From: Aequorivita xiaoshiensis
Lineage (GTDB): Bacteria > Bacteroidota > Bacteroidia > Flavobacteriales > Flavobacteriaceae
DNA: 64,000 bases
Reading direction: 5' to 3'
Assembly: GCF_022008395.1 (NCBI RefSeq)
Contig: NZ_JAIRBB010000002.1
Location: 310,001-374,000, forward strand
In this document: piece after piece, positions 1 to 64,000 of the stretch
How positions within the stretch are numbered: position 1 is the first letter of the stretch
Layout: the number at the start of each line of letters is the position of its first letter
Notes under the pieces: model-generated
What the model was told of the DNA's origin: nothing
Seen by the model: the letters and a program-made list of their open reading frames with translations, nothing else
The model's database searches: none
Program-made: the position numbers and the translations under genes

Positions 1-37
1 CGTTTTCTTGTACTCCTCCAAAATTAATTGTTGCCAT
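1..37 (-). CDS. ilvC: Ketol-acid reductoisomerase, N-terminal fragment (runs off window)
   Basis: Only the first 12 codons lie in the window. They read MATINFGGVQEN, which matches the usual start of flavobacterial ketol-acid reductoisomerase, the second common enzyme of isoleucine and valine synthesis (NADPH-dependent acyl migration and reduction of acetolactate). It sits 113 nt downstream of ilvN on the same strand, so it is probably the fifth gene of the ilv operon. The call rests on this short N-terminus plus context. Confidence 0.8.
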   Translation of the reverse strand, partial: MATINFGGVQEN

Positions 38-70
38 TTTTTCTGTATTTGTTTTTTGTTATTTATGTCT

Positions 71-90
71 CCTCGAGCGCAGTCGAGAGG
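71..90. repeat. Short palindrome between ilvN and ilvC
   Basis: A compact palindrome with stem CTCGA/TCGAG around a GCGCAG centre. On the minus strand it reads CTCGACTGCGCTCGAG, a motif I associate with dispersed intergenic palindromes in flavobacterial genomes (recollection, not a search). In the ilv mRNA it would form a small hairpin just ahead of ilvC and could affect the ilvN/ilvC expression ratio. It has no U-tract, so it is not a terminator. Confidence 0.45.
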
Positions 91-150
91 CTCGATTAGA
101 CAATTTTATTTTTGTTTACTACTATTATTTATTTTTATTGAACATTCTTT

Positions 151-678
151 CTAGCAATTCGATTCCTCCAATTCCTTTAAATAAGTACTAAATTCTTTCA
201 TCGGCTTAGTAACCGCCACTCTTCCAGAACGTGCAAACTCCAGCACTCTATAAGGTTTTAGTTTTTCGAATAGCAATTGTGTTTCTGCTACGTGCCCGGT
301 TTTTTCGATAACCATAAATTGTGGGTCGACGGTTAAAATTCTAGCGTGATGTTCTCGAATTACCTTTTCAACATCACCATTGGTTAAGCCGGCTGTTTTA
401 ATTTTATATAAAGCAATTTCTTGATGTACTACCTCGGAATCTTCATGTACAAAAGCTTTAAATACATCAATTAATTTTTCAAGTTGCCCGATAACTTTAT
501 CTACCTGTTCTCTAGTTGTTCTTAAAACTATGGTATATCTAAACACTCCTTTCACTTCCGATTCTGAAGCTGTAATACTATCAATGTTTAAATGTCTACG
601 CGTAAAGATTATAGTGACGCGATTCATCATCCCGATACTATTCTCAGTAAATACTGATACTGTATATGTTTTTTCCAT
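151..678 (-). CDS. ilvN: Acetolactate synthase small (regulatory) subunit
   Basis: This 175 aa protein is the regulatory subunit of acetohydroxyacid synthase; it activates the catalytic subunit and mediates feedback inhibition by valine. Residues 4-78 form an ACT domain (TVSVFTENSIGMMNRVT, then a second half around residue 50), followed by the C-terminal ALS_ss_C region. The length is normal for the family. It starts 6 nt after the ilvB stop, so the two subunits are translated as a pair. It lies in the ilvE-D-B-N-C operon under the triple attenuator. Confidence 0.95.
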   Translation of the reverse strand: MEKTYTVSVFTENSIGMMNRVTIIFTRRHLNIDSITASESEVKGVFRYTIVLRTTREQVDKVIGQLEKLIDVFKAFVHEDSEVVHQEIALYKIKTAGLTNGDVEKVIREHHARILTVDPQFMVIEKTGHVAETQLLFEKLKPYRVLEFARSGRVAVTKPMKEFSTYLKELEESNC

Positions 679-684
679 TTCTTT

Positions 685-2379
685 TTAATTTAATCGCACT
701 TCTGAAACTGAGGCTCCAGTGGTCATCATCGGGAAGACATTTTCTTCCTTGGCAACCATTACTTCCAATAAGTAAGATCCGTTGTGATTCAGCATTTTTA
801 ATAATTTATTTTTCAAATCTTCTCGGGCTTCAACTTTACTAGCCTCAATACTATAAGCCTGAGAAAGTGCTACAAAGTCTGGGCTTACCATGTTTGTGAA
901 GGAATAGCGTTTTTCAAAAAACATTTGTTGCCATTGACGCACCATTCCTAAGAAACGATTGTTTAATATGATGACTTTTAGATTGATATCACTTTGCATA
1001 ATGGTACCTAATTCTTGCAACGTCATCTGAAAGCCACCATCCCCGATTATCGCTACCACAGTTTTATCCGGCGCGCCGTATTTTGCTCCAATAGCTGCAG
1101 GAAGTGCAAAGCCCATAGTCCCTAATCCACCAGAGGTTATGTTGCTTTTAGTTTTGTTATATTGATAATACCTAGCCGTCATCATCTGATGTTGCCCGAC
1201 ATCGGTAACTACTACTGCTTCTCCATTGGTTAGTTCAGATAGCATTTTAACTACTTCATCCATTTTTAATTCTTCTGAATGAAGTTTCCTTGTACTTTCC
1301 AAAAGCGTTTCAACTTCTATTTTTTTAGCATCTTTAAACTCTTGTAACCATGAGGTATGTTGCTTTGGGACGACCAAATCAGTTAATATTCTTAAGGCTT
1401 CTTTAGCATCCGAATGTACAGCTACATCTGCTTTAATAATTTTATTCAACTCGGCAGCATCGATGTCTACATGAACAACTCTAGCTTGCTTAGCATACCT
1501 CGACACATCGCCAGTCACTCTATCGTCAAAACGCATCCCAATAGCAATCAACACATCGCATTCATTAGTTTTAATATTAGGAGCGTAATCTCCGTGCATT
1601 CCTAAAAACCCAACGTATTGCGGGTGGTTATTAGGAAATGCTCCTAGCCCCAAAAGTGTAGATGCCACTGGGATTCCAGATTTTTCAGCAAACTCCAATA
1701 ACTCTTCTTCGGCATTAGAAAGCATTATACCTTGACCAATAAGTAAATAAGGCTTTTTGGCTTCATTTATTAGTTTTGCGGCTTCTTCGGCAACGGACTT
1801 ATTTAACTTAGGTCTTGGATAATAACTTCGGATATTTGTACATTTTTTATAATGGAAGTCTGTTTCGCTAAACTGCGCATCTTTGGTTATATCTATTAAT
1901 ACCGGACCAGGACGGCCAGAACGAGCGATATAAAATGCTTTTGCAATTGCCGCAGGAATGTCTTCCGCTTTAGTTACTTGGCAATTCCATTTGGTAATTG
2001 GCATAGAGATACCCACTACATCCGTTTCTTGAAAAGCATCTGTTCCCAAAAGATGTGAAGCTACTTGTCCTGTAATACAAACCAATGGAGTTGAATCTAT
2101 CATTGCATCAGCCAATCCTGTTATTAAATTGGTAGCTCCAGGTCCAGAGGTTGCGAAAACCACACCTGTTTTCCCTGAAGTTCTAGCGTATCCTTGTGCT
2201 GCGTGAATTGCACCTTGTTCGTGACGTACCAAAATATGATTCACTGTACTTTTATAATCATACAAAGCATCATATATCGGCATTATGGCTCCTCCTGGAT
2301 AACCGAATATTGTATCAACTTGCTCAGCTAATAAAGATTCTACTACAGCCTGTGCCCCTGTTAATTTTATTAAGTTCAT
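685..2379 (-). CDS. ilvB: Acetolactate synthase large (catalytic) subunit
   Basis: This 564 aa thiamine-diphosphate enzyme condenses pyruvate with pyruvate or 2-oxobutyrate, the first committed step to valine/leucine and isoleucine. The N-terminal PYR domain has IFGYPGGAIMPIYDAL and the catalytic Glu at about residue 54 (RHEQGAIHAAQGYAR). The C-terminal PP domain has the ThDP/Mg motif GDGGFQMTLQEL ending in NN (NNRFLGMVRQWQ). The length is typical. The gene is separated by 17 nt from ilvD upstream and 6 nt from ilvN downstream. Confidence 0.97.
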   Translation of the reverse strand: MNLIKLTGAQAVVESLLAEQVDTIFGYPGGAIMPIYDALYDYKSTVNHILVRHEQGAIHAAQGYARTSGKTGVVFATSGPGATNLITGLADAMIDSTPLVCITGQVASHLLGTDAFQETDVVGISMPITKWNCQVTKAEDIPAAIAKAFYIARSGRPGPVLIDITKDAQFSETDFHYKKCTNIRSYYPRPKLNKSVAEEAAKLINEAKKPYLLIGQGIMLSNAEEELLEFAEKSGIPVASTLLGLGAFPNNHPQYVGFLGMHGDYAPNIKTNECDVLIAIGMRFDDRVTGDVSRYAKQARVVHVDIDAAELNKIIKADVAVHSDAKEALRILTDLVVPKQHTSWLQEFKDAKKIEVETLLESTRKLHSEELKMDEVVKMLSELTNGEAVVVTDVGQHQMMTARYYQYNKTKSNITSGGLGTMGFALPAAIGAKYGAPDKTVVAIIGDGGFQMTLQELGTIMQSDINLKVIILNNRFLGMVRQWQQMFFEKRYSFTNMVSPDFVALSQAYSIEASKVEAREDLKNKLLKMLNHNGSYLLEVMVAKEENVFPMMTTGASVSEVRLN

Positions 2380-2396
2380 TATTCTTTTTATTATAA

Positions 2397-4073
2397 TTAT
2401 TTATCTGTAACACATCCTGTTGAAGCACATGAAACACATTTGGCATATTTGTATAAAACTCCTTTAGTTGCTTTGAGGTTTGGACGTTTCCATTCTTCCT
2501 TTCGTTTAGATAACTCCCTTTCACTTACTTTTAAATGAAGTGTATTATTTTTTGTATCAATAGTGATAGTGTCTCCATTTTTTACCAAAGCAATTGTTCC
2601 TCCGTCATAGGCTTCAGGGGTTATATGGCCGACTACAAATCCATGTGTGCCCCCTGAGAATCTTCCATCGGTAATTAATGCCACATCTTTTCCTAATCCT
2701 GCACCCATAATAGCGGAAGTAGGTTTTAACATCTCGGGCATACCAGGACCACCTTTTGGTCCGCAAAAACGAATTACTACTACATTGCCAGTTTTAACTT
2801 CTCCCGTTTTTATACCTGTAATAGCTGCATATTCATTGTCATAAACTTTGGCTATGCCTTCAAAATAACTCCCTTCATTCCCGCTAATTTTTGCCACTGA
2901 TCCTTTTGAAGCGAGATTTCCGAAAAGAATTTGTAAGTGTCCCGTAGGTTTTAATGGATTAGTTAAGGACTGAAAAACATCCTGACCTGAGGTTAAGTCA
3001 GAAACATCGGCTAGGTTTTCAGCAACTGTTTTTCCTGTAGCCGTCAAGCATTCACCGTGTAGTAAATTATTTTTCAGTAAGTACTTCATTACTGCTGGCA
3101 CTCCGCCCACAGCGTGTAAATCCTCCATCAAATATTTCCCACTTGGTTTTAAATCGGCTAAAACTGGAACTTTATCACTAATTCTCTGAAAATCATTTAA
3201 ACTTAGTTCAATATCTACTGAATGTGCCATAGCTATCAAATGAAGAACGGCATTAGTAGATCCGCCGAGCACAGTAACCATAGTTATTGCATTTTCGAAT
3301 GCTTTTTTGGTCATTATATCTTTTGGTTTAATGTCCTTTTCTAGTAAAATTCTAATTGCTATTCCCGCATCTAAGCACTCTTGGTTTTTTTCTTCACTTA
3401 AAGCAGGATTTGATGAACTATAAGGCAAACTCATTCCCAAAGCTTCTATAGCCGAGGCCATAGTATTTGCAGTGTACATCCCTCCACATGCACCAGCGCC
3501 TGGACAAGCATTTTGAATTACGCCTTTAAAATCTTCGGGAGTTATAGTGTTATTGAATTTTTTTCCTAATGCTTCGAATGCTGAAACTATATTTAAAGAT
3601 TCGCCCTTCCATTTCCCTGAATGAATACTTCCGCCGTAAATCATTATAGATGGACGATTTAATCTTCCCATTGCCATAACAGAACCTGGCATATTTTTAT
3701 CACATCCTACAACAGCTAAGACTGCGTCGTACCATTGTGCACTCACCACCGTTTCTATTGAATCTGCTATAACATCTCGTGAAACCAAAGAGAATCGCAT
3801 CCCGTCTGTTCCATTGGAAATTCCATCACTAACGCCAATGGTATTGAAAATCAAACCGACTAAATTCTCTGCTTTAACTCCAAATTTCACGGCTCTTGCA
3901 AGATCGTTTAGGTGCATATTGCAAGTATTACCCTCATACCCGGTACTTACAATCCCTACTTGAGCTTTTTGCATATCTGCCTCTGTAAGTCCGATACCGT
4001 AAAGCATTGCTTGTGCGGCGGGTTGCGAATCGTCTTGCGTTATGGTTTTGCTGTATTTGTTAAGTGTTTTCAT
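2397..4073 (-). CDS. ilvD: Dihydroxy-acid dehydratase
   Basis: This 558 aa iron-sulfur dehydratase converts 2,3-dihydroxy-3-methylvalerate and 2,3-dihydroxyisovalerate to the corresponding 2-oxo acids. Visible signatures are the cluster-binding cysteines in [21 protein letters not shown] and in [18 protein letters not shown], and the C-terminal [20 protein letters not shown]. The start ATG overlaps the ilvE stop by 4 nt, which implies translational coupling. A Cys-rich C-terminal tail ([14 protein letters not shown]) is present and is common in the Bacteroidota enzyme. Confidence 0.97.
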
Positions 4074-4963
4074 TGGTAAACTGAACTTAAAGTTTTATGA
4101 GATTTTCTCACCAATTTTGAATAGGCCTCTTGCAATTTTTTACCAAGTGAATCATTCCAGTTCAGTGGAAATTCTCTCTCATCAACCGAAGCAATTCCTA
4201 TTACTTCAGCTGCAGTTCCACAATAAAAAGCACTGTCTGCTTCAGCTAACACTTCAGGAGTAAAGAGACCTAGTTTTACTTCCATCCCCAGTTCTTCTGC
4301 TAATTCCAAAACGGTTGCCCGCGTAATTCCTGGAAGAATGTTTCCTAATCGTGGCGTGTACAAAACACCATCTTTTTCAAAGAATAAATTTGCTCCTGGG
4401 CCTTCAGCTAAGTATCCATCACTATCCAATAATAAGGCCTCATCAAATCCTTTGTCTTTAGCTTCGGTTGTCGCAAGAATAGAGTTTACGTAATGTCCGC
4501 AAACCTTAGCATCAATTTTAATAGATCGTGGATGCGGACGACAGTAAGAAGATACTGTTACACGCAATTGTTTATCTCCTAAATAAGCGCCCCACTCCCA
4601 AGCACAGATCATAACTGAAACATTATTAGGTCTAGAGAGTGACATATTCGGATCACAAAAAACTAAGGGTCGAACATAAGCATCAGTTAAATTATTTTTT
4701 TCTAATAATTCGTATGTGGCATCTATTAAATCCTGAACTTCATACTTGAAAGGAATATTGATTAGTTCTGCTGAATTTTTTAAACGTTCATAATGCTCTT
4801 TGGCCTTAAAAATACTTGTGCCATCTGCTGTGGAATATGCACGAATACCTTCAAAAACACCATAACCATAGTGCATTGTTTGACTGTATAAGTCGGTTGA
4901 AGCTTCATTGGCCTTTACGAATTGACCATCTAGATAAATAACTGTGTTTTTGTTGTAATACAT
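4070..4963 (-). CDS. ilvE: Branched-chain amino acid aminotransferase
   Basis: This 297 aa class IV PLP aminotransferase carries out the last step of Ile, Val and Leu synthesis. The N-terminus has [16 protein letters not shown], the PLP lysine lies in [15 protein letters not shown] (about residue 153), and the Glu motif is [12 protein letters not shown]. It is the first structural gene of the operon and begins 30 nt after the last terminator of the leader, so its transcription must pass through all three attenuators. Confidence 0.95.
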
Positions 4964-4993
4964 TTTATATGATTTTTAATTTTAACTTTTGGT

Positions 4994-5031
4994 AAAAAAA
5001 AAGCCTTTCTCAAAATGAATGAGAAAGGCTT
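4994..5031 (-). terminator. ilv attenuator terminator 3
   Basis: Perfect 12 bp stem AAGCCTTTCTCA/TGAGAAAGGCTT (5001-5012 with 5020-5031) followed in the minus-strand RNA by a run of U (A-run 4994-5002). It ends about 30 nt before ilvE. CTCATTC in its 5' side (5017-5023) can instead pair with GAGTGAG at the leader-3 stop codon (5054-5060), with an extra AGGCT/AGCCT pairing (5047-5051 with 5026-5030). This is a mutually exclusive antiterminator. Confidence 0.9.
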
Positions 5032-5100
5032 AAAATTGGGTATACCAGCCTGACTCACTCAAGGAAGCGAATAATAATGCTGATAATAATAATGTTTGTA
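5001..5100 (-). repeat. Attenuator direct repeat, copy B
   Basis: About 100 bp that is nearly identical to 5137-5235 and in the same orientation. It covers the body of the leader peptide, the stop codon, the antiterminator and the terminator stem. Differences are confined to the terminator loop and a few positions around the penultimate leader codons. The five first codons lie outside the repeat and differ between copies. Confidence 0.9.
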
Positions 5101-5111
5101 TATTTCTTCAT
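5055..5111 (-). CDS. ilv leader peptide 3 (Ile-rich, 18 aa)
   Basis: The small ORF reads MKKYTNIIIISIIIRFLE and then TGA. Seven of 18 residues are isoleucine, in blocks of four and three (ATT ATT ATT ATC, then ATT ATT ATT). The stop codon is embedded in GAGTGAG, the 5' strand of the antiterminator. A ribosome that finishes the peptide would cover this strand and allow terminator 3 to form; a ribosome stalled on Ile codons would leave it free. This is the classical layout of ribosome-mediated attenuation. Translation itself is inferred. Confidence 0.85.
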   Translation of the reverse strand: MKKYTNIIIISIIIRFLE

Positions 5112-5131
5112 GGTTCGAATTTGTTTTAAAT

Positions 5132-5166
5132 AAAAAAAGCCTTTCTCAACTGAATGAGAAAGGCTT
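5132..5166 (-). terminator. ilv attenuator terminator 2
   Basis: Stem AAGCCTTTCTCA/TGAGAAAGGCTT (5137-5148 with 5155-5166) with a following U-run in the minus-strand RNA (5132-5138). CTCATTC (5152-5158) can alternatively pair with GAGTGAG (5189-5195) at the stop of leader 2, exactly as in the downstream copy. Confidence 0.9.
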
Positions 5167-5235
5167 AAAATTGGGTATACCAGCCTGACTCACTCGAAGG
5201 AGCGAATAATAATGCTGATAATAATAATGTTTGTA
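5137..5235 (-). repeat. Attenuator direct repeat, copy A
   Basis: Upstream copy of the approximately 100 bp unit also found at 5001-5100. It holds leader peptide 2 without its first codons, the antiterminator strands and the terminator stem. The near identity of stem, spacer (including the palindrome GGTATACC) and Ile codons suggests recent tandem duplication or gene conversion. Confidence 0.9.
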
Positions 5236-5246
5236 TTTGTCGTCAT
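5190..5246 (-). CDS. ilv leader peptide 2 (Ile-rich, 18 aa)
   Basis: The small ORF reads MTTNTNIIIISIIIRSFE and then TGA, with seven Ile codons. It starts just downstream of terminator 1 and ends in the antiterminator strand GAGTGAG of terminator 2. The first five residues differ from leader 3 while the Ile core is the same, so the Ile codons appear to be the selected part. Confidence 0.85.
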   Translation of the reverse strand: MTTNTNIIIISIIIRSFE

Positions 5247-5263
5247 TTAATAATCTCAGTAAT

Positions 5264-5296
5264 AAAAAAGCCTCCTGATTTCTCGGGAGGCTTTTT
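5264..5296 (-). terminator. ilv attenuator terminator 1
   Basis: Stem AAAAAGCCTCC/GGAGGCTTTTT (5265-5275 with 5286-5296), U-run in the minus-strand RNA. Its sequence is unrelated to terminators 2 and 3. The 5' arm AAGCCTCCCG (5284-5293) can instead pair with CGGGAAGGTT (5319-5328) at the last codons of leader 1: nine pairs with one bulged A. That gives the same antiterminator logic in a different sequence. Confidence 0.9.
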
Positions 5297-5314
5297 AAAT
5301 ATATTGAATGTATA

Positions 5315-5389
5315 CTATAACCTTCCCGTTGCAGATGTGATAATCACATTTACATTAATAATAGAAGAAATAATATTTAGATTGTTCAT
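5315..5389 (-). CDS. ilv leader peptide 1 (mixed Ile/Val/Leu, 24 aa)
   Basis: A 24-codon ORF beginning MNNLNIISSIINVNVII and ending TSATGRL. It contains six Ile, two Val and two Leu, so it could sense all three branched-chain amino acids, unlike the almost pure-Ile leaders downstream. It begins about 20 nt after the promoter -7 element and ends beside the antiterminator strand of terminator 1. No other gene occupies this stretch. Confidence 0.85.
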   Translation of the reverse strand: MNNLNIISSIINVNVIITSATGRL

Positions 5390-5409
5390 AGTTGCTTTCA
5401 ATTGCGTGA

Positions 5410-5440
5410 CAAATGTAAATAAATATTTTAATTCTCAAAA
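5410..5440 (-). promoter_or_regulatory. ilv operon promoter (Bacteroidota type)
   Basis: Minus-strand -7 element TACATTTG (5410-5417) fits TAnnTTTG, and TTTTG (5436-5440) is placed 18 nt upstream as the -33 element. It stands just ahead of leader peptide 1 and gives one transcript that must cross three terminators before ilvE. Confidence 0.8.
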
Positions 5441-5501
5441 TTTATTTTCTTAAAAACATTTAAGTAACCTCATAAGTCAACTATTAAAAATTGTTTTAAA
5501 C

Positions 5502-5534
5502 AAAAAAAGGAGGCCATATAAATGATCTCCCTTT
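5502..5534 (-). terminator. Terminator of the cold-shock gene
   Basis: In minus-strand RNA GGAG-A-TCAT/ATGG-C-CTCC forms a hairpin followed by seven U. It lies about 40 nt after the cold-shock stop codon and separates that gene from the ilv promoter. Confidence 0.7.
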
Positions 5535-5574
5535 GTACTTTTACTATTCTATCTGTTAAGACAGTATATATAAT

Positions 5575-5766
5575 TTAGTCTAAAACTTCTACGTTAATAG
5601 CGTTTAAACCTTTTCTTCCTTCTTGTGTGTCAAAAGAAACTTTATCGTTTTCCCTAATTTCGTGAGTTAAACCTGAATTGTGAACGAAAATTTCTTCACC
5701 TGATTCTAATGTAATAAATCCGAATCCTTTAATCTCGTCGAAAAATTTTACTGTACCTTCTTGCAT
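5575..5766 (-). CDS. Cold-shock domain protein (CspA family)
   Basis: This 63 aa single cold-shock domain protein binds single-stranded RNA/DNA and is thought to melt mRNA structure. RNP1 is KGFGFITLE (residues 13-21) and RNP2 is EIFVHNSGL. The length is typical for CspA-type proteins. It is monocistronic, with a terminator after it and an unusually long upstream region of about 200 nt before the best promoter match, as is common for cold-shock mRNAs. Confidence 0.93.
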   Translation of the reverse strand: MQEGTVKFFDEIKGFGFITLESGEEIFVHNSGLTHEIRENDKVSFDTQEGRKGLNAINVEVLD

Positions 5767-6148
5767 TTTAATTTAATTTTAAATTGTTATTAATTTTTAC
5801 AATAAACATCCTGATAAAACCTATGTTAACTAAAATGCACGCTGCACTTTATATGAGTAAACACTGTTAAAAAGTAATTGTAAAAATTTAATTGGAAAGA
5901 AGAGTAAAAACTCGAAATATACTAATTGCACTAAATACTAAAACTATGTAGGTGTTTTATTGAGCTGCAAATATACATCCATTTTCCACACCTACCTAAT
6001 TATTTATCGATTATGTTTATTAATTATGATTTATTCGATAAATATTTGTTATAATATTCGATCTAATGTACTGAATATAGTACTTTACAATCTATGGTTT
6101 TTTTTATTCATTTATACAATTGTAGTTGGGTTAATCACTAATTAATCC
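5767..6148. other. Intergenic: long cold-shock leader and promoter
   Basis: AT-rich region between the cold-shock gene and the next lipoprotein gene. The minus-strand motif TATATTTG at 5968-5975 is a good -7 element, but no TTG sits at the right distance for -33. If used it would give a 5' UTR of about 195 nt. The open frame at 5960-6145 on the plus strand is a hydrophobic by-product of AT-richness and is not called. Confidence 0.4.
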
Positions 6149-6607
6149 TTAATTCTCGCTTAAGGCGATTATTTTAAAATTTAATTTATCATCTTCTAAC
6201 AAGGTATATTCAAAAATAGCCTTTCCATACACGTGACCATCTTCAAAATCTGCAATTATCCATTTGTCACCTAAGAGTTGGATGTTATTATAGTGCATAG
6301 TCCCTCCTAATACTGCATCCATTGGAATTAAATCTTTATTTTCTCTAAGCGCCTGTTTAATATGTTTTCCAGGATCCTCTACCCCTAGATCTAAAAGTTT
6401 TCTCGAATCCGTTTCTGGATAATACCATTGTGGAGAATCTGTATTTTCAGTAACAGCTGTTTTTGCTGTAAGAACTTCTGTTAATGAGTCATTTTGAATC
6501 TGTAAACTATCAATTCGATTTTGTAAAATCGAATCAGAGCTTCTATTATTATTACAAGCTATTAGAGTTAGTAGCAAAAGCGATAATACTATTAATTTAG
6601 ACTTCAT
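6149..6607 (-). CDS. Small lipoprotein of unknown function
   Basis: This 152 aa protein has a lipoprotein signal peptide (hydrophobic residues 4-17, lipobox LIAC with Cys18). Residues 25-50 are rich in heptad-like L/I with polar spacing (NRIDSLQIQNDSLTEVL) and could form a short coiled coil. The C-terminal half has no family I recognise. It is a single gene with no operon partners and is probably envelope-anchored. Confidence 0.7.
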   Translation of the reverse strand: MKSKLIVLSLLLLTLIACNNNRSSDSILQNRIDSLQIQNDSLTEVLTAKTAVTENTDSPQWYYPETDSRKLLDLGVEDPGKHIKQALRENKDLIPMDAVLGGTMHYNNIQLLGDKWIIADFEDGHVYGKAIFEYTLLEDDKLNFKIIALSEN

Positions 6608-6988
6608 TATATATTAGTTGTTTAGAGAAAGGTTAAATTTTAAATCAAATGAAAACTTATTCAACATCAACTAATTTACAAGGAATTAAATGTTCATGGA
6701 GTTCCTTTCTTAAAGTTTTAACAATTGAAGAAACTATCATTCTATTCCAAAAAATATGCAATCTTGATGACAGTGTTTACAGTTAAGTTGAATAAAACTT
6801 TTAAATAAATTGTGAATTAGTAATGAGACAAATAATTAAGATTGGGGTTTATACTTGCAATGAATGGTTGGATAGCCTTACCGATAATCCTATTAAACTA
6901 ACGATTCATTTAAGTATTTATTCACCTGAAGAAGGATGTATAAATATAAAACTCTAAAAGCTATTAATTAATATTAAAATAGTTATAA
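6608..6988. other. Intergenic, no supported gene
   Basis: Two short plus-strand frames start with ATG (6649-6786, 45 aa; 6823-6957, 44 aa). Neither resembles anything I know or shows a promoter in front, so neither is called. I see no hairpin with a U-tract. Confidence 0.4.
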
Positions 6989-7285
6989 CTACATAATGAT
7001 CAATAGGGTTGTTCCTACTATTAAAATAATATTTGTTATCAAAAATGAAATCAAATAAAGTTCCAATTTATCATCTTTAATCCATTTTAAAACGAGTAGA
7101 ATCACACTTGTAATTCCCGTCATAAAGGAGAGAGTTATAAATGTTGTTAGTAAGTTGATTTCTCTATAAGTATCAGTTAAGAAATGATTACCACGAAGTC
7201 TAAAATCTAAAAGTAAATTCAAAGTAATTATTAATACAAATAATGTAAGTAGGTGAAAGAGGGTTTTAAGGATTTTTACTGGCAA
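6989..7285 (-). CDS. Small integral membrane protein, unknown
   Basis: A 98 aa protein with three predicted membrane segments (about 7-27, 44-66 and 75-97) and a charged loop KWIKDDK between the second and third. No family is recognised. It is isolated, with no close neighbour on the same strand, so its role cannot be inferred. Confidence 0.55.
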   Translation of the reverse strand: MPVKILKTLFHLLTLFVLIITLNLLLDFRLRGNHFLTDTYREINLLTTFITLSFMTGITSVILLVLKWIKDDKLELYLISFLITNIILIVGTTLLIIM

Positions 7286-7529
7286 TATGTGTGAATTTAT
7301 TTAATATTACTTTCTAAATATAGCATTTTTATTTTTTAGATTTCTAATTTATATTTTAAGAAAACCCTGAGGTCTTCATGGGTATAAAAAGTATTCAATA
7401 AACACCTAATTTACCTTTATATTGAATTAATAGATTAAGAAACACCCTCACTTCGCACTCATTATCAATGTGTAGAGATTATATTCAACAATGATGCAAT
7501 CTGTTCTATTTATATCGGTTCTAAATTAT

Positions 7530-7537
7530 TATATTTG
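7530..7537 (+). promoter_or_regulatory. Promoter -7 element of the iron ABC operon
   Basis: TATATTTG matches TAnnTTTG and lies 20 nt ahead of the first ATG of the operon. There is no clear TTG at -33. No obvious Fur-like dyad was seen by eye, although iron control is expected for this function. Confidence 0.55.
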
Positions 7538-7557
7538 CACTTCGAAAAAATAATTCT

Positions 7558-8613
7558 ATGAAAAAATTACTTTTAGCAGTAGCAACGATTTCTCTATTAG
7601 TTGCCTGCGGAAACGACAAAAAAAAGAGTGAAACCTCAGTAACTGAGGAAACTACAAAAGACCAAGTAGTAAACGTTTATACTCACCGTCATTATGAGCC
7701 AGACCAAGATATTTTCAAAATGTTTGAAGAAAAAACGGGCATTAAGGTAAAGGTGATTAATGCAAGTGCAGATGAGCTAATCCAGAAAATGAAGATGGAA
7801 GGCAAACAATCTCCTGCCGATGTATTAATAACAGTGGATGCAGGGAGGTTGAGTCGTGCTAAAGGGGAAGGTCTGCTTCAGAGTATTAATTCTGACATAC
7901 TAGAAAAAACAATTCCGGCTCATTTACAAGATGTAGATAATCAATGGTTCGGGCTAACGAAAAGAGCTAGAATTATTGCTTACGCCAAAGATAGAGTGAA
8001 ACCCGAAGATCTTTCTACTTACGAGGATTTAGTAGATGAAAAATGGAAAGGAAAAATATTGGTTAGATCTTCATCAAACATTTACAACCAGTCTTTATTG
8101 GCGTCTCTAATTGCTAATAACGGTGAAGAAGCTGCACAAACTTGGGCAGAAGGAATTGTTGCAAATATGGCGCGTTCTCCAAAAGGATCAGATAGAGATC
8201 AGGTAAAAGCTGTGGTGGCTGGTGAAGGTGATTTAGCTATAGTAAACTCATATTATATCGGTAAAATGCTAAACTCTCCTGATGCAGAAGAAGTTAAAAC
8301 AGCTCAACAAATTGGTTTGTTTTTTCCAAATCAAAGTGATAGAGGAACTCATATAAACGTAAGCGGAGCTGGAGTTGCTAAATATGCCCCAAATAAAGAA
8401 AATGCAATTAAGTTTATCGAATTTCTAATTAGCCAAGAAGCGCAACAAGTTTTTACTGAGGCAAATTACGAATACCCAGTGTTAGAAAGTGTAGAGGCAG
8501 TTAAGGATATTAAAGCTTGGGGAGATTTTAAAGAAGACAATTTAAGTCTAAACAAACTAGGTGAAAACAACAAAAAAGCAGTATTGATTTTTGATGCAGC
8601 AGGGTGGAAATAA
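7558..8613 (+). CDS. Iron(III) ABC transporter substrate-binding lipoprotein
   Basis: A 351 aa member of the FbpA/FutA ferric-binding family. It has a lipoprotein signal (lipobox LVAC), then NVYTHRHYEPDQ at the start of the mature fold and the tyrosine pair of NSYYIGKM in the C-lobe, typical iron ligands of this family. It delivers Fe(III) to the membrane permease encoded next. The last 20 nt overlap the permease gene, and the three genes form one operon. Confidence 0.9.
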   Translation: MKKLLLAVATISLLVACGNDKKKSETSVTEETTKDQVVNVYTHRHYEPDQDIFKMFEEKTGIKVKVINASADELIQKMKMEGKQSPADVLITVDAGRLSRAKGEGLLQSINSDILEKTIPAHLQDVDNQWFGLTKRARIIAYAKDRVKPEDLSTYEDLVDEKWKGKILVRSSSNIYNQSLLASLIANNGEEAAQTWAEGIVANMARSPKGSDRDQVKAVVAGEGDLAIVNSYYIGKMLNSPDAEEVKTAQQIGLFFPNQSDRGTHINVSGAGVAKYAPNKENAIKFIEFLISQEAQQVFTEANYEYPVLESVEAVKDIKAWGDFKEDNLSLNKLGENNKKAVLIFDAAGWK

Positions 8614-10258
8614 TAACGAAGCTTTCTCTCTAAAAACGAGAATTAAAAGACTAAAAAGAGATGTAAACAAATGGTCAGTATTTACACTGGCCATTGTTTT
8701 TTTCTTAGCCTTACCCATTATATTCATTGGTGTAGAGCTGTTTTCTGGTCCGGGAGAAACTTGGGGACATATAGTAGAATACCTTTTACCCGACTATATA
8801 TGGAACTCTTTATATCTCGTTTTTATATGTAGCATACTCGTTTTGATTTTTGGAGTGTCGTCGGCGTGGTTTGTATCGCGTTACGATTTTCTTTTCCGAA
8901 AGCAAATGGAATGGTTACTTATATTGCCATTGGCTATTCCATCCTACATTGTGGGTTATGCTTATGCTGGAATTTTCGACTATGGTGGAAGTTTGGATTT
9001 ATTATTCCGCAAACTTGGCTTGGAGTTTATCCGTATTGATATTATGAATAGAGCTGGGCTTGCATTTGTATTAAGTATTTCGTTGTTTCCGTATGTTTAC
9101 GTAAGCGCCCGAGCTTTTTTTTTAAACCAAGCTAACAACCTCTTAGAAGCCTCTAAAATGCTGGGAGTTGGAGAGCGTAAAACATTTTTCAAATTAATGC
9201 TACCCCTTGCCCGCCCTGCTATAGTTGCTGGTTTGGTTTTGGTATTAATGGAAGTGCTAAATGATTATGGGGCAGCCAAATACTATGGTGTAAATACTTT
9301 TACCACCGGTATATTTAGATCTTGGTTTTCGTTGGAAGAACCACAAACAGCAGTGTATTTGTCGGCTTTATTAATCTGCTTTATTTTCGCATTAATCCTT
9401 TTTGAAAAATGGCAGGTTAGAAAGATAAAATTTACATCTTCAAAAACTAATAGCACTCAAATTCAGCGAAATAAAGCTAAAAAACCAATACAGTGGATGA
9501 TTTTTTTAGTTGTTTTTCTTCCTATCCTTTTAGGATTTATTTTACCCGTAGCACAACTGATATATTGGGCGGTTATTACAGCATCTACAGTGTTTAACAT
9601 GGAATTTGTTATGACTTCACTTCAAAGCTTTGCTATTGCTATTGCCTCGGCTATAATAACTGTTTTATTTGCTCTAATTCTTATTTATTTTTCAAAATGG
9701 AGTACGCTTAGTACAATTAAAAATATTTCTAGAATTGGAGTTTTAGGCTATGCTATTCCAGGTGCGGTAATTGCTATAGGAATAATGATTCCAACTTTAG
9801 CCTTAGATAAATGGTTAATTAATATGTTGGGCAAATTCGGAATAGATACAGGTTTAATCATCAACGGAACATTGCTTGCATTGCTATACGCATATGCAGT
9901 TCGTTTTTTGGCCGTTGCCTATAATCCTATAGATTCCACAGCGTTAAAGGTTGATAATTCCATTCCAGATTCATCAAAAGTTTTAGGAGTTGGAAACATA
10001 AGAACCTTTTTTAAGATTGATTTTCCTTTAATAAAGACGGGAGTGTTTAGTGCTGTAATATTGGTTTTTATAGATGTAATGAAAGAGTTACCTTTAACAT
10101 TAATTCTGAAACCTTATCATATAGACACCTTAGCGGTAAAAGCTTTTGAATATGCTAGTGATGAGATGGTAATGGAGGCCTCTATCCCTTCACTTTTCAT
10201 TATCTTTACGGCTATGATTCCTGTGATTTTTTTAAATAAATTATTGATTAAAAAATAA
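8594..10258 (+). CDS. Iron(III) ABC transporter permease
   Basis: A long permease (about 554 aa) with roughly twelve membrane segments. It is a fused duplicate of the binding-protein-dependent permease domain: two EAA-type cytoplasmic loops are visible (EASKMLGVGERKTFFKLMLP and DSSKVLGVGNIRTFFKIDFP). This is the FbpB/FutB pattern. I place the start at the ATG 8594; a TTG codon directly before it is also in frame. The start overlaps the binding-protein gene, which implies coupled translation. Confidence 0.9.
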   Translation: MQQGGNNNEAFSLKTRIKRLKRDVNKWSVFTLAIVFFLALPIIFIGVELFSGPGETWGHIVEYLLPDYIWNSLYLVFICSILVLIFGVSSAWFVSRYDFLFRKQMEWLLILPLAIPSYIVGYAYAGIFDYGGSLDLLFRKLGLEFIRIDIMNRAGLAFVLSISLFPYVYVSARAFFLNQANNLLEASKMLGVGERKTFFKLMLPLARPAIVAGLVLVLMEVLNDYGAAKYYGVNTFTTGIFRSWFSLEEPQTAVYLSALLICFIFALILFEKWQVRKIKFTSSKTNSTQIQRNKAKKPIQWMIFLVVFLPILLGFILPVAQLIYWAVITASTVFNMEFVMTSLQSFAIAIASAIITVLFALILIYFSKWSTLSTIKNISRIGVLGYAIPGAVIAIGIMIPTLALDKWLINMLGKFGIDTGLIINGTLLALLYAYAVRFLAVAYNPIDSTALKVDNSIPDSSKVLGVGNIRTFFKIDFPLIKTGVFSAVILVFIDVMKELPLTLILKPYHIDTLAVKAFEYASDEMVMEASIPSLFIIFTAMIPVIFLNKLLIKK

Positions 10259-10260
10259 AC

Positions 10261-11265
10261 ATGCTAACAATAAACTCTATTTCCAAAAGCTTTGACAAGG
10301 GTAAAACTTACGCCCTTGAGAATGTATCTTTCAATTTAAAAGCTGGACAAGTATGCGCCATAGTTGGAGAGAGTGGTAGTGGAAAAACTACTTTAGTGCG
10401 TTTAATTGCAGGACTGGAAAGACCAGATCACGGGAGTATTGCGATGAATAATAAAATTATTGCTTCTCTAGATAAATTTGTACAGCCGGAAAAAAGAAAA
10501 ATCGGATTGGTTTTCCAAGAATATGCACTTTTTCCTCACCTGACAATTTTGGAAAATGTTTTATACGGAATTTCTAAAATTAGAAACAAAAAGAAAAAAG
10601 CTCAAGAGATGCTCGATTTGGTCGGTTTAAGTGATATGGGGAAACGTTACCCGCATCAATTATCTGGCGGACAACAGCAGCGAGTAGCATTAGCAAGAGC
10701 ACTAGCGCCAGAACCCTCGTTGTTAATTTTAGACGAGCCTTTTAGTAATCTTGATACTATGTTGCGTACTCAACTGAGAAACGAGGTTTTCGAAATTATT
10801 AAAAAAACAGAAGTCACTGTGTTATTCGTTACCCACGATACCCAAGATGCCCTTTCAGTTGCAGATGAAATTTTAATTCTTCAGAAAGGAAAAGTAATTC
10901 AAAAGGATGTAGCGGCAAATCTTTATGTTAAGCCAAATACTTTATACGTAGCTTCATTATTTGGAAGTACTGTACATATCAATAAAAATTTACAGAATGC
11001 TTTTCGCTGTCCTTTAAAACAAGATTGTTGTCACGCTATTCGCAACGAGAAAATTATAGTAAGCCCCTCCTCTGCTGAAGCCGATTGTGAATACATTACA
11101 GCTGCCCAAGTGATTAAAAAAATTCAATTAGGTGATTCAACGCAATTGGTTTTAAAACTTGAATCTGGAGAGCAACTAACTGTAATGACACAAGATAAAA
11201 ATATTGCGGATACTATTTATGTAGGATTTAATTCTAAAGATATTTTAGAATTCGAGGAGGAATAA
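10261..11265 (+). CDS. Iron(III) ABC transporter ATP-binding protein
   Basis: A 334 aa ATPase of the FbpC/PotA type. Walker A is GESGSGKTT (36-44), the ABC signature is LSGGQQQRVALARAL, Walker B is LLILDEP and the H-loop is VLFVTHD. The C-terminal third is a TOBE-like regulatory domain and includes a small cysteine cluster (CPLKQDCCH). It starts 2 nt after the permease stop and ends the operon before a strong terminator. Confidence 0.92.
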   Translation: MLTINSISKSFDKGKTYALENVSFNLKAGQVCAIVGESGSGKTTLVRLIAGLERPDHGSIAMNNKIIASLDKFVQPEKRKIGLVFQEYALFPHLTILENVLYGISKIRNKKKKAQEMLDLVGLSDMGKRYPHQLSGGQQQRVALARALAPEPSLLILDEPFSNLDTMLRTQLRNEVFEIIKKTEVTVLFVTHDTQDALSVADEILILQKGKVIQKDVAANLYVKPNTLYVASLFGSTVHINKNLQNAFRCPLKQDCCHAIRNEKIIVSPSSAEADCEYITAAQVIKKIQLGDSTQLVLKLESGEQLTVMTQDKNIADTIYVGFNSKDILEFEEE

Positions 11266-11355
11266 TTATTTTTTTCTACAATGTTAAGTCTAATATTTAT
11301 AGATTCCGAATTCGAGGTTTCTCATAGAATCTCTTAATCGAATTTGTAAAACACA

Positions 11356-11388
11356 AAAACGGTTTGAGTTTAACTCAAACCGTTTTTT
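11356..11388. terminator. Bidirectional terminator
   Basis: Almost perfect inverted repeat AAAACGGTTTGAG/CTCAAACCGTTTT with U-runs on both strands. It lies between the iron transporter operon (plus) and the lysozyme-inhibitor-like gene (minus), which converge on it. Confidence 0.9.
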
Positions 11389-11414
11389 ATTTATACGCTA
11401 GCAGAGAATTTTAC

Positions 11415-11987
11415 TTAATTCTTAAAAACAGTTTCCCCGTCTTTAGTTAATTCCAATTTTTCACCTTTTCCTCTTAATTCGTAAGTGTCGTTTTTATACC
11501 AAATTCCAGATGCTGCTTTCTCAGCAACCAGATCGATTTGTTCTCCACCATTAAGATAAGCCTTAACCGTTCCTTCGGTATTGTTGAAAGTTAGATCTAG
11601 TGTCTGGCCTTTGTCATCCTTTAATGATGATTGTACGATATCATCTTGGTGTTCGAAAACAATTTCATCCCCCTTTTTAAGTTGGATATCATTCCCTTTA
11701 CCTCTTAACTCATAGTTTTCATTTTTGTACCAAAATCCTGATGCTGATTTCTCCTGTTGCAAATCGATCGTCTCTCCATTAAAAACAAGAGTTGCTGTTC
11801 CTTTTGTATTATTAAATACAACTTCTAATTCCTCACCATCTTTGTTTACAGTAGTTGTAGTAACAAAATCATCCGAAACTTGCTCAACAGTTTCTTTTAC
11901 TTCAACATTTTCCTGTTGAGGTGTATCTTTACAAGAGCTTAAAACCAATGCTGAAAGCATAGTGATTGTTAAAATATTCTTTGTCAT
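11415..11987 (-). CDS. Lipoprotein with two tandem MliC-like domains
   Basis: A 190 aa lipoprotein (lipobox LSSC, Cys19). After a short linker it holds two copies of a domain of about 65 residues (46-110 and 120-188), each ending SASGFWYKNENYELRGKG or AASGIWYKNDTYELRGKG and then a strand with acidic/Lys residues. The SGxxY...L.GKG pattern is like MliC/PliC, membrane-bound inhibitors of C-type lysozyme, in which this loop enters the lysozyme active site. The fold assignment is by motif and is moderately sure; the internal duplication is certain. Confidence 0.75.
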   Translation of the reverse strand: MTKNILTITMLSALVLSSCKDTPQQENVEVKETVEQVSDDFVTTTTVNKDGEELEVVFNNTKGTATLVFNGETIDLQQEKSASGFWYKNENYELRGKGNDIQLKKGDEIVFEHQDDIVQSSLKDDKGQTLDLTFNNTEGTVKAYLNGGEQIDLVAEKAASGIWYKNDTYELRGKGEKLELTKDGETVFKN

Positions 11988-12088
11988 TTTTTAATTTAGA
12001 TTTTAAAATTATGTTTTATTTCTGCATATAGGTTGCAAATACTCTGCCAAAACCATGCAATTTTATAATGTATTTTTTATAAATTAAT

Positions 12089-12118
12089 AAACGGTCAGAG
12101 TTTAGTACTTGACCGTTT
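12089..12118. terminator. Probable terminator after the pirin/YceI gene run
   Basis: Inverted repeat AAACGGTCA/TGACCGTTT with a 12 nt loop, 36 nt past the YceI stop. The following tract on the minus strand is AT-rich but not a clean U-run, so strength is uncertain. Confidence 0.5.
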
Positions 12119-12153
12119 AAGTTAACTTAATTAAAGTATGATCTATTTAAAGT

Positions 12154-12675
12154 TTAAGCTTGTTTTGTAAATTGTACATCTACAACCATTTTTACTTTAT
12201 CAGAAACTACAATACTTCCTGCTTCTGTTACAGCGCTCCAAGTTAAATTGAAGTCCTTTCTGTTAATAGTACCAGTCATTTCAAACCCAGCTTTTGTTTG
12301 TCCGTAAGGATCTACAGCCACACCATTTAATTCTGCGTCCAATACAACTTCTTTTGTGATGTCTCTTATTGTTAAATCACCTACTAATTTATCACCATCG
12401 AATGATTTTGAAACGAATTTCAGTTCTGGAAACTCCTCAGAATTGAAGAAATCGTCCGATCTTAAATGTGCATCTCTATCCTTGTTTTTTGTGTTGATAG
12501 ATGCTGTTTTTGCTGTAAATGTAAATTCTGCATTTTTAAAGTCGTCTCCATCCGTTTTTGCAGTTGCTTCAAAATCTTCGAAATGTCCTGTTACGGTTGA
12601 AATCATCATGTGCTTTACTTTGAATGCTATTTCTGAATGCGCGCTGTCTAATGACCAATTTGTGTTCTTACTCAT
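12154..12675 (-). CDS. YceI family protein
   Basis: A 173 aa protein of the YceI lipocalin-like family, which binds long isoprenoids. Family features are WSLDSAHSEIAFKVKHMMISTVTGHFEDF at the N-terminus, the KNKDRDAHLRSDDFF region and the terminal VKMVVDVQF strand. No signal peptide is present, so this copy is probably cytoplasmic. It is the last gene of a same-strand run with pirin, GNAT and DoxX genes. Confidence 0.92.
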   Translation of the reverse strand: MSKNTNWSLDSAHSEIAFKVKHMMISTVTGHFEDFEATAKTDGDDFKNAEFTFTAKTASINTKNKDRDAHLRSDDFFNSEEFPELKFVSKSFDGDKLVGDLTIRDITKEVVLDAELNGVAVDPYGQTKAGFEMTGTINRKDFNLTWSAVTEAGSIVVSDKVKMVVDVQFTKQA

Positions 12676-12718
12676 TCTCTTACGTTTTAAAATTATTATT
12701 TTGGTTTGTTTGATTTAT

Positions 12719-13144
12719 TTACTTTTTTAATATCCAGTTATCTAAAGAATACTTCCCTGCGCCAATTAATGCTATGGAAATATATATTGCTGCATAAAGA
12801 AGGGGTAGTTCTTGTCTTCCAAAGCCATCATTAGCATGTACTATAAATGCTGCAACGAGCATGGTAATAGCCAATGGGATAGCTGCAAGTCTAGTACTTA
12901 AGCCTATGATTAATAGAATAGCACATAATACCTCTGCAAAAACGGCGAGTGCTAGGGAGGCCGATGCTCCTACACCTATAGGATCTCTGAATTGAATTGG
13001 TTCTCCACTAAAAAAAGCTTCAAACTTTCCTAAACCATGTGTTAACATAAAAGCTCCTCCTACTACTCTTAGTACTAATAACGCTATACTGATATTGGTA
13101 TTAGTAACTCCTGAATTTAAAGATTTCTTTATAATTGCTCGCAT
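12719..13144 (-). CDS. DoxX family membrane protein
   Basis: A 141 aa protein with four membrane segments and the DoxX family pattern (LLVLRVVGGAFMLTHGLGKFEAF near the start, ALAVFAEVLCAILLIIGLSTRLAAIPLAITML in the middle). DoxX-like proteins are linked to quinone or thiol redox balance, but their exact reaction is not settled. It starts 9 nt after the GNAT gene, in the same transcription unit. Confidence 0.9.
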   Translation of the reverse strand: MRAIIKKSLNSGVTNTNISIALLVLRVVGGAFMLTHGLGKFEAFFSGEPIQFRDPIGVGASASLALAVFAEVLCAILLIIGLSTRLAAIPLAITMLVAAFIVHANDGFGRQELPLLYAAIYISIALIGAGKYSLDNWILKK

Positions 13145-13153
13145 CTTTAATAG

Positions 13154-13435
13154 TTATTTTAATACGTCTTGAATATCTTCTAATTTCTTGAACATTGCAG
13201 AAGCAAATGGACATAAAGGAGTGATTTTTATATCTTTCTCTCGAGCCATTTCTACAATTTTATAAAGCAATTGCTTACCTATATTTTTTCCTTTAAATTT
13301 TGGATCAACTTCGGTATGGTCGATGATAATGTGATTTTCTCCTGCTATAGAATACGTCATCAACCCAGCTCTTTCATTGCCTTCTCGGGCCATTGCATAC
13401 CCCTTATTGTCTAATTCTTTAATTATAAATTCCAT
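13154..13435 (-). CDS. GNAT-type N-acetyltransferase, YjdJ-like
   Basis: A 93 aa short acetyltransferase of the YjdJ subfamily. The acetyl-CoA loop is visible as KFKGKNIGKQLLYKIVEMAREK, followed by ITPLCPFASAMFKK, which is typical of this group. The substrate is unknown. It lies between pirin and DoxX genes with gaps of 26 and 9 nt. Confidence 0.9.
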   Translation of the reverse strand: MEFIIKELDNKGYAMAREGNERAGLMTYSIAGENHIIIDHTEVDPKFKGKNIGKQLLYKIVEMAREKDIKITPLCPFASAMFKKLEDIQDVLK

Positions 13436-13461
13436 TTTTTTAATATCTAGAAAGTTAGTTA

Positions 13462-14340
13462 TTACATTGTCATTGGTACGTCCATAAGCAATATACGGGC
13501 GTCATCTGTGGCTTTTACATTAATGCCGTCTGTATCCCAAATTCCCATACCATCTCTTTTAGAAAGTTTTTCACCATTAATTTCTACTTCACCTTCTAAA
13601 ATAAAGGCATAAACACCATTTCCTTCTCTTTTAATCTTGTACTCGTCAGACTTCCCTTTTTCAAACTTTCCAATATGGAACCAAGCATCTTGATTGATCC
13701 AAACTCCTTGATCGTCTTCATTAGGTGAAAGCACTTGATAAAATTCATTCTCCTTTGCAATATCTCTAATTGAGATTTGATCGTATCTAGGCTTAACTTC
13801 TCTTTCTTTTGGAAAAATCCATATCTGAAGAAACTTTACTTCCTTATCTTTATTCTTATTGTATTCAGAATGTGTGATTCCAGTTCCAGCACTTAATACT
13901 TGAACATCTCCTTCTTTAATTACTGCCACGTTCCCCATACTATCCTTATGCTCTAAATCACCTTCTAGTGGAATAGATATAATTTCCATATTGTCGTGTG
14001 GGTGAGTTCCAAATCCCATTCCAGCTGCTACGGTATCATCGTTTAGTACGCGTAACACACCAAAGTGCATTCTTTCTGGATTGTGATAGTTTGCGAAGCT
14101 AAATGTATGGTGTGAGTTTAACCAACCGTGATTAGCGTGTCCTCTTGTTTCTGCTTTGTGAATTACTGTATTCATAGTATATATATTTTTATTTGGTAAA
14201 TGATTAAATCCTACTTGTTGCATCAATTTATCGTAAGTCGATTTTATATTTTTGTTTTTATCTGCCTTAAGCGTTTGAGGAGCAATTGCGCCAACAACAC
14301 CAGTTAATAAAACATTTTTTATAAACTTCTTACGATTCAT
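13462..14340 (-). CDS. Pirin family protein with N-terminal export-like extension
   Basis: A 292 aa cupin protein. The pirin core starts at residue 56 (MNTVIHKAETRGHANHGW) and has the metal ligands in GTHPHDNMEII and GTGITHSEYN. Some pirins are quercetinases; the physiological substrate here is unknown. The first 30 residues (MNRKKFIKNVLLTGVVGAIA) look like a Tat-type signal (RKxF) with a hydrophobic stretch, which ordinary cytoplasmic pirins lack. The alternative start at 14175 would give a normal-length pirin. The promoter position favours the long form. Confidence 0.85.
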   Translation of the reverse strand: MNRKKFIKNVLLTGVVGAIAPQTLKADKNKNIKSTYDKLMQQVGFNHLPNKNIYTMNTVIHKAETRGHANHGWLNSHHTFSFANYHNPERMHFGVLRVLNDDTVAAGMGFGTHPHDNMEIISIPLEGDLEHKDSMGNVAVIKEGDVQVLSAGTGITHSEYNKNKDKEVKFLQIWIFPKEREVKPRYDQISIRDIAKENEFYQVLSPNEDDQGVWINQDAWFHIGKFEKGKSDEYKIKREGNGVYAFILEGEVEINGEKLSKRDGMGIWDTDGINVKATDDARILLMDVPMTM

Positions 14341-14362
14341 AGTATTTGCTTTAAGTATGATA

Positions 14363-14370
14363 CAAAGATA
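14363..14370 (-). promoter_or_regulatory. Promoter -7 element for the pirin gene run
   Basis: TATCTTTG on the minus strand, 22 nt ahead of the first pirin ATG. No -33 TTG is seen. Its position implies a transcript that includes the first ATG, supporting the longer pirin. Confidence 0.5.
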
Positions 14371-14562
14371 TAACCCTTTCTAAGTGTGGGGAATATGAAA
14401 AAAAGGGATAGACTTATAAAAATCCGATGTTTACCTTAAAAAGACCAAAAGAATGTAGCTATAACATTATTTGATATACAAATACTATCTGCTGTCTACT
14501 ACAAATTACGACATTCGACTTGTAAAGAAAAGTCTGCTAAGAATCTCTTAACAAACTTATAT

Positions 14563-15432
14563 TTAATTCTGATTAAGCTTAAAGTCTGAAGGAGATACCT
14601 TGGTGTTCTTTTTAAAAAATGCACTGAAGTTTGCAGGAGCATTAAATCCTAACTCGTATGCAATTTCTTTAGTTGTTAAATCGGTAAAGCATAGTAATCT
14701 CTTTGCTTCTGTAATTATTCTTGCTTGAATATATTCTTTAGCTGTTTTACCTATTCTAGATTTAACGGTACGATTTAAATGATCTGGAGTTATATGTAAT
14801 TCATTAGCATAAAATGTAGTTGAGTGTTCTTTTTTATAACCTTTCTCCACTCCTTTTTTAAATGCTCTTATCAAATTATCTCCTGTGCTATCAACATCAG
14901 ATTCTATCGGATTTATAGAACAGATATTGTTACACTCTATAAGTAACAGTTTCAAAAAAGCTCCAATAGACAACAGTTTCATGTTTTTCTCACTGTTGAA
15001 TAATTTGAAAATTTGATTACTATAGTTTGTTATTGTTTCAAATTGTTCTTTCGTTGGAATTAACGGCGGACTTTGACCGTAATTATTAAAGAGATTTAAA
15101 CTATCAATAAAAGATAATCGAATTAAGTTTTCAACTAAAAATTGATTCGAAAACGTCATCGCATAACCATACGATTTTTCATTTTCAACAACTTGATGTA
15201 CTTGACCTGGAGCAACAAAAAATATCTGATTATCCCCTAAATCGTAAGTATTAAAATCAATTATATGTCTTCCTCTAGCTTTCTTAACAATTAGAACTGT
15301 ATAGTAATCATGTCTATGAGGCACGTCCACTTCTCCATTTCTTCTTGTGTAAATATCTTCCATTCTAGATATACCAAAACTCACGCTGTGTTGATTGATA
15401 TTTACGTTCTGATATGTTTTTACGCTATCCAT
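14563..15432 (-). CDS. AraC family transcriptional regulator
   Basis: A 289 aa regulator with an N-terminal cupin-like sensor domain (about 15-150, with HRHDYYTVLIVKKARG and APGQVHQV) and a C-terminal AraC double helix-turn-helix (about 190-288, ending ELGFNAPANFSAFFKKNTKVSPSDFK). It lies upstream of the pirin/GNAT/DoxX/YceI run on the same strand and is a candidate regulator of it. The ligand is unknown. Confidence 0.92.
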   Translation of the reverse strand: MDSVKTYQNVNINQHSVSFGISRMEDIYTRRNGEVDVPHRHDYYTVLIVKKARGRHIIDFNTYDLGDNQIFFVAPGQVHQVVENEKSYGYAMTFSNQFLVENLIRLSFIDSLNLFNNYGQSPPLIPTKEQFETITNYSNQIFKLFNSEKNMKLLSIGAFLKLLLIECNNICSINPIESDVDSTGDNLIRAFKKGVEKGYKKEHSTTFYANELHITPDHLNRTVKSRIGKTAKEYIQARIITEAKRLLCFTDLTTKEIAYELGFNAPANFSAFFKKNTKVSPSDFKLNQN

Positions 15433-15510
15433 TTAAGTGTTTTCTACACAAGTTATGTTTTAAGAGACTTCTTCAAAATTACAATTTTGTATTAAGTCTG
15501 TAATATTAAA

Positions 15511-16356
15511 TTATGATTTTGGAGATTTTTTTATGCTTCTTTTTACTAACAATATTCCCCAAGTAGTTAAAACAAATGGTGCCGTAAGCGTTATTATTCC
15601 TGTCGCACCTAAACCCATATTCACTAATGATGAGAGAATAATGGCTAGTGAAATCCAAATAAAATCACTTCATTTTTTACCAAATAGCGCAATTGAACAA
15701 AGTATGGCGTTATATCCCATAAGGCCGGCGTTAATGCTGGTTGCAGATTCTGATAATATCAATGCCGTTAAAGAGCCTAAAACAGCGGCATAAATAGCAT
15801 ATGCAGCCATTAGTTTATTGTTTACCGAAATTGCTAGTAGAAAAAATAGTCCTGTTATTATGTTTTCTTGAAACATCACTTGCCCAAAACTATTACTTAC
15901 TGCTGCAACAAAGTTAAATGTGGTATCGCTTATTGGAGAATATGAAATCAACGGATATTGAAAAACTAACAACAGAGTGTAAATCAGTAACCATGTTATG
16001 ATTACAAAAGGTGATGTAAATGGAGGAATGCGCTTTTTTAAGAAGTTCATTACTAAAGTTGACAAAACCGAACCCAACACCAGTGCTGTTGCGGTTATTA
16101 GATTTAGCTCAAAAAAGCATAATACTGCAATCCCTGTAAGCGTTCCATTAAATCCGTAAAGACCATTTTTAATATCATCCTCGGAGTATTTCAAGTATTG
16201 TGCTGTAACAGTACTTATTACAGTACCGACAAGGGCTGCTAATCCCATTAGCCAGGAGTTGTAAAAGATTCCAATAATAAATAAAAGTCCAGAGAAAATA
16301 TTATTTTGAAATATTACCTGACCTATACCCCGTAGAATTGAATCTATAAACTTCAT
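15511..16356 (-). pseudogene. Urea transporter (UT family) interrupted by an in-frame TGA
   Basis: The frame 16356-15670 gives 228 residues of a UT-type urea channel: LRGIGQVIFQNN start, GLYGFNGTLTGIAV and PPFTSPFVIITWLL in the first half, and the second half up to GLMGYNAILCSIALFGKK. There it meets TGA (15670-15672). The same frame stays open after the stop for a further 52 codons (SDFIWISLAII..., then TAPFVLTTWGILL, the second copy of the TSPFVIITWLL motif) to TAA at 15511-15513. The total of 281 residues is the normal UT length. A TGG to TGA change at a Trp codon is the simplest reading; a sequencing error is possible. Confidence 0.85.
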
Positions 16357-16488
16357 TTACAATTGCTGTATTTACTTTTAGGTACGAATATAGCTTTATA
16401 ACTAAAATCTAAATCAATTTTTCATGAATACTAAGATAAGTTTAATGAATTCTATTTTAAAAAAAATTAAAAGCAATAGACTATATAC

Positions 16489-16542
16489 AAAAAAAACACC
16501 TAAAATAATTTGGATCCCCCGTTCCAAACCATTCTAAGTGTT
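16489..16542 (-). terminator. Terminator of the phytate operon
   Basis: In minus-strand RNA a 20 bp stem including G-U pairs (16495-16514 with 16523-16542), an 8 nt loop ACGGGGGA and then a long U-run. It lies 36 nt after the phytase stop. Confidence 0.85.
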
Positions 16543-16578
16543 TAAAATCAACACTAAGTTTAGCATTAAAAGTATTGT

Positions 16579-17655
16579 TTACAGCGCATTATCAATTTCA
16601 TTTTGAATTTGTCTCCAATCGTAAAAATGAAAAGATTTTCCGTTAGTCATGGCCACTAGCATTCCGTTAGGAAAGTGCTCTCCTAAATTTACATTAGTTG
16701 CCTCTACCCCATCACATTCATCTGTAGAAACAGAAACAGAGGTAATAAGGTTATGCGTATGTCTATCATTTGAAGCACCTTCACGTGGATATACTAGAAA
16801 CTTATTTGCTTGCTGATCTGAAACCAATATATATCCTATTCCTTTTCCAGTAGTGTAAATTGCAATTCCCTCATGGTCCCGCTTTGCATCTTCTTGTGCA
16901 AAAAATGACAATTGTGTGTTATCGTTTAAGGCTGGATCGGCATGATATTTACGAATACCCGCGGTTTCATCAGAGTAATACACAAACCCCAATTCATTAT
17001 CTACCGCTATGGCTTCAATTTCTTTCTTTCCGCTATATTCACCAAATTCTCTTATTTTCTTTCCTTTTACAGCCTTATTTTCATCAGTAGAAAGCTCGTA
17101 TTGCCATAAATAACTCCCTGATGGCCCCGACTTTCTTCCTACTATAGCATACACTTGAGAGATAGAATCGGTAGTCTTTGTGTATAGAGAAATTCCCATA
17201 GGTTCATTGTGTCCTTTGCCTTTTTCATTTTCAAACACTTTAATTCCTCCAGCATCAATTGGTGTGAGATCGGGTAATTGAAAAACTCGAATACTATTTG
17301 CCTTGCGTTCGGTAAGTACAGCAATATCAATCTTTTCTCCTCCCCAATTATAGCCATAAGCGATATCAACGTTGTTCGGACGTTTTAAATTAAGGACTTT
17401 ATGGATGATGTTTCCATCTAAATCATAAGCATATAGCCCACCATTCATATCCTTATCAGTTCCCAAAACAATACTTTTTTTAGGATCTGTAGGATGGATC
17501 CAAATAGCAGGATCATCGGTATCATTTGGTGTTTGCTCTGTTATAACAATTGGTTTTAAAGCGTTTAAATCTGTTGTTTCTGCTGTATTCTTACAAGAAA
17601 TTAAACAGGAAAACCCAAAGCCTAATAGTATAAATCTATAGATTGTTTTTATCAT
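16579..17655 (-). CDS. Beta-propeller phytase (3-phytase) lipoprotein
   Basis: A 358 aa secreted enzyme that removes phosphate from phytate in a Ca-dependent way. It has a lipoprotein signal (lipobox LISC) and the BPP signature DDPAIWIHP near residue 47, followed by VLGTDKDMNGGLYAYDLDG, NNVDIAYGY and EIEAIAVDNELGFVYYSDE. The length is normal for the family. It starts 1 nt after the phosphatase stop and is the last gene of the unit with a TonB receptor. It is probably anchored on the outer membrane or in the periplasm. Confidence 0.95.
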   Translation of the reverse strand: MIKTIYRFILLGFGFSCLISCKNTAETTDLNALKPIVITEQTPNDTDDPAIWIHPTDPKKSIVLGTDKDMNGGLYAYDLDGNIIHKVLNLKRPNNVDIAYGYNWGGEKIDIAVLTERKANSIRVFQLPDLTPIDAGGIKVFENEKGKGHNEPMGISLYTKTTDSISQVYAIVGRKSGPSGSYLWQYELSTDENKAVKGKKIREFGEYSGKKEIEAIAVDNELGFVYYSDETAGIRKYHADPALNDNTQLSFFAQEDAKRDHEGIAIYTTGKGIGYILVSDQQANKFLVYPREGASNDRHTHNLITSVSVSTDECDGVEATNVNLGEHFPNGMLVAMTNGKSFHFYDWRQIQNEIDNAL

Positions 17656-17656
17656 C

Positions 17657-18655
17657 TTACTTCTTTTTTAATTCCATTTTGTGTAATATTTCTGCACGGT
17701 TTTTATGTGCTTTTATAGTCTGAATTTCTATAGAATCTCCATTAACTGTAAAGCTCATAAAACCTGGTTCTGCTTTTGAAAAGATGGTGCCTTCACGATT
17801 TCCTGCTGGGCGCGTTTCACTTCCTCCACCGGATAAAAACTGGGTAGTAAACCTGCCTTTTGGCTTTATTATTTGTAAGTCGTGTTCATGGCCACAGATG
17901 TAAGCATCTACTTTTAAAGAATCGAATAAATCTGCAAATTCACTTTCAAAATCCTTGGTGTCTTTATATTCTTTACGTTTTCCACCACTATATAATGGAT
18001 GATGACCTACAACTACTTTCCAAGCAATTTTTTCATCTTTTGTACTTAACGTTTCTATAATCCATTGCTTTTGCTTTTCAGCAACTTGGGATTCAAGATG
18101 TGGATATTTTTCGTTTTTACCTTGATAGCTTGGTATAAACGGACTAGTATCCATAACCACTAAAAGTAGCTTTTTTCCGTCATTTAATTCAAACGTTTTA
18201 CTGTAATAAGGAGCCGGCATATTCCAACGACGACTGATATCCGAATATGCTATTTGCGCATCAATATTCCCTCTGTGATCGTGGTTTCCTAAGGCTGCAT
18301 ACCAATCTATATACAGCGATGGATGTGTATAAATATTATTAAATGAAGCATGCCAGTGTTCATCGTAAATACTTGCTACACCGTTGGGATAAAAATTATC
18401 GCCAACGGTAACAATAAATTCTGAATCTAACATAAAAGCAGCATTTCCCAGTTGTTTAGCCACTTCTTTTTGATAGTATTCTCCTACGCGACCAAAATCG
18501 CCGAGAACTAAAAAGTTTAAATCTTCATTTTCGTTTTTAAGCTCGGGAATAAAGTCGCCTTTATATCCAGCCGTTTTTTTAGTTTCTATAAATGCCTCTT
18601 GTGCAAATAAGGATTGCAGCAAAAGGAAGAATATAATAAAGTGTAATTTTTTCAT
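17657..18655 (-). CDS. Secreted metallophosphoesterase (acid phosphatase-like)
   Basis: A 332 aa protein with a signal peptide (residues 1-18). It has the five metallophosphoesterase motifs: FLVLGDFGR, VTVGDNFYPNGV, ALGNHDHRGN, VVGHHPLYSGG and CGHEHDLQ. The order and spacing resemble tartrate-resistant (purple) acid phosphatases. Placed between a TonB receptor and a phytase, it probably finishes dephosphorylation of lower inositol phosphates or other phosphomonoesters. The gap to the phytase gene is 1 nt. Confidence 0.92.
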   Translation of the reverse strand: MKKLHFIIFFLLLQSLFAQEAFIETKKTAGYKGDFIPELKNENEDLNFLVLGDFGRVGEYYQKEVAKQLGNAAFMLDSEFIVTVGDNFYPNGVASIYDEHWHASFNNIYTHPSLYIDWYAALGNHDHRGNIDAQIAYSDISRRWNMPAPYYSKTFELNDGKKLLLVVMDTSPFIPSYQGKNEKYPHLESQVAEKQKQWIIETLSTKDEKIAWKVVVGHHPLYSGGKRKEYKDTKDFESEFADLFDSLKVDAYICGHEHDLQIIKPKGRFTTQFLSGGGSETRPAGNREGTIFSKAEPGFMSFTVNGDSIEIQTIKAHKNRAEILHKMELKKK

Positions 18656-18679
18656 AATAATTTTAATGTTTTAATAATT

Positions 18680-21502
18680 TTATAAATCGAATTTTAAACC
18701 TAAATTAAACTTAGGAAGGTAGTATTCAGCTTGCATTGTACGCTCTGAAACTCCTTGGTAATAGCGCAATGGCTGATTCGTTAAGTTGTTTGCTTCAGCA
18801 AAAACACGCAGGTTTTCTGATAGTTTGTACGACGCATTGGCATCTAAGAAAAACTGTTGGTCGTAGTATCTATCTTCAAACTCATTTCCTCCTAATTCGT
18901 CTATATAATCTGAGCTGTAGTTTGAAGAAACTCGAATAGAAAATTTATCATTTTCCCACGAAAGTGAAGCGTTAAGCATATGGGGTGCAGTACCTGGTAA
19001 ATCAATTCCTTTTCTTTCTTCACCATCTTCGTTTGTAATTCCCTTAGTTTTCGACTTCGTAAATGTATAATTTACATATACCCTTAAAGATTTAAAGAAG
19101 TCAAACGGAATGAAATCTAATTGTCTTTGAAGTGCCACTTCAAACCCATATACATCTACATTATCGCCATTTTTTGACTGAACAAAGTCCCAGTTTTCAC
19201 CATTGGAAATTGGATTGGATTGGTTTGGAAAATCTGATGCGAATTTGTCTTGGGTATATTGTGAATCGCTTGCAGTATAAATGAAGCTTTTCATATTCTT
19301 ATAAAATACGCCTCCAGATAAAATCCCAACAGACTTAAAATATTTATCCACCATTAAGTCAAAATTAGTAGCATTTGTAGCATCCAATTCTGGATTTCCT
19401 GCTGAAATTTCATTGTCTTCAGTATTCACATTAACATAAGGTGCCAATGAATAGTAGTTAGGACGAGCCAATGCTGTTGAAATTGCAGCTCTCAATATTA
19501 AATCTTTTTGGATATCATATTTGATAGCTAAACTCGGCAAGATGTCTGTGTAGGAGTTTATATTAGAAATTTGTCCTACTAGCTCCTCTTCTTCTTTAAC
19601 ATAGTTTCCTGTATAGTCAATATTAGTATGTTCAACTCTTACACCAGTAATAATCGAAAATTTATCAGATAAATCTTGATCCCAACGAAGGTACGCAGCA
19701 GAAATACGTTCTTTAGCATTATAGTTAGCAGACAAATATTCTGAAGGATCTAATTCACCTTCAAATAAATTTGTATTGGATAGGTTTAAATTTCCCAGAA
19801 AAGATTTATCTACAAAAAATCCTGGAAAATCGTTCGGTCCCGCTTGCCAATTATCACCTCCGTAGTAACTAAGTGGAAGATCTGCTAATGTCCCGAAAGA
19901 TGTTATTGGTTCATACTCGTAAAAAATATCATCTCTTTTCTTATCTTTGATTCGCAAACGAAGTCCAGTTCTTAAACGTCCTTTTTGTCCCTCAATTACA
20001 GAAAATGGAATACGAATGTTCACCTTAGCTCCAAATTCTTTTTCTTCAGTAAAATTGTGATTTTCTGACAATTGATTCATCTTGAAAGTATCAAGATCAT
20101 CATCTATAGCATTTACTAACGGAAAGTTTAAGTCACTTAAGTTTTGATGTAAGTCCAACCCTTTCGACTGAAAACTTAAATATCGTTCATTAGGTCTATC
20201 TTCACTAGCTGTAGCATAGTTTAATTGCCAATCTAAATCTAACTTAGCGTTAATTAAGTGTTGACCACCAACAGAATAATTTTGAACACGTTGGTCTTCT
20301 AAACGCGTGTTTTTATTGCGATTGTTATCAATCCCACCCTTTGTCTCTCTACGAATATCTCCTGTAAATCCGGTTATATTATCCTGATCGTCATATAGTG
20401 GTTTAATTTTTCTGTAACGAACTCTGTATCTATTTTCCCTATCGTCCCTCCAATTGTACATTGAATTAAGAAACAGCGTGTTGTTTGAATCCAGATTATA
20501 ATCTAGTGCTAATGCAAAACTTCTTCTTATACGTTGCACATCGTACTTTCGGATATCTTTTTCACTTACATATACCTGTCCTTTCTCACCTTCTTTCCAT
20601 TCCGCTTCAATATTATCAGAACCGAAATTATTGTTATTGTAGGAAGCACTAAATACCGCCCCTAATTTATCATCGAAAAATCGATTTCCGTAAACAAAGC
20701 CTGCAGTATAATTTCCTTTTTCACGAATTGGAGCATATCCACCAGCCAATGTTGCTGAAATTCGCTCCCCATTTGGTGAAGCTCGAGTAATTAAGTTTAC
20801 CGAACCTCCAATAGCATCAGCATCCATATCTGGAGTAAGTGTTTTGTTTACCTCAATAGTAGAAATCATATCGGAAGGAATTAAGTCCATCTGAACGTTT
20901 CTGTTGTCACCTTCAGCAGAAGGAATTCTATCGCCATTTAATGTAACCGAATTCAACTCTGGTGCTAAACCTCTAATAATTAAGTTTCGAGCTTCCCCTT
21001 GATCGTTTTGAACGGTGATACCAGGAACACGCTTTAATGCATCCCCTACATTTGCATCTGCGAACCTCCCTACTTGGTCTGAAGAGATTACGTTAGTTAT
21101 GTTCTGATTGTTTTTTTGTTGGCTTAACGCCTTCGCCTGCCCCTTAAGCCTTTCACCTGTAATTACAACTTCATCCAAACTTTCTAAATCGGAAGACATT
21201 ATAAAGTCTAACTTTGAGTTTTTTCCTATTTCAACTCTAGCTTCCAAAGTATGAGGTAGGAAGCCTAAATATTGAACCGTAACACGGTAAATTCCTTCAG
21301 GTACATTTAAAAACTCATAATATCCTATTTGGTTTGAAATAGTATATCTATGTCCACTATCTAGTGTTACAGTTGCACCTGGTAGTGATAAATTTCCTTG
21401 TTTATCAATAATTTTACCTGAAATAACTCCACTACTTTTTTGTGAAAATGCACTAAATGCAATGAGGAGTGAAAAGAATAAAATTGTAATTTTTTTGGCC
21501 AT
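18680..21502 (-). CDS. TonB-dependent receptor of the phytate unit
   Basis: A large outer membrane receptor (about 940 aa) with signal peptide MAKKITILFFSLLIAFSAFS, a carboxypeptidase-regulatory-like N-terminal domain (SGVISGKIIDKQGNLSLPGATVTL), a plug domain (NVGDALKRVPGITVQNDQGEARNLIIRGLAPELNSVTLNG) and a C-terminal barrel ending in an aromatic-rich strand and FDL. I choose the ATG at 21502 because it starts a clean signal peptide; an upstream ATG at 21535 adds eleven polar residues. The gene heads the operon with phosphatase and phytase, so a phosphate ester or inositol phosphate is the likely substrate. Confidence 0.93.
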   Translation of the reverse strand: MAKKITILFFSLLIAFSAFSQKSSGVISGKIIDKQGNLSLPGATVTLDSGHRYTISNQIGYYEFLNVPEGIYRVTVQYLGFLPHTLEARVEIGKNSKLDFIMSSDLESLDEVVITGERLKGQAKALSQQKNNQNITNVISSDQVGRFADANVGDALKRVPGITVQNDQGEARNLIIRGLAPELNSVTLNGDRIPSAEGDNRNVQMDLIPSDMISTIEVNKTLTPDMDADAIGGSVNLITRASPNGERISATLAGGYAPIREKGNYTAGFVYGNRFFDDKLGAVFSASYNNNNFGSDNIEAEWKEGEKGQVYVSEKDIRKYDVQRIRRSFALALDYNLDSNNTLFLNSMYNWRDDRENRYRVRYRKIKPLYDDQDNITGFTGDIRRETKGGIDNNRNKNTRLEDQRVQNYSVGGQHLINAKLDLDWQLNYATASEDRPNERYLSFQSKGLDLHQNLSDLNFPLVNAIDDDLDTFKMNQLSENHNFTEEKEFGAKVNIRIPFSVIEGQKGRLRTGLRLRIKDKKRDDIFYEYEPITSFGTLADLPLSYYGGDNWQAGPNDFPGFFVDKSFLGNLNLSNTNLFEGELDPSEYLSANYNAKERISAAYLRWDQDLSDKFSIITGVRVEHTNIDYTGNYVKEEEELVGQISNINSYTDILPSLAIKYDIQKDLILRAAISTALARPNYYSLAPYVNVNTEDNEISAGNPELDATNATNFDLMVDKYFKSVGILSGGVFYKNMKSFIYTASDSQYTQDKFASDFPNQSNPISNGENWDFVQSKNGDNVDVYGFEVALQRQLDFIPFDFFKSLRVYVNYTFTKSKTKGITNEDGEERKGIDLPGTAPHMLNASLSWENDKFSIRVSSNYSSDYIDELGGNEFEDRYYDQQFFLDANASYKLSENLRVFAEANNLTNQPLRYYQGVSERTMQAEYYLPKFNLGLKFDL

Positions 21503-21700
21503 TTTATTTTTTGTTTTATTTATTATTGCCGCCAAAACTACCTATCAAATGTTACCTCTATGTTATACAATTGTTTCCATATTAAGAACATAGTTTGTTA
21601 CTGAAAGCAGCTGTATTATTAGCAGAAAAGGGTACCGTTTTCATTTTACAATTATATCTTTAGGCCTTTAAAAAACCGATTTATTTCAACATAAACTCCA

Positions 21701-22084
21701 ATGAATAAAGCTGAACGAATTAAAAACGCAACAACTACAATCTTTAAAGCTGTATTTCCTAATACAACAAATCACTACGACACGCTTTTTGGTGGAACGG
21801 CAATGCAAATGATGGATGAGACAGCCTTTATAGCCGCTACCCGCTTTAGCCGACAACAAATGGTAACTGTAAGTAGTGATAAGATAGATTTTAAAAAAGC
21901 GATTCCAGCGGGAACAATTGTTGAATTAGTTGGTTATATAACCCACGTTGGAAACACCAGTTTAAAAGTTAGAGTAGATATCTATGTGGAAGAAATGTAT
22001 TCAGATTATAGAGAGAAGGCTGTTTCAGGAGAGTTTACATTCGTGGCAATAGATGAAAATAAAAAACCTGTGAAAGTTATTTAA
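21701..22084 (+). CDS. Acyl-CoA thioesterase (hotdog fold)
   Basis: A 127 aa hotdog-fold thioesterase of the YciA/BACH type. Signature residues are in FPNTTNHYDTLFGGTAMQMMDETAFIAATRF (the Asn and Asp/Glu of the active site) and VELVGYITHVGNTSLKVRV. It hydrolyses acyl-CoA to the free acid and CoA; chain preference cannot be read. It is monocistronic and converges on a bidirectional terminator. Confidence 0.92.
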   Translation: MNKAERIKNATTTIFKAVFPNTTNHYDTLFGGTAMQMMDETAFIAATRFSRQQMVTVSSDKIDFKKAIPAGTIVELVGYITHVGNTSLKVRVDIYVEEMYSDYREKAVSGEFTFVAIDENKKPVKVI

Positions 22085-22268
22085 GAATTTCGACTACCAT
22101 ATACTATCAATACCTCTAAAATAATGATTGAAAGCATTGCGAAACCTGAAGCTTGTAAATAGTAGTAAGGGAGAGATAATTATGTAGAAGCCACCATGTT
22201 ATTTAATGGAGAAAAGATATAATAATTGCTATGTGGTTTTTGCCATCTGTTTTTAAAAGTTTTCTAAT

Positions 22269-22299
22269 AAAAAACACGGGCAGAATACCCGTGTTTTTT
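22269..22299. terminator. Bidirectional terminator
   Basis: Inverted repeat AAAAAACACGGG/CCCGTGTTTTTT with a 7 nt loop, placed between convergent genes (thioesterase on plus, secreted protein on minus). Confidence 0.9.
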
Positions 22300-22346
22300 G
22301 TTTAAAAGCTTTTATTGAAGCTTAAATAGCTATAATAATTTTAAAT

Positions 22347-23219
22347 CTATTTTACGATTTTAAAAGAATGCCACTGATTATTCATTTTTAAACGTACGAT
22401 ATATAATCCAGAATTTAAAGCTGATAAGTTAATAGACTCTTGAATGTTGTTTAGGTTTTCAGTTAGCACTATACTGCCTAAGGCATTATAGATTTCAACC
22501 TGTTCCATAGAAATTGAACTTTGTAAGTTCAAAGTATTATTTTGAATAAAGTGCGAAAACGGAGTTTCTTTAAATTTCCCTGTATTCAAAACATTATTAG
22601 ATTTAAGATTATCTATGTACATATCTTCAAAAAGGAAGGCCTCAAAAGAATACTCATCAATTGCTTCCTGTGAACCCCAAAGCGTATCTTGATGAATTTC
22701 TACACCATTTGCGTAATAAGTAATAGTTTCATTGGTATAATTAAATTTCAGTTTTATCTCATTGAACTGACCTACATTTATTAAAGCCATTGCAATAGGC
22801 ACAGGATTAACCACATTCACTACGGCAGGAAAAACATACTCTTCTTGAATGATTATAAAGGCAGCATATTCATCATTAGACATCACTTTCCAGTAAAGTG
22901 TTGTATTACCTCCTGGCACATATATGTCCATAGAAATTTCTAAATCATCTTGTACAGGAAGTGCTTCCGTAAAATTCCAATCTGCAAAAATTAAGGGCTG
23001 ACTAGCATCATAAGTCATTTTTAAAGAATTTTCACCTTCAGAAGCATTTTCACTTGATACATAGAAGTAATTTGATGTATCTGAAGTTTCTTGCCATCCA
23101 TTAATTCCGTCCACTAATGCTCCGGGAGTATACCCTTCAGATGCTTCAAACGATGTTTGTTGAGATTGAGCCGAAATTGCTGCTATTGCTAAAGCAAAAA
23201 TTATTGTAATTTTTTTCAT
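22347..23219 (-). CDS. Secreted protein with type IX sorting domain
   Basis: A 290 aa protein with signal peptide (residues 1-19), a central beta-rich region of about 190 residues resembling a jelly-roll/lectin fold by pattern only, and a C-terminal T9SS type A sorting domain (residues 222-290: MEQVEIYNALGSIVL, NLSALNSGLYIVRLK, SFKIVK). It is exported across the outer membrane by the gliding/Por secretion system. The ligand is unknown. Confidence 0.88.
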   Translation of the reverse strand: MKKITIIFALAIAAISAQSQQTSFEASEGYTPGALVDGINGWQETSDTSNYFYVSSENASEGENSLKMTYDASQPLIFADWNFTEALPVQDDLEISMDIYVPGGNTTLYWKVMSNDEYAAFIIIQEEYVFPAVVNVVNPVPIAMALINVGQFNEIKLKFNYTNETITYYANGVEIHQDTLWGSQEAIDEYSFEAFLFEDMYIDNLKSNNVLNTGKFKETPFSHFIQNNTLNLQSSISMEQVEIYNALGSIVLTENLNNIQESINLSALNSGLYIVRLKMNNQWHSFKIVK

Positions 23220-23420
23220 AAATATTCAATAAGTTAAATTATAAAATGCAAGTATAATCTTATTCCTAATTAACTGCACACCCTACTCTAAATTTTTTGG
23301 GATAAGCCGATTTTTCTATAAAATATATTTAGGTAAAGTAAAAACTTCTTTTAGCGAAGTAATCTCCCTTGACGCTTCTTTAATGAGTATTTTTGCTCAT
23401 TCTACTATTTACAAAGAAAT

Positions 23421-25193
23421 ATGCAGCACTATAAAGAAACCACCAAAAAGAAAGAAAATTCACAGCCAAAGGTTACTATGCTGCAAGCATTCAAGACCAT
23501 AATTTGGCCAAGGCGAAATTTAGTTTTTATAGGATTAATCTTAATCGTCCTAAGAAGTTTATCAGGATTAGTCTTACCCTGGCAAAGTAAAGTGTTACTA
23601 GATGAGGTTGTACCCAATAAAGATTTATCTCAACTCTATACCTTAATCGCCATAGTAATTACCGCAATAACCGTTCAGGCATTAACCTCGTTTTTACTTA
23701 CTAGAATACTAAGCGTTCAAGCCCAATATTTAATTAGTGAATTAAGATCGCAAGTTCAAAAGAAAGTGCTTTCCTTACCAATTAGTTTTTTCGATAACAC
23801 CAAATCTGGAGCCTTAGTATCTAGAATTATGACCGATGTTGAAGGAGTAAGAAACCTTATAGGAACAGGTCTAGTACAATTAGTTGGGGGTTCGTTTACA
23901 GCCATAGTCTCCATGATTATTCTAATAAAGTTAAATGCCTGGATGACGCTTTTTGTGTTTGTCCCATTATCTATATTCGGTTTTATTGCTTTAAAAGCCT
24001 TTAAATTTATCCGACCAATTTTTAGAGCTCGAGGCAAAATTAACGCCGAAGTTACTGGTAGATTGACAGAAACTCTTGCAGGAGTTCGTGTGATAAAAGC
24101 ATTTAATGCAGAGGAACAAGAGAATATTGTTTTTGAAAGAGGCGTTGAAAAACTGTATCAGAATGTAAAAAAGAGTTTAACAGCCACTGCTCTTATGACA
24201 AGTTCTTCTACCTTCTTAATTGGAGTAGCCACCACAGGAATAATGGGAATTGGAGGTTACTATATGATGATTGGTGAAATGACTACTGGAGACTTCCTAT
24301 TCTTCACATTAATTCTTGGGTTTATGATTGCGCCAATTATACAAATGAGCAATATTGGAAGTCAGCTAACCGAAGCTTTAGCCGGTTTAGACAGAACGGA
24401 AGAGCTAATGAATAAGATGGCAGAAGAAGACAATCCTGAAAGAAACATTCAGATAGATACTTTAAAAGGTGATATAGAATTTAAGGATGTTTCATTTTCT
24501 TATGAAGAAGGAAAACAAATATTGCACAACATTAATTTTAAAGCGTCAGCAGGTTCTGTTACAGCTTTAGTGGGAAGTTCAGGTTCTGGAAAATCGACAA
24601 TAGCAGGGCTTTCAGCTACCTTCCTAACGCCACAATCTGGAAAAGTCATTATCGATAATCAAGATTTATCACAAGTTAAATTAAGCAGTTACCGTCAGTA
24701 TTTAGGTGTTGTTTTACAAGATGAGTTTTTGTTTGAAGGCACCATACGTGAAAATATAATGTTCCCTAGGCCCAATGCAACAGAAGTTGAGTTGCAAAAT
24801 GCGGTGGAGGCAGCTTATGTAAACGAATTTACCGATAGATTTGAAGATGGCTTAGAAACTTTAATTGGAGAAAGAGGCGTAAAACTTTCTGGTGGTCAAA
24901 GACAGCGTTTAGCGATAGCTAGAGCTATATTAGCAAATCCAAAAATTATCATTCTAGACGAAGCCACATCTAGTTTAGATACTCAAAGTGAAGCATTAAT
25001 TCAAAAAAGTTTGGCTGAATTAATCAAAGATAGAACGACTATTGTTATTGCTCACCGCTTGAGTACGATAAGAAAAGCAGATCAAATTTTGGTTATTGAA
25101 GCAGGACATATTGTTGAACGAGGTACTCACGAACAATTAATTGCAAAAGAAGGTAGATATTATGAATTGTATACCTACCAAGCAAAGATTTAA
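23421..25193 (+). CDS. ABC transporter, fused membrane and ATP-binding domains
   Basis: A 590 aa half-transporter of the MsbA/BmrA type: six membrane helices in about residues 30-320, then an ATPase domain with Walker A GSSGSGKST, signature LSGGQRQRLAIARAIL, Walker B IIILDEATSSLD and H-loop IVIAHRLST. It acts as a dimer and is probably an exporter; lipid or drug substrates are both possible. It is transcribed alone. Confidence 0.93.
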   Translation: MQHYKETTKKKENSQPKVTMLQAFKTIIWPRRNLVFIGLILIVLRSLSGLVLPWQSKVLLDEVVPNKDLSQLYTLIAIVITAITVQALTSFLLTRILSVQAQYLISELRSQVQKKVLSLPISFFDNTKSGALVSRIMTDVEGVRNLIGTGLVQLVGGSFTAIVSMIILIKLNAWMTLFVFVPLSIFGFIALKAFKFIRPIFRARGKINAEVTGRLTETLAGVRVIKAFNAEEQENIVFERGVEKLYQNVKKSLTATALMTSSSTFLIGVATTGIMGIGGYYMMIGEMTTGDFLFFTLILGFMIAPIIQMSNIGSQLTEALAGLDRTEELMNKMAEEDNPERNIQIDTLKGDIEFKDVSFSYEEGKQILHNINFKASAGSVTALVGSSGSGKSTIAGLSATFLTPQSGKVIIDNQDLSQVKLSSYRQYLGVVLQDEFLFEGTIRENIMFPRPNATEVELQNAVEAAYVNEFTDRFEDGLETLIGERGVKLSGGQRQRLAIARAILANPKIIILDEATSSLDTQSEALIQKSLAELIKDRTTIVIAHRLSTIRKADQILVIEAGHIVERGTHEQLIAKEGRYYELYTYQAKI

Positions 25194-25266
25194 AACTATT
25201 AGTTTAAGATTTTTGGCAAGAAGCTAATTGCATAACCTATAGCGATATACTAAAAGAAATAATCTA

Positions 25267-25305
25267 ATTAAACCCCAAAAAGTCAAATTGCTAATGGGGT
25301 TTAAT
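25267..25305 (+). terminator. Terminator after the ABC transporter
   Basis: Stem ATTAAACCCC/GGGGTTTAAT with a loop of 19 nt, 74 nt past the stop codon. The U-tract is short, so efficiency is uncertain. Confidence 0.6.
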
Positions 25306-25597
25306 TAATTGAGGAGATAAAAGCCTAAGCTTAATGTCAAATATAGTAATTAATTTCAATAATCCTAATAAAAAATCTCCTCCCTATACTATCAAATTAT
25401 TTTCTCAACATTATAAACTCTTTTTTACTTGAATGATTATTAAAAATTAGAAATTTTAAAAAGATAGTTTCGCTTCCTCAAAGTTTCCAATTTCAATTTT
25501 TAAGTACTCAATTTATCCTACTTCCTCCTCGTCAGTTTTCGTATATAGCTAAAAGTTTGTTGGAAACTTTATGTGTAGCGGCATGAGTAAGCCTTGC

Positions 25598-25806
25598 TTA
25601 ACGGGATTTAAAAGTTAAAAATGCTTTTTTATACCATTTTAGACCTGTGGCTTCCTTTTTAAAATCGTCGTGTGTTGCATTTTCTAATTTATTGCCGTTG
25701 AGCGAAGTATGTGTGCTATAAACTCCAATTTCAAAATGTTTAGACGCCGATGAATAACTTCGAAATCTAACTCAGAAAAATGACAAATAGTATCTCTATC
25801 ATCCCG
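25598..25806 (-). pseudogene. Decayed coding relic, unknown family
   Basis: On the minus strand a 48-residue stretch ending at TAA (25598-25600) reads like real protein (SKHFEIGVYSTHTSLNGNKL, then HDDFKKEATGLKWYKKAF) but has no start and is closed upstream by TGA. An adjacent frame holds RDDRDTICHFSELDF, which would join it through one frameshift near 25755. No family is recognised. It lies in a 650 bp gene-free stretch between convergent genes and is best read as the tail of a dead gene. Confidence 0.4.
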
Positions 25807-25959
25807 TCATTCATATTTTTGAAATCTGTACATGTATTTTTTGCTTAAAATTCGATTTGTTCCATTGTTGGTTCTGTACATGGATTGTTGCGGTTATTTA
25901 TCTTATAGAAATTTAGGATTTTGCATTTTAAATGTGAATTTCGCTCTTACTTACTCACT

Positions 25960-27165
25960 CTATTTCAGTTCGTAATAACTTCGCTTTCCCATTTTAATTT
26001 TGGTTTCACTTTGTAAGTCAACACTCATAAAAGGATCAGTCACTTTTTTTTCGTTAATTTGAACAGCTCCGCTACTAATAAGTCTTCTAATATTCGATTT
26101 ACTCATCTCCCCATTTAACTCAGAACACAAGTCAAGTAAACTAATCGTGCCATTTTCAGTTTGAATTGTATTTAAGTCAATAGGTTCGAATACTTTTTCT
26201 TGAAAATTTTTGTTCTGAAATTGATTACTAAAAAAAGCTTCTGCTTCCTCTGCTGCAACTTCATTGTGGTATTGTGTAATAATATTTTTAGCTATCAACT
26301 TTTTAATGTTCATCGGGTTCTCCCCTTCTTCCATTCTTTTTAAAATAGCTTCTATCTCCTCTATAGAAAAGTCTGTGGCTAATTCTAAAAATTCATTAAT
26401 CAAATTGTCTGAAATTGACATCGTTTTTCCAAACATATCGTTTGGAGAATCAGTGAGCCCAATGATATTATTTAGAGACTTACTCATTTTCTCATTTCCG
26501 TCTAGTCCTTTTAACAAGGGCATACACATTACAGTTTGCGGACTCATATCGAATGTTTCCTGCAACTGCCTTCCCATAGTACAATTAAAAAGCTGGTCTG
26601 TACCTCCCATTTCGATATCTGCTTTAATTTTCACCGAATCGAAGCCTTGTAGAATTGGGTACACAAGTTCGTTCATCGCAATAGGAGTATTTTCAGAAAA
26701 ACGCTTATTAAAATCGTTTCTATGCATTAATTGAGCAACGGTAACCTTAGATAATATCTGTATTACTTCTGTAAACTCAAGCTTATCTAACCACTCTGAG
26801 TTAAAAACTATTTTAGTTTTTTCAATATCCATAATTTTGGATAATTGATTGAGGTAAGTTTCAGCATTGTGTTGTACCTCGCCAATGCTCAACGGCATCC
26901 TACTTTTATTTTTACCCGTTGGATCTCCAATACGGGCAGTAAAACTTCCTACCAAAATCACAATTTGGTGACCTAAATCTTGAAATTCTCTTAGTTTTTT
27001 TAAAACCACGGCGTGTCCCAAATGTAAATCTGGAGCAGTGGGGTCGAAACCAAGCTTAATTATTAATTTTCGATTTTCCTTTTCAGCTTGTTTTAATTTT
27101 TCCTCCAATCCATTTTCTGGAAGAATAATTTCAACGTTTTGTTTTAGTTTTTCAATAGTTTCCAT
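25960..27165 (-). CDS. tyrS: Tyrosine-tRNA ligase
   Basis: A 401 aa class I aminoacyl-tRNA synthetase that charges tRNA-Tyr. The HIGH motif is HLGH (48-51), the KMSKS motif is intact (226-230), and a C-terminal S4 RNA-binding domain is present (SKSNIRRLISSGAVQINEKKV). The lengths fit the shorter TyrRS group. The start codon lies about 10 nt after the U-run of a terminator, so transcription must read through it; see the leader features. Confidence 0.96.
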   Translation of the reverse strand: METIEKLKQNVEIILPENGLEEKLKQAEKENRKLIIKLGFDPTAPDLHLGHAVVLKKLREFQDLGHQIVILVGSFTARIGDPTGKNKSRMPLSIGEVQHNAETYLNQLSKIMDIEKTKIVFNSEWLDKLEFTEVIQILSKVTVAQLMHRNDFNKRFSENTPIAMNELVYPILQGFDSVKIKADIEMGGTDQLFNCTMGRQLQETFDMSPQTVMCMPLLKGLDGNEKMSKSLNNIIGLTDSPNDMFGKTMSISDNLINEFLELATDFSIEEIEAILKRMEEGENPMNIKKLIAKNIITQYHNEVAAEEAEAFFSNQFQNKNFQEKVFEPIDLNTIQTENGTISLLDLCSELNGEMSKSNIRRLISSGAVQINEKKVTDPFMSVDLQSETKIKMGKRSYYELK

Positions 27166-27174
27166 TTTTTCTTA

Positions 27175-27206
27175 AATAAAAAAGCCCGAGCATTTGCTCG
27201 GGCTTT
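27175..27206 (-). terminator. Terminator directly ahead of tyrS (candidate attenuator)
   Basis: Perfect stem AAAGCCCGAGCA/TGCTCGGGCTTT and a run of U in minus-strand RNA, ending about 10 nt before the tyrS ATG. There is no room for a promoter between hairpin and gene. TGCTCGG at 27267-27273 upstream can pair with CCGAGCA of its 5' arm and would prevent the terminator. The alternative reading, a plain terminator of the GMC oxidoreductase gene, leaves tyrS without a promoter. Confidence 0.75.
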
Positions 27207-27233
27207 AGATTAAAATATAGTGTTTTTAACTTC

Positions 27234-27338
27234 TTAAATTTTATTTAAAACATATACATAGCCATTCCGAGCAGATATTATTTGGTCATAATAAGTGCTG
27301 AAATAAGGCAGGCGTAGTATGTTATTTAAAGTTTTCAA
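27234..27338 (-). CDS. Putative Tyr-rich leader ORF of tyrS (34 codons, TTG start)
   Basis: An open frame between the promoter and the terminator contains five Tyr in 34 residues (PYFSTYYDQIISARNGYVYV in the middle). The Tyr-Tyr pair lies 14 nt before the TGCTCGG strand of the antiterminator, so a ribosome stalled there would leave that strand free. Doubts: it must start at TTG a few nt after the expected transcription start, and a shorter ATG ORF (MAMYMF, 27245-27265) overlaps in another frame. Confidence 0.45.
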   Translation of the reverse strand: MKTLNNILRLPYFSTYYDQIISARNGYVYVLNKI

Positions 27339-27347
27339 TTCTGACCA

Positions 27348-27379
27348 CAAAGTTAAGTGTTAATATAATGCTGAACAAA
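27348..27379 (-). promoter_or_regulatory. tyrS leader promoter
   Basis: TAACTTTG on the minus strand (27348-27355) fits TAnnTTTG, with TTTG (27376-27379) upstream across a 20 nt spacer as -33. It would produce a leader transcript of about 170 nt before the tyrS ATG. Confidence 0.65.
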
Positions 27380-27407
27380 TAAATATAGCTACACCCAAAA
27401 TCATGTG

Positions 27408-29030
27408 CTAGTTACATTGTTGGTAATCACTTTTAATTATTTCGTCCATACAGTATTCAGCAACTGCAGTAATAGTTAGAAAAGGATTTACACCAATGCT
27501 TGCAGGAACTAGAGCGCCGTCGGTTATATACAAGTTTTCATATCCTTTAACTCGACCATATAAATCGGTTGTTTTACCTAATACTGCACCACCTAGTGGA
27601 TGATAACAAATATCTGGTCCATAACCACCCTTCCATAACAACCCAGAAGGAGTTCCACCGTTTGCTTTATTCATTTTCTTGATAAAATACTTGGCGTTTT
27701 TTACAGTGTGCTTGTAATTTTTCTTTTCCCAATTAACTATGATATCATTTATCTTTGGATTATATGAAATACTTCCAGGTGTTGGTACTTTATTAATTAT
27801 TAAATACAGAGCCGTATATACCTCCATTCCCATTGGTAAAGGAGAAATTTCAGCAAAAAATGAATGTTTCTCATCCTCCCAATTGTCAATCCCTGAAACT
27901 GGAATTGTAGATTGTTTAACCCCCGTACCTGGTCGGAAATTGCTATCGGTAGCCTCATTTTCTACTCTATTAAAAAGAGTATTTACCATATTTCTTCCAG
28001 TCATTACATTTCCGTTATTCCCCCAATATTCTCCTAAACTAGGATCAAAATTGTTCATTTTACCTTTGAATTTTGAAGCCAATAACAGTTTTGTAGTACC
28101 AAGACTTCCTGCGTTTAGGAATAGTTTTTTACAGTTTATAGTTTTCTTTTCAACTACTTCGCCTTCAGTATTTAAAACATTTACATATACAGCATAGCCT
28201 TTCTCCGTTTGCTGAAAGTAATCAACTTGATGAAGATCATGAATGCTCAACAATCCAGTTGTAAGAGCTTTTTTTAAATACGTTTTTTCAAGGCTTTGTT
28301 TCCCGTGGTTATTTCCGTAAATCACCTCTTTAGCAAGTGCAGACTTTGGTACTTTTCCTGCTTCTTCCTTCTTCATATAATCGAAAGAGTATACATTAGG
28401 AACTCGTATAGTCTTAAATCCAGCTTTCCTTGCTTCACTCTCACCTACTCTCGCAAATTTATAATAGGGAGTATCATTGTAATATTTATCCGAAATTTGA
28501 TTTACATCTAATTCTTTTTGTGCTAATGGGAAATAAGTTTTCCAAAATTCTTCGACATCTAAATCTGGAAATATTTCTTTAAAATATTGTTTTTTAGGCT
28601 GTACGGCCATTCCTCCATTTACCAATGAGCCCCCTCCTACGCCCCGACCAGCATAAACCTTAACATTTTCAAAATCCATTCGATCGAGAACACCAGTAAA
28701 CTTTTTATTAAATCTAGAAATGTTCATCATTGGGGCTTGAGTCGATTTTCTAAGCCAAGTAGAATTGTTTTTAGGTGTAATTAAGTTTGAAAATGGCTTG
28801 TATTTACCTCCCTCTTTTTCCCAATCTAATCCCATTTCTAACATCACAACCTTTTTTCCTGCTTGAGTAAGACGCAACGCAGCTACTGCTCCTCCATATC
28901 CTGAACCAATAACTAGGTTCTCGATATATTCGTTTGTTTTTGTTGTCATTAATTCACTTGCTAAAACACTAGGAACCATAAGCCCCATACTTAATCCTGA
29001 GGTTAGTTTTATAAAGCTTCTTCTTTTCAT
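27408..29030 (-). CDS. GMC family oxidoreductase, cholesterol-oxidase-like, Tat exported
   Basis: A 540 aa FAD-dependent oxidoreductase. The first residues MKRRSFIKLTSG fit a Tat signal. The FAD-binding motif is VIGSGYGGAVAALRL, and the C-terminal GMC region has YHPLGGAVLG and LYITDGALVPASIGVNPFLTITAVAEY. The pattern is closest to the cholesterol oxidase/ChoD branch, which oxidises secondary alcohols on hydrophobic substrates; the true substrate is unknown. It is periplasmic if Tat is functional, and it is monocistronic. Confidence 0.88.
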   Translation of the reverse strand: MKRRSFIKLTSGLSMGLMVPSVLASELMTTKTNEYIENLVIGSGYGGAVAALRLTQAGKKVVMLEMGLDWEKEGGKYKPFSNLITPKNNSTWLRKSTQAPMMNISRFNKKFTGVLDRMDFENVKVYAGRGVGGGSLVNGGMAVQPKKQYFKEIFPDLDVEEFWKTYFPLAQKELDVNQISDKYYNDTPYYKFARVGESEARKAGFKTIRVPNVYSFDYMKKEEAGKVPKSALAKEVIYGNNHGKQSLEKTYLKKALTTGLLSIHDLHQVDYFQQTEKGYAVYVNVLNTEGEVVEKKTINCKKLFLNAGSLGTTKLLLASKFKGKMNNFDPSLGEYWGNNGNVMTGRNMVNTLFNRVENEATDSNFRPGTGVKQSTIPVSGIDNWEDEKHSFFAEISPLPMGMEVYTALYLIINKVPTPGSISYNPKINDIIVNWEKKNYKHTVKNAKYFIKKMNKANGGTPSGLLWKGGYGPDICYHPLGGAVLGKTTDLYGRVKGYENLYITDGALVPASIGVNPFLTITAVAEYCMDEIIKSDYQQCN

Positions 29031-29424
29031 TATAATTCAACCGATTTCTAGTGGTATTAATTTTTATCTTTTCTGAGCGGTTTCAAACCCTTGTAATGTG
29101 ACTAATATACGAATGATAAGAAAGCTAACAGATAAGAAAATTCTGAAAATATTCTTAATTATTTCTTGAGGACGGAAATTATAGACTTTTAAAGAAAACG
29201 TCTTTAATGATTAAGAAAAATAATAACAGGTTTATCCCATAATCCACCAATCAACTATTTAAGTAGCTATAAAAAAACCTAACAGATTTTTCACCTTCAC
29301 TATTTTGCAATTGTGAAGAAATGAAACCTGTTAGGTTATAATAATGTTATTGTTCGAAAATGAAGTAATTTAAAAGACTATCTTATTTACGAAATAGAAT
29401 TAACTCCTCAATTTAAACTTCAGT
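29031..29424. other. Intergenic between GMC oxidoreductase and FrnE-like gene
   Basis: Apart from the terminator hairpin at 29271-29337, which belongs to the FrnE-like gene, nothing is recognised. No promoter with both elements was seen for the GMC gene. Confidence 0.4.
29271..29337 (-). terminator. Terminator after the FrnE-like gene
   Basis: Outer stem AACCTAACAG/CTGTTAGGTT (29276-29285 with 29328-29337), inner TTCAC/GTGAA, followed by seven U in minus-strand RNA. The long loop makes it a two-part hairpin. Confidence 0.75.
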
Positions 29425-30144
29425 CTATTCACAAGTGCCATCTGGGCTACAACTTTGGCCTTGTGTAACTTCTAATTTTGTTTCTGGATTAAGTTTTCTC
29501 CATTCGTCAAATGCAACTTCTAGGTTTTCTAAGAATGCCTGAGGTGGTTGCGCTCCAGAAACTCCATATTTTCGGTCAAGTACAAAAAACGGAACTCCCT
29601 GAACTCCTAGCTCTCTAGCTTCCTGAATATCTTGTTTAAATAAAGACACAAATTTCTCATCGTTCAATGCTGCTTTTACTTCGGCTTCACCTAGCTCTAA
29701 TTCTTTCCCAATTTGAACTAAGGTATCAATATCAGCTATATTTTTCCCCTCTGTGAAAAATGCAAGAAATAGTTTTTCTTCTGCTTGATCTCCTAAACCT
29801 TTGGTTTTGGCAAACTGAATAAACTTATGAGCGTTTAATGAATTCACCATTACTGCTTTATCAAAATTGTATTCCAAGCCAACCTGTTTTGCCGAAAGGG
29901 TAACGTTATCTAGCATTCCTTTTACTTGCTCTTGGCTCATTCCTTTATTTTTAACAAGATAGTCTTGGTAGCTGTCTTTTGGTTCCTCAGGAATATTAGA
30001 GTCTAATTGGTAACTTTTCCAAACTACCTCAAGTTCATTTTTATGCTCGAATTGTTCGAGTGCTGTTTCAAAATTTCTCTTCCCGATATAGCAAAAAGGA
30101 CACATTACATCACTCCAAATTTCTATTTTCATTTTGTTTTCCAT
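29425..30144 (-). CDS. DsbA family oxidoreductase, FrnE-like
   Basis: A 239 aa thioredoxin-fold protein of the FrnE / 2-hydroxychromene-2-carboxylate isomerase group. The active site CPFC lies in WSDVMCPFCYIGKRNF, and the cis-Pro loop is GVQGVPFFVLD. A C-terminal pair of cysteines (SCSPDGTC) is present, as in FrnE proteins implicated in oxidative stress. There is no signal peptide, so it is probably cytoplasmic. Translation may begin at the second Met (MKIEIW). Confidence 0.9.
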   Translation of the reverse strand: MENKMKIEIWSDVMCPFCYIGKRNFETALEQFEHKNELEVVWKSYQLDSNIPEEPKDSYQDYLVKNKGMSQEQVKGMLDNVTLSAKQVGLEYNFDKAVMVNSLNAHKFIQFAKTKGLGDQAEEKLFLAFFTEGKNIADIDTLVQIGKELELGEAEVKAALNDEKFVSLFKQDIQEARELGVQGVPFFVLDRKYGVSGAQPPQAFLENLEVAFDEWRKLNPETKLEVTQGQSCSPDGTCE

Positions 30145-30300
30145 TATTCATTTAAGATTTTAATTCACTTATTTCTTTCTTCTCCTGCTCAATAACTTAG
30201 CCTAAAGTTTTCAATAAAGCAACAGGTTCTAATAAATTCCTATATGTCGGTTCAACTAATACTTCATTACAGAAATATCTACCAAAAACATAGCCAATTA

Positions 30301-31461
30301 TTAAAAGTGCTTTATTACTTGGGCAGTACCAATTCCTAATTCGTGTTGATAACCATTACGCTTTAAAGCAGTTTCAATAGCACCTACAGTTGCGAGTAAA
30401 TCTGTTTTGTTTATTGAGCCCATATGACCAATTCTAAAGTAATTGTCTTTTAATTCTGGCAATAGACCACCTGCTAATACTATACCATTGTCACCCACTA
30501 CTTGTAAAAATGCTTTAGCATCCATATTCTTAGGATATAATGGAGCTGTTAAGGTGTTTGCTACTGTTTCAGCATTCTTAGTTAATAACTCCAATCCTAA
30601 AGCTTTGATAGCTTCACGCATAGCCTTTCCTGCGCGTTTATGACGATCAAAACGATGTTCTAATCCTTCCTTTAAAATTAAGTCCAAACTTTTTTCTAAA
30701 GCAATAATAAGGTTTACCGGAGGCGTCCCAAAATATGAGGCTTGCCTGTTTTCGTAAGCTTGCATTATAGGAAGCCAGTTTGTCCAATCGGAATAATAGT
30801 TGGAAACTGGACTTTTACGATTTTCAAAAGTTTTGATTGCATTTGGAGATGCTACCAAAAGTGCAAGTCCAGGTGGAACTCCTACTGCTTTTTGAGATGC
30901 GGTAACTACAACATCTATTCCCCATTCTTCTTGCTTAATTTCTTCACCCGCTACCGAGCAAACTCCATCGAGAATTGTCAACACCTTGTATTTTTTTCCT
31001 AATGCACCTATGCTTCTAGCATCATTTAATACCGCAGTGGAAGTATCGACGTGAGTAAATGCCAAAATTTTATAATTATTAGATTTTAGTTGCTTCTCAA
31101 CATCATCTATAGGGACAATATGGCCCACCTCGGATTCAAGAATATCTACATCTGCTCCATAGCGTTTTAAAATTTCAGCATATCGAAGCCCAAAGTATCC
31201 TGTAGAAACCACTAGCACCTTATCGCCAACTTCAACCAAATTGGCTGCCGCCATATCCATAGCAAGTGTCCCTGTTCCTGCTACTATAAATCCCTGTCCA
31301 GAAGGACACTGACAAATATCCTTTAACAACTTTAAACTGTTTGCAAATACAGCTATAAAATCAGGGTCGATATGACTAGGTGTAGGAATAGCCATAGATT
31401 GTAAAACTTCATTTTTAAACTCTATTGGCCCTGGAATCATTAACAACTTCCTTGAATTCAT
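30301..31461 (-). CDS. Class V aminotransferase, alanine-glyoxylate type
   Basis: A 386 aa PLP enzyme of the AGXT/serine-pyruvate aminotransferase family. The N-terminus has MIPGPIEFKNEVLQSM, and the PLP lysine is Lys191 in TASQKAVGVPPGL. The C-terminus has YFRIGHMGSINKTDLL. It would transfer an amino group from alanine or serine to glyoxylate or pyruvate, though the exact pair is not readable. It is a single gene. Confidence 0.9.
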   Translation of the reverse strand: MNSRKLLMIPGPIEFKNEVLQSMAIPTPSHIDPDFIAVFANSLKLLKDICQCPSGQGFIVAGTGTLAMDMAAANLVEVGDKVLVVSTGYFGLRYAEILKRYGADVDILESEVGHIVPIDDVEKQLKSNNYKILAFTHVDTSTAVLNDARSIGALGKKYKVLTILDGVCSVAGEEIKQEEWGIDVVVTASQKAVGVPPGLALLVASPNAIKTFENRKSPVSNYYSDWTNWLPIMQAYENRQASYFGTPPVNLIIALEKSLDLILKEGLEHRFDRHKRAGKAMREAIKALGLELLTKNAETVANTLTAPLYPKNMDAKAFLQVVGDNGIVLAGGLLPELKDNYFRIGHMGSINKTDLLATVGAIETALKRNGYQHELGIGTAQVIKHF

Positions 31462-31738
31462 ATACTTTGTTTAAATTTTTTCTGCAATGCAATTAATATA
31501 ATAAAATTTACAAGATGAGATATTCCGTTAAGTAATTATTAACCTTATTTATCCTAAAGGAAACTAAGAATTGCTAGATTAACGATATACAATTTTGGAT
31601 ACAGAATGAAAATTCGAAATAAACCATTAAACACAGCAACGTAACAAGAAATTGTGTTAAATGTCGTAATTAAAAATTAAAAATCTCAACATATTTTTTA
31701 CGCTTCAAAGCAAATTGTAAGCATAGGAGTCTGAAAAC

Positions 31739-33736
31739 CTATTGCAACTCATACCGTAACAATCTCAATGCATTCAATACAACTACCAAAGTTGATCCTT
31801 CGTGGAAGACAACTGCTGGTCCTATTGCTATGGTTCCCATAATTGTTAATGGAACTAATATAGCTACCATTCCCAGACTAATTATTAAGTTTTGTTTAAT
31901 AATGCTTTTTGCTTTTCTACTTAGGCCAATTGCAAAGGGAAGATTATCTAATTTATCTGCCATTAGTGCTATATCTGCAGTTTCTAAAGCTACATCAGAC
32001 CCTGCAGCTCCCATGGCAATTCCTACTGTACTTTTTGCCATTGCAGGGGCGTCATTCACACCATCTCCAACCATAGCCACTCCTCCACTTTCTCCTTCCT
32101 TAAGTTTTTCTATTGCTGTAACTTTATCTTCAGGAAGTAAACTTCCCATCGGATCGGTTATTCCAATAATTTTTGCAACAGCATTAGCTACTTTTTGATT
32201 ATCGCCCGTAAGCATAACCATTCGTTTAATACCTATTCTTTTTAAAGCGGTTAAGGTTGAAATCGCTTCTGAACGGGCTACATCCATGGCTGCAATAACA
32301 CCTAAGTAATCATTCTCTTGATGAACAATCATTGCTGTATTTCCTTCCATTTCAAGCTCAGCCATTTTTTGGTCTATTTCCTCAGGTACTGCCGTTCCTG
32401 TTAACTCTTCAAAAAGTCTTCGATTACCAATATGAACAAGACCACCATTGTAATCGGCTTGAATTCCTCGTGCGGTTAAGGCCTTTAAATTTTCAGCTTT
32501 CGGAATATCGATATCTCCTAATTCTTTTTTCCCGCCCTCTACTATAGCTGCCGCTAATGGGTGATCACTAAGTGCCTCTACAGCTACAGAAACCTTTAGT
32601 AATTGTTCGCTACTTATATTTCCAAAAGGAATAGCGTGTGTTAGTTTAGGTCTACCTTCGGTTAGAGTTCCTGTTTTATCAAATGCAATTGCACTAACTC
32701 CGCCTAAATCTTCTAATGGACGACCTCCTTTTATCAACACTCCTTGCCGAGCTGCTCTTGCAATTCCAGCCAACACAGCACTAGGTGTTGATATAGCCAA
32801 GGCACATGGTGAAGCGGCAATTAAAACTGACATTGCTCTGTAAAAACTCTGCTCGAAAGTTTCGTCAATTACAACAAAACCGAATAGTAGTAGAATTACT
32901 AAAATTAACACCGACGGCACGTAGTACTTTTCAAACCTGTCTGTTAGATGTTGTGTAGGTGATTTTTGGGTTTCGGCCTCTTTCACTAAATAGATTAATC
33001 GCGAAAGTGTGCTGTCTTTTGACTCCTTTAAAACTTTAATTTCCAGTGCTCCACTGCCGTTAATTGTACCCGCGAAAACTCTATGTTCAGGCAATAAATT
33101 CTTAATTTCGATGTCATCTTTCCAGCTATCGCTTGGGAGTTTGGTAATTGGCATACTTTCTCCGGTAATTGAAGCCTGATTTACTGCACTCGTTCCTTTT
33201 GCTACTACTCCATCAGCTGCGATAGTTGAATTTGGCTTTACCACAATTATGTCTCCAACTTTAAGTTGTTCAATGTGAACTTCTTTCAGATTTCCATTAT
33301 GTTTTACAAGTGCGGTTGGAGGCGCTAATTCTGAAAGAGCAGAAATAGACTTTCGTGCTCTTTTCATTGCGTAATGTTCTAGAGCGTGTCCTAAACTAAA
33401 CAGAAATAGTAATAAGGCACTTTCGCTCCACTTTCCCAATGCAGCTGCACCAATAGCTGCAAAAAGCATTAAGAAATCAATTTCAAATTTTCCTTTTAAA
33501 AGACCGCTAATAGCAGAAGAGAAAGTGAAAACTCCACCAAAAATTGCTCCGATAATAAAAACCGGAGTTACAATGGATTCAGAAACGCTAGAGATAAACG
33601 ATAAGATGACCCCAGTAACCCAAAATACTCCACTGATTATTGCGAAATAGAGTTCGGTGTTTTCTCCTAAAAAATTGAGGTTAGCATGACCGTGCTCACT
33701 GTTTTCTTGATGTGAATCCTTACTGGCATCTTTCAT
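31739..33736 (-). CDS. P1B-4 type metal-transporting ATPase
   Basis: A 665 aa heavy-metal efflux ATPase. The transmembrane metal site is SPC (309-311, ASPCALAIST), not CPC, and the last membrane helix carries HEGST (645-649). Together these mark the P1B-4 group, whose characterised members export Co(II), Fe(II) or related ions. The phosphorylation site is DKTGT (Asp353), TGES is the actuator motif and GDGVND the hinge. There is no N-terminal CxxC metal domain, only a His-containing tail (residues 8-17). Confidence 0.9.
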   Translation of the reverse strand: MKDASKDSHQENSEHGHANLNFLGENTELYFAIISGVFWVTGVILSFISSVSESIVTPVFIIGAIFGGVFTFSSAISGLLKGKFEIDFLMLFAAIGAAALGKWSESALLLFLFSLGHALEHYAMKRARKSISALSELAPPTALVKHNGNLKEVHIEQLKVGDIIVVKPNSTIAADGVVAKGTSAVNQASITGESMPITKLPSDSWKDDIEIKNLLPEHRVFAGTINGSGALEIKVLKESKDSTLSRLIYLVKEAETQKSPTQHLTDRFEKYYVPSVLILVILLLFGFVVIDETFEQSFYRAMSVLIAASPCALAISTPSAVLAGIARAARQGVLIKGGRPLEDLGGVSAIAFDKTGTLTEGRPKLTHAIPFGNISSEQLLKVSVAVEALSDHPLAAAIVEGGKKELGDIDIPKAENLKALTARGIQADYNGGLVHIGNRRLFEELTGTAVPEEIDQKMAELEMEGNTAMIVHQENDYLGVIAAMDVARSEAISTLTALKRIGIKRMVMLTGDNQKVANAVAKIIGITDPMGSLLPEDKVTAIEKLKEGESGGVAMVGDGVNDAPAMAKSTVGIAMGAAGSDVALETADIALMADKLDNLPFAIGLSRKAKSIIKQNLIISLGMVAILVPLTIMGTIAIGPAVVFHEGSTLVVVLNALRLLRYELQ

Positions 33737-33890
33737 ATTATTTTTGATTTCTTAGTTTTTATAAACCTAAATGTTCTTTTAAATTTTTTTTATTCTGTAT
33801 AAAGTATATTGAGAAAGACTGTTAATTGTTCAATTACAAATGGTAACGCTTTGGTTCTATCAAGCTTTTACTGTTTCCCGCAAATAAAAA

Positions 33891-34442
33891 TTAGTCTTGT
33901 GTTCCTAAATTAGTTTTTGAAGATGTGTGTTCCTCGAGATAATAATTATCCTCAGAATTTATTGGTCTAAAATCCTGATTACTGAAAGGAGAAGTTTCAG
34001 GGATTTTCACAACATTGTATTCAAATCCCACTGCTATATGGCATTTATTACATGTATTTGTAAGTGAGATAAAATTTCTTTTAAAAGCTTCTGAATTTTT
34101 TTCATCAATGGCTTTTTCAATGTTTTCTAAAGGTGAATTTAACATTCCTATCATTTCACTTTCTTTACGACCAGCTTGATACTTTTGAATGTCTTCTATA
34201 GCTTCTTCTAATTCGTGGATTTCAAAATCGGCGAGATCCCAGTTTTTATTTTGTCCTGCGAACCACAATTTTGCGTGATGTGTTTGTATAGATCCCATAA
34301 AATCTCCAAAACCTGGTTTATAAGCGTCTGCAAGTTTACTTTCTAACTTGTTTATGCGCTCTTCCAAATCTTTTGTACTATCTGTTTGCTGATTACAGGC
34401 TAATAAAGATAAACTCAATAAAATTAAAAGTAAATGTTTCAT
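33891..34442 (-). CDS. Lipoprotein with a single CxxCH heme motif
   Basis: A 183 aa protein with a lipobox (LLAC, Cys16), a coiled-coil-like segment at 24-38, a helical region at 45-130, and CNKCH at 131-135 followed by IAVGFEYN. Helix-rich architecture with the heme motif near the end of a helix recalls small cytochrome c-prime-like proteins. It is probably a membrane-anchored periplasmic c-type cytochrome. It lies 154 nt upstream of the P1B-4 ATPase gene on the same strand. Confidence 0.75.
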   Translation of the reverse strand: MKHLLLILLSLSLLACNQQTDSTKDLEERINKLESKLADAYKPGFGDFMGSIQTHHAKLWFAGQNKNWDLADFEIHELEEAIEDIQKYQAGRKESEMIGMLNSPLENIEKAIDEKNSEAFKRNFISLTNTCNKCHIAVGFEYNVVKIPETSPFSNQDFRPINSEDNYYLEEHTSSKTNLGTQD

Positions 34443-34744
34443 TTACAGAGGTTTTATTTATTCTTATTAAAATGATTTTAGTAATCTCTTTCTGTTAGAA
34501 ATTACTCTAAGTTCAAATTACATCAATTTAATATATAATCAAATTTTAAGCATCGAGAAATCTACTAAATATATTGATTTTAAATATAAAAGGGATGGGG
34601 ATAAAAGATATACTTCTTCTCTTTAAAAATTAATCAATTTTAGTATGAAACTGCTAAAGTTAATTCGGGAGTTGTTCAATGAGAAAATCGAGTGGATTGA
34701 CTATTTAACCATTCTTTCTTAGGGGTGCCTATAAAATTATTTAT
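34443..34744. other. Intergenic, nothing recognised
   Basis: AT-rich stretch between two minus-strand genes. No ORF with protein-like composition, no hairpin with U-tract and no complete promoter were seen. Confidence 0.4.
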
Positions 34745-35248
34745 CTATTTCTTGTTGAAGATTAATATCCTAATCGCGAAAAAAATTGGAGTTGCAACTA
34801 ATAAAATTGGAAATAAAGGTGTGAGATAGTTGTCGAGGTTATTTTCTATTTCAAGACCGTCTAATAGCGACAAAACTGTGACTGTAATACACAAAAGTGC
34901 TATTAATAATCCCACAATTCGAAGCATTAGTGTTGCTTGTTTATAGTTATACCTAGCATTTTTATCATTAATTTCAGTGGGATAATTAAAAATCCAAGGA
35001 TATTGATTGAGTTTAAATACTGCGAGAGTGATAACACCACAAATTATCGGGCTCGTCCATAGCACACTTTTTGCTCCAAATCCATTTTCATCTTTTGAAG
35101 GCCAATTAAAGTGAATAGCAATCTTTTCAGGTAGTTGATTGTAAAAATATCCTATTAAAATTGTCGACGCTATTATTAGCAGAAATGTAATTACTTCAAT
35201 AAACTTATCAATTGTAGTTTTCTCGATTTTAATTTTTGGACGCGTCAT
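34745..35248 (-). CDS. DUF1648 domain membrane protein
   Basis: A 167 aa protein with four predicted membrane segments. Between the first and second is the DUF1648 motif LPEKIAIHFNWPSKDENGFGAKS, also found in SdpI-like immunity proteins. The function of this stand-alone form is unknown. No SdpC-like toxin gene lies nearby, so an immunity role is not supported by context. Confidence 0.8.
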   Translation of the reverse strand: MTRPKIKIEKTTIDKFIEVITFLLIIASTILIGYFYNQLPEKIAIHFNWPSKDENGFGAKSVLWTSPIICGVITLAVFKLNQYPWIFNYPTEINDKNARYNYKQATLMLRIVGLLIALLCITVTVLSLLDGLEIENNLDNYLTPLFPILLVATPIFFAIRILIFNKK

Positions 35249-35403
35249 TTAATTAATTCAACTTTAAAAAATGAATACTTTAATTGCACGAATTTGATGT
35301 GTGTATTAAAGCTTACTAGAATAGCAAGGGTTAAACCTTTAATTAAATTTTTCCTAATTTATTACTAAATTAAGAATTTATGGAATAAATTAAATTTAAC
35401 TTT

Positions 35404-35958
35404 ATGGAAATCGATATAAATATTATTAAAAGTAAAATGGAAAAGTTGTTTAGTATTTCTAATTCCGAAGTTACTAGTATTGTAATAAGTGCGATTGCTG
35501 TTTATGTGGCTGTAATCCTTTATACTAGAGTTTTTGGAAAGCGGAGTTTTAGTAAAATGTCAAGTTTTGATTTTGCAATGACAGTAGCTATAGGTTCTTT
35601 AATTGCATCTACAATTCTTACTTCAAGTGTATCTATTACAGAAGGAGTTTTGGGACTTTTAGTAGTTTATGTTTTACAATTAACAGCAGCTTATTTTAGA
35701 AGGTTTAAGTTTTTTGCCAATACTATAGATAACACACCTTTACTGCTAATGGATGGTCCTAGTATACTTCATGAAAATTTAGCAAAGGCTAGAGTAACAG
35801 AGGGAGATTTGAGAGCAAAACTTCGCGAATCAAATGTGCTAGAATTATCTCAAGTGCGAGCTGTAATATTTGAAACTACAGGTGATATAGCTGTATTACA
35901 TACTTCTGAAGAATCACAAGAAGTTGAGTCTTGGCTTTTAAAAGATGTGATGAAATAA
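35404..35958 (+). CDS. DUF421 / YetF-like membrane protein
   Basis: A 184 aa protein of the DUF421 family: two to three membrane segments, the motif TRVFGKRSFSKMSSFDFAMTVAIGS and a soluble C-terminal domain with DNTPLLLMDGPSILHENLAKARVTEGDLRAKLRESNV. It is a single gene, and YetF-like proteins have no firm biochemical role. It stands alone between two minus-strand genes. Confidence 0.87.
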   Translation: MEIDINIIKSKMEKLFSISNSEVTSIVISAIAVYVAVILYTRVFGKRSFSKMSSFDFAMTVAIGSLIASTILTSSVSITEGVLGLLVVYVLQLTAAYFRRFKFFANTIDNTPLLLMDGPSILHENLAKARVTEGDLRAKLRESNVLELSQVRAVIFETTGDIAVLHTSEESQEVESWLLKDVMK

Positions 35959-36011
35959 ATTTCACAATAAATTATTCCTTAAAAACAAATCCGATTACCA
36001 TGAATCTCAAT

Positions 36012-36632
36012 TTATGTTTTTGAAATTATAAGGACCCTATCTGTTAGTTTTTCTATAACCAAATTGTATATATCGGTAATATATTCAATAGTTTTAGCAG
36101 TATAAATAAACACATGTGTGGGATCATTTCGGTAATACCAATTAGCAAAGTCTATATCTATGGTATACAAATGTGTCATTACATAGAGCCGTCCTCCTGG
36201 CTTCATTATTTTTAAAAGCATTTCAATTTCTTGCTTAGGACTGTAAAAATGTTCGAAAACTTCACAACAAAAAATGTAGTCGTAACTATAATTGACGAAA
36301 CCTTCGTTTGGATTAAAATATGGGTCATGAAGAATTATCCGATACCCAAAATCAATAAGTTGTTTTGAGATTACGGGGCCTGTTCCGCAGCCATAGTCCA
36401 AACCAAGTTCCTCTGGACTTTGGTTCTCTAAAATAGCAGATGTAATTGGCGAAGTAAATTTTTGGTAACCAGGATTATCTATATCGTTATTGTGTTCTTT
36501 ATAACGCTCCTTCTCTTCTACACTATTTAGGTAATACTTTTTATGCTTAACATAGGCGCCACAACAATTACAAATGAAATAAAATTCATCTATCTTATTG
36601 TGAAGTGTTGTATTACAAAGTGTGCATTCCAT
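36012..36632 (-). CDS. Class I SAM-dependent methyltransferase with N-terminal zinc ribbon
   Basis: A 206 aa protein. Residues 3-24 form a CxxC...CxxC zinc ribbon (CTLCNTTL, then CNCCGAYV). Motif I of the methyltransferase fold is LGLDYGCGTGPVISKQL, with EVFEHFYSPKQEIEMLLKIMKPGGRLYVMT as the post-I/motif III part. The substrate is unknown; similar proteins occur in surface polysaccharide gene sets, but there is none here. Confidence 0.85.
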   Translation of the reverse strand: MECTLCNTTLHNKIDEFYFICNCCGAYVKHKKYYLNSVEEKERYKEHNNDIDNPGYQKFTSPITSAILENQSPEELGLDYGCGTGPVISKQLIDFGYRIILHDPYFNPNEGFVNYSYDYIFCCEVFEHFYSPKQEIEMLLKIMKPGGRLYVMTHLYTIDIDFANWYYRNDPTHVFIYTAKTIEYITDIYNLVIEKLTDRVLIISKT

Positions 36633-37160
36633 TTAGCAAATTTTAAAATAAACTAAACCTTGCGAGATTCAATTGATGAATTCGAAATTCAACAATTTAC
36701 ACAATTATTTCAACATACATGGAAGGAAATTAAACACATAGCAATCTAAAACAAACTTAAAACTTAATGTGACCGATAGTTTCAATTAGCTAATAAATAT
36801 GTCCTAATACCTATTAACTTAATTCAGCCATTTTCATTCCACCGTTGGTTTTTACTCCATCAAATTCTATTAAAAAGATAACTTTGAAATTTATTTAAAA
36901 GTTAATTTTATCTAATCTAACTAGTTCCAACAAATTTTACGACACATAAATTCCATTCGAAATTACACTTCCATTTTAATTCTTATACAATTTTTTTGGT
37001 TCTCAAAAATTAATATTGTCGGTATAAAATTACTTTCCCAAACAATTTACACTTTATAAATGATGACCTTTTCATAGTTTTTCGATAGTTGATTGTAATG
37101 GATAATTATTGAACACCATTTTCAGTATGAACCAATTATTAACCAATAAATTCAATTACT
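36633..37160. other. Intergenic between divergent genes, nothing recognised
   Basis: 528 bp of AT-rich DNA between the methyltransferase (minus) and the FHA-protease gene (plus). No complete TTTG/TAnnTTTG pair could be placed for either gene, and no hairpin or coding relic was seen. Confidence 0.4.
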
Positions 37161-38834
37161 ATGAATAATCAAGCCAATTTTCTTTTAATACGTCACATTG
37201 CAGGCTCTAAGAAAGGACAAGTAGAAAGCTTCACTATTTCTAAAAATCTAGATGTTAAAATAGGACGAGGATTAGATAACGATGTAAGTTTTGATCCTGT
37301 TAAGGAAGATACTATTAGTCGAAATCATTGCCACATATCTCAAGACAGTGAAAATCCTGAACGCTTCTTCATTTCTGATAGTCAGAGTAAGAATGGAACA
37401 TTTGTAAATGAAGTACTCATTACAAAAAAAACCGAACTATTTGCTGGAGATATTATAAAGCTTGGTAAGGATGGCCCTTCATTCGAATTGGACCTTGATC
37501 CTCGTCCAAAGCTACATATAAAAAGCACTCGAGTTCTAGACACAACCGTTGCAAAAGAAACCAAAGTACATACCGCTACTAATTTTTCAAAAACTACTTC
37601 AGAAAAGAAACAGCCGAAAAAAGATGGTGTTGGAAAAAATACTATGCAGCATATGATTCGCGAATCTGAAAAGAAAAATAAGACCGGTCTTTTAATTACA
37701 TTAACTGCTATTATACTATTAGTTTCAACTGGAGGGTATTTATTATATCAAAAACAGAGCGTTAAAGAAATTGTTCATGTTAGAGAACCAAAAACCACCT
37801 TCACTCCTACCGAAATTGCTAAGGCAAATAATGAGAAAGTAGTTTATATAGAATTTGCTTGGAAACTTACAAATACTGAATCTAGTGAAGAAATGTATCA
37901 CGTTTATTATCCTGTTATAAAGGATAAGCAAATTATTGGACACAAAGGTGCATATTTTCAAAATCAACAAGGACAAATCGAACCCTTGTTAGTTACAAAG
38001 GGTGACTATTTAAAAGGGTTTGGAAATACGCAAGGCATAGAACTAGACATTATTGCGAGTTCCGGTATGGGCAGTGGCTTCGTGATAGACGAACGCGGTT
38101 TCATTGCAACAAATCGACACGTAGCTACTAGCTGGCTTACAAGGTTTCAATTTCAAGAATACGCTTTCCCGGGAGTACTAATGGAGACAGATAAAAACGG
38201 ACAATTCGCACCTTCTTGGGATAAACAAGTAACAAGAGAAATGGTAGGTAGCTGGGTTCCTGGAAATGATAAAAAATACACTGGGGTAAATACTTATTTG
38301 GATGTAACTTTTGCCAATAATTCACAAAGAACACCAGCTCAGATCGTCCGAATCTCCTCTACTCACGACATCGCTATGATTAAAATTGACTTACCTGAAT
38401 CATTGCCTAAAGTAGAACTTTATGACAATTATAATGAAATTCAACCCGGTGATCCTACAATTGTTATGGGATATCCAGGACTTGCACCTAACCAATTAGT
38501 GCTTAAGCGCTCACAAGATTACTTTAATTCCAATCCAAATATTTCAACCGTACCTGTGCCCACTATAAGTACAGGAAATGTAGGACGAATGGTTCGTGGA
38601 AGTGAAAGAAATGAAAAAATTGATGATTATCGATCTTCCTTAGGTGACTACTACCAACTTACAATCAACTCTACAGGTGGAGGAAATAGCGGAGGACCTA
38701 TGTTTGATGATAAAGGACGTGTAGTGGGTGTTTATAGCGCCGGAACAACAGATGGAAGAGGAAATGCTATTAGTTTTTCAGTTCCAATTAAATATGTAAT
38801 GGAGTTAATGGGTCGTCAACAGGTTATCAAATAA
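37161..38834 (+). CDS. Membrane-anchored FHA-trypsin-like serine protease
   Basis: A 557 aa protein. Residues 1-105 form a phosphothreonine-binding FHA domain (GRGLDND, SRNHCHIS, KNGTFVN), followed by a Lys-rich linker, one membrane helix (176-196) and a trypsin/HtrA-like protease domain facing the periplasm. The catalytic triad is visible: His320 (ATNRHVATS), Asp403 (HDIAMIKID) and Ser510 (GGGNSGGPMF). No PDZ domain follows. It heads a group with a PP2C phosphatase and a Ser/Thr kinase, which would control FHA binding in the cytoplasm. Confidence 0.9.
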   Translation: MNNQANFLLIRHIAGSKKGQVESFTISKNLDVKIGRGLDNDVSFDPVKEDTISRNHCHISQDSENPERFFISDSQSKNGTFVNEVLITKKTELFAGDIIKLGKDGPSFELDLDPRPKLHIKSTRVLDTTVAKETKVHTATNFSKTTSEKKQPKKDGVGKNTMQHMIRESEKKNKTGLLITLTAIILLVSTGGYLLYQKQSVKEIVHVREPKTTFTPTEIAKANNEKVVYIEFAWKLTNTESSEEMYHVYYPVIKDKQIIGHKGAYFQNQQGQIEPLLVTKGDYLKGFGNTQGIELDIIASSGMGSGFVIDERGFIATNRHVATSWLTRFQFQEYAFPGVLMETDKNGQFAPSWDKQVTREMVGSWVPGNDKKYTGVNTYLDVTFANNSQRTPAQIVRISSTHDIAMIKIDLPESLPKVELYDNYNEIQPGDPTIVMGYPGLAPNQLVLKRSQDYFNSNPNISTVPVPTISTGNVGRMVRGSERNEKIDDYRSSLGDYYQLTINSTGGGNSGGPMFDDKGRVVGVYSAGTTDGRGNAISFSVPIKYVMELMGRQQVIK

Positions 38835-38931
38835 TATATTAAAACAACCAATCAGGTAATTACTTTCACTTTTCCACTAATTCTATTCTACTATTGTGTA
38901 AGCAATTAACTGGCAATTAACAGAAATAATT

Positions 38932-39792
38932 ATGAGGTTTTTCTTTTCAAGTAATAAAAATAAGGTTGCTAATTCCACTGTAAAAAAGAGTAAAAATAGT
39001 GGGAGTTTTTGCAATGTTTATACTCTTTCAGAAACTGGTCCTGTTCGCGACCACAACGAAGACTCTATTGCATATTCTTTTCCAGAAAACAACCATAAAA
39101 ATCTAATTGCTATAGTGGCAGATGGCATGGGCGGACATAATGCAGGTGAAATAGCTAGTAAGATTGCGTGTGATATTTTGCTCGATTATTGTTTAAAATA
39201 TTGGGAGAAATATACTCCTGAAAAATTGTTGCAAAAGGCTTTTAAAAATGCACATAATGAAATAGTTGAAACTGGCAAATGGAATCCAGAACAGCATGGA
39301 ATGGGTACTACTGCTACTTCAGTGATAATACAGCGTAATGTATGTTATATCGGCCATATTGGTGATAGTCGTATTTATCGTTTACGAAATGGAAACTTAA
39401 CACAAATTAGCAAAGACCATACATTAGTTAACCAGATGTTTGAAGATGGCGATATTACAATGCAAGAACGAGATAACCATCCAATGAAAAATGTGCTATT
39501 GCAGGCTTTAGGAACTACAACAAATATACAACCTCAAATTACATCCAATGGCTGGAAAATATTGGAAGGTGACCGGATTTTTATGTGCTCTGATGGCGTA
39601 ACAGATGTATTTAGTGATGGTGACATAAAAGACTTGCTGTCAATGAGCCAAGCAGAGTTTGTCTTGGAGTGTTTAAGTTGTACTGCCACAACCAGAAATG
39701 TATCAGATAATTTTTCAGCAGTGCTCATAGATATCTCTTCTATAAACCGAACACTTCCATCAAAAACTAAAGAACAAAATGTACTATTATGA
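38932..39792 (+). CDS. PP2C-type serine/threonine phosphatase
   Basis: A 286 aa PP2C phosphatase. Metal-binding motifs are RDHNEDS (39-45), DGMGGH (64-69), GDSRIYR (144-150), SDGVTD (220-225) and the final DN at about 259-260. It is cytoplasmic, with no membrane segment. It overlaps the kinase gene by 4 nt (ATGA), so the opposing enzymes are made together, which is typical of bacterial PP2C/STPK pairs. Confidence 0.95.
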   Translation: MRFFFSSNKNKVANSTVKKSKNSGSFCNVYTLSETGPVRDHNEDSIAYSFPENNHKNLIAIVADGMGGHNAGEIASKIACDILLDYCLKYWEKYTPEKLLQKAFKNAHNEIVETGKWNPEQHGMGTTATSVIIQRNVCYIGHIGDSRIYRLRNGNLTQISKDHTLVNQMFEDGDITMQERDNHPMKNVLLQALGTTTNIQPQITSNGWKILEGDRIFMCSDGVTDVFSDGDIKDLLSMSQAEFVLECLSCTATTRNVSDNFSAVLIDISSINRTLPSKTKEQNVLL

Positions 39793-41519
39793 GCATACTA
39801 GGTAGTCAATATGACGTTATTCAAAAACTTGGGGAAGGTGGAATGGGTGTTGTTTATCTCGCAAGAGATACTATGATTCAAAGATTAGTTGCCATTAAGC
39901 AGCTTCATCGCGATGGAGGTTCAGAGGAAGAAAGTTTAGGTGAAAGATTTCAAGCCGAAGCGCTCGCGCTAGCAAAACTGAATCACCCTAATATTACGCA
40001 CCTCTATTCATTTATTCCAAAGGAAGATACCTATTGGATGATTATGGAATATGTTGAGGGAAAGACGCTCGAAGATTGGTTAAAAATTCATCAAAAAATC
40101 ACACATCAACTCGCAGCTAGTATTGCGGTCCAAATACTTGATGGCTTAGAACACGCACATCGCAAGGGAATTATTCATCGAGATATAAAACCTGCTAATG
40201 TGATGATTAATGAAGATGGAGAGGTTAAAATTATGGATTTTGGAATTGCTAGAATGCGTAATGCACAACGAATTACAAGTCACGGTAAGTCTGTAGGAAC
40301 CTTAGAGTATATGGCTCCAGAACAAATTCAAGGTCATGAGGGAGATGAGCGCATTGACGTCTATGCTGTTGGCAATATTTTGTATGAAATGTTAAGCGGT
40401 AGTACACCGTTCCAGAGTGACACCGATTATCGGTTGATGAAAGATAAGTTAGAAAAACGAGCTGAATCCATAATACAATATAATTCTACAGTCCCCGTCT
40501 CTTTTGAAAAGATTATTTTTAAAGCACTTCAATGTAATCCTAACAAGAGATACAAATCGGCGATGGAAATGAAAATTGCCATCGAAAAAAATCTTGGTTC
40601 CTCTCTTTTAGATCAATCTACACTTACCGATGTGCTACAAGCATCTCAAGTTTTTACTGAACCTCAAAAAGGAAGTGAAATAATATCCGTAAATAAAATT
40701 TTTGCTCGTGCAAAATCCATCTCAGGACAGTTTAAAGTACCAAAGGCAACCAAAGTACACAATTCATTATTATTATTAGGAGTCTCTATTTTATTTTGTG
40801 CAATTTTATTGATTTGGGGTGGTGGAACAAGTAAAGAAATAGTTCATGAAAAAACTCCTGTGGCGTCTGAAGTTACCTGGACAGAACCGGAGAACAGCCC
40901 TCAAGAAGTGGTATTAAACCAAACTTCTAGTGAATTTGAAGAATCACCAAATGAAATGTATAAGCGAATTATTAATAATACAGAAGTCATTCCTGAAGCT
41001 AAAGAAGAAATAAAAAAAGATATAAGCCAACCAACGAATAGTAAACCTTCAAATCAACCAAAAAAAAAGAGTGAACCAAAACCGTCAATTATTCCTGAAA
41101 AAACAGTGAAGAAAGAAGACAATGTTAAAAAACCAGTTGTTCCAAACACTCCCGTTAAAGTGCCTGCAGGAAAAATTATTAGTATTACCTTAAAAGAAGA
41201 TTTAAGTTCGGAAGAAAAAGAGCGAGATGGAAAACAGATCCAACTAATTTGCAATGAAGATGTTGTTGCCGAAAATAGAGTAATTATTAAAAAAGGAGCC
41301 GAAGTTATCGGAAAGATTGTCGATGTTGTTGAATCGACACATAGTAGAAAAAAAGCTTTAATTGGTTTTGTAATTCAATATGTAATAGCCGTTGATGGTA
41401 GTAAAGTTAAATTAAAATCAAAACGCTATCGATTGTATGCCGATACTCAAGGAATTCCTGTAACATATAAAACTGGTGAAACATTTGAAGCTAAGTTAAG
41501 AGGTGGCAAAGTTCGATAA
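39789..41519 (+). CDS. Membrane serine/threonine protein kinase (Hanks type)
   Basis: A 576 aa protein. The kinase domain is residues 8-270 with GEGGMGVV (P-loop), Lys37, HRDIKPAN (130-137) and DFG (150-152); APEQ marks the end of the activation segment. One membrane helix (about 325-345) is followed by a Pro/Lys-rich linker and a C-terminal periplasmic domain (460-576) with VPAGKIISITLKEDLSSE and IKKGAEVIGKIVDVVES, like the beta-domain seen in some envelope-linked proteins. It is not a PASTA kinase, so its signal differs from muropeptide-sensing kinases. Confidence 0.94.
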   Translation: MSILGSQYDVIQKLGEGGMGVVYLARDTMIQRLVAIKQLHRDGGSEEESLGERFQAEALALAKLNHPNITHLYSFIPKEDTYWMIMEYVEGKTLEDWLKIHQKITHQLAASIAVQILDGLEHAHRKGIIHRDIKPANVMINEDGEVKIMDFGIARMRNAQRITSHGKSVGTLEYMAPEQIQGHEGDERIDVYAVGNILYEMLSGSTPFQSDTDYRLMKDKLEKRAESIIQYNSTVPVSFEKIIFKALQCNPNKRYKSAMEMKIAIEKNLGSSLLDQSTLTDVLQASQVFTEPQKGSEIISVNKIFARAKSISGQFKVPKATKVHNSLLLLGVSILFCAILLIWGGGTSKEIVHEKTPVASEVTWTEPENSPQEVVLNQTSSEFEESPNEMYKRIINNTEVIPEAKEEIKKDISQPTNSKPSNQPKKKSEPKPSIIPEKTVKKEDNVKKPVVPNTPVKVPAGKIISITLKEDLSSEEKERDGKQIQLICNEDVVAENRVIIKKGAEVIGKIVDVVESTHSRKKALIGFVIQYVIAVDGSKVKLKSKRYRLYADTQGIPVTYKTGETFEAKLRGGKVR

Positions 41520-41615
41520 GCAACCTTATCCCCAAGCCAATGTAAACAATGAGATACTAAACTTGTATTTTTTACCAGTCTCTTAAACTTATTCTTCGAA
41601 AAAAGTTTATTCCAA

Positions 41616-44600
41616 TTACTGCACTACCTCTAAAATAGAATACCCCAAACTCCCCTTCTCCAATTTAATCTGGGTTGTTATCCGCTCTTTTAAAGCACTT
41701 ACGTGTGAAATCACTCCAACCGACTTATCGCCTTCACTCTGCATTCTCTCAAGTATCGTAATAGCTTGGTCTAGCGTTTCTGGGTCTAAAGTTCCAAATC
41801 CTTCGTCTATAAATAAGGATTCAATTTTTACGTTTCTAGCGGCTATATCAGACAAAGCAAAGGCCATTGCTAAACTCACCAAAAAAGTTTCTCCTCCAGA
41901 TAAAGTGCGAACAGAACGACGAGCGTTCCCCATATACCTATCAAAAACCTTAAGTGTATCACTTTTATCAGCTTCTTCAGGTGTTGGGATATCTAGTAAA
42001 TAACGATCACTGAAATCTGAAAGACGCTTGTTGGCAAAACCTATTAACTGCTCTAGAGTGAGATCCTGAACAAAATTTGAAAACTTGTTTCCAGTTGCAT
42101 CCCCAATTAAATCGTTCATAGATTTCCAAAGAGCCAAATCTTTCTTTAAAAGATTTAATTCGTCAATTACTTTTTGCTGACGCTTTTTGTTATTTTCATC
42201 ATTTTCCAAACTCTGGGTTAATTTCCCAATATTAACAGAAAGTGTATCCCAGTGATTTTTAGACTCTTCAAATAAGGAAGTTAAAGCTTCCAGTGAAAGT
42301 TTAGTATCATCTTTGGCAGTCAATTCTTTTATCCTTCTTACCAACTCACTTTCTTTTACAGAAATACTTGTATGGCGTTCTTTAAGCTCATTTTCCCGTT
42401 TTCTAATCTTGTTTGCTCGATCTTCTTGTATAATTGATTTTCGCAATGTTTCGAGACTTTCCAAGCCTTCCTTTACAAGTATTTGTTTTAAATCTGCTTC
42501 TCTCTTAGATTTCTCTGAAGTAGTATTTTTTATTTTGTCATTAGTTTCCTGAAGCTGTTTAGCAAGTGACGAAATGTTGGAAACAGCTTGTGTGAGTTGG
42601 GTTGATAAAGTATTAGATTCTTTATTGATATCCTGCCCTTTATAGCGAGAACTTCGCTCTTTATTTAAATTTAAATATTCATTTAAAGCATTTTCCCACT
42701 GATTAAAACTCGTTCCAATATCCTTTAAAACTTCAGCTGCCTGAAAAGCATTTTTCGATACTTCCAATTGCTTAATGGTGTTTGCCAATGCCATTCGATT
42801 GCCTTGAAGAGTTTCAAGAGCTTCCTTATAATTCCAATCCAAATCTTCTGCGAGATCTGAAAGCACTTTTATATTGATGGTTTCTTCCTTCTTAAGAACT
42901 TCAATATCGTTGGCAATACTTTTGATTTCCTTTAAATGATACTTGTTCTTTTCGTTTAAAGCTATTAATAGATCAGATTTGGATTTAAGTGAATCCTTTT
43001 TTTGCTTTAGAAGTTCTTCTTTGGCGTCAAAATATGGCTCCTCAGACGCGTATGGATGGTGGATGGAACCACAAAGTGGACAAGGTTCCTCTGGTTTCAA
43101 TTGTTGACGGTATTCCTCTAAACTTTGATGTTTGCGCTGTTGTTCTAATTTTTTCTCTAAAATTTCAACATCCTTTTTTAAATCAATAATATCTTTTTCT
43201 TGAGATGTTATAGCATTGTTGTCTTGCTCTAGTTTTTCCTTTACTGATTTAAGTTTATCATTCTGAACTTTGATATTAGTTTGAATTTTTAATAACTGTT
43301 CCTTTCTAGTGAGGAGTTCTCCCGCTTTCTCATGATTATGCCGAGCAGTTTCTAGGGTGTTATTTAACGCTTCTATACTTCCAACTCCTGAATTAAGAAT
43401 GCTTTCATTTACAGATTTTTTGAAAGCAATAAACTGTGGCTTAAACTGCTCAGGATTATCTGCGTTGGAAAGTGAAAAATCTAATTGTTTTATCTTGCGA
43501 ACGTAGTTATTCAACTGACTTTTATAAAGATTGGCTTCTCCAATCTTTTTTTCTTCTTCATTTTGTAAAGCAGCAATTTTTCCTCGGAATGCTTCTAACT
43601 TACTATTAGCATTTTCTACATCAACCGCTTCAAAAGTCAATTCTGATATTTTATGCAAGTAAGTTTTCTGTAATGCCTCTACTTCTTCTTTAGATTTCTG
43701 TAGTCCTTCTATATATTCTTTAAGCCGATTTTCTTCTTTAACCACTAAATCAAACTCTCTTAAATTAACTGCGTATTTAGATAGTTTCTCGTGGTTCTCT
43801 AATTCGACCTTAAAAGGCTTAAAAATTTCAATGTCCTTTTTAAGTTCAGCTTTGTCAACTTCAAGTTGCTTTTGTTCTTTTTGTGTATCTTGAAGTTCTT
43901 GCCTAGTTTTTATTTTTTCGGCTGCAATTTGGTAAGCCTTCTCAATTTCGGGCTTAGTTTTACTCAATGATTGTAATTCATTTTTCTTCGCTGTAATAAC
44001 TTCGGGACTTAATAATTCAATTCCTTCAAGGCCAGCTTTTTTAAGTTCAATCTTCTTTTCTACCGATTTATATCTAAAATACACTGCCTTCCCTATTTCA
44101 CGATAGGATTTGGCTCCAGTTATATCTTCCAACAACTTGTTTCGCTCATTACGCGGTGCTCGAAGCAATTTACTAAACTCCCCTTGTGATAATACCATGG
44201 CTTTCACAAACTGCTCGTAACTTAAGCCTATAATAACATTGTTTTTTTCAGGCGTTTTAGTACCTGATTCCAGAATATGTCCCGTAGCAACCTCTACCAA
44301 TTCCTGTTTTCGGGCATTTAAATTATTATTTCTATTGCGTTCTATAGACCAATGGCTGCGATAATCCTTTCCATTTACACGATATTCAACTTCGGCATAA
44401 CAACTCTTCATGTTTCGAGTCATAATCCCACCATCGTCTTCCAAAATTGAATTACTCACATTTTTATCAACTCGAGCAATACGATTATAAAGAGCCAAAG
44501 TTATTACATCTAATAAGGTTGATTTTCCAGAACCTGTAGGTCCGGTAATAGCAAAAAGTCCAGCGTCTGCTAATATCCCCTCTCCAAAGTTAATTTCGTG

Positions 44601-44651
44601 CTCCCCTTTGAGGGAATGAATATTTTCAAATCGTATTTTTAGAATTTTCAT
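41616..44651 (-). CDS. sbcC: Exonuclease SbcCD subunit C
   Basis: A 1011 aa SMC-like ATPase, partner of SbcD in cutting DNA hairpins and protein-blocked ends. Walker A is GPTGSGKST (37-45), then long coiled coils on both sides of the zinc hook CPLC (524-527). The C-terminal half has the signature SGGETFLVSLAMAFALSD and Walker B ESLFIDEGFGTLD. The start lies 3 nt after the sbcD stop, so the two genes form an operon. Confidence 0.95.
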   Translation of the reverse strand: MKILKIRFENIHSLKGEHEINFGEGILADAGLFAITGPTGSGKSTLLDVITLALYNRIARVDKNVSNSILEDDGGIMTRNMKSCYAEVEYRVNGKDYRSHWSIERNRNNNLNARKQELVEVATGHILESGTKTPEKNNVIIGLSYEQFVKAMVLSQGEFSKLLRAPRNERNKLLEDITGAKSYREIGKAVYFRYKSVEKKIELKKAGLEGIELLSPEVITAKKNELQSLSKTKPEIEKAYQIAAEKIKTRQELQDTQKEQKQLEVDKAELKKDIEIFKPFKVELENHEKLSKYAVNLREFDLVVKEENRLKEYIEGLQKSKEEVEALQKTYLHKISELTFEAVDVENANSKLEAFRGKIAALQNEEEKKIGEANLYKSQLNNYVRKIKQLDFSLSNADNPEQFKPQFIAFKKSVNESILNSGVGSIEALNNTLETARHNHEKAGELLTRKEQLLKIQTNIKVQNDKLKSVKEKLEQDNNAITSQEKDIIDLKKDVEILEKKLEQQRKHQSLEEYRQQLKPEEPCPLCGSIHHPYASEEPYFDAKEELLKQKKDSLKSKSDLLIALNEKNKYHLKEIKSIANDIEVLKKEETINIKVLSDLAEDLDWNYKEALETLQGNRMALANTIKQLEVSKNAFQAAEVLKDIGTSFNQWENALNEYLNLNKERSSRYKGQDINKESNTLSTQLTQAVSNISSLAKQLQETNDKIKNTTSEKSKREADLKQILVKEGLESLETLRKSIIQEDRANKIRKRENELKERHTSISVKESELVRRIKELTAKDDTKLSLEALTSLFEESKNHWDTLSVNIGKLTQSLENDENNKKRQQKVIDELNLLKKDLALWKSMNDLIGDATGNKFSNFVQDLTLEQLIGFANKRLSDFSDRYLLDIPTPEEADKSDTLKVFDRYMGNARRSVRTLSGGETFLVSLAMAFALSDIAARNVKIESLFIDEGFGTLDPETLDQAITILERMQSEGDKSVGVISHVSALKERITTQIKLEKGSLGYSILEVVQ

Positions 44652-44654
44652 AGT

Positions 44655-45857
44655 CTATAGATTCAATTCTTCTAAAATTTCACGGAAAGCATTCTTTAAT
44701 TCTTCCGTGTTTTCCAAACCACTCTGTAATTCAAGTTTCTTTTCAAACATCTGCATTGGCGTTACATCAGCCACGTCTGTACCTACTTCAAAAGCATCGC
44801 TAGCACCTCTAATTTTATTTCTGAAATTAAGCCGGGACTTTACAACTTCTATATTCGAATTGAACTGAGAATTGATAAGTGCTTCAAAAGCTTGACGCCT
44901 TTCTAAGCTTTCAACCTCTTCGTTTACGATAATTTCGGCTAGTGAAGTTAAGGTGGTTTCTTCGGAGTAAATATTTAGTTTTTCTTCAACCTCCTGCAAA
45001 CTGCCTTCAAAAGTTATAAGGTTTCTGTGTTTAGGAATAGGAATAATATCTACGTTTTCTATCTCATTATTTACTACAGTAATCACGTTAATCTGCTTGC
45101 GATCTTCTTTTTCAGAAAAGCTTAGCGGTACGGGTGAACCACAATAATAAATGTTTTGTTCGCGAGAAATTACTTGTGGCTTATGAATATGTCCTAATGC
45201 AACATAATCTGGAGTTTCACCAAACATATTTGCTTCAACACCTGCTTGATTCCCTATTTGAATATCGCGTTCACTTTCTGAAAGCTCACTTCCTTGTACA
45301 TATAAATGGCCCATTACAATAAACAATTCACCAGAATAGTTTTGTTGGTAATAATTATTAATGTTAGTAAAATAACCTCTTAGCCCAGATTTTATCTGTT
45401 CGATTTTTGTGGCGTAGCTTTCCCCTGCAGCCGACTTTCGAATATCCCTATCTTTTAAAAACGGTATAGCAGCTACTACAACTGTTTCGTTGTTCTTTTC
45501 TACCGTTACAAACATGTCCTCTACCCTTTGTGTAGCACCGCCAACAACGGTAATATCGAATGTCTTTAATAATTCGGCTGGAGCGTTTAAAACTGCCGAA
45601 GAATCGTGATTACCTCCTGTAATAATTATTTTACAATCTAGGTTAATTAACTTTTTTAATAAATCATAGTACTGTTTAAACGCAGCTTGTGAAGGATTAG
45701 CTTGGTCGAAAACATCACCTGAAACCAATAACACATCGATATCTTCAGATTTTATATAATTTATTAACCATTCAAAAAAAAGGTCTAAATCTGCAGTTAA
45801 ATCATATTTAAGTAATTGTTTTCCGATATGCCAATCGGAAGTGTGAAGAATTTTCAT
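44655..45857 (-). CDS. sbcD: Exonuclease SbcCD subunit D
   Basis: A 400 aa Mre11-type nuclease. Metal-binding motifs are HTSDWHIGKQ, VSGDVFDQANPS, ITGGNHDSSAV and ALGHIHKPQ, in the normal order, followed by a capping domain and a C-terminal region that binds SbcC. It is the first gene of sbcDC, with a good -7 element 25 nt before its ATG. Confidence 0.95.
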   Translation of the reverse strand: MKILHTSDWHIGKQLLKYDLTADLDLFFEWLINYIKSEDIDVLLVSGDVFDQANPSQAAFKQYYDLLKKLINLDCKIIITGGNHDSSAVLNAPAELLKTFDITVVGGATQRVEDMFVTVEKNNETVVVAAIPFLKDRDIRKSAAGESYATKIEQIKSGLRGYFTNINNYYQQNYSGELFIVMGHLYVQGSELSESERDIQIGNQAGVEANMFGETPDYVALGHIHKPQVISREQNIYYCGSPVPLSFSEKEDRKQINVITVVNNEIENVDIIPIPKHRNLITFEGSLQEVEEKLNIYSEETTLTSLAEIIVNEEVESLERRQAFEALINSQFNSNIEVVKSRLNFRNKIRGASDAFEVGTDVADVTPMQMFEKKLELQSGLENTEELKNAFREILEELNL

Positions 45858-46183
45858 GTCAATTTCCTATTGTAAATTATCCAAAGATATGATTTTTAAA
45901 AAGTAGAATTTAAAGAAATCGATCTCATCTTTAAATGTTAAAAAATCATTCAAAAATAAAAACTAATCCAAGCTAAAATTGCATAAAAGATTTTCCTAAA
46001 ATTACAATTAAGAACAGTTCAGTATTAACATGGCTGAATGTTTTAATCTGATAATTTATTGGCTATTTTATCGATAAAGTGCTAAATTATCATTAACATT
46101 TCTTGTTAAACTACAATTAAAAAGTTTTAATAATTGATTATCTATTATAATTTAAAGGAATACTAACTCAAAAACTATTACTT
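45858..46183. other. Intergenic with sbcD promoter
   Basis: TATCTTTG on the minus strand at 45882-45889 is a fitting -7 element for sbcDC. The rest is AT-rich between divergent genes, with no other recognisable structure. Confidence 0.45.
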
Positions 46184-46345
46184 ATGTTACGATGGATTAT
46201 TATTTTTCTAGTTATTGCAATTATAGCTGCGATCTTTGGATTCGGTGGAATTGCTGAAGGAGCAACTGACATTGCACAAATTATTTTCTATATTTTTCTA
46301 GTACTATTGGTATTATCGCTATTATCCAGGTTATTTAAAAAATAA
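46184..46345 (+). CDS. DUF1328 family small membrane protein
   Basis: A 53 aa ORF reading [20 protein letters not shown], then [11 protein letters not shown] and a second hydrophobic helix ending SRLFKK. This is the two-helix pattern of the DUF1328 (YtjA) family. The function is unknown; in many bacteria these genes respond to stress. A related protein is encoded at 59909-60088. It stands 45 nt ahead of the VOC gene and may share its transcript. Confidence 0.8.
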
Positions 46346-46390
46346 TTCGGGAATAAAGTTTTTACTAATAATCTAAAAAAAATTAAAGCT

Positions 46391-46792
46391 ATGAGAATTG
46401 AAGCCTACTTAGCCTTTAGAGGCAGTTGCCAAGAAGCATTTAATTTCTATAAAGATATTTTTGGTGGCGAAATTAAGAATACTGAAACCTATGAAGATAA
46501 AGAAATCGACATTCCAGGAAATTATCGTTCTAAGTGGCAGCACGCAGAACTTCGTGGGAAAAACTTTACGATCTTAGGATACGATGCAGCACCAGATACT
46601 CCACTTACCGATGGTACAAATATTCATCTTGGAGTTGATATGGATTCAGCAGAATCGGCAGAATCGGCATTCGATCAATTATCTAAAGGAGGAAGAGTAC
46701 ATACTTCATTCCAAGAAACTTCTTGGGGTGCTCACTATGGAAGATGTACAGATAAATATGGAATTAGTTGGATGATAAACTATAAAGATTAA
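46391..46792 (+). CDS. VOC family protein (PhnB/glyoxalase-like)
   Basis: A 133 aa protein of the vicinal oxygen chelate superfamily, PhnB-like branch: AYLAFRGSCQEAFNFYKDIFGGEI near the start and ETSWGAHYGRCTDKYGISWMINYK at the end. Such proteins bind a divalent metal, but the reaction of this branch is not defined. It may be co-transcribed with the DUF1328 gene and ends at a strong terminator. Confidence 0.88.
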   Translation: MRIEAYLAFRGSCQEAFNFYKDIFGGEIKNTETYEDKEIDIPGNYRSKWQHAELRGKNFTILGYDAAPDTPLTDGTNIHLGVDMDSAESAESAFDQLSKGGRVHTSFQETSWGAHYGRCTDKYGISWMINYKD

Positions 46793-46811
46793 TCAACTAA
46801 ATTTTAAATTT

Positions 46812-46846
46812 AAAAAACCCTAACTGTAATAAGTTAGGGTTTTTTA
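46812..46846. terminator. Bidirectional terminator
   Basis: Inverted repeat AAAAAACCCTAACT/AGTTAGGGTTTTTT between convergent genes (VOC on plus, alcohol dehydrogenase on minus), with U-runs on both strands. Confidence 0.9.
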
Positions 46847-46872
46847 CTTAAAGTAATACTTTAAAGCAAGTG

Positions 46873-47928
46873 CTATCCTTTTAACGAAGCCATATCGATT
46901 ACAAAACGATATTTTACATCTGCCTTAACAACACGATCATAAGCTTCATTTATATTTTTTATATCAATCATTTCAATATCTGAAACAATATTATGTTCAC
47001 CACAAAAATCGAGCATTTCTTGGGTTTCTTTAATTCCCCCAATCAATGATCCTGAAATTCGTTTCCTTCCTCTAATAAGCGCTCCTCCATGGAATGGTTC
47101 TAAGGGCTCAATTGCACCAACCAAAACCATAGTAGCATCATTTTTTAATAAGGAAATATATGGATCCATTTTATGTCCAACAGGAATAGTGTTCAGTATA
47201 AAGTCAAATGATTGTTTTTGCGCTTTCATTGCTTCAGTATCTTTACTAATTAACACCTCGTGAGCCCCAAGTTTTTTTGCGTCTTCAATTTTAGATGGCG
47301 AAGTAGTTATCATCACCACATGAGCACCTAATGCATTGGCAAACTTAACTCCCATATGACCTAGGCCACCCAAACCAATTACTCCTACCTTATCTCCTTT
47401 TTTAACATTCCAGTGCTTTAAAGGCGACCAAGTAGTGATTCCAGCACATAAAAGTGGCGCAGCAGCCGCAGGATCTATATTTTCAGGAATATTTAAAACA
47501 AATTCTTTGTCCACAACAATCTCATTAGAATATCCCCCAAAAGTTCTTTGACCTTCAATATGTTTATCCTTACTGTTGTATGTGTATGTAGCCCCTTTTT
47601 CGCAGAATTGTTCCAAATCATTTTTACATTGATTGCATTCTTGGCAAGAATCTACCATACATCCTACACCAACCAAATCTCCAACTTTAAATTTCTTTAC
47701 GCCTATCCCAATGGCAGCAACGCGGCCTATTATTTCGTGACCTGGAACTACTGGATATTTTGACCCACCCCATTCATTTCTAGCTGTATGTATGTCACTA
47801 TGGCAAACCCCACAGTAAATAATATCTATCTTAACATCGTTATCACCTACGGGCCTACGCTGTATTTCAAGAGGTTCTAATGGTTTATTTTCTTCCTTTA
47901 CACCGAAAGCTTTTGTTATTAATGTCAT
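46873..47928 (-). CDS. Zinc-dependent NAD(P) alcohol dehydrogenase (CAD-like)
   Basis: A 351 aa medium-chain dehydrogenase. Catalytic zinc ligands are in CGVCHSDIHTARNEWG and GHEIIGRV, structural zinc cysteines in CMVDSCQECNQCKNDLEQFC, and the nucleotide-binding motif is GLGGLGHMG. The pattern is of the cinnamyl alcohol/YahK-type aldehyde reductases. It is cytoplasmic and probably acts on aldehydes. A single gene. Confidence 0.93.
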   Translation of the reverse strand: MTLITKAFGVKEENKPLEPLEIQRRPVGDNDVKIDIIYCGVCHSDIHTARNEWGGSKYPVVPGHEIIGRVAAIGIGVKKFKVGDLVGVGCMVDSCQECNQCKNDLEQFCEKGATYTYNSKDKHIEGQRTFGGYSNEIVVDKEFVLNIPENIDPAAAAPLLCAGITTWSPLKHWNVKKGDKVGVIGLGGLGHMGVKFANALGAHVVMITTSPSKIEDAKKLGAHEVLISKDTEAMKAQKQSFDFILNTIPVGHKMDPYISLLKNDATMVLVGAIEPLEPFHGGALIRGRKRISGSLIGGIKETQEMLDFCGEHNIVSDIEMIDIKNINEAYDRVVKADVKYRFVIDMASLKG

Positions 47929-48076
47929 TATATGTTTAAATTTTAAATGAAGAATAATACGCCAACCGATAGTTAGCAGTAGCAGGTGTAAAAGTACCTA
48001 CAGAAACTTGAGTTTTGGGTTAAGGGGGTGTTAATAGTATTATCAAAGATGACATTAGGAACAGGAAACCTAAGAA

Positions 48077-48295
48077 CTATTCACACCCATCTACTTCCGT
48101 ATTTTCAATGTTATAAACAGCGTCAATAATTTTAATTTCGGCAGCTTCTTCAATTTTTTTTAGAATTGTGCTGTTTTTAACCTGTTTACAGTAATCGCTA
48201 GCGGTAAGTTCATTGCTAACAATCCCTTCATCATCATTCATAAGAGAATTTATTATTACATCTGGTGTTAGAATATCTTGTTTCGCTTTGTTCAT
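48077..48295 (-). pseudogene. Beta-carbonic anhydrase remnant with internal deletion
   Basis: The 72 codon frame looks like the two ends of a beta-carbonic anhydrase joined together. Its N-terminal part (ILTPDVIINSLM, then SNELTASDYCKQVKN) matches the usual start of Bacteroidota enzymes, and its C-terminal part (STILKKIEEAAEIKIIDAVY) matches the usual end (ILKxMEDxGEIKIVGAxYD). All zinc ligands (C-x-D-x-R and H-x-x-C) lie in the missing middle of about 140 residues. It cannot be an enzyme. The match is from memory of the family. Confidence 0.6.
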
Positions 48296-48770
48296 TACGC
48301 CCCACCAACTCTAATAAAAATTCTTCAGCTTCTAAATGAGCAACTAATTCGTTTGTTTTTGCTTTTGATTACGACACGTAAATATTATAAAAATAAATAC
48401 TAATACAGAAATTCAAAATGCAACACTCATAATAATTTAACTTTTGGATTATCTGATTAAAAGAAGAAGCTAAAGAATAGATAAATGTAATTTTTTTGAA
48501 TAATATTTAAACATGAAGGGATATCGCTATAAAAATAGAGTATTTCATTAACAGAAACCACCAATATTATGAAAATTGGAATTCTACATATAGAAAACAC
48601 ATGGCAAAACGTAGGAGATTTTCACATTTCAATTCAATACACATGTTAGAATTAAAGATTATAGCATTCAGGTGTTTATAAAAAATAATTAAAACATTAA
48701 AAAAGATAAGTTCTTAGGATACAAAAACTGAGAAATAAGAAGTTATATTATCAAGAAAAAATGCTGCTAA
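48296..48770. other. Intergenic behind the carbonic anhydrase remnant
   Basis: On the minus strand a short open stretch just upstream of the remnant reads KTNELVAHLEAEEFLLELVG (inside 48289-48370), which has protein-like composition but no start; it may be a relic of a neighbour gene lost in the same decay. No complete promoter for the remnant was seen. Confidence 0.35.
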
Positions 48771-49448
48771 CTAAAGTATTGATTCACCATTTAAATCTGT
48801 GGTTAACACATCACTCATATAATCAAAGAATGGACGAAGTAATAAATAGTGATTAAGAAGTTTAACCTTAAAGTCTTTTGCGAAAACTTCTTCATCAGTA
48901 AATTTATGTGTAACGAAAAAGCTTTTAAGTCTGATTAAATCTATATTTTCATCATCTTTATTAAAACCTTTTGGAGCAGTTTTAACAGCATTTTCTTGAT
49001 TGAAACCACCAAATATCTTTTTAAATTCTTTTCTGGATAAGATGTCACGAATTTCCTGAGAATCTAATTCAAATTCCTTTCTAATTCTAAGTAAATCTTC
49101 TTTTTCGGGAGAAAAGAATCCTCCAGCCATATAACTATTGCCTGGTTCTAACCTTAAATAATAGCCACCTCTTCTATGAGCTCCTGCTCTACTAAAGCTA
49201 ACACTGCGATGAACATTATAAGGGGTTTTGTTATTACTAAAACGTACGTCGCGATTTATTCTAAACACTTTTACTTTTGAAATCTCGTCGGTTACATTCA
49301 AGTCGTTCTCTACTGCAGAATAAAATTCTTTTAATAGCTTTTCATTTGCTAAATATTCCTTTTTATTTTCCTGCATCCATTCGCGGTTGTTGTTTTCTTT
49401 TAGCTTCAAAAGAAAATGAAATGCAGATTTTGGGATAGTTGGATTCAT
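48771..49448 (-). CDS. DUF2461 family protein
   Basis: A 225 aa protein of the DUF2461 (TIGR02453-type) family: FHFLLKLKENNNREWMQENKKEY at the start, KVFRINRDVRFSNNKTPYNVHRSVSFS and GGYYLRLEPGNSYMAGGFFSP in the middle. It is conserved in Bacteroidota and other phyla, with no known biochemical function. It is transcribed alone, downstream of the capnine pair terminator. Confidence 0.9.
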   Translation of the reverse strand: MNPTIPKSAFHFLLKLKENNNREWMQENKKEYLANEKLLKEFYSAVENDLNVTDEISKVKVFRINRDVRFSNNKTPYNVHRSVSFSRAGAHRRGGYYLRLEPGNSYMAGGFFSPEKEDLLRIRKEFELDSQEIRDILSRKEFKKIFGGFNQENAVKTAPKGFNKDDENIDLIRLKSFFVTHKFTDEEVFAKDFKVKLLNHYLLLRPFFDYMSDVLTTDLNGESIL

Positions 49449-49493
49449 AAGTAGAAAATGTTTAAAATATAAAGGTACTCGTCTAAAATAGAA

Positions 49494-49515
49494 AATCCAC
49501 CCCTAGGGGTGGATT
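49494..49515 (-). terminator. Terminator after the acyltransferase gene
   Basis: Perfect inverted repeat AATCCACCCC/GGGGTGGATT with only TA between the arms, followed on the minus strand by TTTTCTATTTT. It ends the transcript of the alpha-oxoamine synthase gene. Confidence 0.7.
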
Positions 49516-49543
49516 ATTCATAAATATATAACTAAAATAACAC

Positions 49544-50809
49544 TTAATATTTCTCACCCATAGCTTCGGCTACGGCAGCAGAAAGTCTTTTATAAGTTCC
49601 ATTCTCCAAACGCTCGCGAATTGAAGAGAAAGCTTCTAAAGTTTCATTAATATCTTCCATTGTATGTGAAGCCGTAGGAATCATTCTTAAAAGAATTAGT
49701 CCTTTTGGAATTACAGGATACACAACAATAGAACAGAAAATTCCGTAGTTTTCGCGTAAGTCTTTTACTAAAGCCATCGCTTCTGGAATACTTCCTTTTA
49801 GATATACTGGAGTTACACAACTTTGCGTTGTTCCAAGATCAAATCCTCTTTCACGAAGACCACCTTGTAATGCATTAACATTCTCCCATAGTTTTTGTTT
49901 TAGCTCTGGCATAGAACGCAGCATATCCAAACGTTTTAAAGCTCCTTCTACAAGAACCATTTGCAATGATTTTGCAAACATCTGCGAACGAAGGTTATAC
50001 TTTAAGTATTTGATTATTTCTTGATCACCTGCAATAAAAGCACCGGTACTAGCCATAGATTTTGCAAAAGTTGCAAAGTAAACGTCGATACCATCCTGAA
50101 CTCCTTGCTCCTCACCTGCTCCAGCTCCGGTTTTACCTAAAGTTCCAAAACCATGAGCATCATCTACGAAAAAGCGGAAGTTATATTTTTCTTTAAGTGC
50201 AATAATTTCTTTTAATTTACCTTGCTCACCACGCATACCGAATACACCTTCAGAAATAAGAAGAATTCCTCCTCCAGTTTTTTCAGCAACCTTTGTAGCA
50301 CGCTGTAAATTCTTCTCGATACTTACCATATCGTTGTGCTTGTAGGTAAAACGCTGTCCTAAATGAAGACGAACTCCGTCAATAATACAAGCGTGAGCAT
50401 CTACGTCGTAAACGATTACGTCGTCCTTAGACACTAATGCGTCAATGGTAGAAACCATTCCTTGGTAACCGAAGTTTAATAGATACGCAGCTTCTTTATT
50501 TACAAACTCAGCAAGTTCTTTTTGTAGTTGTTCGTGAAGATCGGTATGACCACTCATCATCCTTGCTCCCATTGGGTAGGCAGAACCCCATTTAGCAGCT
50601 GCTTCAGCATCTACTTTTCTCACTTCCGGATGGTTGGCAAGACCTAAGTAATCATTAATACTCCAAGTAATTACATCTTTGCCTTTAAATTTCATTCTAT
50701 TAGAGATTGGACCTTCTAATTTTGGGAATACGAAATAGCCTTCTGCTTGATCAGCCCATTTTCCCAACGGACCTTTATCTTTATAGATTTTATCGAATAG
50801 ATCTCTCAT
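49544..50809 (-). CDS. Alpha-oxoamine synthase, probable cysteate acyltransferase for capnine
   Basis: A PLP enzyme of the KBL/BioF/serine palmitoyltransferase family (421 aa from the ATG at 50809). The PLP lysine lies in FATFAKSMASTGAFIAG, and the cofactor Asp/His in VDDAHGFGTLGKTGAG. In gliding Bacteroidota an enzyme of this type joins cysteate to an acyl thioester in sulfonolipid (capnine) synthesis. The cysteine-synthase-like neighbour supports this; serine palmitoyltransferase is the alternative. I choose ATG 50809 because the promoter element at 50834-50841 leaves no room for the in-frame Met at 50836. Confidence 0.82.
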   Translation of the reverse strand: MRDLFDKIYKDKGPLGKWADQAEGYFVFPKLEGPISNRMKFKGKDVITWSINDYLGLANHPEVRKVDAEAAAKWGSAYPMGARMMSGHTDLHEQLQKELAEFVNKEAAYLLNFGYQGMVSTIDALVSKDDVIVYDVDAHACIIDGVRLHLGQRFTYKHNDMVSIEKNLQRATKVAEKTGGGILLISEGVFGMRGEQGKLKEIIALKEKYNFRFFVDDAHGFGTLGKTGAGAGEEQGVQDGIDVYFATFAKSMASTGAFIAGDQEIIKYLKYNLRSQMFAKSLQMVLVEGALKRLDMLRSMPELKQKLWENVNALQGGLRERGFDLGTTQSCVTPVYLKGSIPEAMALVKDLRENYGIFCSIVVYPVIPKGLILLRMIPTASHTMEDINETLEAFSSIRERLENGTYKRLSAAVAEAMGEKY

Positions 50810-50833
50810 CAAAATTTCTGTTAAAATGCGGCA

Positions 50834-50841
50834 CAAAATTA
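50834..50841 (-). promoter_or_regulatory. Promoter -7 element of the acyltransferase gene
   Basis: TAATTTTG on the minus strand fits TAnnTTTG and would start transcription about 20 nt before ATG 50809. The upstream terminator at 50906-50941 supports a separate transcript. Confidence 0.5.
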
Positions 50842-50905
50842 ATTAAATTATAATAAGATTCTAAGATTTAGACCGGAGATTTTCAGGATTGAGAATAAAG
50901 GATAT

Positions 50906-50941
50906 AAAAAATCCCAAATACATATCGCATTTGGGACTTTT
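50906..50941 (-). terminator. Terminator after the cysteine-synthase-like gene
   Basis: Stem TCCCAAAT/ATTTGGGA (50912-50919 with 50929-50936) with a U-run in minus-strand RNA, 37 nt after the stop codon. It uncouples the two neighbouring genes. Confidence 0.8.
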
Positions 50942-50977
50942 AAAGGTTTATTTATAGAAATTAGGGGAGATTAATTA

Positions 50978-52015
50978 TTATTTCACGTATTCTATTTGTT
51001 CTATTAACTCAGATTCTGTATCGAAGAATCCTTGCTGATTCATCCAGTCGTCATTATAAATTTTACTCATATATCTTGAACCATGATCAGGGAAGATAAC
51101 TACAATATTACTTTCTTCATTAAATTCACCTTCTTCGTCTAATTGCTTTAAGCCTTGCATTGCTGCGCCACTTGTATATCCAACAAATAAGCCTTCAGTG
51201 TTAGCTAGTTCACGCGCTGTATGTGCACTGCTTTCATCGGTTACTTTCTCGAATTTATCAATTTTATCAAAATCTGTAGCTGTAGGAATTAAATTTTTAC
51301 CTAATCCTTCAATACGATATGGATAAATTTCGTTCGAATCAAATTCTCTAGTTTCGTGGTATTTCTGTAAAACTGAGCCATAAGCATCAATACCTATAAC
51401 TTTAATTTCTGGGTTTTGTTCTTTTAAAAACTTTGCTGTTCCAGAAATTGTTCCACCGGTACCACTACAAGCAACCAAATGAGTGATTTTTCCTGCAGTC
51501 TGCTCCCAGATTTCTGGGCCAGTAGTTTTGTAATGTGCCTCAATATTTAACTCATTAAAATATTGATTGATATACACAGAACCTTCAGTTTCGTTATGTA
51601 ATCTTTTGGCAACTTCGTAATATGATCGCGGGTCGTCTGCACTTACATTTGCTGGGCAAACATATACCATAGCACCCATTGTTTTAAGCATATCAATTTT
51701 ATCGGCAGATGACTTTGAACTCACAGCCAAGATACACTTGTATCCCTTAATGATGCTCACCATTGCCAAGCTAAACCCTGTGTTACCACTAGTAGTTTCA
51801 ATAATAGTGTCACCTGGTTTAAGTATACCTTGCCTTTCTGCTTCCTCTATTATATGTAGTGCTATTCTATCTTTGCTAGAATGTCCTGGATTGAACGCTT
51901 CAACTTTCGCGAAATAGTTACCCTTCATATTATGGGTAATTTTTTTAAGCTTTATTAATGGTGTGTTACCTATTAAATCTAACACATTATCGTAAGCTTT
52001 TATTTCTTCTTTCAT
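50978..52015 (-). CDS. PLP-dependent cysteine-synthase-like enzyme, probable cysteate synthase
   Basis: A 345 aa fold-type II PLP enzyme. IGNTPLIKL opens the family, the PLP lysine lies in [15 protein letters not shown], and the substrate loop is [23 protein letters not shown] binds the PLP phosphate. HSSKDR replaces the SVKDR of housekeeping cysteine synthase CysK, which hints at another substrate. Because the adjacent gene is of the cysteate acyltransferase type, synthesis of cysteate from phosphoserine and sulfite for sulfonolipids is the best guess; a cysteine or cystathionine synthase is the alternative. Confidence 0.82.
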
Positions 52016-52096
52016 AAAAAGGATGTTCGTTATAAAACAACTCAGCTCTAAAAAACCAAGTTTTAAAAACTCTGCAAAGTTAAGGAAATAATTTTA

Positions 52097-54232
52097 CTAC
52101 TCCTTAATTCCTTCTAAATCTAGTAAAAACGCATAGTCCATAGCCACTTCTTTTAAGGCTTCAAACCTTCCCGAAGCCCCACCATGACCGGCATCCATAT
52201 TAGTTTGCATCAATAAGATATTGTTGTCTGTTTTCATATCCCTAAGCTTAGCAACCCACTTTGCTGGTTCGTAATACTGAACCTGGCTATCGTGTAATCC
52301 AGTTGTAACAAGCATATTTGGATAATTTTTAGCTTCAACATTATCGTAAGGAGAATAACTTTTTATGTAATTGTAATACTCCTCAATATTAGGATTCCCC
52401 CATTCATCATACTCCCCTGTCGTCAGAGGAATTGAGTCGTCTAGCATCGTGGTTACAACATCAACAAAAGGTACCGAGGCTATAACCCCATTGTATAAAT
52501 CTGGGGCCATATTAACGATAGCTCCCATCAATAATCCTCCTGCAGAACCTCCTGAAGCATATAAATGTTCTTTTGAAGTATATCCTTCTTCAATTAGATA
52601 CTTAGATGCATCAATAAAATCTGTAAATGTATTTTTCTTCTTTAGCAACTTTCCATCTTCATACCATTGTCTTCCCATGTATTCGCCACCTCGAACATGA
52701 GCGATTACATATATAAAACCTCTATCTAAAAGACTTAAGCGCACTGTTGAAAAGTACGGGTCTATGGTTGCCCCATAAGAGCCATAGCCATAAATAAGTA
52801 ATGGGTTTTTACCATCTTTTTTTATACCTTTTCTGTAAATAACAGACATCGGTATTTTGGCTCCATCTGCAGCAGTTGCCCATAGTCGTTCAGTATGATA
52901 ATTATCCTTATCAAACTTCCCTCCTAAAACTTCAGTTTCTTTTAAAACAGTTTTTTCTTTAGTTTCCATATTGAAATCTATTATGGAAGCTGGAGTGTTT
53001 AAAGAATTGTATCCGTAACGTAGAATCTTGGTATCGAATTCGGGGTTTTGAGTCGTAAAGGCAGTGTAAGTTTCACTGCTAAATGGAAGGTAATAATCTA
53101 CTTCATCTTTCCATTTTTTAATTCTAATTTTTGTCAATCCATCACTACGCTCACTTATTACCAAGAAATCTTTAAAAATATCGATATCCTCAAGTAACAC
53201 ATCATCACGGTGGGAAATCATATCTACCCAGTTCTCTTTGGTAGTTTTGTTTTCCGAAGTCATCATCAATTTAAAGTTAAGCGCTTTATCTTTATTTGTA
53301 AGCACATACCAATTATTTCCATAATGGGAAATATTGTACTCTAAGCCTCTTTCTCTAGGTTGAAAAACTTTAAATTCTCCTAGAGGCTTATCTGCTTCTA
53401 AAATTCTGTACTCTGAAGTTAATGTGCTATAAGAACCAATTACAATGTACTTTCTAGATTTAGTTTTATATACGTAGGTTCCAAAAGTTTCATCTTCTTC
53501 GGTGTAAACAAGTTCATCTTTAATAGGATCATCGCCTAAAGTATGGCGGTAGATTCTATCGGCACGAAGTGTGTTTTCGTCTTTTCTAGTATAAAAAAGT
53601 GTTTTATTATCACTTCCCCAAGTAGCACCTCCAGTTGTAAGAGGAATACGCTCGGTAAGAATTTCACCAGTTTCAAGGTTTTTTATAAAGATGTCGTATT
53701 TTCTTCTACTTAAGGTATCCACTCCAAAAGACACAAGTTTGTTGTCTTCTGAAACATTTATTCCTGAAAGGTTGTAATATGAATAGCCCTTTGCCATTTC
53801 ATTTACATCAAAAAGAATTTCTTCCTCGGCATCCAACGAACCTTTTTTACGGGTGTAAATTGGATAATCCTTACCTGTTTCGTATCTGGTTATATAGTAA
53901 TATCCATTCAATTTATATGGAACAGACTCGTCGTCTTCCTTTATACGCGCTTTCATTTCTTCAAAAAGATCTTCTTTGAACTTTTTGGTATGTGCCGTCA
54001 TTGCATCGTAATACTCGTTTTCTTTATTAAGATAGTCAATAACTTTTTCGTCTTCTGGATTGTTTAACCAATAGTAGTTATCTATGCGAGTATCGCCGTG
54101 AGCTGTTAATTCTTTGGCCATTTTTTCGGCTTTCGGGGCAGTGATTTCCATATTTTTTTCTGAAGTTTCTTGGTTTTTACAAGCAACAGCAAAAGTAAGA
54201 CAAGCGAATGAAACGATAATAGAATTTTTCAT
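52097..54232 (-). CDS. Oligopeptidase B-type prolyl oligopeptidase (S9 family), lipoprotein
   Basis: A 711 aa serine peptidase. A lipoprotein signal precedes Cys18 (AVACKN). Residues 45-440 form the propeller, with the family motif DNYYWLNNPED near the start. The C-terminal hydrolase domain has the nucleophile in ASGGSAGGLLMGA, the Asp after LVTTGLHDSQVQY and His in DAGHGGASGR. It cleaves short peptides, in OpdB-type enzymes after basic residues. It is periplasmic or surface exposed here. Confidence 0.93.
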   Translation of the reverse strand: MKNSIIVSFACLTFAVACKNQETSEKNMEITAPKAEKMAKELTAHGDTRIDNYYWLNNPEDEKVIDYLNKENEYYDAMTAHTKKFKEDLFEEMKARIKEDDESVPYKLNGYYYITRYETGKDYPIYTRKKGSLDAEEEILFDVNEMAKGYSYYNLSGINVSEDNKLVSFGVDTLSRRKYDIFIKNLETGEILTERIPLTTGGATWGSDNKTLFYTRKDENTLRADRIYRHTLGDDPIKDELVYTEEDETFGTYVYKTKSRKYIVIGSYSTLTSEYRILEADKPLGEFKVFQPRERGLEYNISHYGNNWYVLTNKDKALNFKLMMTSENKTTKENWVDMISHRDDVLLEDIDIFKDFLVISERSDGLTKIRIKKWKDEVDYYLPFSSETYTAFTTQNPEFDTKILRYGYNSLNTPASIIDFNMETKEKTVLKETEVLGGKFDKDNYHTERLWATAADGAKIPMSVIYRKGIKKDGKNPLLIYGYGSYGATIDPYFSTVRLSLLDRGFIYVIAHVRGGEYMGRQWYEDGKLLKKKNTFTDFIDASKYLIEEGYTSKEHLYASGGSAGGLLMGAIVNMAPDLYNGVIASVPFVDVVTTMLDDSIPLTTGEYDEWGNPNIEEYYNYIKSYSPYDNVEAKNYPNMLVTTGLHDSQVQYYEPAKWVAKLRDMKTDNNILLMQTNMDAGHGGASGRFEALKEVAMDYAFLLDLEGIKE

Positions 54233-54241
54233 AATTGAAGG

Positions 54242-54273
54242 TTGTTAAATAAACTTACAATGTAGTAAATTTG
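54242..54273 (+). promoter_or_regulatory. ybaB promoter
   Basis: TAAATTTG (54266-54273) as -7, TTG (54242-54244) upstream with a 21 nt spacer. Transcription would begin about 17 nt before the ybaB ATG. Confidence 0.55.
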
Positions 54274-54296
54274 CGGGAAACTAAAATACACTAATT

Positions 54297-54620
54297 ATGT
54301 TTGGAGATTTAATGGGAATGATGGGTAAATTAAAAGAAACCCAAGCTAAAGTTGAAGAAACTAAAAAGAGATTAGACACTGTACTAATTGATGAAAAAAG
54401 CAATGACGGTCTTCTAAAAATCACGCTTACTGCTAATAGGGAAATAAAATCTATTGAAGTAGATGACAGTTTATTAGAAGACAAAGAGCAATTAGAAGAT
54501 TATCTAATACTAACACTAAATAAGGCGATTGAGAAAGCAACAAACGTTCACGAATCAGAAATAGCTGCAGTTGCTAAGGATGGAATGCCAAATATTCCTG
54601 GAATGGATATGTTTAAATAA
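54297..54620 (+). CDS. YbaB/EbfC family nucleoid-associated protein
   Basis: A 107 aa DNA-binding protein. The N-terminal helix [26 protein letters not shown] and the middle [22 protein letters not shown] fit YbaB/EbfC, which binds DNA as a dimer. The usual recR or dnaX neighbour is absent. It is divergent from the oligopeptidase gene. Confidence 0.93.
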
Positions 54621-54720
54621 ATAATTTGCTAAACTTTTTATAAAATAGCAATGTAACTTTTAAAATATTCCAATTTTCCCGATATTTAAAGCTTAAACTT
54701 TAAACCTTAAACACCTAATT

Positions 54721-55041
54721 ATGTTTGAACTTAAAAAAAGCGGTGATAAATATCACTTTGTTTTAAAAGCTGGTAACGGACAAGTTATACTTTCTAGCCA
54801 AATGTATGCTTCTAAAGCCTCTGCTATGAATGGAATTGAGTCTATTCAGAAAAATTGTCAAAACGAAGATAGTTTTGAAATGAAAACGGCTAAAAACGGA
54901 AAAATCCACTGGAATATAAAAGCAACTAACGGTCAGATAATTGGCTCTAGCCAAATGTATGCTTCTGAAAGTGGCGCAAAAAACGGAATAGAATCTGTTC
55001 GAAAAAATGCTCCTGGAGCAGAAGTTAAGGAAGTAGAATAA
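54721..55041 (+). CDS. YegP family protein (two DUF1508 repeats)
   Basis: A 106 aa protein with two copies of the DUF1508 domain of about 50 residues: KYHFVLKAGNGQVILSSQMY (8-27) and KIHWNIKATNGQIIGSSQMY (60-79), each followed by a K/G/I-rich helix (GIESIQKN, GIESVRKN). The function is unknown. It converges on a strong terminator with the heme-protein operon. Confidence 0.92.
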   Translation: MFELKKSGDKYHFVLKAGNGQVILSSQMYASKASAMNGIESIQKNCQNEDSFEMKTAKNGKIHWNIKATNGQIIGSSQMYASESGAKNGIESVRKNAPGAEVKEVE

Positions 55042-55067
55042 CTTTATCTTTAGAATAAGATTTAATA

Positions 55068-55116
55068 ACGAAATCACGGATATTTAAATATTAATATCCG
55101 TGATTTCGTGTTTTTT
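55068..55116. terminator. Bidirectional terminator
   Basis: Long perfect inverted repeat ACGAAATCACGGATATT/AATATCCGTGATTTCGT with GTTTTTT on the plus strand side. It lies between convergent genes. Confidence 0.9.
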
Positions 55117-55161
55117 GCTTTAGTGAAGTGAAATCATTTTGTTTTTATCCAATTCTAAGTA

Positions 55162-55407
55162 TCACCTCCAATAATTATTCGCTGCGGCGATTGTAGCAAA
55201 TTCAGTAGCTACTACTTGCCCTACAGAAATTAACATAGCCGCATCTTCAGAATAGATTGGACGTAATTTTTCTCGAATTGCTGAATCAGGTTGGGTGGCT
55301 TTAATTACCAATCTTGCCATTTTTACTGCTAGTTGTCTCCCCTCTTCTGGAGTTTTCGTAATAAGTGAGTTTCCTGGCACCATTTCAAATTGTTCTGACA
55401 TTTTCAA
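55162..55407 (-). CDS. Hexameric tyrosine-coordinated heme protein (HTHP)
   Basis: An 81 aa protein matching the HTHP family: SLITKTPEEGRQLAVKMARLV, ATQPDSAIREKLRPIYSEDA and the C-terminal VATEFATIAAANNYWR. Known members form a ring of six subunits, each binding heme through a Tyr (the Tyr of RPIYSEDA is the candidate), and show peroxidase and catalase activity in vitro; the physiological role is open. It is the last gene of a four-gene run after nicotinamidase, with a gap of 27 nt. Confidence 0.87.
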   Translation of the reverse strand: MKMSEQFEMVPGNSLITKTPEEGRQLAVKMARLVIKATQPDSAIREKLRPIYSEDAAMLISVGQVVATEFATIAAANNYWR

Positions 55408-55434
55408 TAATTTTAATGAATTAATCTTTTAAGT

Positions 55435-56040
55435 TTAAGTTTCTTTAAAGCTAATCATTTTTACTCCCAATTTCAATAATTCTTTCTTTTGAATTTTAAA
55501 AGTAGCGGCATCTAATGGTTGTGAAGCGTCTTCAATAAAAAAGCACTCAAACCCTTCTTGAATAGCATCTTTAACAGAATAATACACACAAATATCGGCA
55601 GCTAAGCCACAGAAAAACAATTGCGTAGCTCCTTTTTCTTTTAAATACCCTGTGAGTCCAGTTGACTTTAAATGACCATTATCGTAGAAAGCACTATAAC
55701 TATCAATATTTGGGTCTGTACCTTTTCTAAAAATGGTTTCCCAACTATCAGTTTTAAGATCTGGATGAAATTCTGAACCCACGGTGCCTTGAACACAGTG
55801 GTCTGGCCATAATGTTTGGCTTTTACCCAAAACTTCAATCGCCTCGAAGGTTTTTTTTCCGTTATGATTTGATGCAAAACTAATATGGTTTTGTGGATGC
55901 CAATCTTGTGATGCTACTACCAGATCAAACTTATCTTGAATGCTGTTGATAATCGGTACAATTTTATCGCCATTGGGAACCGACAAACTTCCTCCAGGAA
56001 TAAAATCGTTTTGAACATCAATAACTATTAATGTTTTCAT
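55435..56040 (-). CDS. pncA: Nicotinamidase
   Basis: A 201 aa isochorismatase-fold enzyme that turns nicotinamide into nicotinate. Catalytic residues are Asp in IDVQNDFIPGG and Cys in FCGLAADICVYYSV; metal ligands are in ASQDWHPQNHISFA. It is separated by 3 nt from the nicotinate phosphoribosyltransferase gene, the next step in NAD salvage. Confidence 0.95.
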   Translation of the reverse strand: MKTLIVIDVQNDFIPGGSLSVPNGDKIVPIINSIQDKFDLVVASQDWHPQNHISFASNHNGKKTFEAIEVLGKSQTLWPDHCVQGTVGSEFHPDLKTDSWETIFRKGTDPNIDSYSAFYDNGHLKSTGLTGYLKEKGATQLFFCGLAADICVYYSVKDAIQEGFECFFIEDASQPLDAATFKIQKKELLKLGVKMISFKET

Positions 56041-56043
56041 AAT

Positions 56044-57444
56044 TTAAAACTTATGTGCTGCAATTAATTTATCACGTTGCGATTTAAGCTCCTCACTTAA
56101 ACCAACCTTATATATATGCGGGTTTTCAAAACGTTTGTACTCTCCTGGTAATAGCTTTAAACGTTCCTTGGTAAATGAAGCTATTTCGGTAATTGTTTTT
56201 TTGCCTATTGTACTTTTTCCATTTACCATTACCGGTTTTAATAAAGCTTCGTGTTTAAAATCTTGTAGATCCATGTCTTTATTAAAATCAAATGGATGGT
56301 ACATTCGTTTAATTTTATCTTCAGAAGCAATTCCAATAGCATCTGCTCCTAAAAACATTTCATTGTCATCGATCATTCTATACACTTGTTTTTTACAAGG
56401 TAGAGATACTTTAATAATGTTTTCTGAAACTTTTAATCTTGGGTCACCGTTAAATTCTGAAAGTTTATATACCCCACCTAATGATGCGTCTGGTTTCCCT
56501 GTAACGAGATTGGTTCCCACTCCAAATATATCGATTGGAGCATCTTGCTCATTTAAACTTTTAATTACGTATTCATCCAGTTGATTTGAAGCAACTATTT
56601 TAACATAATCCAGCCCTGCCTCATCAAGTTGCTTACGAGCTTTTCTAGCTAAATAGGCCAAATCTCCGCTATCTAATCGCACTCCCATCAGCCTATCTCC
56701 TCTTTCTTCCATTTCCTTCGCTACGGTAATAGCATTAGGAATTCCACTGCGTAATGTATTATACGTATCAACTAAAAGCACACAATTTTTAGATCGAATT
56801 TTTCCAAAATCTCGAAAGGCCTGAAGTTCATCTCCATAACTTTGAATAAAAGAGTGCGCCATTGTCCCAGAAGCTGGAATATTAAAATCTTCTGCAGCTT
56901 TTACATTACTAGTACTATTAAAACCACCGATGGCTGCAGCTCGAGTGGCAAAATACCCTCCAGTAGCGTGGGCGCGGCGTAATCCCATATCAAGTAATAC
57001 CCTATCACCCGCGCTGTAGCGAATTCTACTTGCCTTAGTTGCAATTAATGTTTGGAAATTTAAAATATTAAGCAGTACAGTTTCAATAATCTGAATCTCT
57101 ATAATATTACCTTCAACTTGAAGAATCGGACTTGTAGGAAAAACTATATCACCTTCAGAAATTGAATTTATATTACCTTGAAACTTATAATTTTTTAGAT
57201 ACGCTAGAAAATCATCTTCGAAATCGTGTTTCTTTAGATATTCAATATCGGCATCTGTAAAGCGTAAATTTTCAAGGATTTCAAGGATGTTTTGAAGTCC
57301 CGCAAAAATCGTGTATCCACCTTTAAAAGGGTTGCTTCTAAAATAATAATCAAAAACAGCTGTACTGTCTGGTTTAGTTTTGAAGTAAACCTGAGCCATT
57401 GTAAGCTGATATAAGTCGGTATATGATGCTGAAATATTTAGCAT
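56044..57444 (-). CDS. pncB: Nicotinate phosphoribosyltransferase
   Basis: A 466 aa enzyme that makes nicotinate mononucleotide from nicotinate and PRPP. N-terminal YTDLYQLTMAQVYFK and FDYYFRSNPFKGGYTIFAG, then GLRRAHATGGYFATRAAAIGGFNSTSNV around the active site, and VRLDSGDLAYLARKARKQLDEAGLD. It is upstream of pncA in the same operon, so nicotinamide is salvaged by the two consecutive enzymes. Confidence 0.95.
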   Translation of the reverse strand: MLNISASYTDLYQLTMAQVYFKTKPDSTAVFDYYFRSNPFKGGYTIFAGLQNILEILENLRFTDADIEYLKKHDFEDDFLAYLKNYKFQGNINSISEGDIVFPTSPILQVEGNIIEIQIIETVLLNILNFQTLIATKASRIRYSAGDRVLLDMGLRRAHATGGYFATRAAAIGGFNSTSNVKAAEDFNIPASGTMAHSFIQSYGDELQAFRDFGKIRSKNCVLLVDTYNTLRSGIPNAITVAKEMEERGDRLMGVRLDSGDLAYLARKARKQLDEAGLDYVKIVASNQLDEYVIKSLNEQDAPIDIFGVGTNLVTGKPDASLGGVYKLSEFNGDPRLKVSENIIKVSLPCKKQVYRMIDDNEMFLGADAIGIASEDKIKRMYHPFDFNKDMDLQDFKHEALLKPVMVNGKSTIGKKTITEIASFTKERLKLLPGEYKRFENPHIYKVGLSEELKSQRDKLIAAHKF

Positions 57445-57457
57445 AAGTTTTATTTTA

Positions 57458-58480
57458 TTATGAATAATTATTTATCGTTTCTAAAAACTTAGAGTGCATT
57501 TGGTTTGTATAATCTAAATGAGTAACGATTCTAAGTTTCCCCTGCCCCATCGCACTTATTTTTATATTTTTCTGAAGTAAATCTGCCATGAATTTTTCTT
57601 CTGAAATCGCTTCAGAAAGATAAAAGATAACAATATTTGTTTCAGTAGGCTCCACATTTTTTACAAATGATTGTTTAGAAAGGACTTCCGCAATTTCTGA
57701 AGCCTTCTTATGATCTTCGCCTATTCGCTCTAAATGATTGTCTAAAGCATATATCCCGGCGGCAGCCATAAATCCAATTTGCCTCATTCCTCCTCCTAAA
57801 ACCTTACGAACACGCATTGCTTTTTTCATAATTTCTTTATTCCCGAGTAGCACACTACCTATTGGCGTACCTAGTCCTTTACTGAGGCAAACAGATATTG
57901 TATCAAACACGCTCCCGTAAGCTTGGGGATCTTCATTTTTTGCTATTAAAGCATTCCAAATTCGCGCACCGTCCAAATGAAAACCTAGATTATGTTTATC
58001 ACAAACTTGTCTAATTTTTTCAATTTCTGAAAAGTCATAGCAAGCACCACCACCTTTATTAGTTGTGTTTTCTAAACAAACTAATGTGGTTAAGGGACTG
58101 TGATAAAAATCTGGAGGATTTATACTTTCTTCTACTTGATTGGCTGTAATCATGCCTCGGTGTCCATCAATCAATTTACAAGAAACACCGCTATTAAAAG
58201 AAGCGCCGCCACCTTCATAATTATATACGTGAGCCCATTTATCTGCAATTAATTGCTCTCCTGGTTGCGTATGCATTTTAATAGCTGCTTGGTTTGCCAT
58301 GCTTCCTGTAGGAAAAAATAACGCAGCATCCATCCCGAACAATTCTGCTAGTTTTTGTTCCAATTTGTTAACTGTAGGGTCCTCTTTGTAAACATCGTCT
58401 CCAACTTCAGCATTCATAATGGCCTGCATCATTTCTATTGTAGGTTTTGTTACGGTGTCACTTCTTAAATCTATTATCAT
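57458..58480 (-). CDS. ltaE: Low-specificity L-threonine aldolase
   Basis: A 340 aa PLP enzyme that splits threonine and allo-threonine to glycine and acetaldehyde. MIIDLRSDTVTKPTIEMMQA is the standard start, the His of FHLDGARIWNA stacks the cofactor and the PLP lysine lies in SVCLSKGLGTPIGSVL. It heads the run with pncB (13 nt gap), pncA and HTHP. Confidence 0.94.
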   Translation of the reverse strand: MIIDLRSDTVTKPTIEMMQAIMNAEVGDDVYKEDPTVNKLEQKLAELFGMDAALFFPTGSMANQAAIKMHTQPGEQLIADKWAHVYNYEGGGASFNSGVSCKLIDGHRGMITANQVEESINPPDFYHSPLTTLVCLENTTNKGGGACYDFSEIEKIRQVCDKHNLGFHLDGARIWNALIAKNEDPQAYGSVFDTISVCLSKGLGTPIGSVLLGNKEIMKKAMRVRKVLGGGMRQIGFMAAAGIYALDNHLERIGEDHKKASEIAEVLSKQSFVKNVEPTETNIVIFYLSEAISEEKFMADLLQKNIKISAMGQGKLRIVTHLDYTNQMHSKFLETINNYS

Positions 58481-58571
58481 ATTATAAATGTGAAATTCTT
58501 GGGTTCAATTAGCAATCTTCAGAAAAGTATAAAATTAGCCGAAATATATATTCTACTCACGAAGTTAATGG

Positions 58572-58579
58572 TATTTTTG
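58572..58579 (+). promoter_or_regulatory. prfB promoter -7 element
   Basis: TATTTTTG fits TAnnTTTG and lies 20 nt ahead of the prfB ATG. The -33 position has TTC rather than TTG. Confidence 0.45.
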
Positions 58580-58599
58580 TTGAAATTATTAATTATTAT

Positions 58600-59707
58600 A
58601 TGACTTCAACAGACCAAATCAAAGACCTTAAGACACGGTTAGATGCCTTGAGGCGCTATCTTTGACATTGATGGCAAAAACATAGAAATTACAAACGACG
58701 AAGAAAAAACTTTCGACCCCAACTTTTGGAATAACTCTCAGGAAGCAGAAGCTTTCATGAAGGTACTACGAACCAAAAAGAAATGGGTTAATGACTACGA
58801 AACAGCAAAATCACTAACTGAAGAAGCTGAAATTCTTTTAGAGTTTTATAAAGAAGGTGAAGGTACCGCTGAAAATGTAGATGCTATTTTTGAAAAAGCC
58901 GAAAACGCCATCGAAGACCTTGAATTCCGTAATATGCTAAGCGAAGAAGGCGATGATATGAGTGCTGTACTGCAAATTACCGCAGGAGCAGGTGGAACAG
59001 AGAGTTGCGATTGGGCACAAATGCTTATGCGTATGTACTTAATGTGGGCAGAGAAGAATGGATTTAAGGTAAAAGAGCTCAACTTTCAATCTGGTGATGT
59101 GGCTGGGGTAAAAACTGTAACCCTAGAAATTGATGGTGAATATGCCTTTGGATGGCTAAAGAGTGAAAATGGTGTACATAGATTGGTTAGAATTTCACCT
59201 TTTGATAGTAATGCGAAAAGACATACAAGTTTTGTAAGTGTTTACGTATATCCACTTGTTGACGATAGTATAGAAATTGATATAAACCCAGCTGATATCT
59301 CTTGGGATTTCGCACGTAGTGGCGGAGCTGGAGGTCAAAATGTTAACAAGGTTGAAACGAAAGCTATTCTTACTCACCACCCTAGTGGGATTATAATTCA
59401 CAATAGTGAAACCCGTAGCCAATTAGAAAACCGCGAAAAGGCAATGCAAATGCTTCGATCGCAATTGTATGAAATTGAGCTTCGCAAACAACAAGCGCAA
59501 CGTGCCGAAATTGAAGATAGTAAGATGGCAATCGAATGGGGGTCACAGATCCGCAATTACGTTCTACACCCCTATAAATTAGTAAAAGACGTTCGTACAG
59601 GACATGAAACAGGAAATACAGATGCTATATTAGATGGAGAGATTGACGGTTTCTTAAAAGCCTATCTAATGATGACTGGGCAGGAAGAAAAGTCTGACGA
59701 ATTATAA
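58600..59707 (+). CDS. prfB: Peptide chain release factor 2, with programmed +1 frameshift
   Basis: RF2, about 368 aa, reads UGA and UAA stop codons. The gene starts at ATG 58600, reads 21 codons to CTT and meets TGA at 58663-58665 in the context AGGCGCTATCTTTGAC. A +1 shift at CTT-T continues in the frame that ends at 59707. This is the classical RF2 autoregulatory frameshift, with the SD-like element reduced to AGG. After it, the SPF anticodon-like motif (RISPFDSNAKRHTSF) and the GGQ loop (SGGAGGQNVNKVETKA) are intact. Confidence 0.96.
58651..58666 (+). promoter_or_regulatory. Programmed frameshift site in prfB
   Basis: AGG CGC TAT CTT TGA C: a slippery CTT followed by TGA and C, with AGG at the distance used for anti-SD pairing in other bacteria. 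UGA is the codon read by RF2 itself, which gives feedback: scarce RF2 means more shifting. Confidence 0.95.
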
Positions 59708-59712
59708 AAAAC

Positions 59713-59745
59713 AAAGGGAACAAGATTTGAATCTTTGTTCCCTTT
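59713..59745 (-). terminator. Terminator between prfB and the DUF1328 gene
   Basis: Long inverted repeat AAAGGGAACA-AGATT/AATCTTTGTTCCCTTT with one bulge. The U-run is on the minus-strand side, but the hairpin may serve both convergent genes. Confidence 0.65.
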
Positions 59746-59908
59746 GCAAATCATATTCCTTCTGCTAGCATTACCTATTTCGAAGTTTTACGGGTATAAT
59801 CTCAGCTGTTAGTTAAAACTTTAAGCACCCCGATATGATGTTTAGTAAAATTACGAATTAAATTTAAAATACAAGCTACATTTTCAAAAGTTTAACATTT
59901 TAAATGTA

Positions 59909-60088
59909 TTATAATCCTCTTTTTCGTTTCTTTCCTACAAAATCGAAAACCCATAAAGACATTAAAAGAACTAAAAATATTGCGAAAACAAATTGTGCAG
60001 GTTCTATTGGCCCATCTCCAATGCCTATAAATCCTATTACGCCGAACACAATAGATAAAATTATAAATATTGCTTTCCAGTGAAGCAT
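59909..60088 (-). CDS. DUF1328-like small membrane protein
   Basis: A 59 aa product from the ATG at 60088: MLHWKAIFIILSIVFGVIGF, GIGDGPIEPAQ, a second hydrophobic helix and a basic tail GKKRKRGL. The two-helix layout and the internal GI...G motif match the protein at 46184-46345. A longer frame starts at 60142 but adds an implausible basic-hydrophobic stretch, so I prefer the inner start. The function is unknown. Confidence 0.7.
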   Translation of the reverse strand: MLHWKAIFIILSIVFGVIGFIGIGDGPIEPAQFVFAIFLVLLMSLWVFDFVGKKRKRGL

Positions 60089-60179
60089 AATAAAAAAGAG
60101 AGATTTGATGTTAATATTAAATATGTTCCTTAAAGATAACAAAAAATTAACACAATTCTACAATAATTTAACATTTAAT

Positions 60180-61910
60180 TTATTGAATTACCATAAAATT
60201 GTATGTTAGACGGTAGAATTCCCCTTTCATACCATATCCCTCAAGAGAAATTTGATAGGTTCCAGGAATATCTGAGGTAAAAAAACTATCAATAAAGCCA
60301 TTTTTTAAGTTTTCAATTTGAGAATTCCATATTAGCTGTACTCTATAATCCGGAATTCGAGAAAGTTTATCCGCTCCTGAATGGTATTTCGGTTTATAAT
60401 ATTTCTTCCCTTTTACTTCTGGAATTAAATCGATGACTTTTATGCATTTCTCTGTGGTATTAGGTGTAAAATCACCTTGTACAGTTTCAACAGCTATAAT
60501 CCCGCTGTAAATCATTGGGCCATATCTATACGGTTTTGTAATCACTCTTACACTTTTAATTTGGCGTGGATTGTAATTAATGAGCTCTTCATTATTTATT
60601 ATTTCAATTCCATCTAGCAAAACCAAAGGTGGAATATCATTAAATTGTGCAATCCTATTAGGATCGTAAGCATTATGAATAACAAACCTGCTATTTGCTC
60701 CATTTCCACGAATTGCTGCAAGTGTAATAACTTCTACAAAGGTTTCTCTTAAAGTAGCAAAACGAGTATAATCGTCTAAATTAAATACCGTTCCTAGGTT
60801 GTTATAAAATCTTGAAGTAATTTTATGTGGTTTCACACTATCCCTTTTGGTTTCGAAATAGGCATTTTCAATTTGTATTTGTACACTTCTTTCTTGTAAC
60901 CAACTCTTCAATTCAGGGTTTAAAACCAAAGCACTTCTTTTAGAATCATTTAAATTCAAATGTTTTTTATCAATATTAATAGTGTAATTTTCTTTCCTGG
61001 AATCTTTAGAGCTCAATTGAATTATTCCTTTATTAGAACTGTAACCTTTTGATAATGAAAAGAAAAAACGCCCGTTTGCATCAGTAGATGTACTTTTAAA
61101 AATGAAATCTTCTCCAGGTATCGTTAAAGAGACTATTTTATTTTTAGCAGGAACCTTTCCATCATTGTTTAAAATAGTACCAGAAATTAACTCTCCCCGT
61201 ACCTCGGGTATATGGAAAACATTGGAAGAGTTCCCGTTAACTGATTCAGATGGTTTTCCTGAGATTTCTATTGGATTCAGTTTTCTGACAGATAGCACAA
61301 AATTGCCATTTATTTCATTCGAGATTCCTTCTAATTTTAAACTCACCTTTTCACGAGAGCCATAAGTAGCTTTATCTGATACAATTTTAATTTGCTGATT
61401 ACTTTCATTCGAAGTAGAAACTCTACTGAATTTTGTAGAAAAATTTAAGCGAATAGAGTCTGAAACATTCTTCACTTTATCCATTTTCATAAATGTATTT
61501 ATAACGTAAATCGTTTTTAAAGCATAAGCATCTAACTTGTTGTTTTTAGAGAAATTTGTATAGGAAATAAGTTTATAAATTCCAGATTTCAAAGTTGCAG
61601 GAATAAAGAAATCTCCACTAGCGCTACCGTTATTAAGTTTTAATTTATGATGAAAAACAACGGAATCGTTTTCATTTCGCATAGAAACATACACTACTTT
61701 GCTCAGTTTACTTTTCTTACCTGCTTCATTTAAATTTAAAGTGCTGTATTGCAATAATTCCCCAGCTAATAGTATGTTAGAATTAATTGTAAGCGCTAAT
61801 TTTTCTTTAGGAAAAACATTAGACTCTACCGACAAATCTTGGTTCGGGATTTGTGAAAAAGTGACGTTTCCTAAAAGAATGAGTAATATTATAAATATGC
61901 TTTTTTTCAT
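60180..61910 (-). CDS. Secreted MG2/plug-like protein of an outer membrane unit
   Basis: About 576 aa from ATG 61910, which begins a clean signal peptide (MKKSIFIILLILLGNVTFSQ). Residues 30-140 look like an alpha-2-macroglobulin MG2-type beta domain, a carboxypeptidase-regulatory-like domain follows at about 240-310, and a TonB-plug-like segment (PPLVLLDGIEIINNEEL, then QIKSVRVITKPYRYG) lies at about 430-500; there is no barrel. Such proteins follow TonB receptor/DUF4249 pairs in Bacteroidota; the role is unknown. It starts 2 nt after the DUF4249 stop. Confidence 0.75.
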   Translation of the reverse strand: MKKSIFIILLILLGNVTFSQIPNQDLSVESNVFPKEKLALTINSNILLAGELLQYSTLNLNEAGKKSKLSKVVYVSMRNENDSVVFHHKLKLNNGSASGDFFIPATLKSGIYKLISYTNFSKNNKLDAYALKTIYVINTFMKMDKVKNVSDSIRLNFSTKFSRVSTSNESNQQIKIVSDKATYGSREKVSLKLEGISNEINGNFVLSVRKLNPIEISGKPSESVNGNSSNVFHIPEVRGELISGTILNNDGKVPAKNKIVSLTIPGEDFIFKSTSTDANGRFFFSLSKGYSSNKGIIQLSSKDSRKENYTINIDKKHLNLNDSKRSALVLNPELKSWLQERSVQIQIENAYFETKRDSVKPHKITSRFYNNLGTVFNLDDYTRFATLRETFVEVITLAAIRGNGANSRFVIHNAYDPNRIAQFNDIPPLVLLDGIEIINNEELINYNPRQIKSVRVITKPYRYGPMIYSGIIAVETVQGDFTPNTTEKCIKVIDLIPEVKGKKYYKPKYHSGADKLSRIPDYRVQLIWNSQIENLKNGFIDSFFTSDIPGTYQISLEGYGMKGEFYRLTYNFMVIQ

Positions 61911-61912
61911 AA

Positions 61913-63121
61913 TTAATCTATCCAAAAATCAGGTCTTACATTAGATGAAAAATAAGTGCAAACACTACATTCAGGTTGTACAACTTGATATATTAAAGAA
62001 GTATTCACTGAAAGGACTTGATAGTCATTATAAGTAATAAGTTGATATAGTGTTTCGCGTTCATTTGGGTCGTCATCCAAGACAGTAGCATCGTTATAAT
62101 CTAATGTTAAAACCTCACAATCCACAAAATATGGTGGCTTTTCAAGGCCAACATCTTCGTAGTTAAAATAAATCCTTTTAGATGTCATTGATGAGGCTTC
62201 AAAGAAACCTATTACTTTAGTGTTTGGATTATTTTCAGAAGTTATATTACCTGCCACATAACCAGGTTGACTCTGTGAAAGCAAACTCTCAATGCTACCT
62301 AGCTCTTTAATTACTTTATAAAACGTAAAAGCATCAACGCTTTGTACGTACTGCTTTACCAAAATACTATACCGAGTTTGCATTTTAGCATCATTTTTAG
62401 AAAGGTATTTCACTGGAAATCTATTAACGCTATTATCGTTAAGTTCGGTAGTGGAAGTTTGTATGATTCCTGTTGAATACTCGGTAGTATAACATATTTC
62501 TTCAGGTTCTCTAGGCGTAAGGATAACTTCATAAGTACCAAGAGTAAAATCGTAATTCACAATTTCGGCATAATACGGGGATGGATTTGGTGCAACAATT
62601 TTATAGGTTTCCTCGTATTCATATCTAAAGTACTTTGCGCTTCCTGTAGGATCTTCTGTGTTCACTAGAACATGAGCTCCATCTTTATGTTCTGCTGTAT
62701 TAACTACGCGTTCTGTATACACTTCAGTCATTTCAACTGATGGTGGAAGAACAACTTCAGAAGAAGAATATCGTTTCCCGTCTTGGGTGATTATACTTAA
62801 TGTATATGTAACATTAGGTTCCGCTCTAAATGGTATTTCCGAAATATAATGTTTTTTAATATCGTCCCATATAAAATCAAAGGTGCTCCCAGTGCTTGTA
62901 TTCACTACAACAGTTGCATTGTTTTCATATAATATTTCAGGATTTTCTAAAGTTGTTGTTTTGCTCAGTTTTACGGTTTGAAGTTTAAATTCATCAGTAA
63001 TTGTACTTTCCACAACTAAAACACTTTCAAAATCTACTGTTTCAATTTCATACGGCTCAGTACAAGCCCATAGACTTAAAAATATGGCGAAAAGAATGGT
63101 ATATAATTGGTACGCTTTCAT
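61913..63121 (-). CDS. DUF4249 domain outer membrane lipoprotein
   Basis: A 402 aa lipoprotein (SLWAC lipobox, Cys20) with the DUF4249 pattern: EPYEIETVDFESVLVVESTITDEF, beta-rich middle, and a C-terminal CxxC-like pair (ECSVCTYFSSNVRPDFW). It is regularly encoded next to a TonB-dependent receptor, as here (5 nt gap), and is thought to act with it like SusD with SusC. The substrate is unknown. Confidence 0.88.
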   Translation of the reverse strand: MKAYQLYTILFAIFLSLWACTEPYEIETVDFESVLVVESTITDEFKLQTVKLSKTTTLENPEILYENNATVVVNTSTGSTFDFIWDDIKKHYISEIPFRAEPNVTYTLSIITQDGKRYSSSEVVLPPSVEMTEVYTERVVNTAEHKDGAHVLVNTEDPTGSAKYFRYEYEETYKIVAPNPSPYYAEIVNYDFTLGTYEVILTPREPEEICYTTEYSTGIIQTSTTELNDNSVNRFPVKYLSKNDAKMQTRYSILVKQYVQSVDAFTFYKVIKELGSIESLLSQSQPGYVAGNITSENNPNTKVIGFFEASSMTSKRIYFNYEDVGLEKPPYFVDCEVLTLDYNDATVLDDDPNERETLYQLITYNDYQVLSVNTSLIYQVVQPECSVCTYFSSNVRPDFWID

Positions 63122-63126
63122 AATTC

Positions 63127-64000
63127 CTAAAACTTAAAATTATACGTTATTGTAGGAACTGGTATCGAAAAAATAGAAGTTTTATACGCTTTAATTTCTC
63201 CCGCTTCATTTACAAAAAATACTGAATACGGATTATTTCTACCCAATACATTATAAACTGATATATTAATAAAGCTATGTGCTAGTTTATCTAGTTTATG
63301 ATTCCCTTCTATGTTTACTCCTAAATCTAATCTGTAATAATCTGGAATCCGAAATTGATTTCGGTCGCTGTATAAAACTTGTTCTTCTCCTGCAAAAACA
63401 TAACGCCCTATCGGATATGTAATAGGTCGGCCAGTTTGGTATGTAAAGTTTGCAGAAAAACTAAAACGCTTAGTTAGTTTATAATTGGCAACAAGTGAAA
63501 AGTCGTGAGGTTTGTCATAATTAGCTGAAAAAAACTCGCCATTATTTACACGCTCTTGTTCAAGTTGGCTATCTAATTTCACTTTTGAACGAGAGTAACT
63601 ATAACCAACATATCCATTAAACCTTCCACTATTCTTTTTTATTAAAAATTCAATTCCATACGCTTTCCCTTCACCTTGCAGTAACTCGGTTTCCAACTCA
63701 TCATTCATTATTAATTGTGCGCCAATTTTATAATCTAATATATCGTCCATTGTTTTGTAATATCCCTCTAAACTAAACTCAATGTCTTTTTCTGATAGGT
63801 TTTTGAAGAAACCTAAGCTGTATTGATTTGCACGTTGAGGCTCGATATTTAAATCTGAAAGCTTCCAAATATCTGTAGGCGATTGTGTGGTATTAGTAGA
63901 TAGTAAGTGTAGATATTGAATGGTTCTATTAAACCCAGCTTTCACCGAAAAATCGGTTCCTAGTAAATATCTTGCTGAAAATCTATATTCTAAGCCTCCG
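63127..64000 (-). CDS. TonB-dependent receptor, C-terminal part (runs off window)
   Basis: An open frame of 291 codons continues to the right window edge without a start. It reads as the C-terminal beta-barrel of a TonB-dependent receptor: repeated amphipathic strands (GYVGYSYSRSKV, RFSFSANFTYQTGRPITYP), YYRLDLGVNIEG, SFINISVYNVLGRNNPYSVFF and the terminal strand ending in ITYNFKF. It is the first gene in the visible part of the DUF4249 unit, so it is probably its transporter. Confidence 0.9.
   Translation of the reverse strand, partial: GGLEYRFSARYLLGTDFSVKAGFNRTIQYLHLLSTNTTQSPTDIWKLSDLNIEPQRANQYSLGFFKNLSEKDIEFSLEGYYKTMDDILDYKIGAQLIMNDELETELLQGEGKAYGIEFLIKKNSGRFNGYVGYSYSRSKVKLDSQLEQERVNNGEFFSANYDKPHDFSLVANYKLTKRFSFSANFTYQTGRPITYPIGRYVFAGEEQVLYSDRNQFRIPDYYRLDLGVNIEGNHKLDKLAHSFINISVYNVLGRNNPYSVFFVNEAGEIKAYKTSIFSIPVPTITYNFKF

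Follow-up and report, generated by a model that had tools for sequence, protein, structure and literature searches.

Serial leader-peptide attenuators predicted ahead of the ilv operon in Aequorivita xiaoshiensis and related Bacteroidota

The ilv locus and the layout of its leader

The window, a 64,000-nucleotide stretch of DNA from the marine bacterium Aequorivita xiaoshiensis, carries on its minus strand an ilvE-ilvD-ilvB-ilvN operon, with 610 bases separating ilvE from the end of a small cold-shock-domain gene upstream (Table 1). The latter gene has a terminator-like hairpin of its own near 5500-5531. The leader of the ilv operon is 420 bases long, and the minus-strand region 5438-4994 comprises a Bacteroidota-type promoter match and three serial units. 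In every unit a leader ORF contains runs of Ile codons, to which Val codons are added in unit 1, an antiterminator strand lies at its end and an intrinsic terminator follows. Promoters of the Bacteroidota follow the consensus TTG/TAnnTTTG; the match in this leader, as read off the sequence, has its TTG at 5438-5436, an 18-nucleotide spacer and TACATTTG at 5417-5410. An earlier sequence-only reading of this DNA had placed three units between one clear promoter and ilvE, with ends near 5264, 5132 and 4994. All of these elements were recovered at their places, the promoter match lying upstream of unit 1 and the T runs ending at the three positions.

The three predicted leader ORFs contain 6, 7 and 7 Ile codons, and three hairpins with T runs lie between the leader ORFs and ilvE. 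The runs in units 2 and 3 hold Ile codons only, with a single Leu near the end of leader 3. A strict terminator scan returned two matches, those of units 2 and 3, against 0.4 +/- 0.8 in shuffles, and missed the terminator of unit 1, which has a loop of 10 nucleotides. Tandem Repeats Finder reported no array in 4900-5500, even though units 2 and 3 are 87% identical. In both of these units the strand GAGTGAGTCAGGCT competes for the 5' arm of the terminator, with which it can form 7+5 pairs round a 2x2 internal loop. The corresponding strand of unit 1, CGGGAAGGTT, pairs with AAGCCTCCCG at 8 of 10 positions; the pairing proposed earlier for this unit is thus present, but weaker than had been implied. 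Within leaders 2 and 3 the DNA ATTATTATCAGCATTATTATT (5225-5205 and 5090-5070), which includes an AGC serine codon, is near-invariant across much of the clade, a degree of conservation that exceeds the need of the peptide.

Table 1. Features of the ilv operon and its leader (positions in the window)
Feature	Positions	Strand	Basis
ilvN, acetolactate synthase small subunit	151..678	-	Pfam ALS_ss_C + ACT_AHAS_ss
ilvB, acetolactate synthase large subunit	685..2379	-	Pfam TPP_enzyme N, M and C
ilvD, dihydroxy-acid dehydratase	2397..4073	-	Pfam ILVD_EDD_N + ILV_EDD_C
ilvE-type class IV aminotransferase, first operon gene	4070..4963	-	Pfam Aminotran_4
Predicted intrinsic terminator, unit 3, then T run 4994-5002	5001..5031	-	hairpin energy -17.3 kcal/mol; covariation
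Predicted antiterminator strand, unit 3, GAGTGAGTCAGGCT, TGA stop inside	5047..5060	-	duplex -19.7 kcal/mol; covariation
Predicted leader ORF 3, peptide MKKYTNIIIISIIIRFLE, 18 codons, 7 Ile, no Val	5055..5111	-	ORF and codon count
Pre-stop hairpin, unit 3, CGCTT-CCTT-GAGTG	5056..5069	-	conserved pairing
Predicted intrinsic terminator, unit 2	5137..5166	-	hairpin energy -17.9 kcal/mol; T run ends ~5132
Predicted antiterminator strand, unit 2, GAGTGAGTCAGGCT, TGA stop inside	5182..5195	-	duplex -18.8 kcal/mol; covariation
Predicted leader ORF 2, peptide MTTNTNIIIISIIIRSFE, 18 codons, 7 Ile, no Val	5190..5246	-	ORF and codon count
Pre-stop hairpin, unit 2, CGCTC-CTTC-GAGTG, hides start of antiterminator strand	5191..5204	-	conserved pairing
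Predicted intrinsic terminator, unit 1	5266..5295	-	hairpin energy -16.3 kcal/mol; T run ends ~5264
Predicted leader ORF 1, peptide MNNLNIISSIINVNVIITSATGRL, 24 codons, 6 Ile, 2 Val, 2 Leu	5315..5389	-	ORF and codon count; aligned with relatives
Predicted antiterminator strand, unit 1, CGGGAAGGTT	5319..5328	-	8/10 positions pair with terminator 5' arm; duplex -13.6 kcal/mol
Hairpin inside leader ORF 1 (inner stem of leader structure)	5330..5354	-	10 pairs, covariation
Predicted protector (segment 1), leader ORF 1 strand able to pair with unit 1 antiterminator strand	5364..5376	-	12 pairs
Promoter match TTG-N18-TACATTTG, upstream of units 1-3	5410..5438	-	sequence; TAnnTTTG likewise placed in 29/49 multi-unit loci
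Cold-shock-domain protein gene just upstream of ilv leader	5575-5766	-	Pfam CSD

The leader very probably represents three serial ribosome-mediated transcription attenuators under one promoter, forming an AND of Ile-sensing gates of which unit 1 would respond to both Ile and Val. Such an arrangement, with the leader stops in or beside the antiterminator strand, had been put forward by the sequence-only reading and emerges as the best-supported interpretation of the locus. In each unit a ribosome would read the short ORF with its Ile-codon runs. When charged tRNA-Ile (in unit 1 also tRNA-Val) is scarce, this ribosome would stall on these codons, its front not quite reaching the strand around the stop codon, such that the stop-region strand could pair with the emerging 5' arm of the terminator and allow RNA polymerase to pass. 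With plentiful amino acid the ribosome would instead reach the stop and cover the antiterminator strand, and the terminator would form; in an untranslated leader, the hairpins hiding part of the antiterminator strand would likewise favour termination. Because a full-length transcript would need read-through at all three units, which would act successively on the same polymerase, the AND of three gates, the first also open to Val shortage, is expected to leak less than a single attenuator and to respond more steeply. Ile shortage would open all the gates and Val shortage only that of unit 1. The anatomy, conservation, pairing specificity, geometry and single promoter match are documented at the level of sequence in the comparisons that follow; ribosome stalling, co-transcriptional antitermination and the multiplication of the three steps are what we infer to go with them.

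Recurrence of serial units upstream of ilvE, ilvD and his genes

A unit finder searched as many as 650 bases ahead of ilvE in each of 87 loci for an intrinsic terminator together with an ORF that bears a run of Ile, Leu or Val and stops between -12 and 75 bases before that terminator. This set is non-random, being composed of the best 80 of 186 relatives, the window's own locus, L039 and five others. L035, L036 and L037, respectively duplicates of L040, L042 and L041, were left out of it, as was L038 with its GC-rich, foreign-looking upstream DNA; the point at which that contig changes upstream of ilvE probably reflects a chimeric or contaminated assembly. A further group of distant aminotransferases (L010-L033, about 29-33% identity) was unused.

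At an ORF score of 3 at least one unit was found in 79 of the 87 loci, at least two in 49 and at least three in 13, the corresponding figures being 77, 42 and 9 at score 4, and 75, 34 and 4 at score 5. The 49 multi-unit loci, 36 of which have exactly two units at score 3, present at least two leader ORFs, each with a predicted switch of its own and with unit-specific pairing. Serial units are common and, since 38 of the 87 loci do without a second detected unit, are not required. The sequence-only reading had held that an absence of leader ORFs from close relatives would count against it; leader ORFs are present in those relatives. The codon content of the leaders differs in part: among the 49 multi-unit loci, 20 have Val in the distal leader and none in the proximal one, and the reverse is seen in one. 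A chance origin of the serial units is rejected, as two units arose in none of 870 dinucleotide-shuffled upstream regions, whatever the ORF score, with the proviso that many of the rows are related rather than independent and the shuffle-based significance is therefore overstated. A single unit was produced by 2.2% of these 870 shuffles at the loosest score.

The finder made some errors: the distal ORF of L056 was misassigned, the first of the three units of L065 is doubtful and the third leader of L047 has no stop, leaving 11 of the 13 three-unit loci clean by inspection. In at least five of the unit-less loci ilvE seems, as judged by eye, to lie inside an operon behind a leuB-like gene, and these are therefore not operon heads.

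The gene after ilvE is ilvD in 81 of the 87 loci. Operons of the same family that begin with ilvD were also scanned, using 60 upstream stretches from 109 ilvD genomes, less nine in which the ilvD start was not found and L128, which belongs to the ilvE set. Among the resulting 50 loci at least one unit was found in 32, two units in 7 and none in 18. A recurring element like TTGAACATCATA is seen some 130-190 bases or more upstream of ilvD in such operons (e.g. L121, L122, L136 and L149), and also occurs in ilvD-first loci without any attenuator.

The his operons of the family served as a check both on the finder and on the idea that attenuators are routinely repeated in these bacteria. Exactly one His-rich leader ORF was detected in 28 of 30 his loci (L180-L209), none in 2 and two in no locus, i.e. 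one attenuator per operon, as exemplified by MTFIQLHHHHFHTCTQAS. There was no HisG match in the window's own genome. The other matches to the leader DNA in that genome (L002 and L003) appear by eye to be ordinary terminators.

Antiterminator pairing, leader hairpins and stall geometry

In 180 units, pairing of the antiterminator strand with the terminator of the same unit averages -13.6 kcal/mol; the corresponding means are -6.6 when the strand is shuffled and -7.8 when it is taken from another unit whose terminator is unlike. This own pairing beats 95% of the swaps in 59% of the units. By class, the same is true of 38/49 proximal units of multi-unit loci, 27/49 first units, 20/30 single units and 17/39 units of ilvD-first operons. 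Within loci the own terminator was preferred over that of an unlike neighbour in 115 of 128 comparisons, with a mean margin of 5.2 kcal/mol, and the units therefore look insulated from one another.

Covariation was evaluated on alignments of 35 of the 54 proximal and 20 of the 48 distal units. In the 35 proximal units 83.2% of the antiterminator cells are paired, compared with 78.6% in shuffles and 41.7-50.3% when the strands are slid, and 21 cells are changed on both sides as against 6.6 in shuffles; two of the five measures were unexceptional (39/500 and 125/500). Covariation in the terminator stem is stronger than that of the antiterminator (23 cells against 4.2, 0/500). In the 20 aligned distal units, on the other hand, covariation of the unit 1 antiterminator is at chance (68.6% versus 68.6%), with slid versions scoring higher. 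The compensatory changes anticipated in relatives are thus seen for the proximal antiterminator, and those counted for unit 1 do not exceed chance in the aligned distal units. The earlier proposal that the unit 1 pairing is conserved is only partly borne out: over half of the distal units beat 95% of swaps, but the covariation count gives no support. Codon changes in the Ile columns are biased towards synonymous ones in the proximal leader (6 versus 2 non-synonymous) and not in the distal one (2 versus 5).

The last codons of leaders 2 and 3 can form a 5-pair hairpin whose 3' strand, GAGTG, is the start of the antiterminator strand. With 25 of 54 pre-stop regions aligned, this hairpin retains 5/5 pairs in 25/25 units of the window clade (20 of them distinct; 100% of cells, versus 14-60% when slid). 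Outside the window clade the pre-stop register is not kept, 5/5 pairs being present in 27/54 GTGAG-type units. Leader 1 has a different structure, which was studied on 13 of the 48 distal ORFs: its inner hairpin of 10 pairs has 96.9% of cells paired and five pairs with changes on both sides, and its outer stem, whose 12 pairs join the antiterminator strand to the codons that follow the first two Ile codons, has 82.7% of cells paired and one pair with changes on both sides. The score of the two stems taken jointly was reached by 0 of 500 shuffles, the structure itself having been drawn from one of the 13 sequences. Unit 1 is accordingly laid out, as far as its predicted pairings go, in the classic 1:2, 2:3, 3:4 manner, the 1:2 stem being the less certain part; the inner hairpin is strongly and the long-range protector weakly supported.

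The hexamer TGGTAT recurs between the leader stop and the terminator: of the 180 units 36 have it, where shuffles predict 2.3, related units being counted alike in this tally. It occurs in several unlike unit families and pairing offers no explanation for it; perhaps it is a polymerase pause site.

The geometry of stalling was modelled on the assumption that the ribosome covers 14 bases from the A site. On average over the 180 units, the probability that the nascent RNA conceals the 5' arm of the terminator is 0.68-0.71 as long as the A site is occupied by a codon no later than the final one of the BCAA run, and drops to 0.18 five codons past the last BCAA codon. The half-drop falls 0-3 codons after that codon in 132 of 180 units, and its position is correlated with that of the last BCAA codon (rho 0.47 over all units, and 0.39 for proximal and 0.56 for distal units of the ilvE set). 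No such correlation is seen in the ilvD set (rho 0.05, n=39). Under the assumed footprint, a stalled ribosome would leave the antiterminator strand free and a terminating one would cover it. Folding of the individual units, as the sequence-only reading had suggested, gave the expected antiterminator duplexes (-13.6, -18.8 and -19.7 kcal/mol for units 1 to 3), but in equilibrium folds of the full-length leader, walked in five loci, the terminator wins at nearly all ribosome positions. Antitermination in this folding model must therefore be kinetic, i.e. the antiterminator would have to form first.

Origin of the third unit, alternative readings and relation to known attenuators

Three units are encountered in the window clade, namely in Aequorivita, Bizionia, Flavobacterium psychrophilum (L050), some MAGs and Brumimicrobium oceani, while two units are more widespread, e.g. 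in Winogradskyella, Kaistella, Vaginella, Chryseobacterium, Pontibacter, Roseivirga, Crocinitomicaceae and Kordia. Where there are two units, the terminator of the distal one is unlike that of the proximal one. Units 2 and 3, by contrast, share the 87% identity of the window and 64-91% across 12 three-unit loci, an identity that marks the third unit as a duplicate of the ilvE-proximal unit. A tree of the proximal units has low support and mixes the copies of unit 2 with those of unit 3, which suggests one old duplication with later homogenisation or re-duplication. In L056 (Myroides sp. 1354) a further near-identical copy of the proximal unit, broken by a run of N, lies ~240-60 bases upstream of ilvE; this is perhaps an independent duplication or an effect of the assembly. 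With respect to the sequence-only reading, the refinements that these sequence comparisons bring are that many relatives are two-unit, that the third unit is a duplicate, that unit 1 has Val codons and that the leaders contain hairpins.

At slightly less than even odds, serial attenuation is the ancestral control of ilv in Bacteroidota. A distal gate for Ile/Val and a proximal one for Ile would then have arisen separately and been retained as an AND device with low leak and steep response, some lineages would have gained a third gate by copying the proximal one, and the entire leader would travel with the operon from genome to genome. As regards the last point, ilvD is present in only 6 of 28 genomes of the window's genus, a genus in which some assemblies have an ilv leader identical to that of Aequorivita sinensis, A. 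vitellina or A. capsosiphonis. In one of these six (G156, L039) ilvE is 90-91% identical to those of Kaistella and Vaginella and 74% to that of the window, and the leader has two units of the Kaistella/Vaginella type; the ilvE of Brumimicrobium is 82% identical to that of the window. The ilv operon, with its leader, looks to have moved horizontally between genomes.

The similarity of units 2 and 3 might alternatively imply that only one or two units regulate, and that the third, having arisen recently by tandem duplication of the proximal unit, has little effect and is drifting. The loss of the stop from the unit 3 leader in one MAG (L047) and the restriction of most multi-unit loci to two units would both fit such a scenario. 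We regard it as unlikely, since in the window clade both copies retain the start, the Ile run, the stop, the pre-stop hairpin (intact in every unit used), the antiterminator and the terminator. Further, in some species the copies have diverged in the last leader codons (RSxE versus CPPG) with these parts retained, and the three units of Brumimicrobium all have altered terminator arms that still pair with their own strands.

A second alternative is that what look like leader units, with their short ORFs and hairpins, are genes for small RNAs or small peptides that carry terminators of their own, the ilv genes being served by a separate promoter. In its favour, an ORF and a terminator are present in every unit, and 13 matches to TAnnTTTG lie between units in the 49 multi-unit loci. 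These are spread over 15.4 kb, i.e. 0.84 per kb, whereas the 100 bases upstream of leader 1 have a match in 29 of the 49 loci, mostly 15 to 30 bases before the start codon (6.26 per kb), and on these rates separate promoters between units are rejected. A promoter between position 5000 and ilvE that makes most of the ilv mRNA had been named by the sequence-only reading as evidence against itself; downstream of the last terminator, in the 3.0 kb that precede the gene in the 49 loci, TAnnTTTG does not occur. The ORFs, moreover, are BCAA-rich and lineage-variable in sequence and stand ahead of ilv genes with a matched antiterminator, which renders this alternative very improbable. Still less credence attaches to a riboswitch, T box or protein-binding leader that senses the amino acid directly with the ORFs being incidental, a reading to which conserved post-stop bases beyond pairing, such as the TGGTAT described above, might lend some appeal, but which is rejected because nothing in the window matches an Rfam family at gathering score, the permissive matches are all below that score and at chance level (the best to the leader being MicF, which scores 34.9 bits and has its gathering score at 79), and the conserved structure follows the ORF end and the BCAA codons.

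Serial attenuation under a single promoter, as preferred here, has its closest parallels in the ribosome-mediated transcription attenuation of the ilv, trp, his and leu leaders of enterobacteria. The ilv leader resembles these in having leader peptides rich in the regulated amino acid, alternative antiterminators and terminators, leader hairpins and a stall-switch geometry. It differs in comprising three complete serial units (mostly two in the relatives) rather than one, in the Bacteroidota type of its peptides, stems and promoter, and in that the stop of units 2 and 3 lies inside the antiterminator strand, with a 5-pair hairpin in the last codons as the protector. The trp leader is described in section 11 of PMC3641672, as are the tandem attenuators mgtM and mgtP of the Salmonella mgtCBR leader (PMC3641672). 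The mgtCBR leader, going by the portions of that paper that treat it, is reminiscent of the present case in having two serial leader ORFs, each with a switch and one sensing proline, and is unlike it in that the signals differ (ATP and proline), the effects are additive and the stems do not resemble intrinsic terminators. In the ilv leader BCAAs are the predicted signal of every unit, none of the units lacks an intrinsic terminator, and many genomes share the layout. The two attenuators of msrD reportedly sit before two different genes. They are termed a double-lock system in the relevant portions of PMC10314930, according to which two serial leader-peptide attenuators likewise lower basal expression, albeit in an antibiotic-sensing resistance operon. 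Thus, leader-peptide attenuation is classical and mgtCBR and msrD provide two-attenuator precedents; what is new, as far as the predicted units go, is serial attenuators for the same signal, common in the ilv operon of relatives and unlike the single-unit his leader.

In the open-licence literature, as far as its accessible portions extend, no description of serial ilv attenuators in Bacteroidota was found; subscription papers lay outside this scope, so a prior description is possible. Neither do the relevant portions of PMC8632094 and PMC4833913 describe serial ilv attenuators. For F. psychrophilum, which belongs to the same bacterial family as the host of the window and has three ilv units in the present set, clues for leader-peptide attenuation upstream of amino-acid operons are presented in PMC9723704, the main text of which, in the portions considered, does not name ilv or mention more than one attenuator per operon. 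Short ORFs resembling leader peptides are also noted in long 5' UTRs of Bacteroides thetaiotaomicron in a portion of PMC7366714. On the present predictions, leader-peptide control would be a regular part of gene regulation in Bacteroidota that is little described in this literature.

Attenuation is usually taught as one switch per operon, and the ilvE loci, of which over half have two or three predicted switches for the same kind of signal, depart from this picture. Because many related bacteria carry two, the stacked switches look like an evolved design rather than an accident. The gain might lie in a lower leak, a steeper response or the separation of Ile from Val signals. The contrast with the single-leader his operons of the family makes the gain from multiplying leaky steps testable, and natural two- and three-unit variants of the ilv leader are available for comparison.
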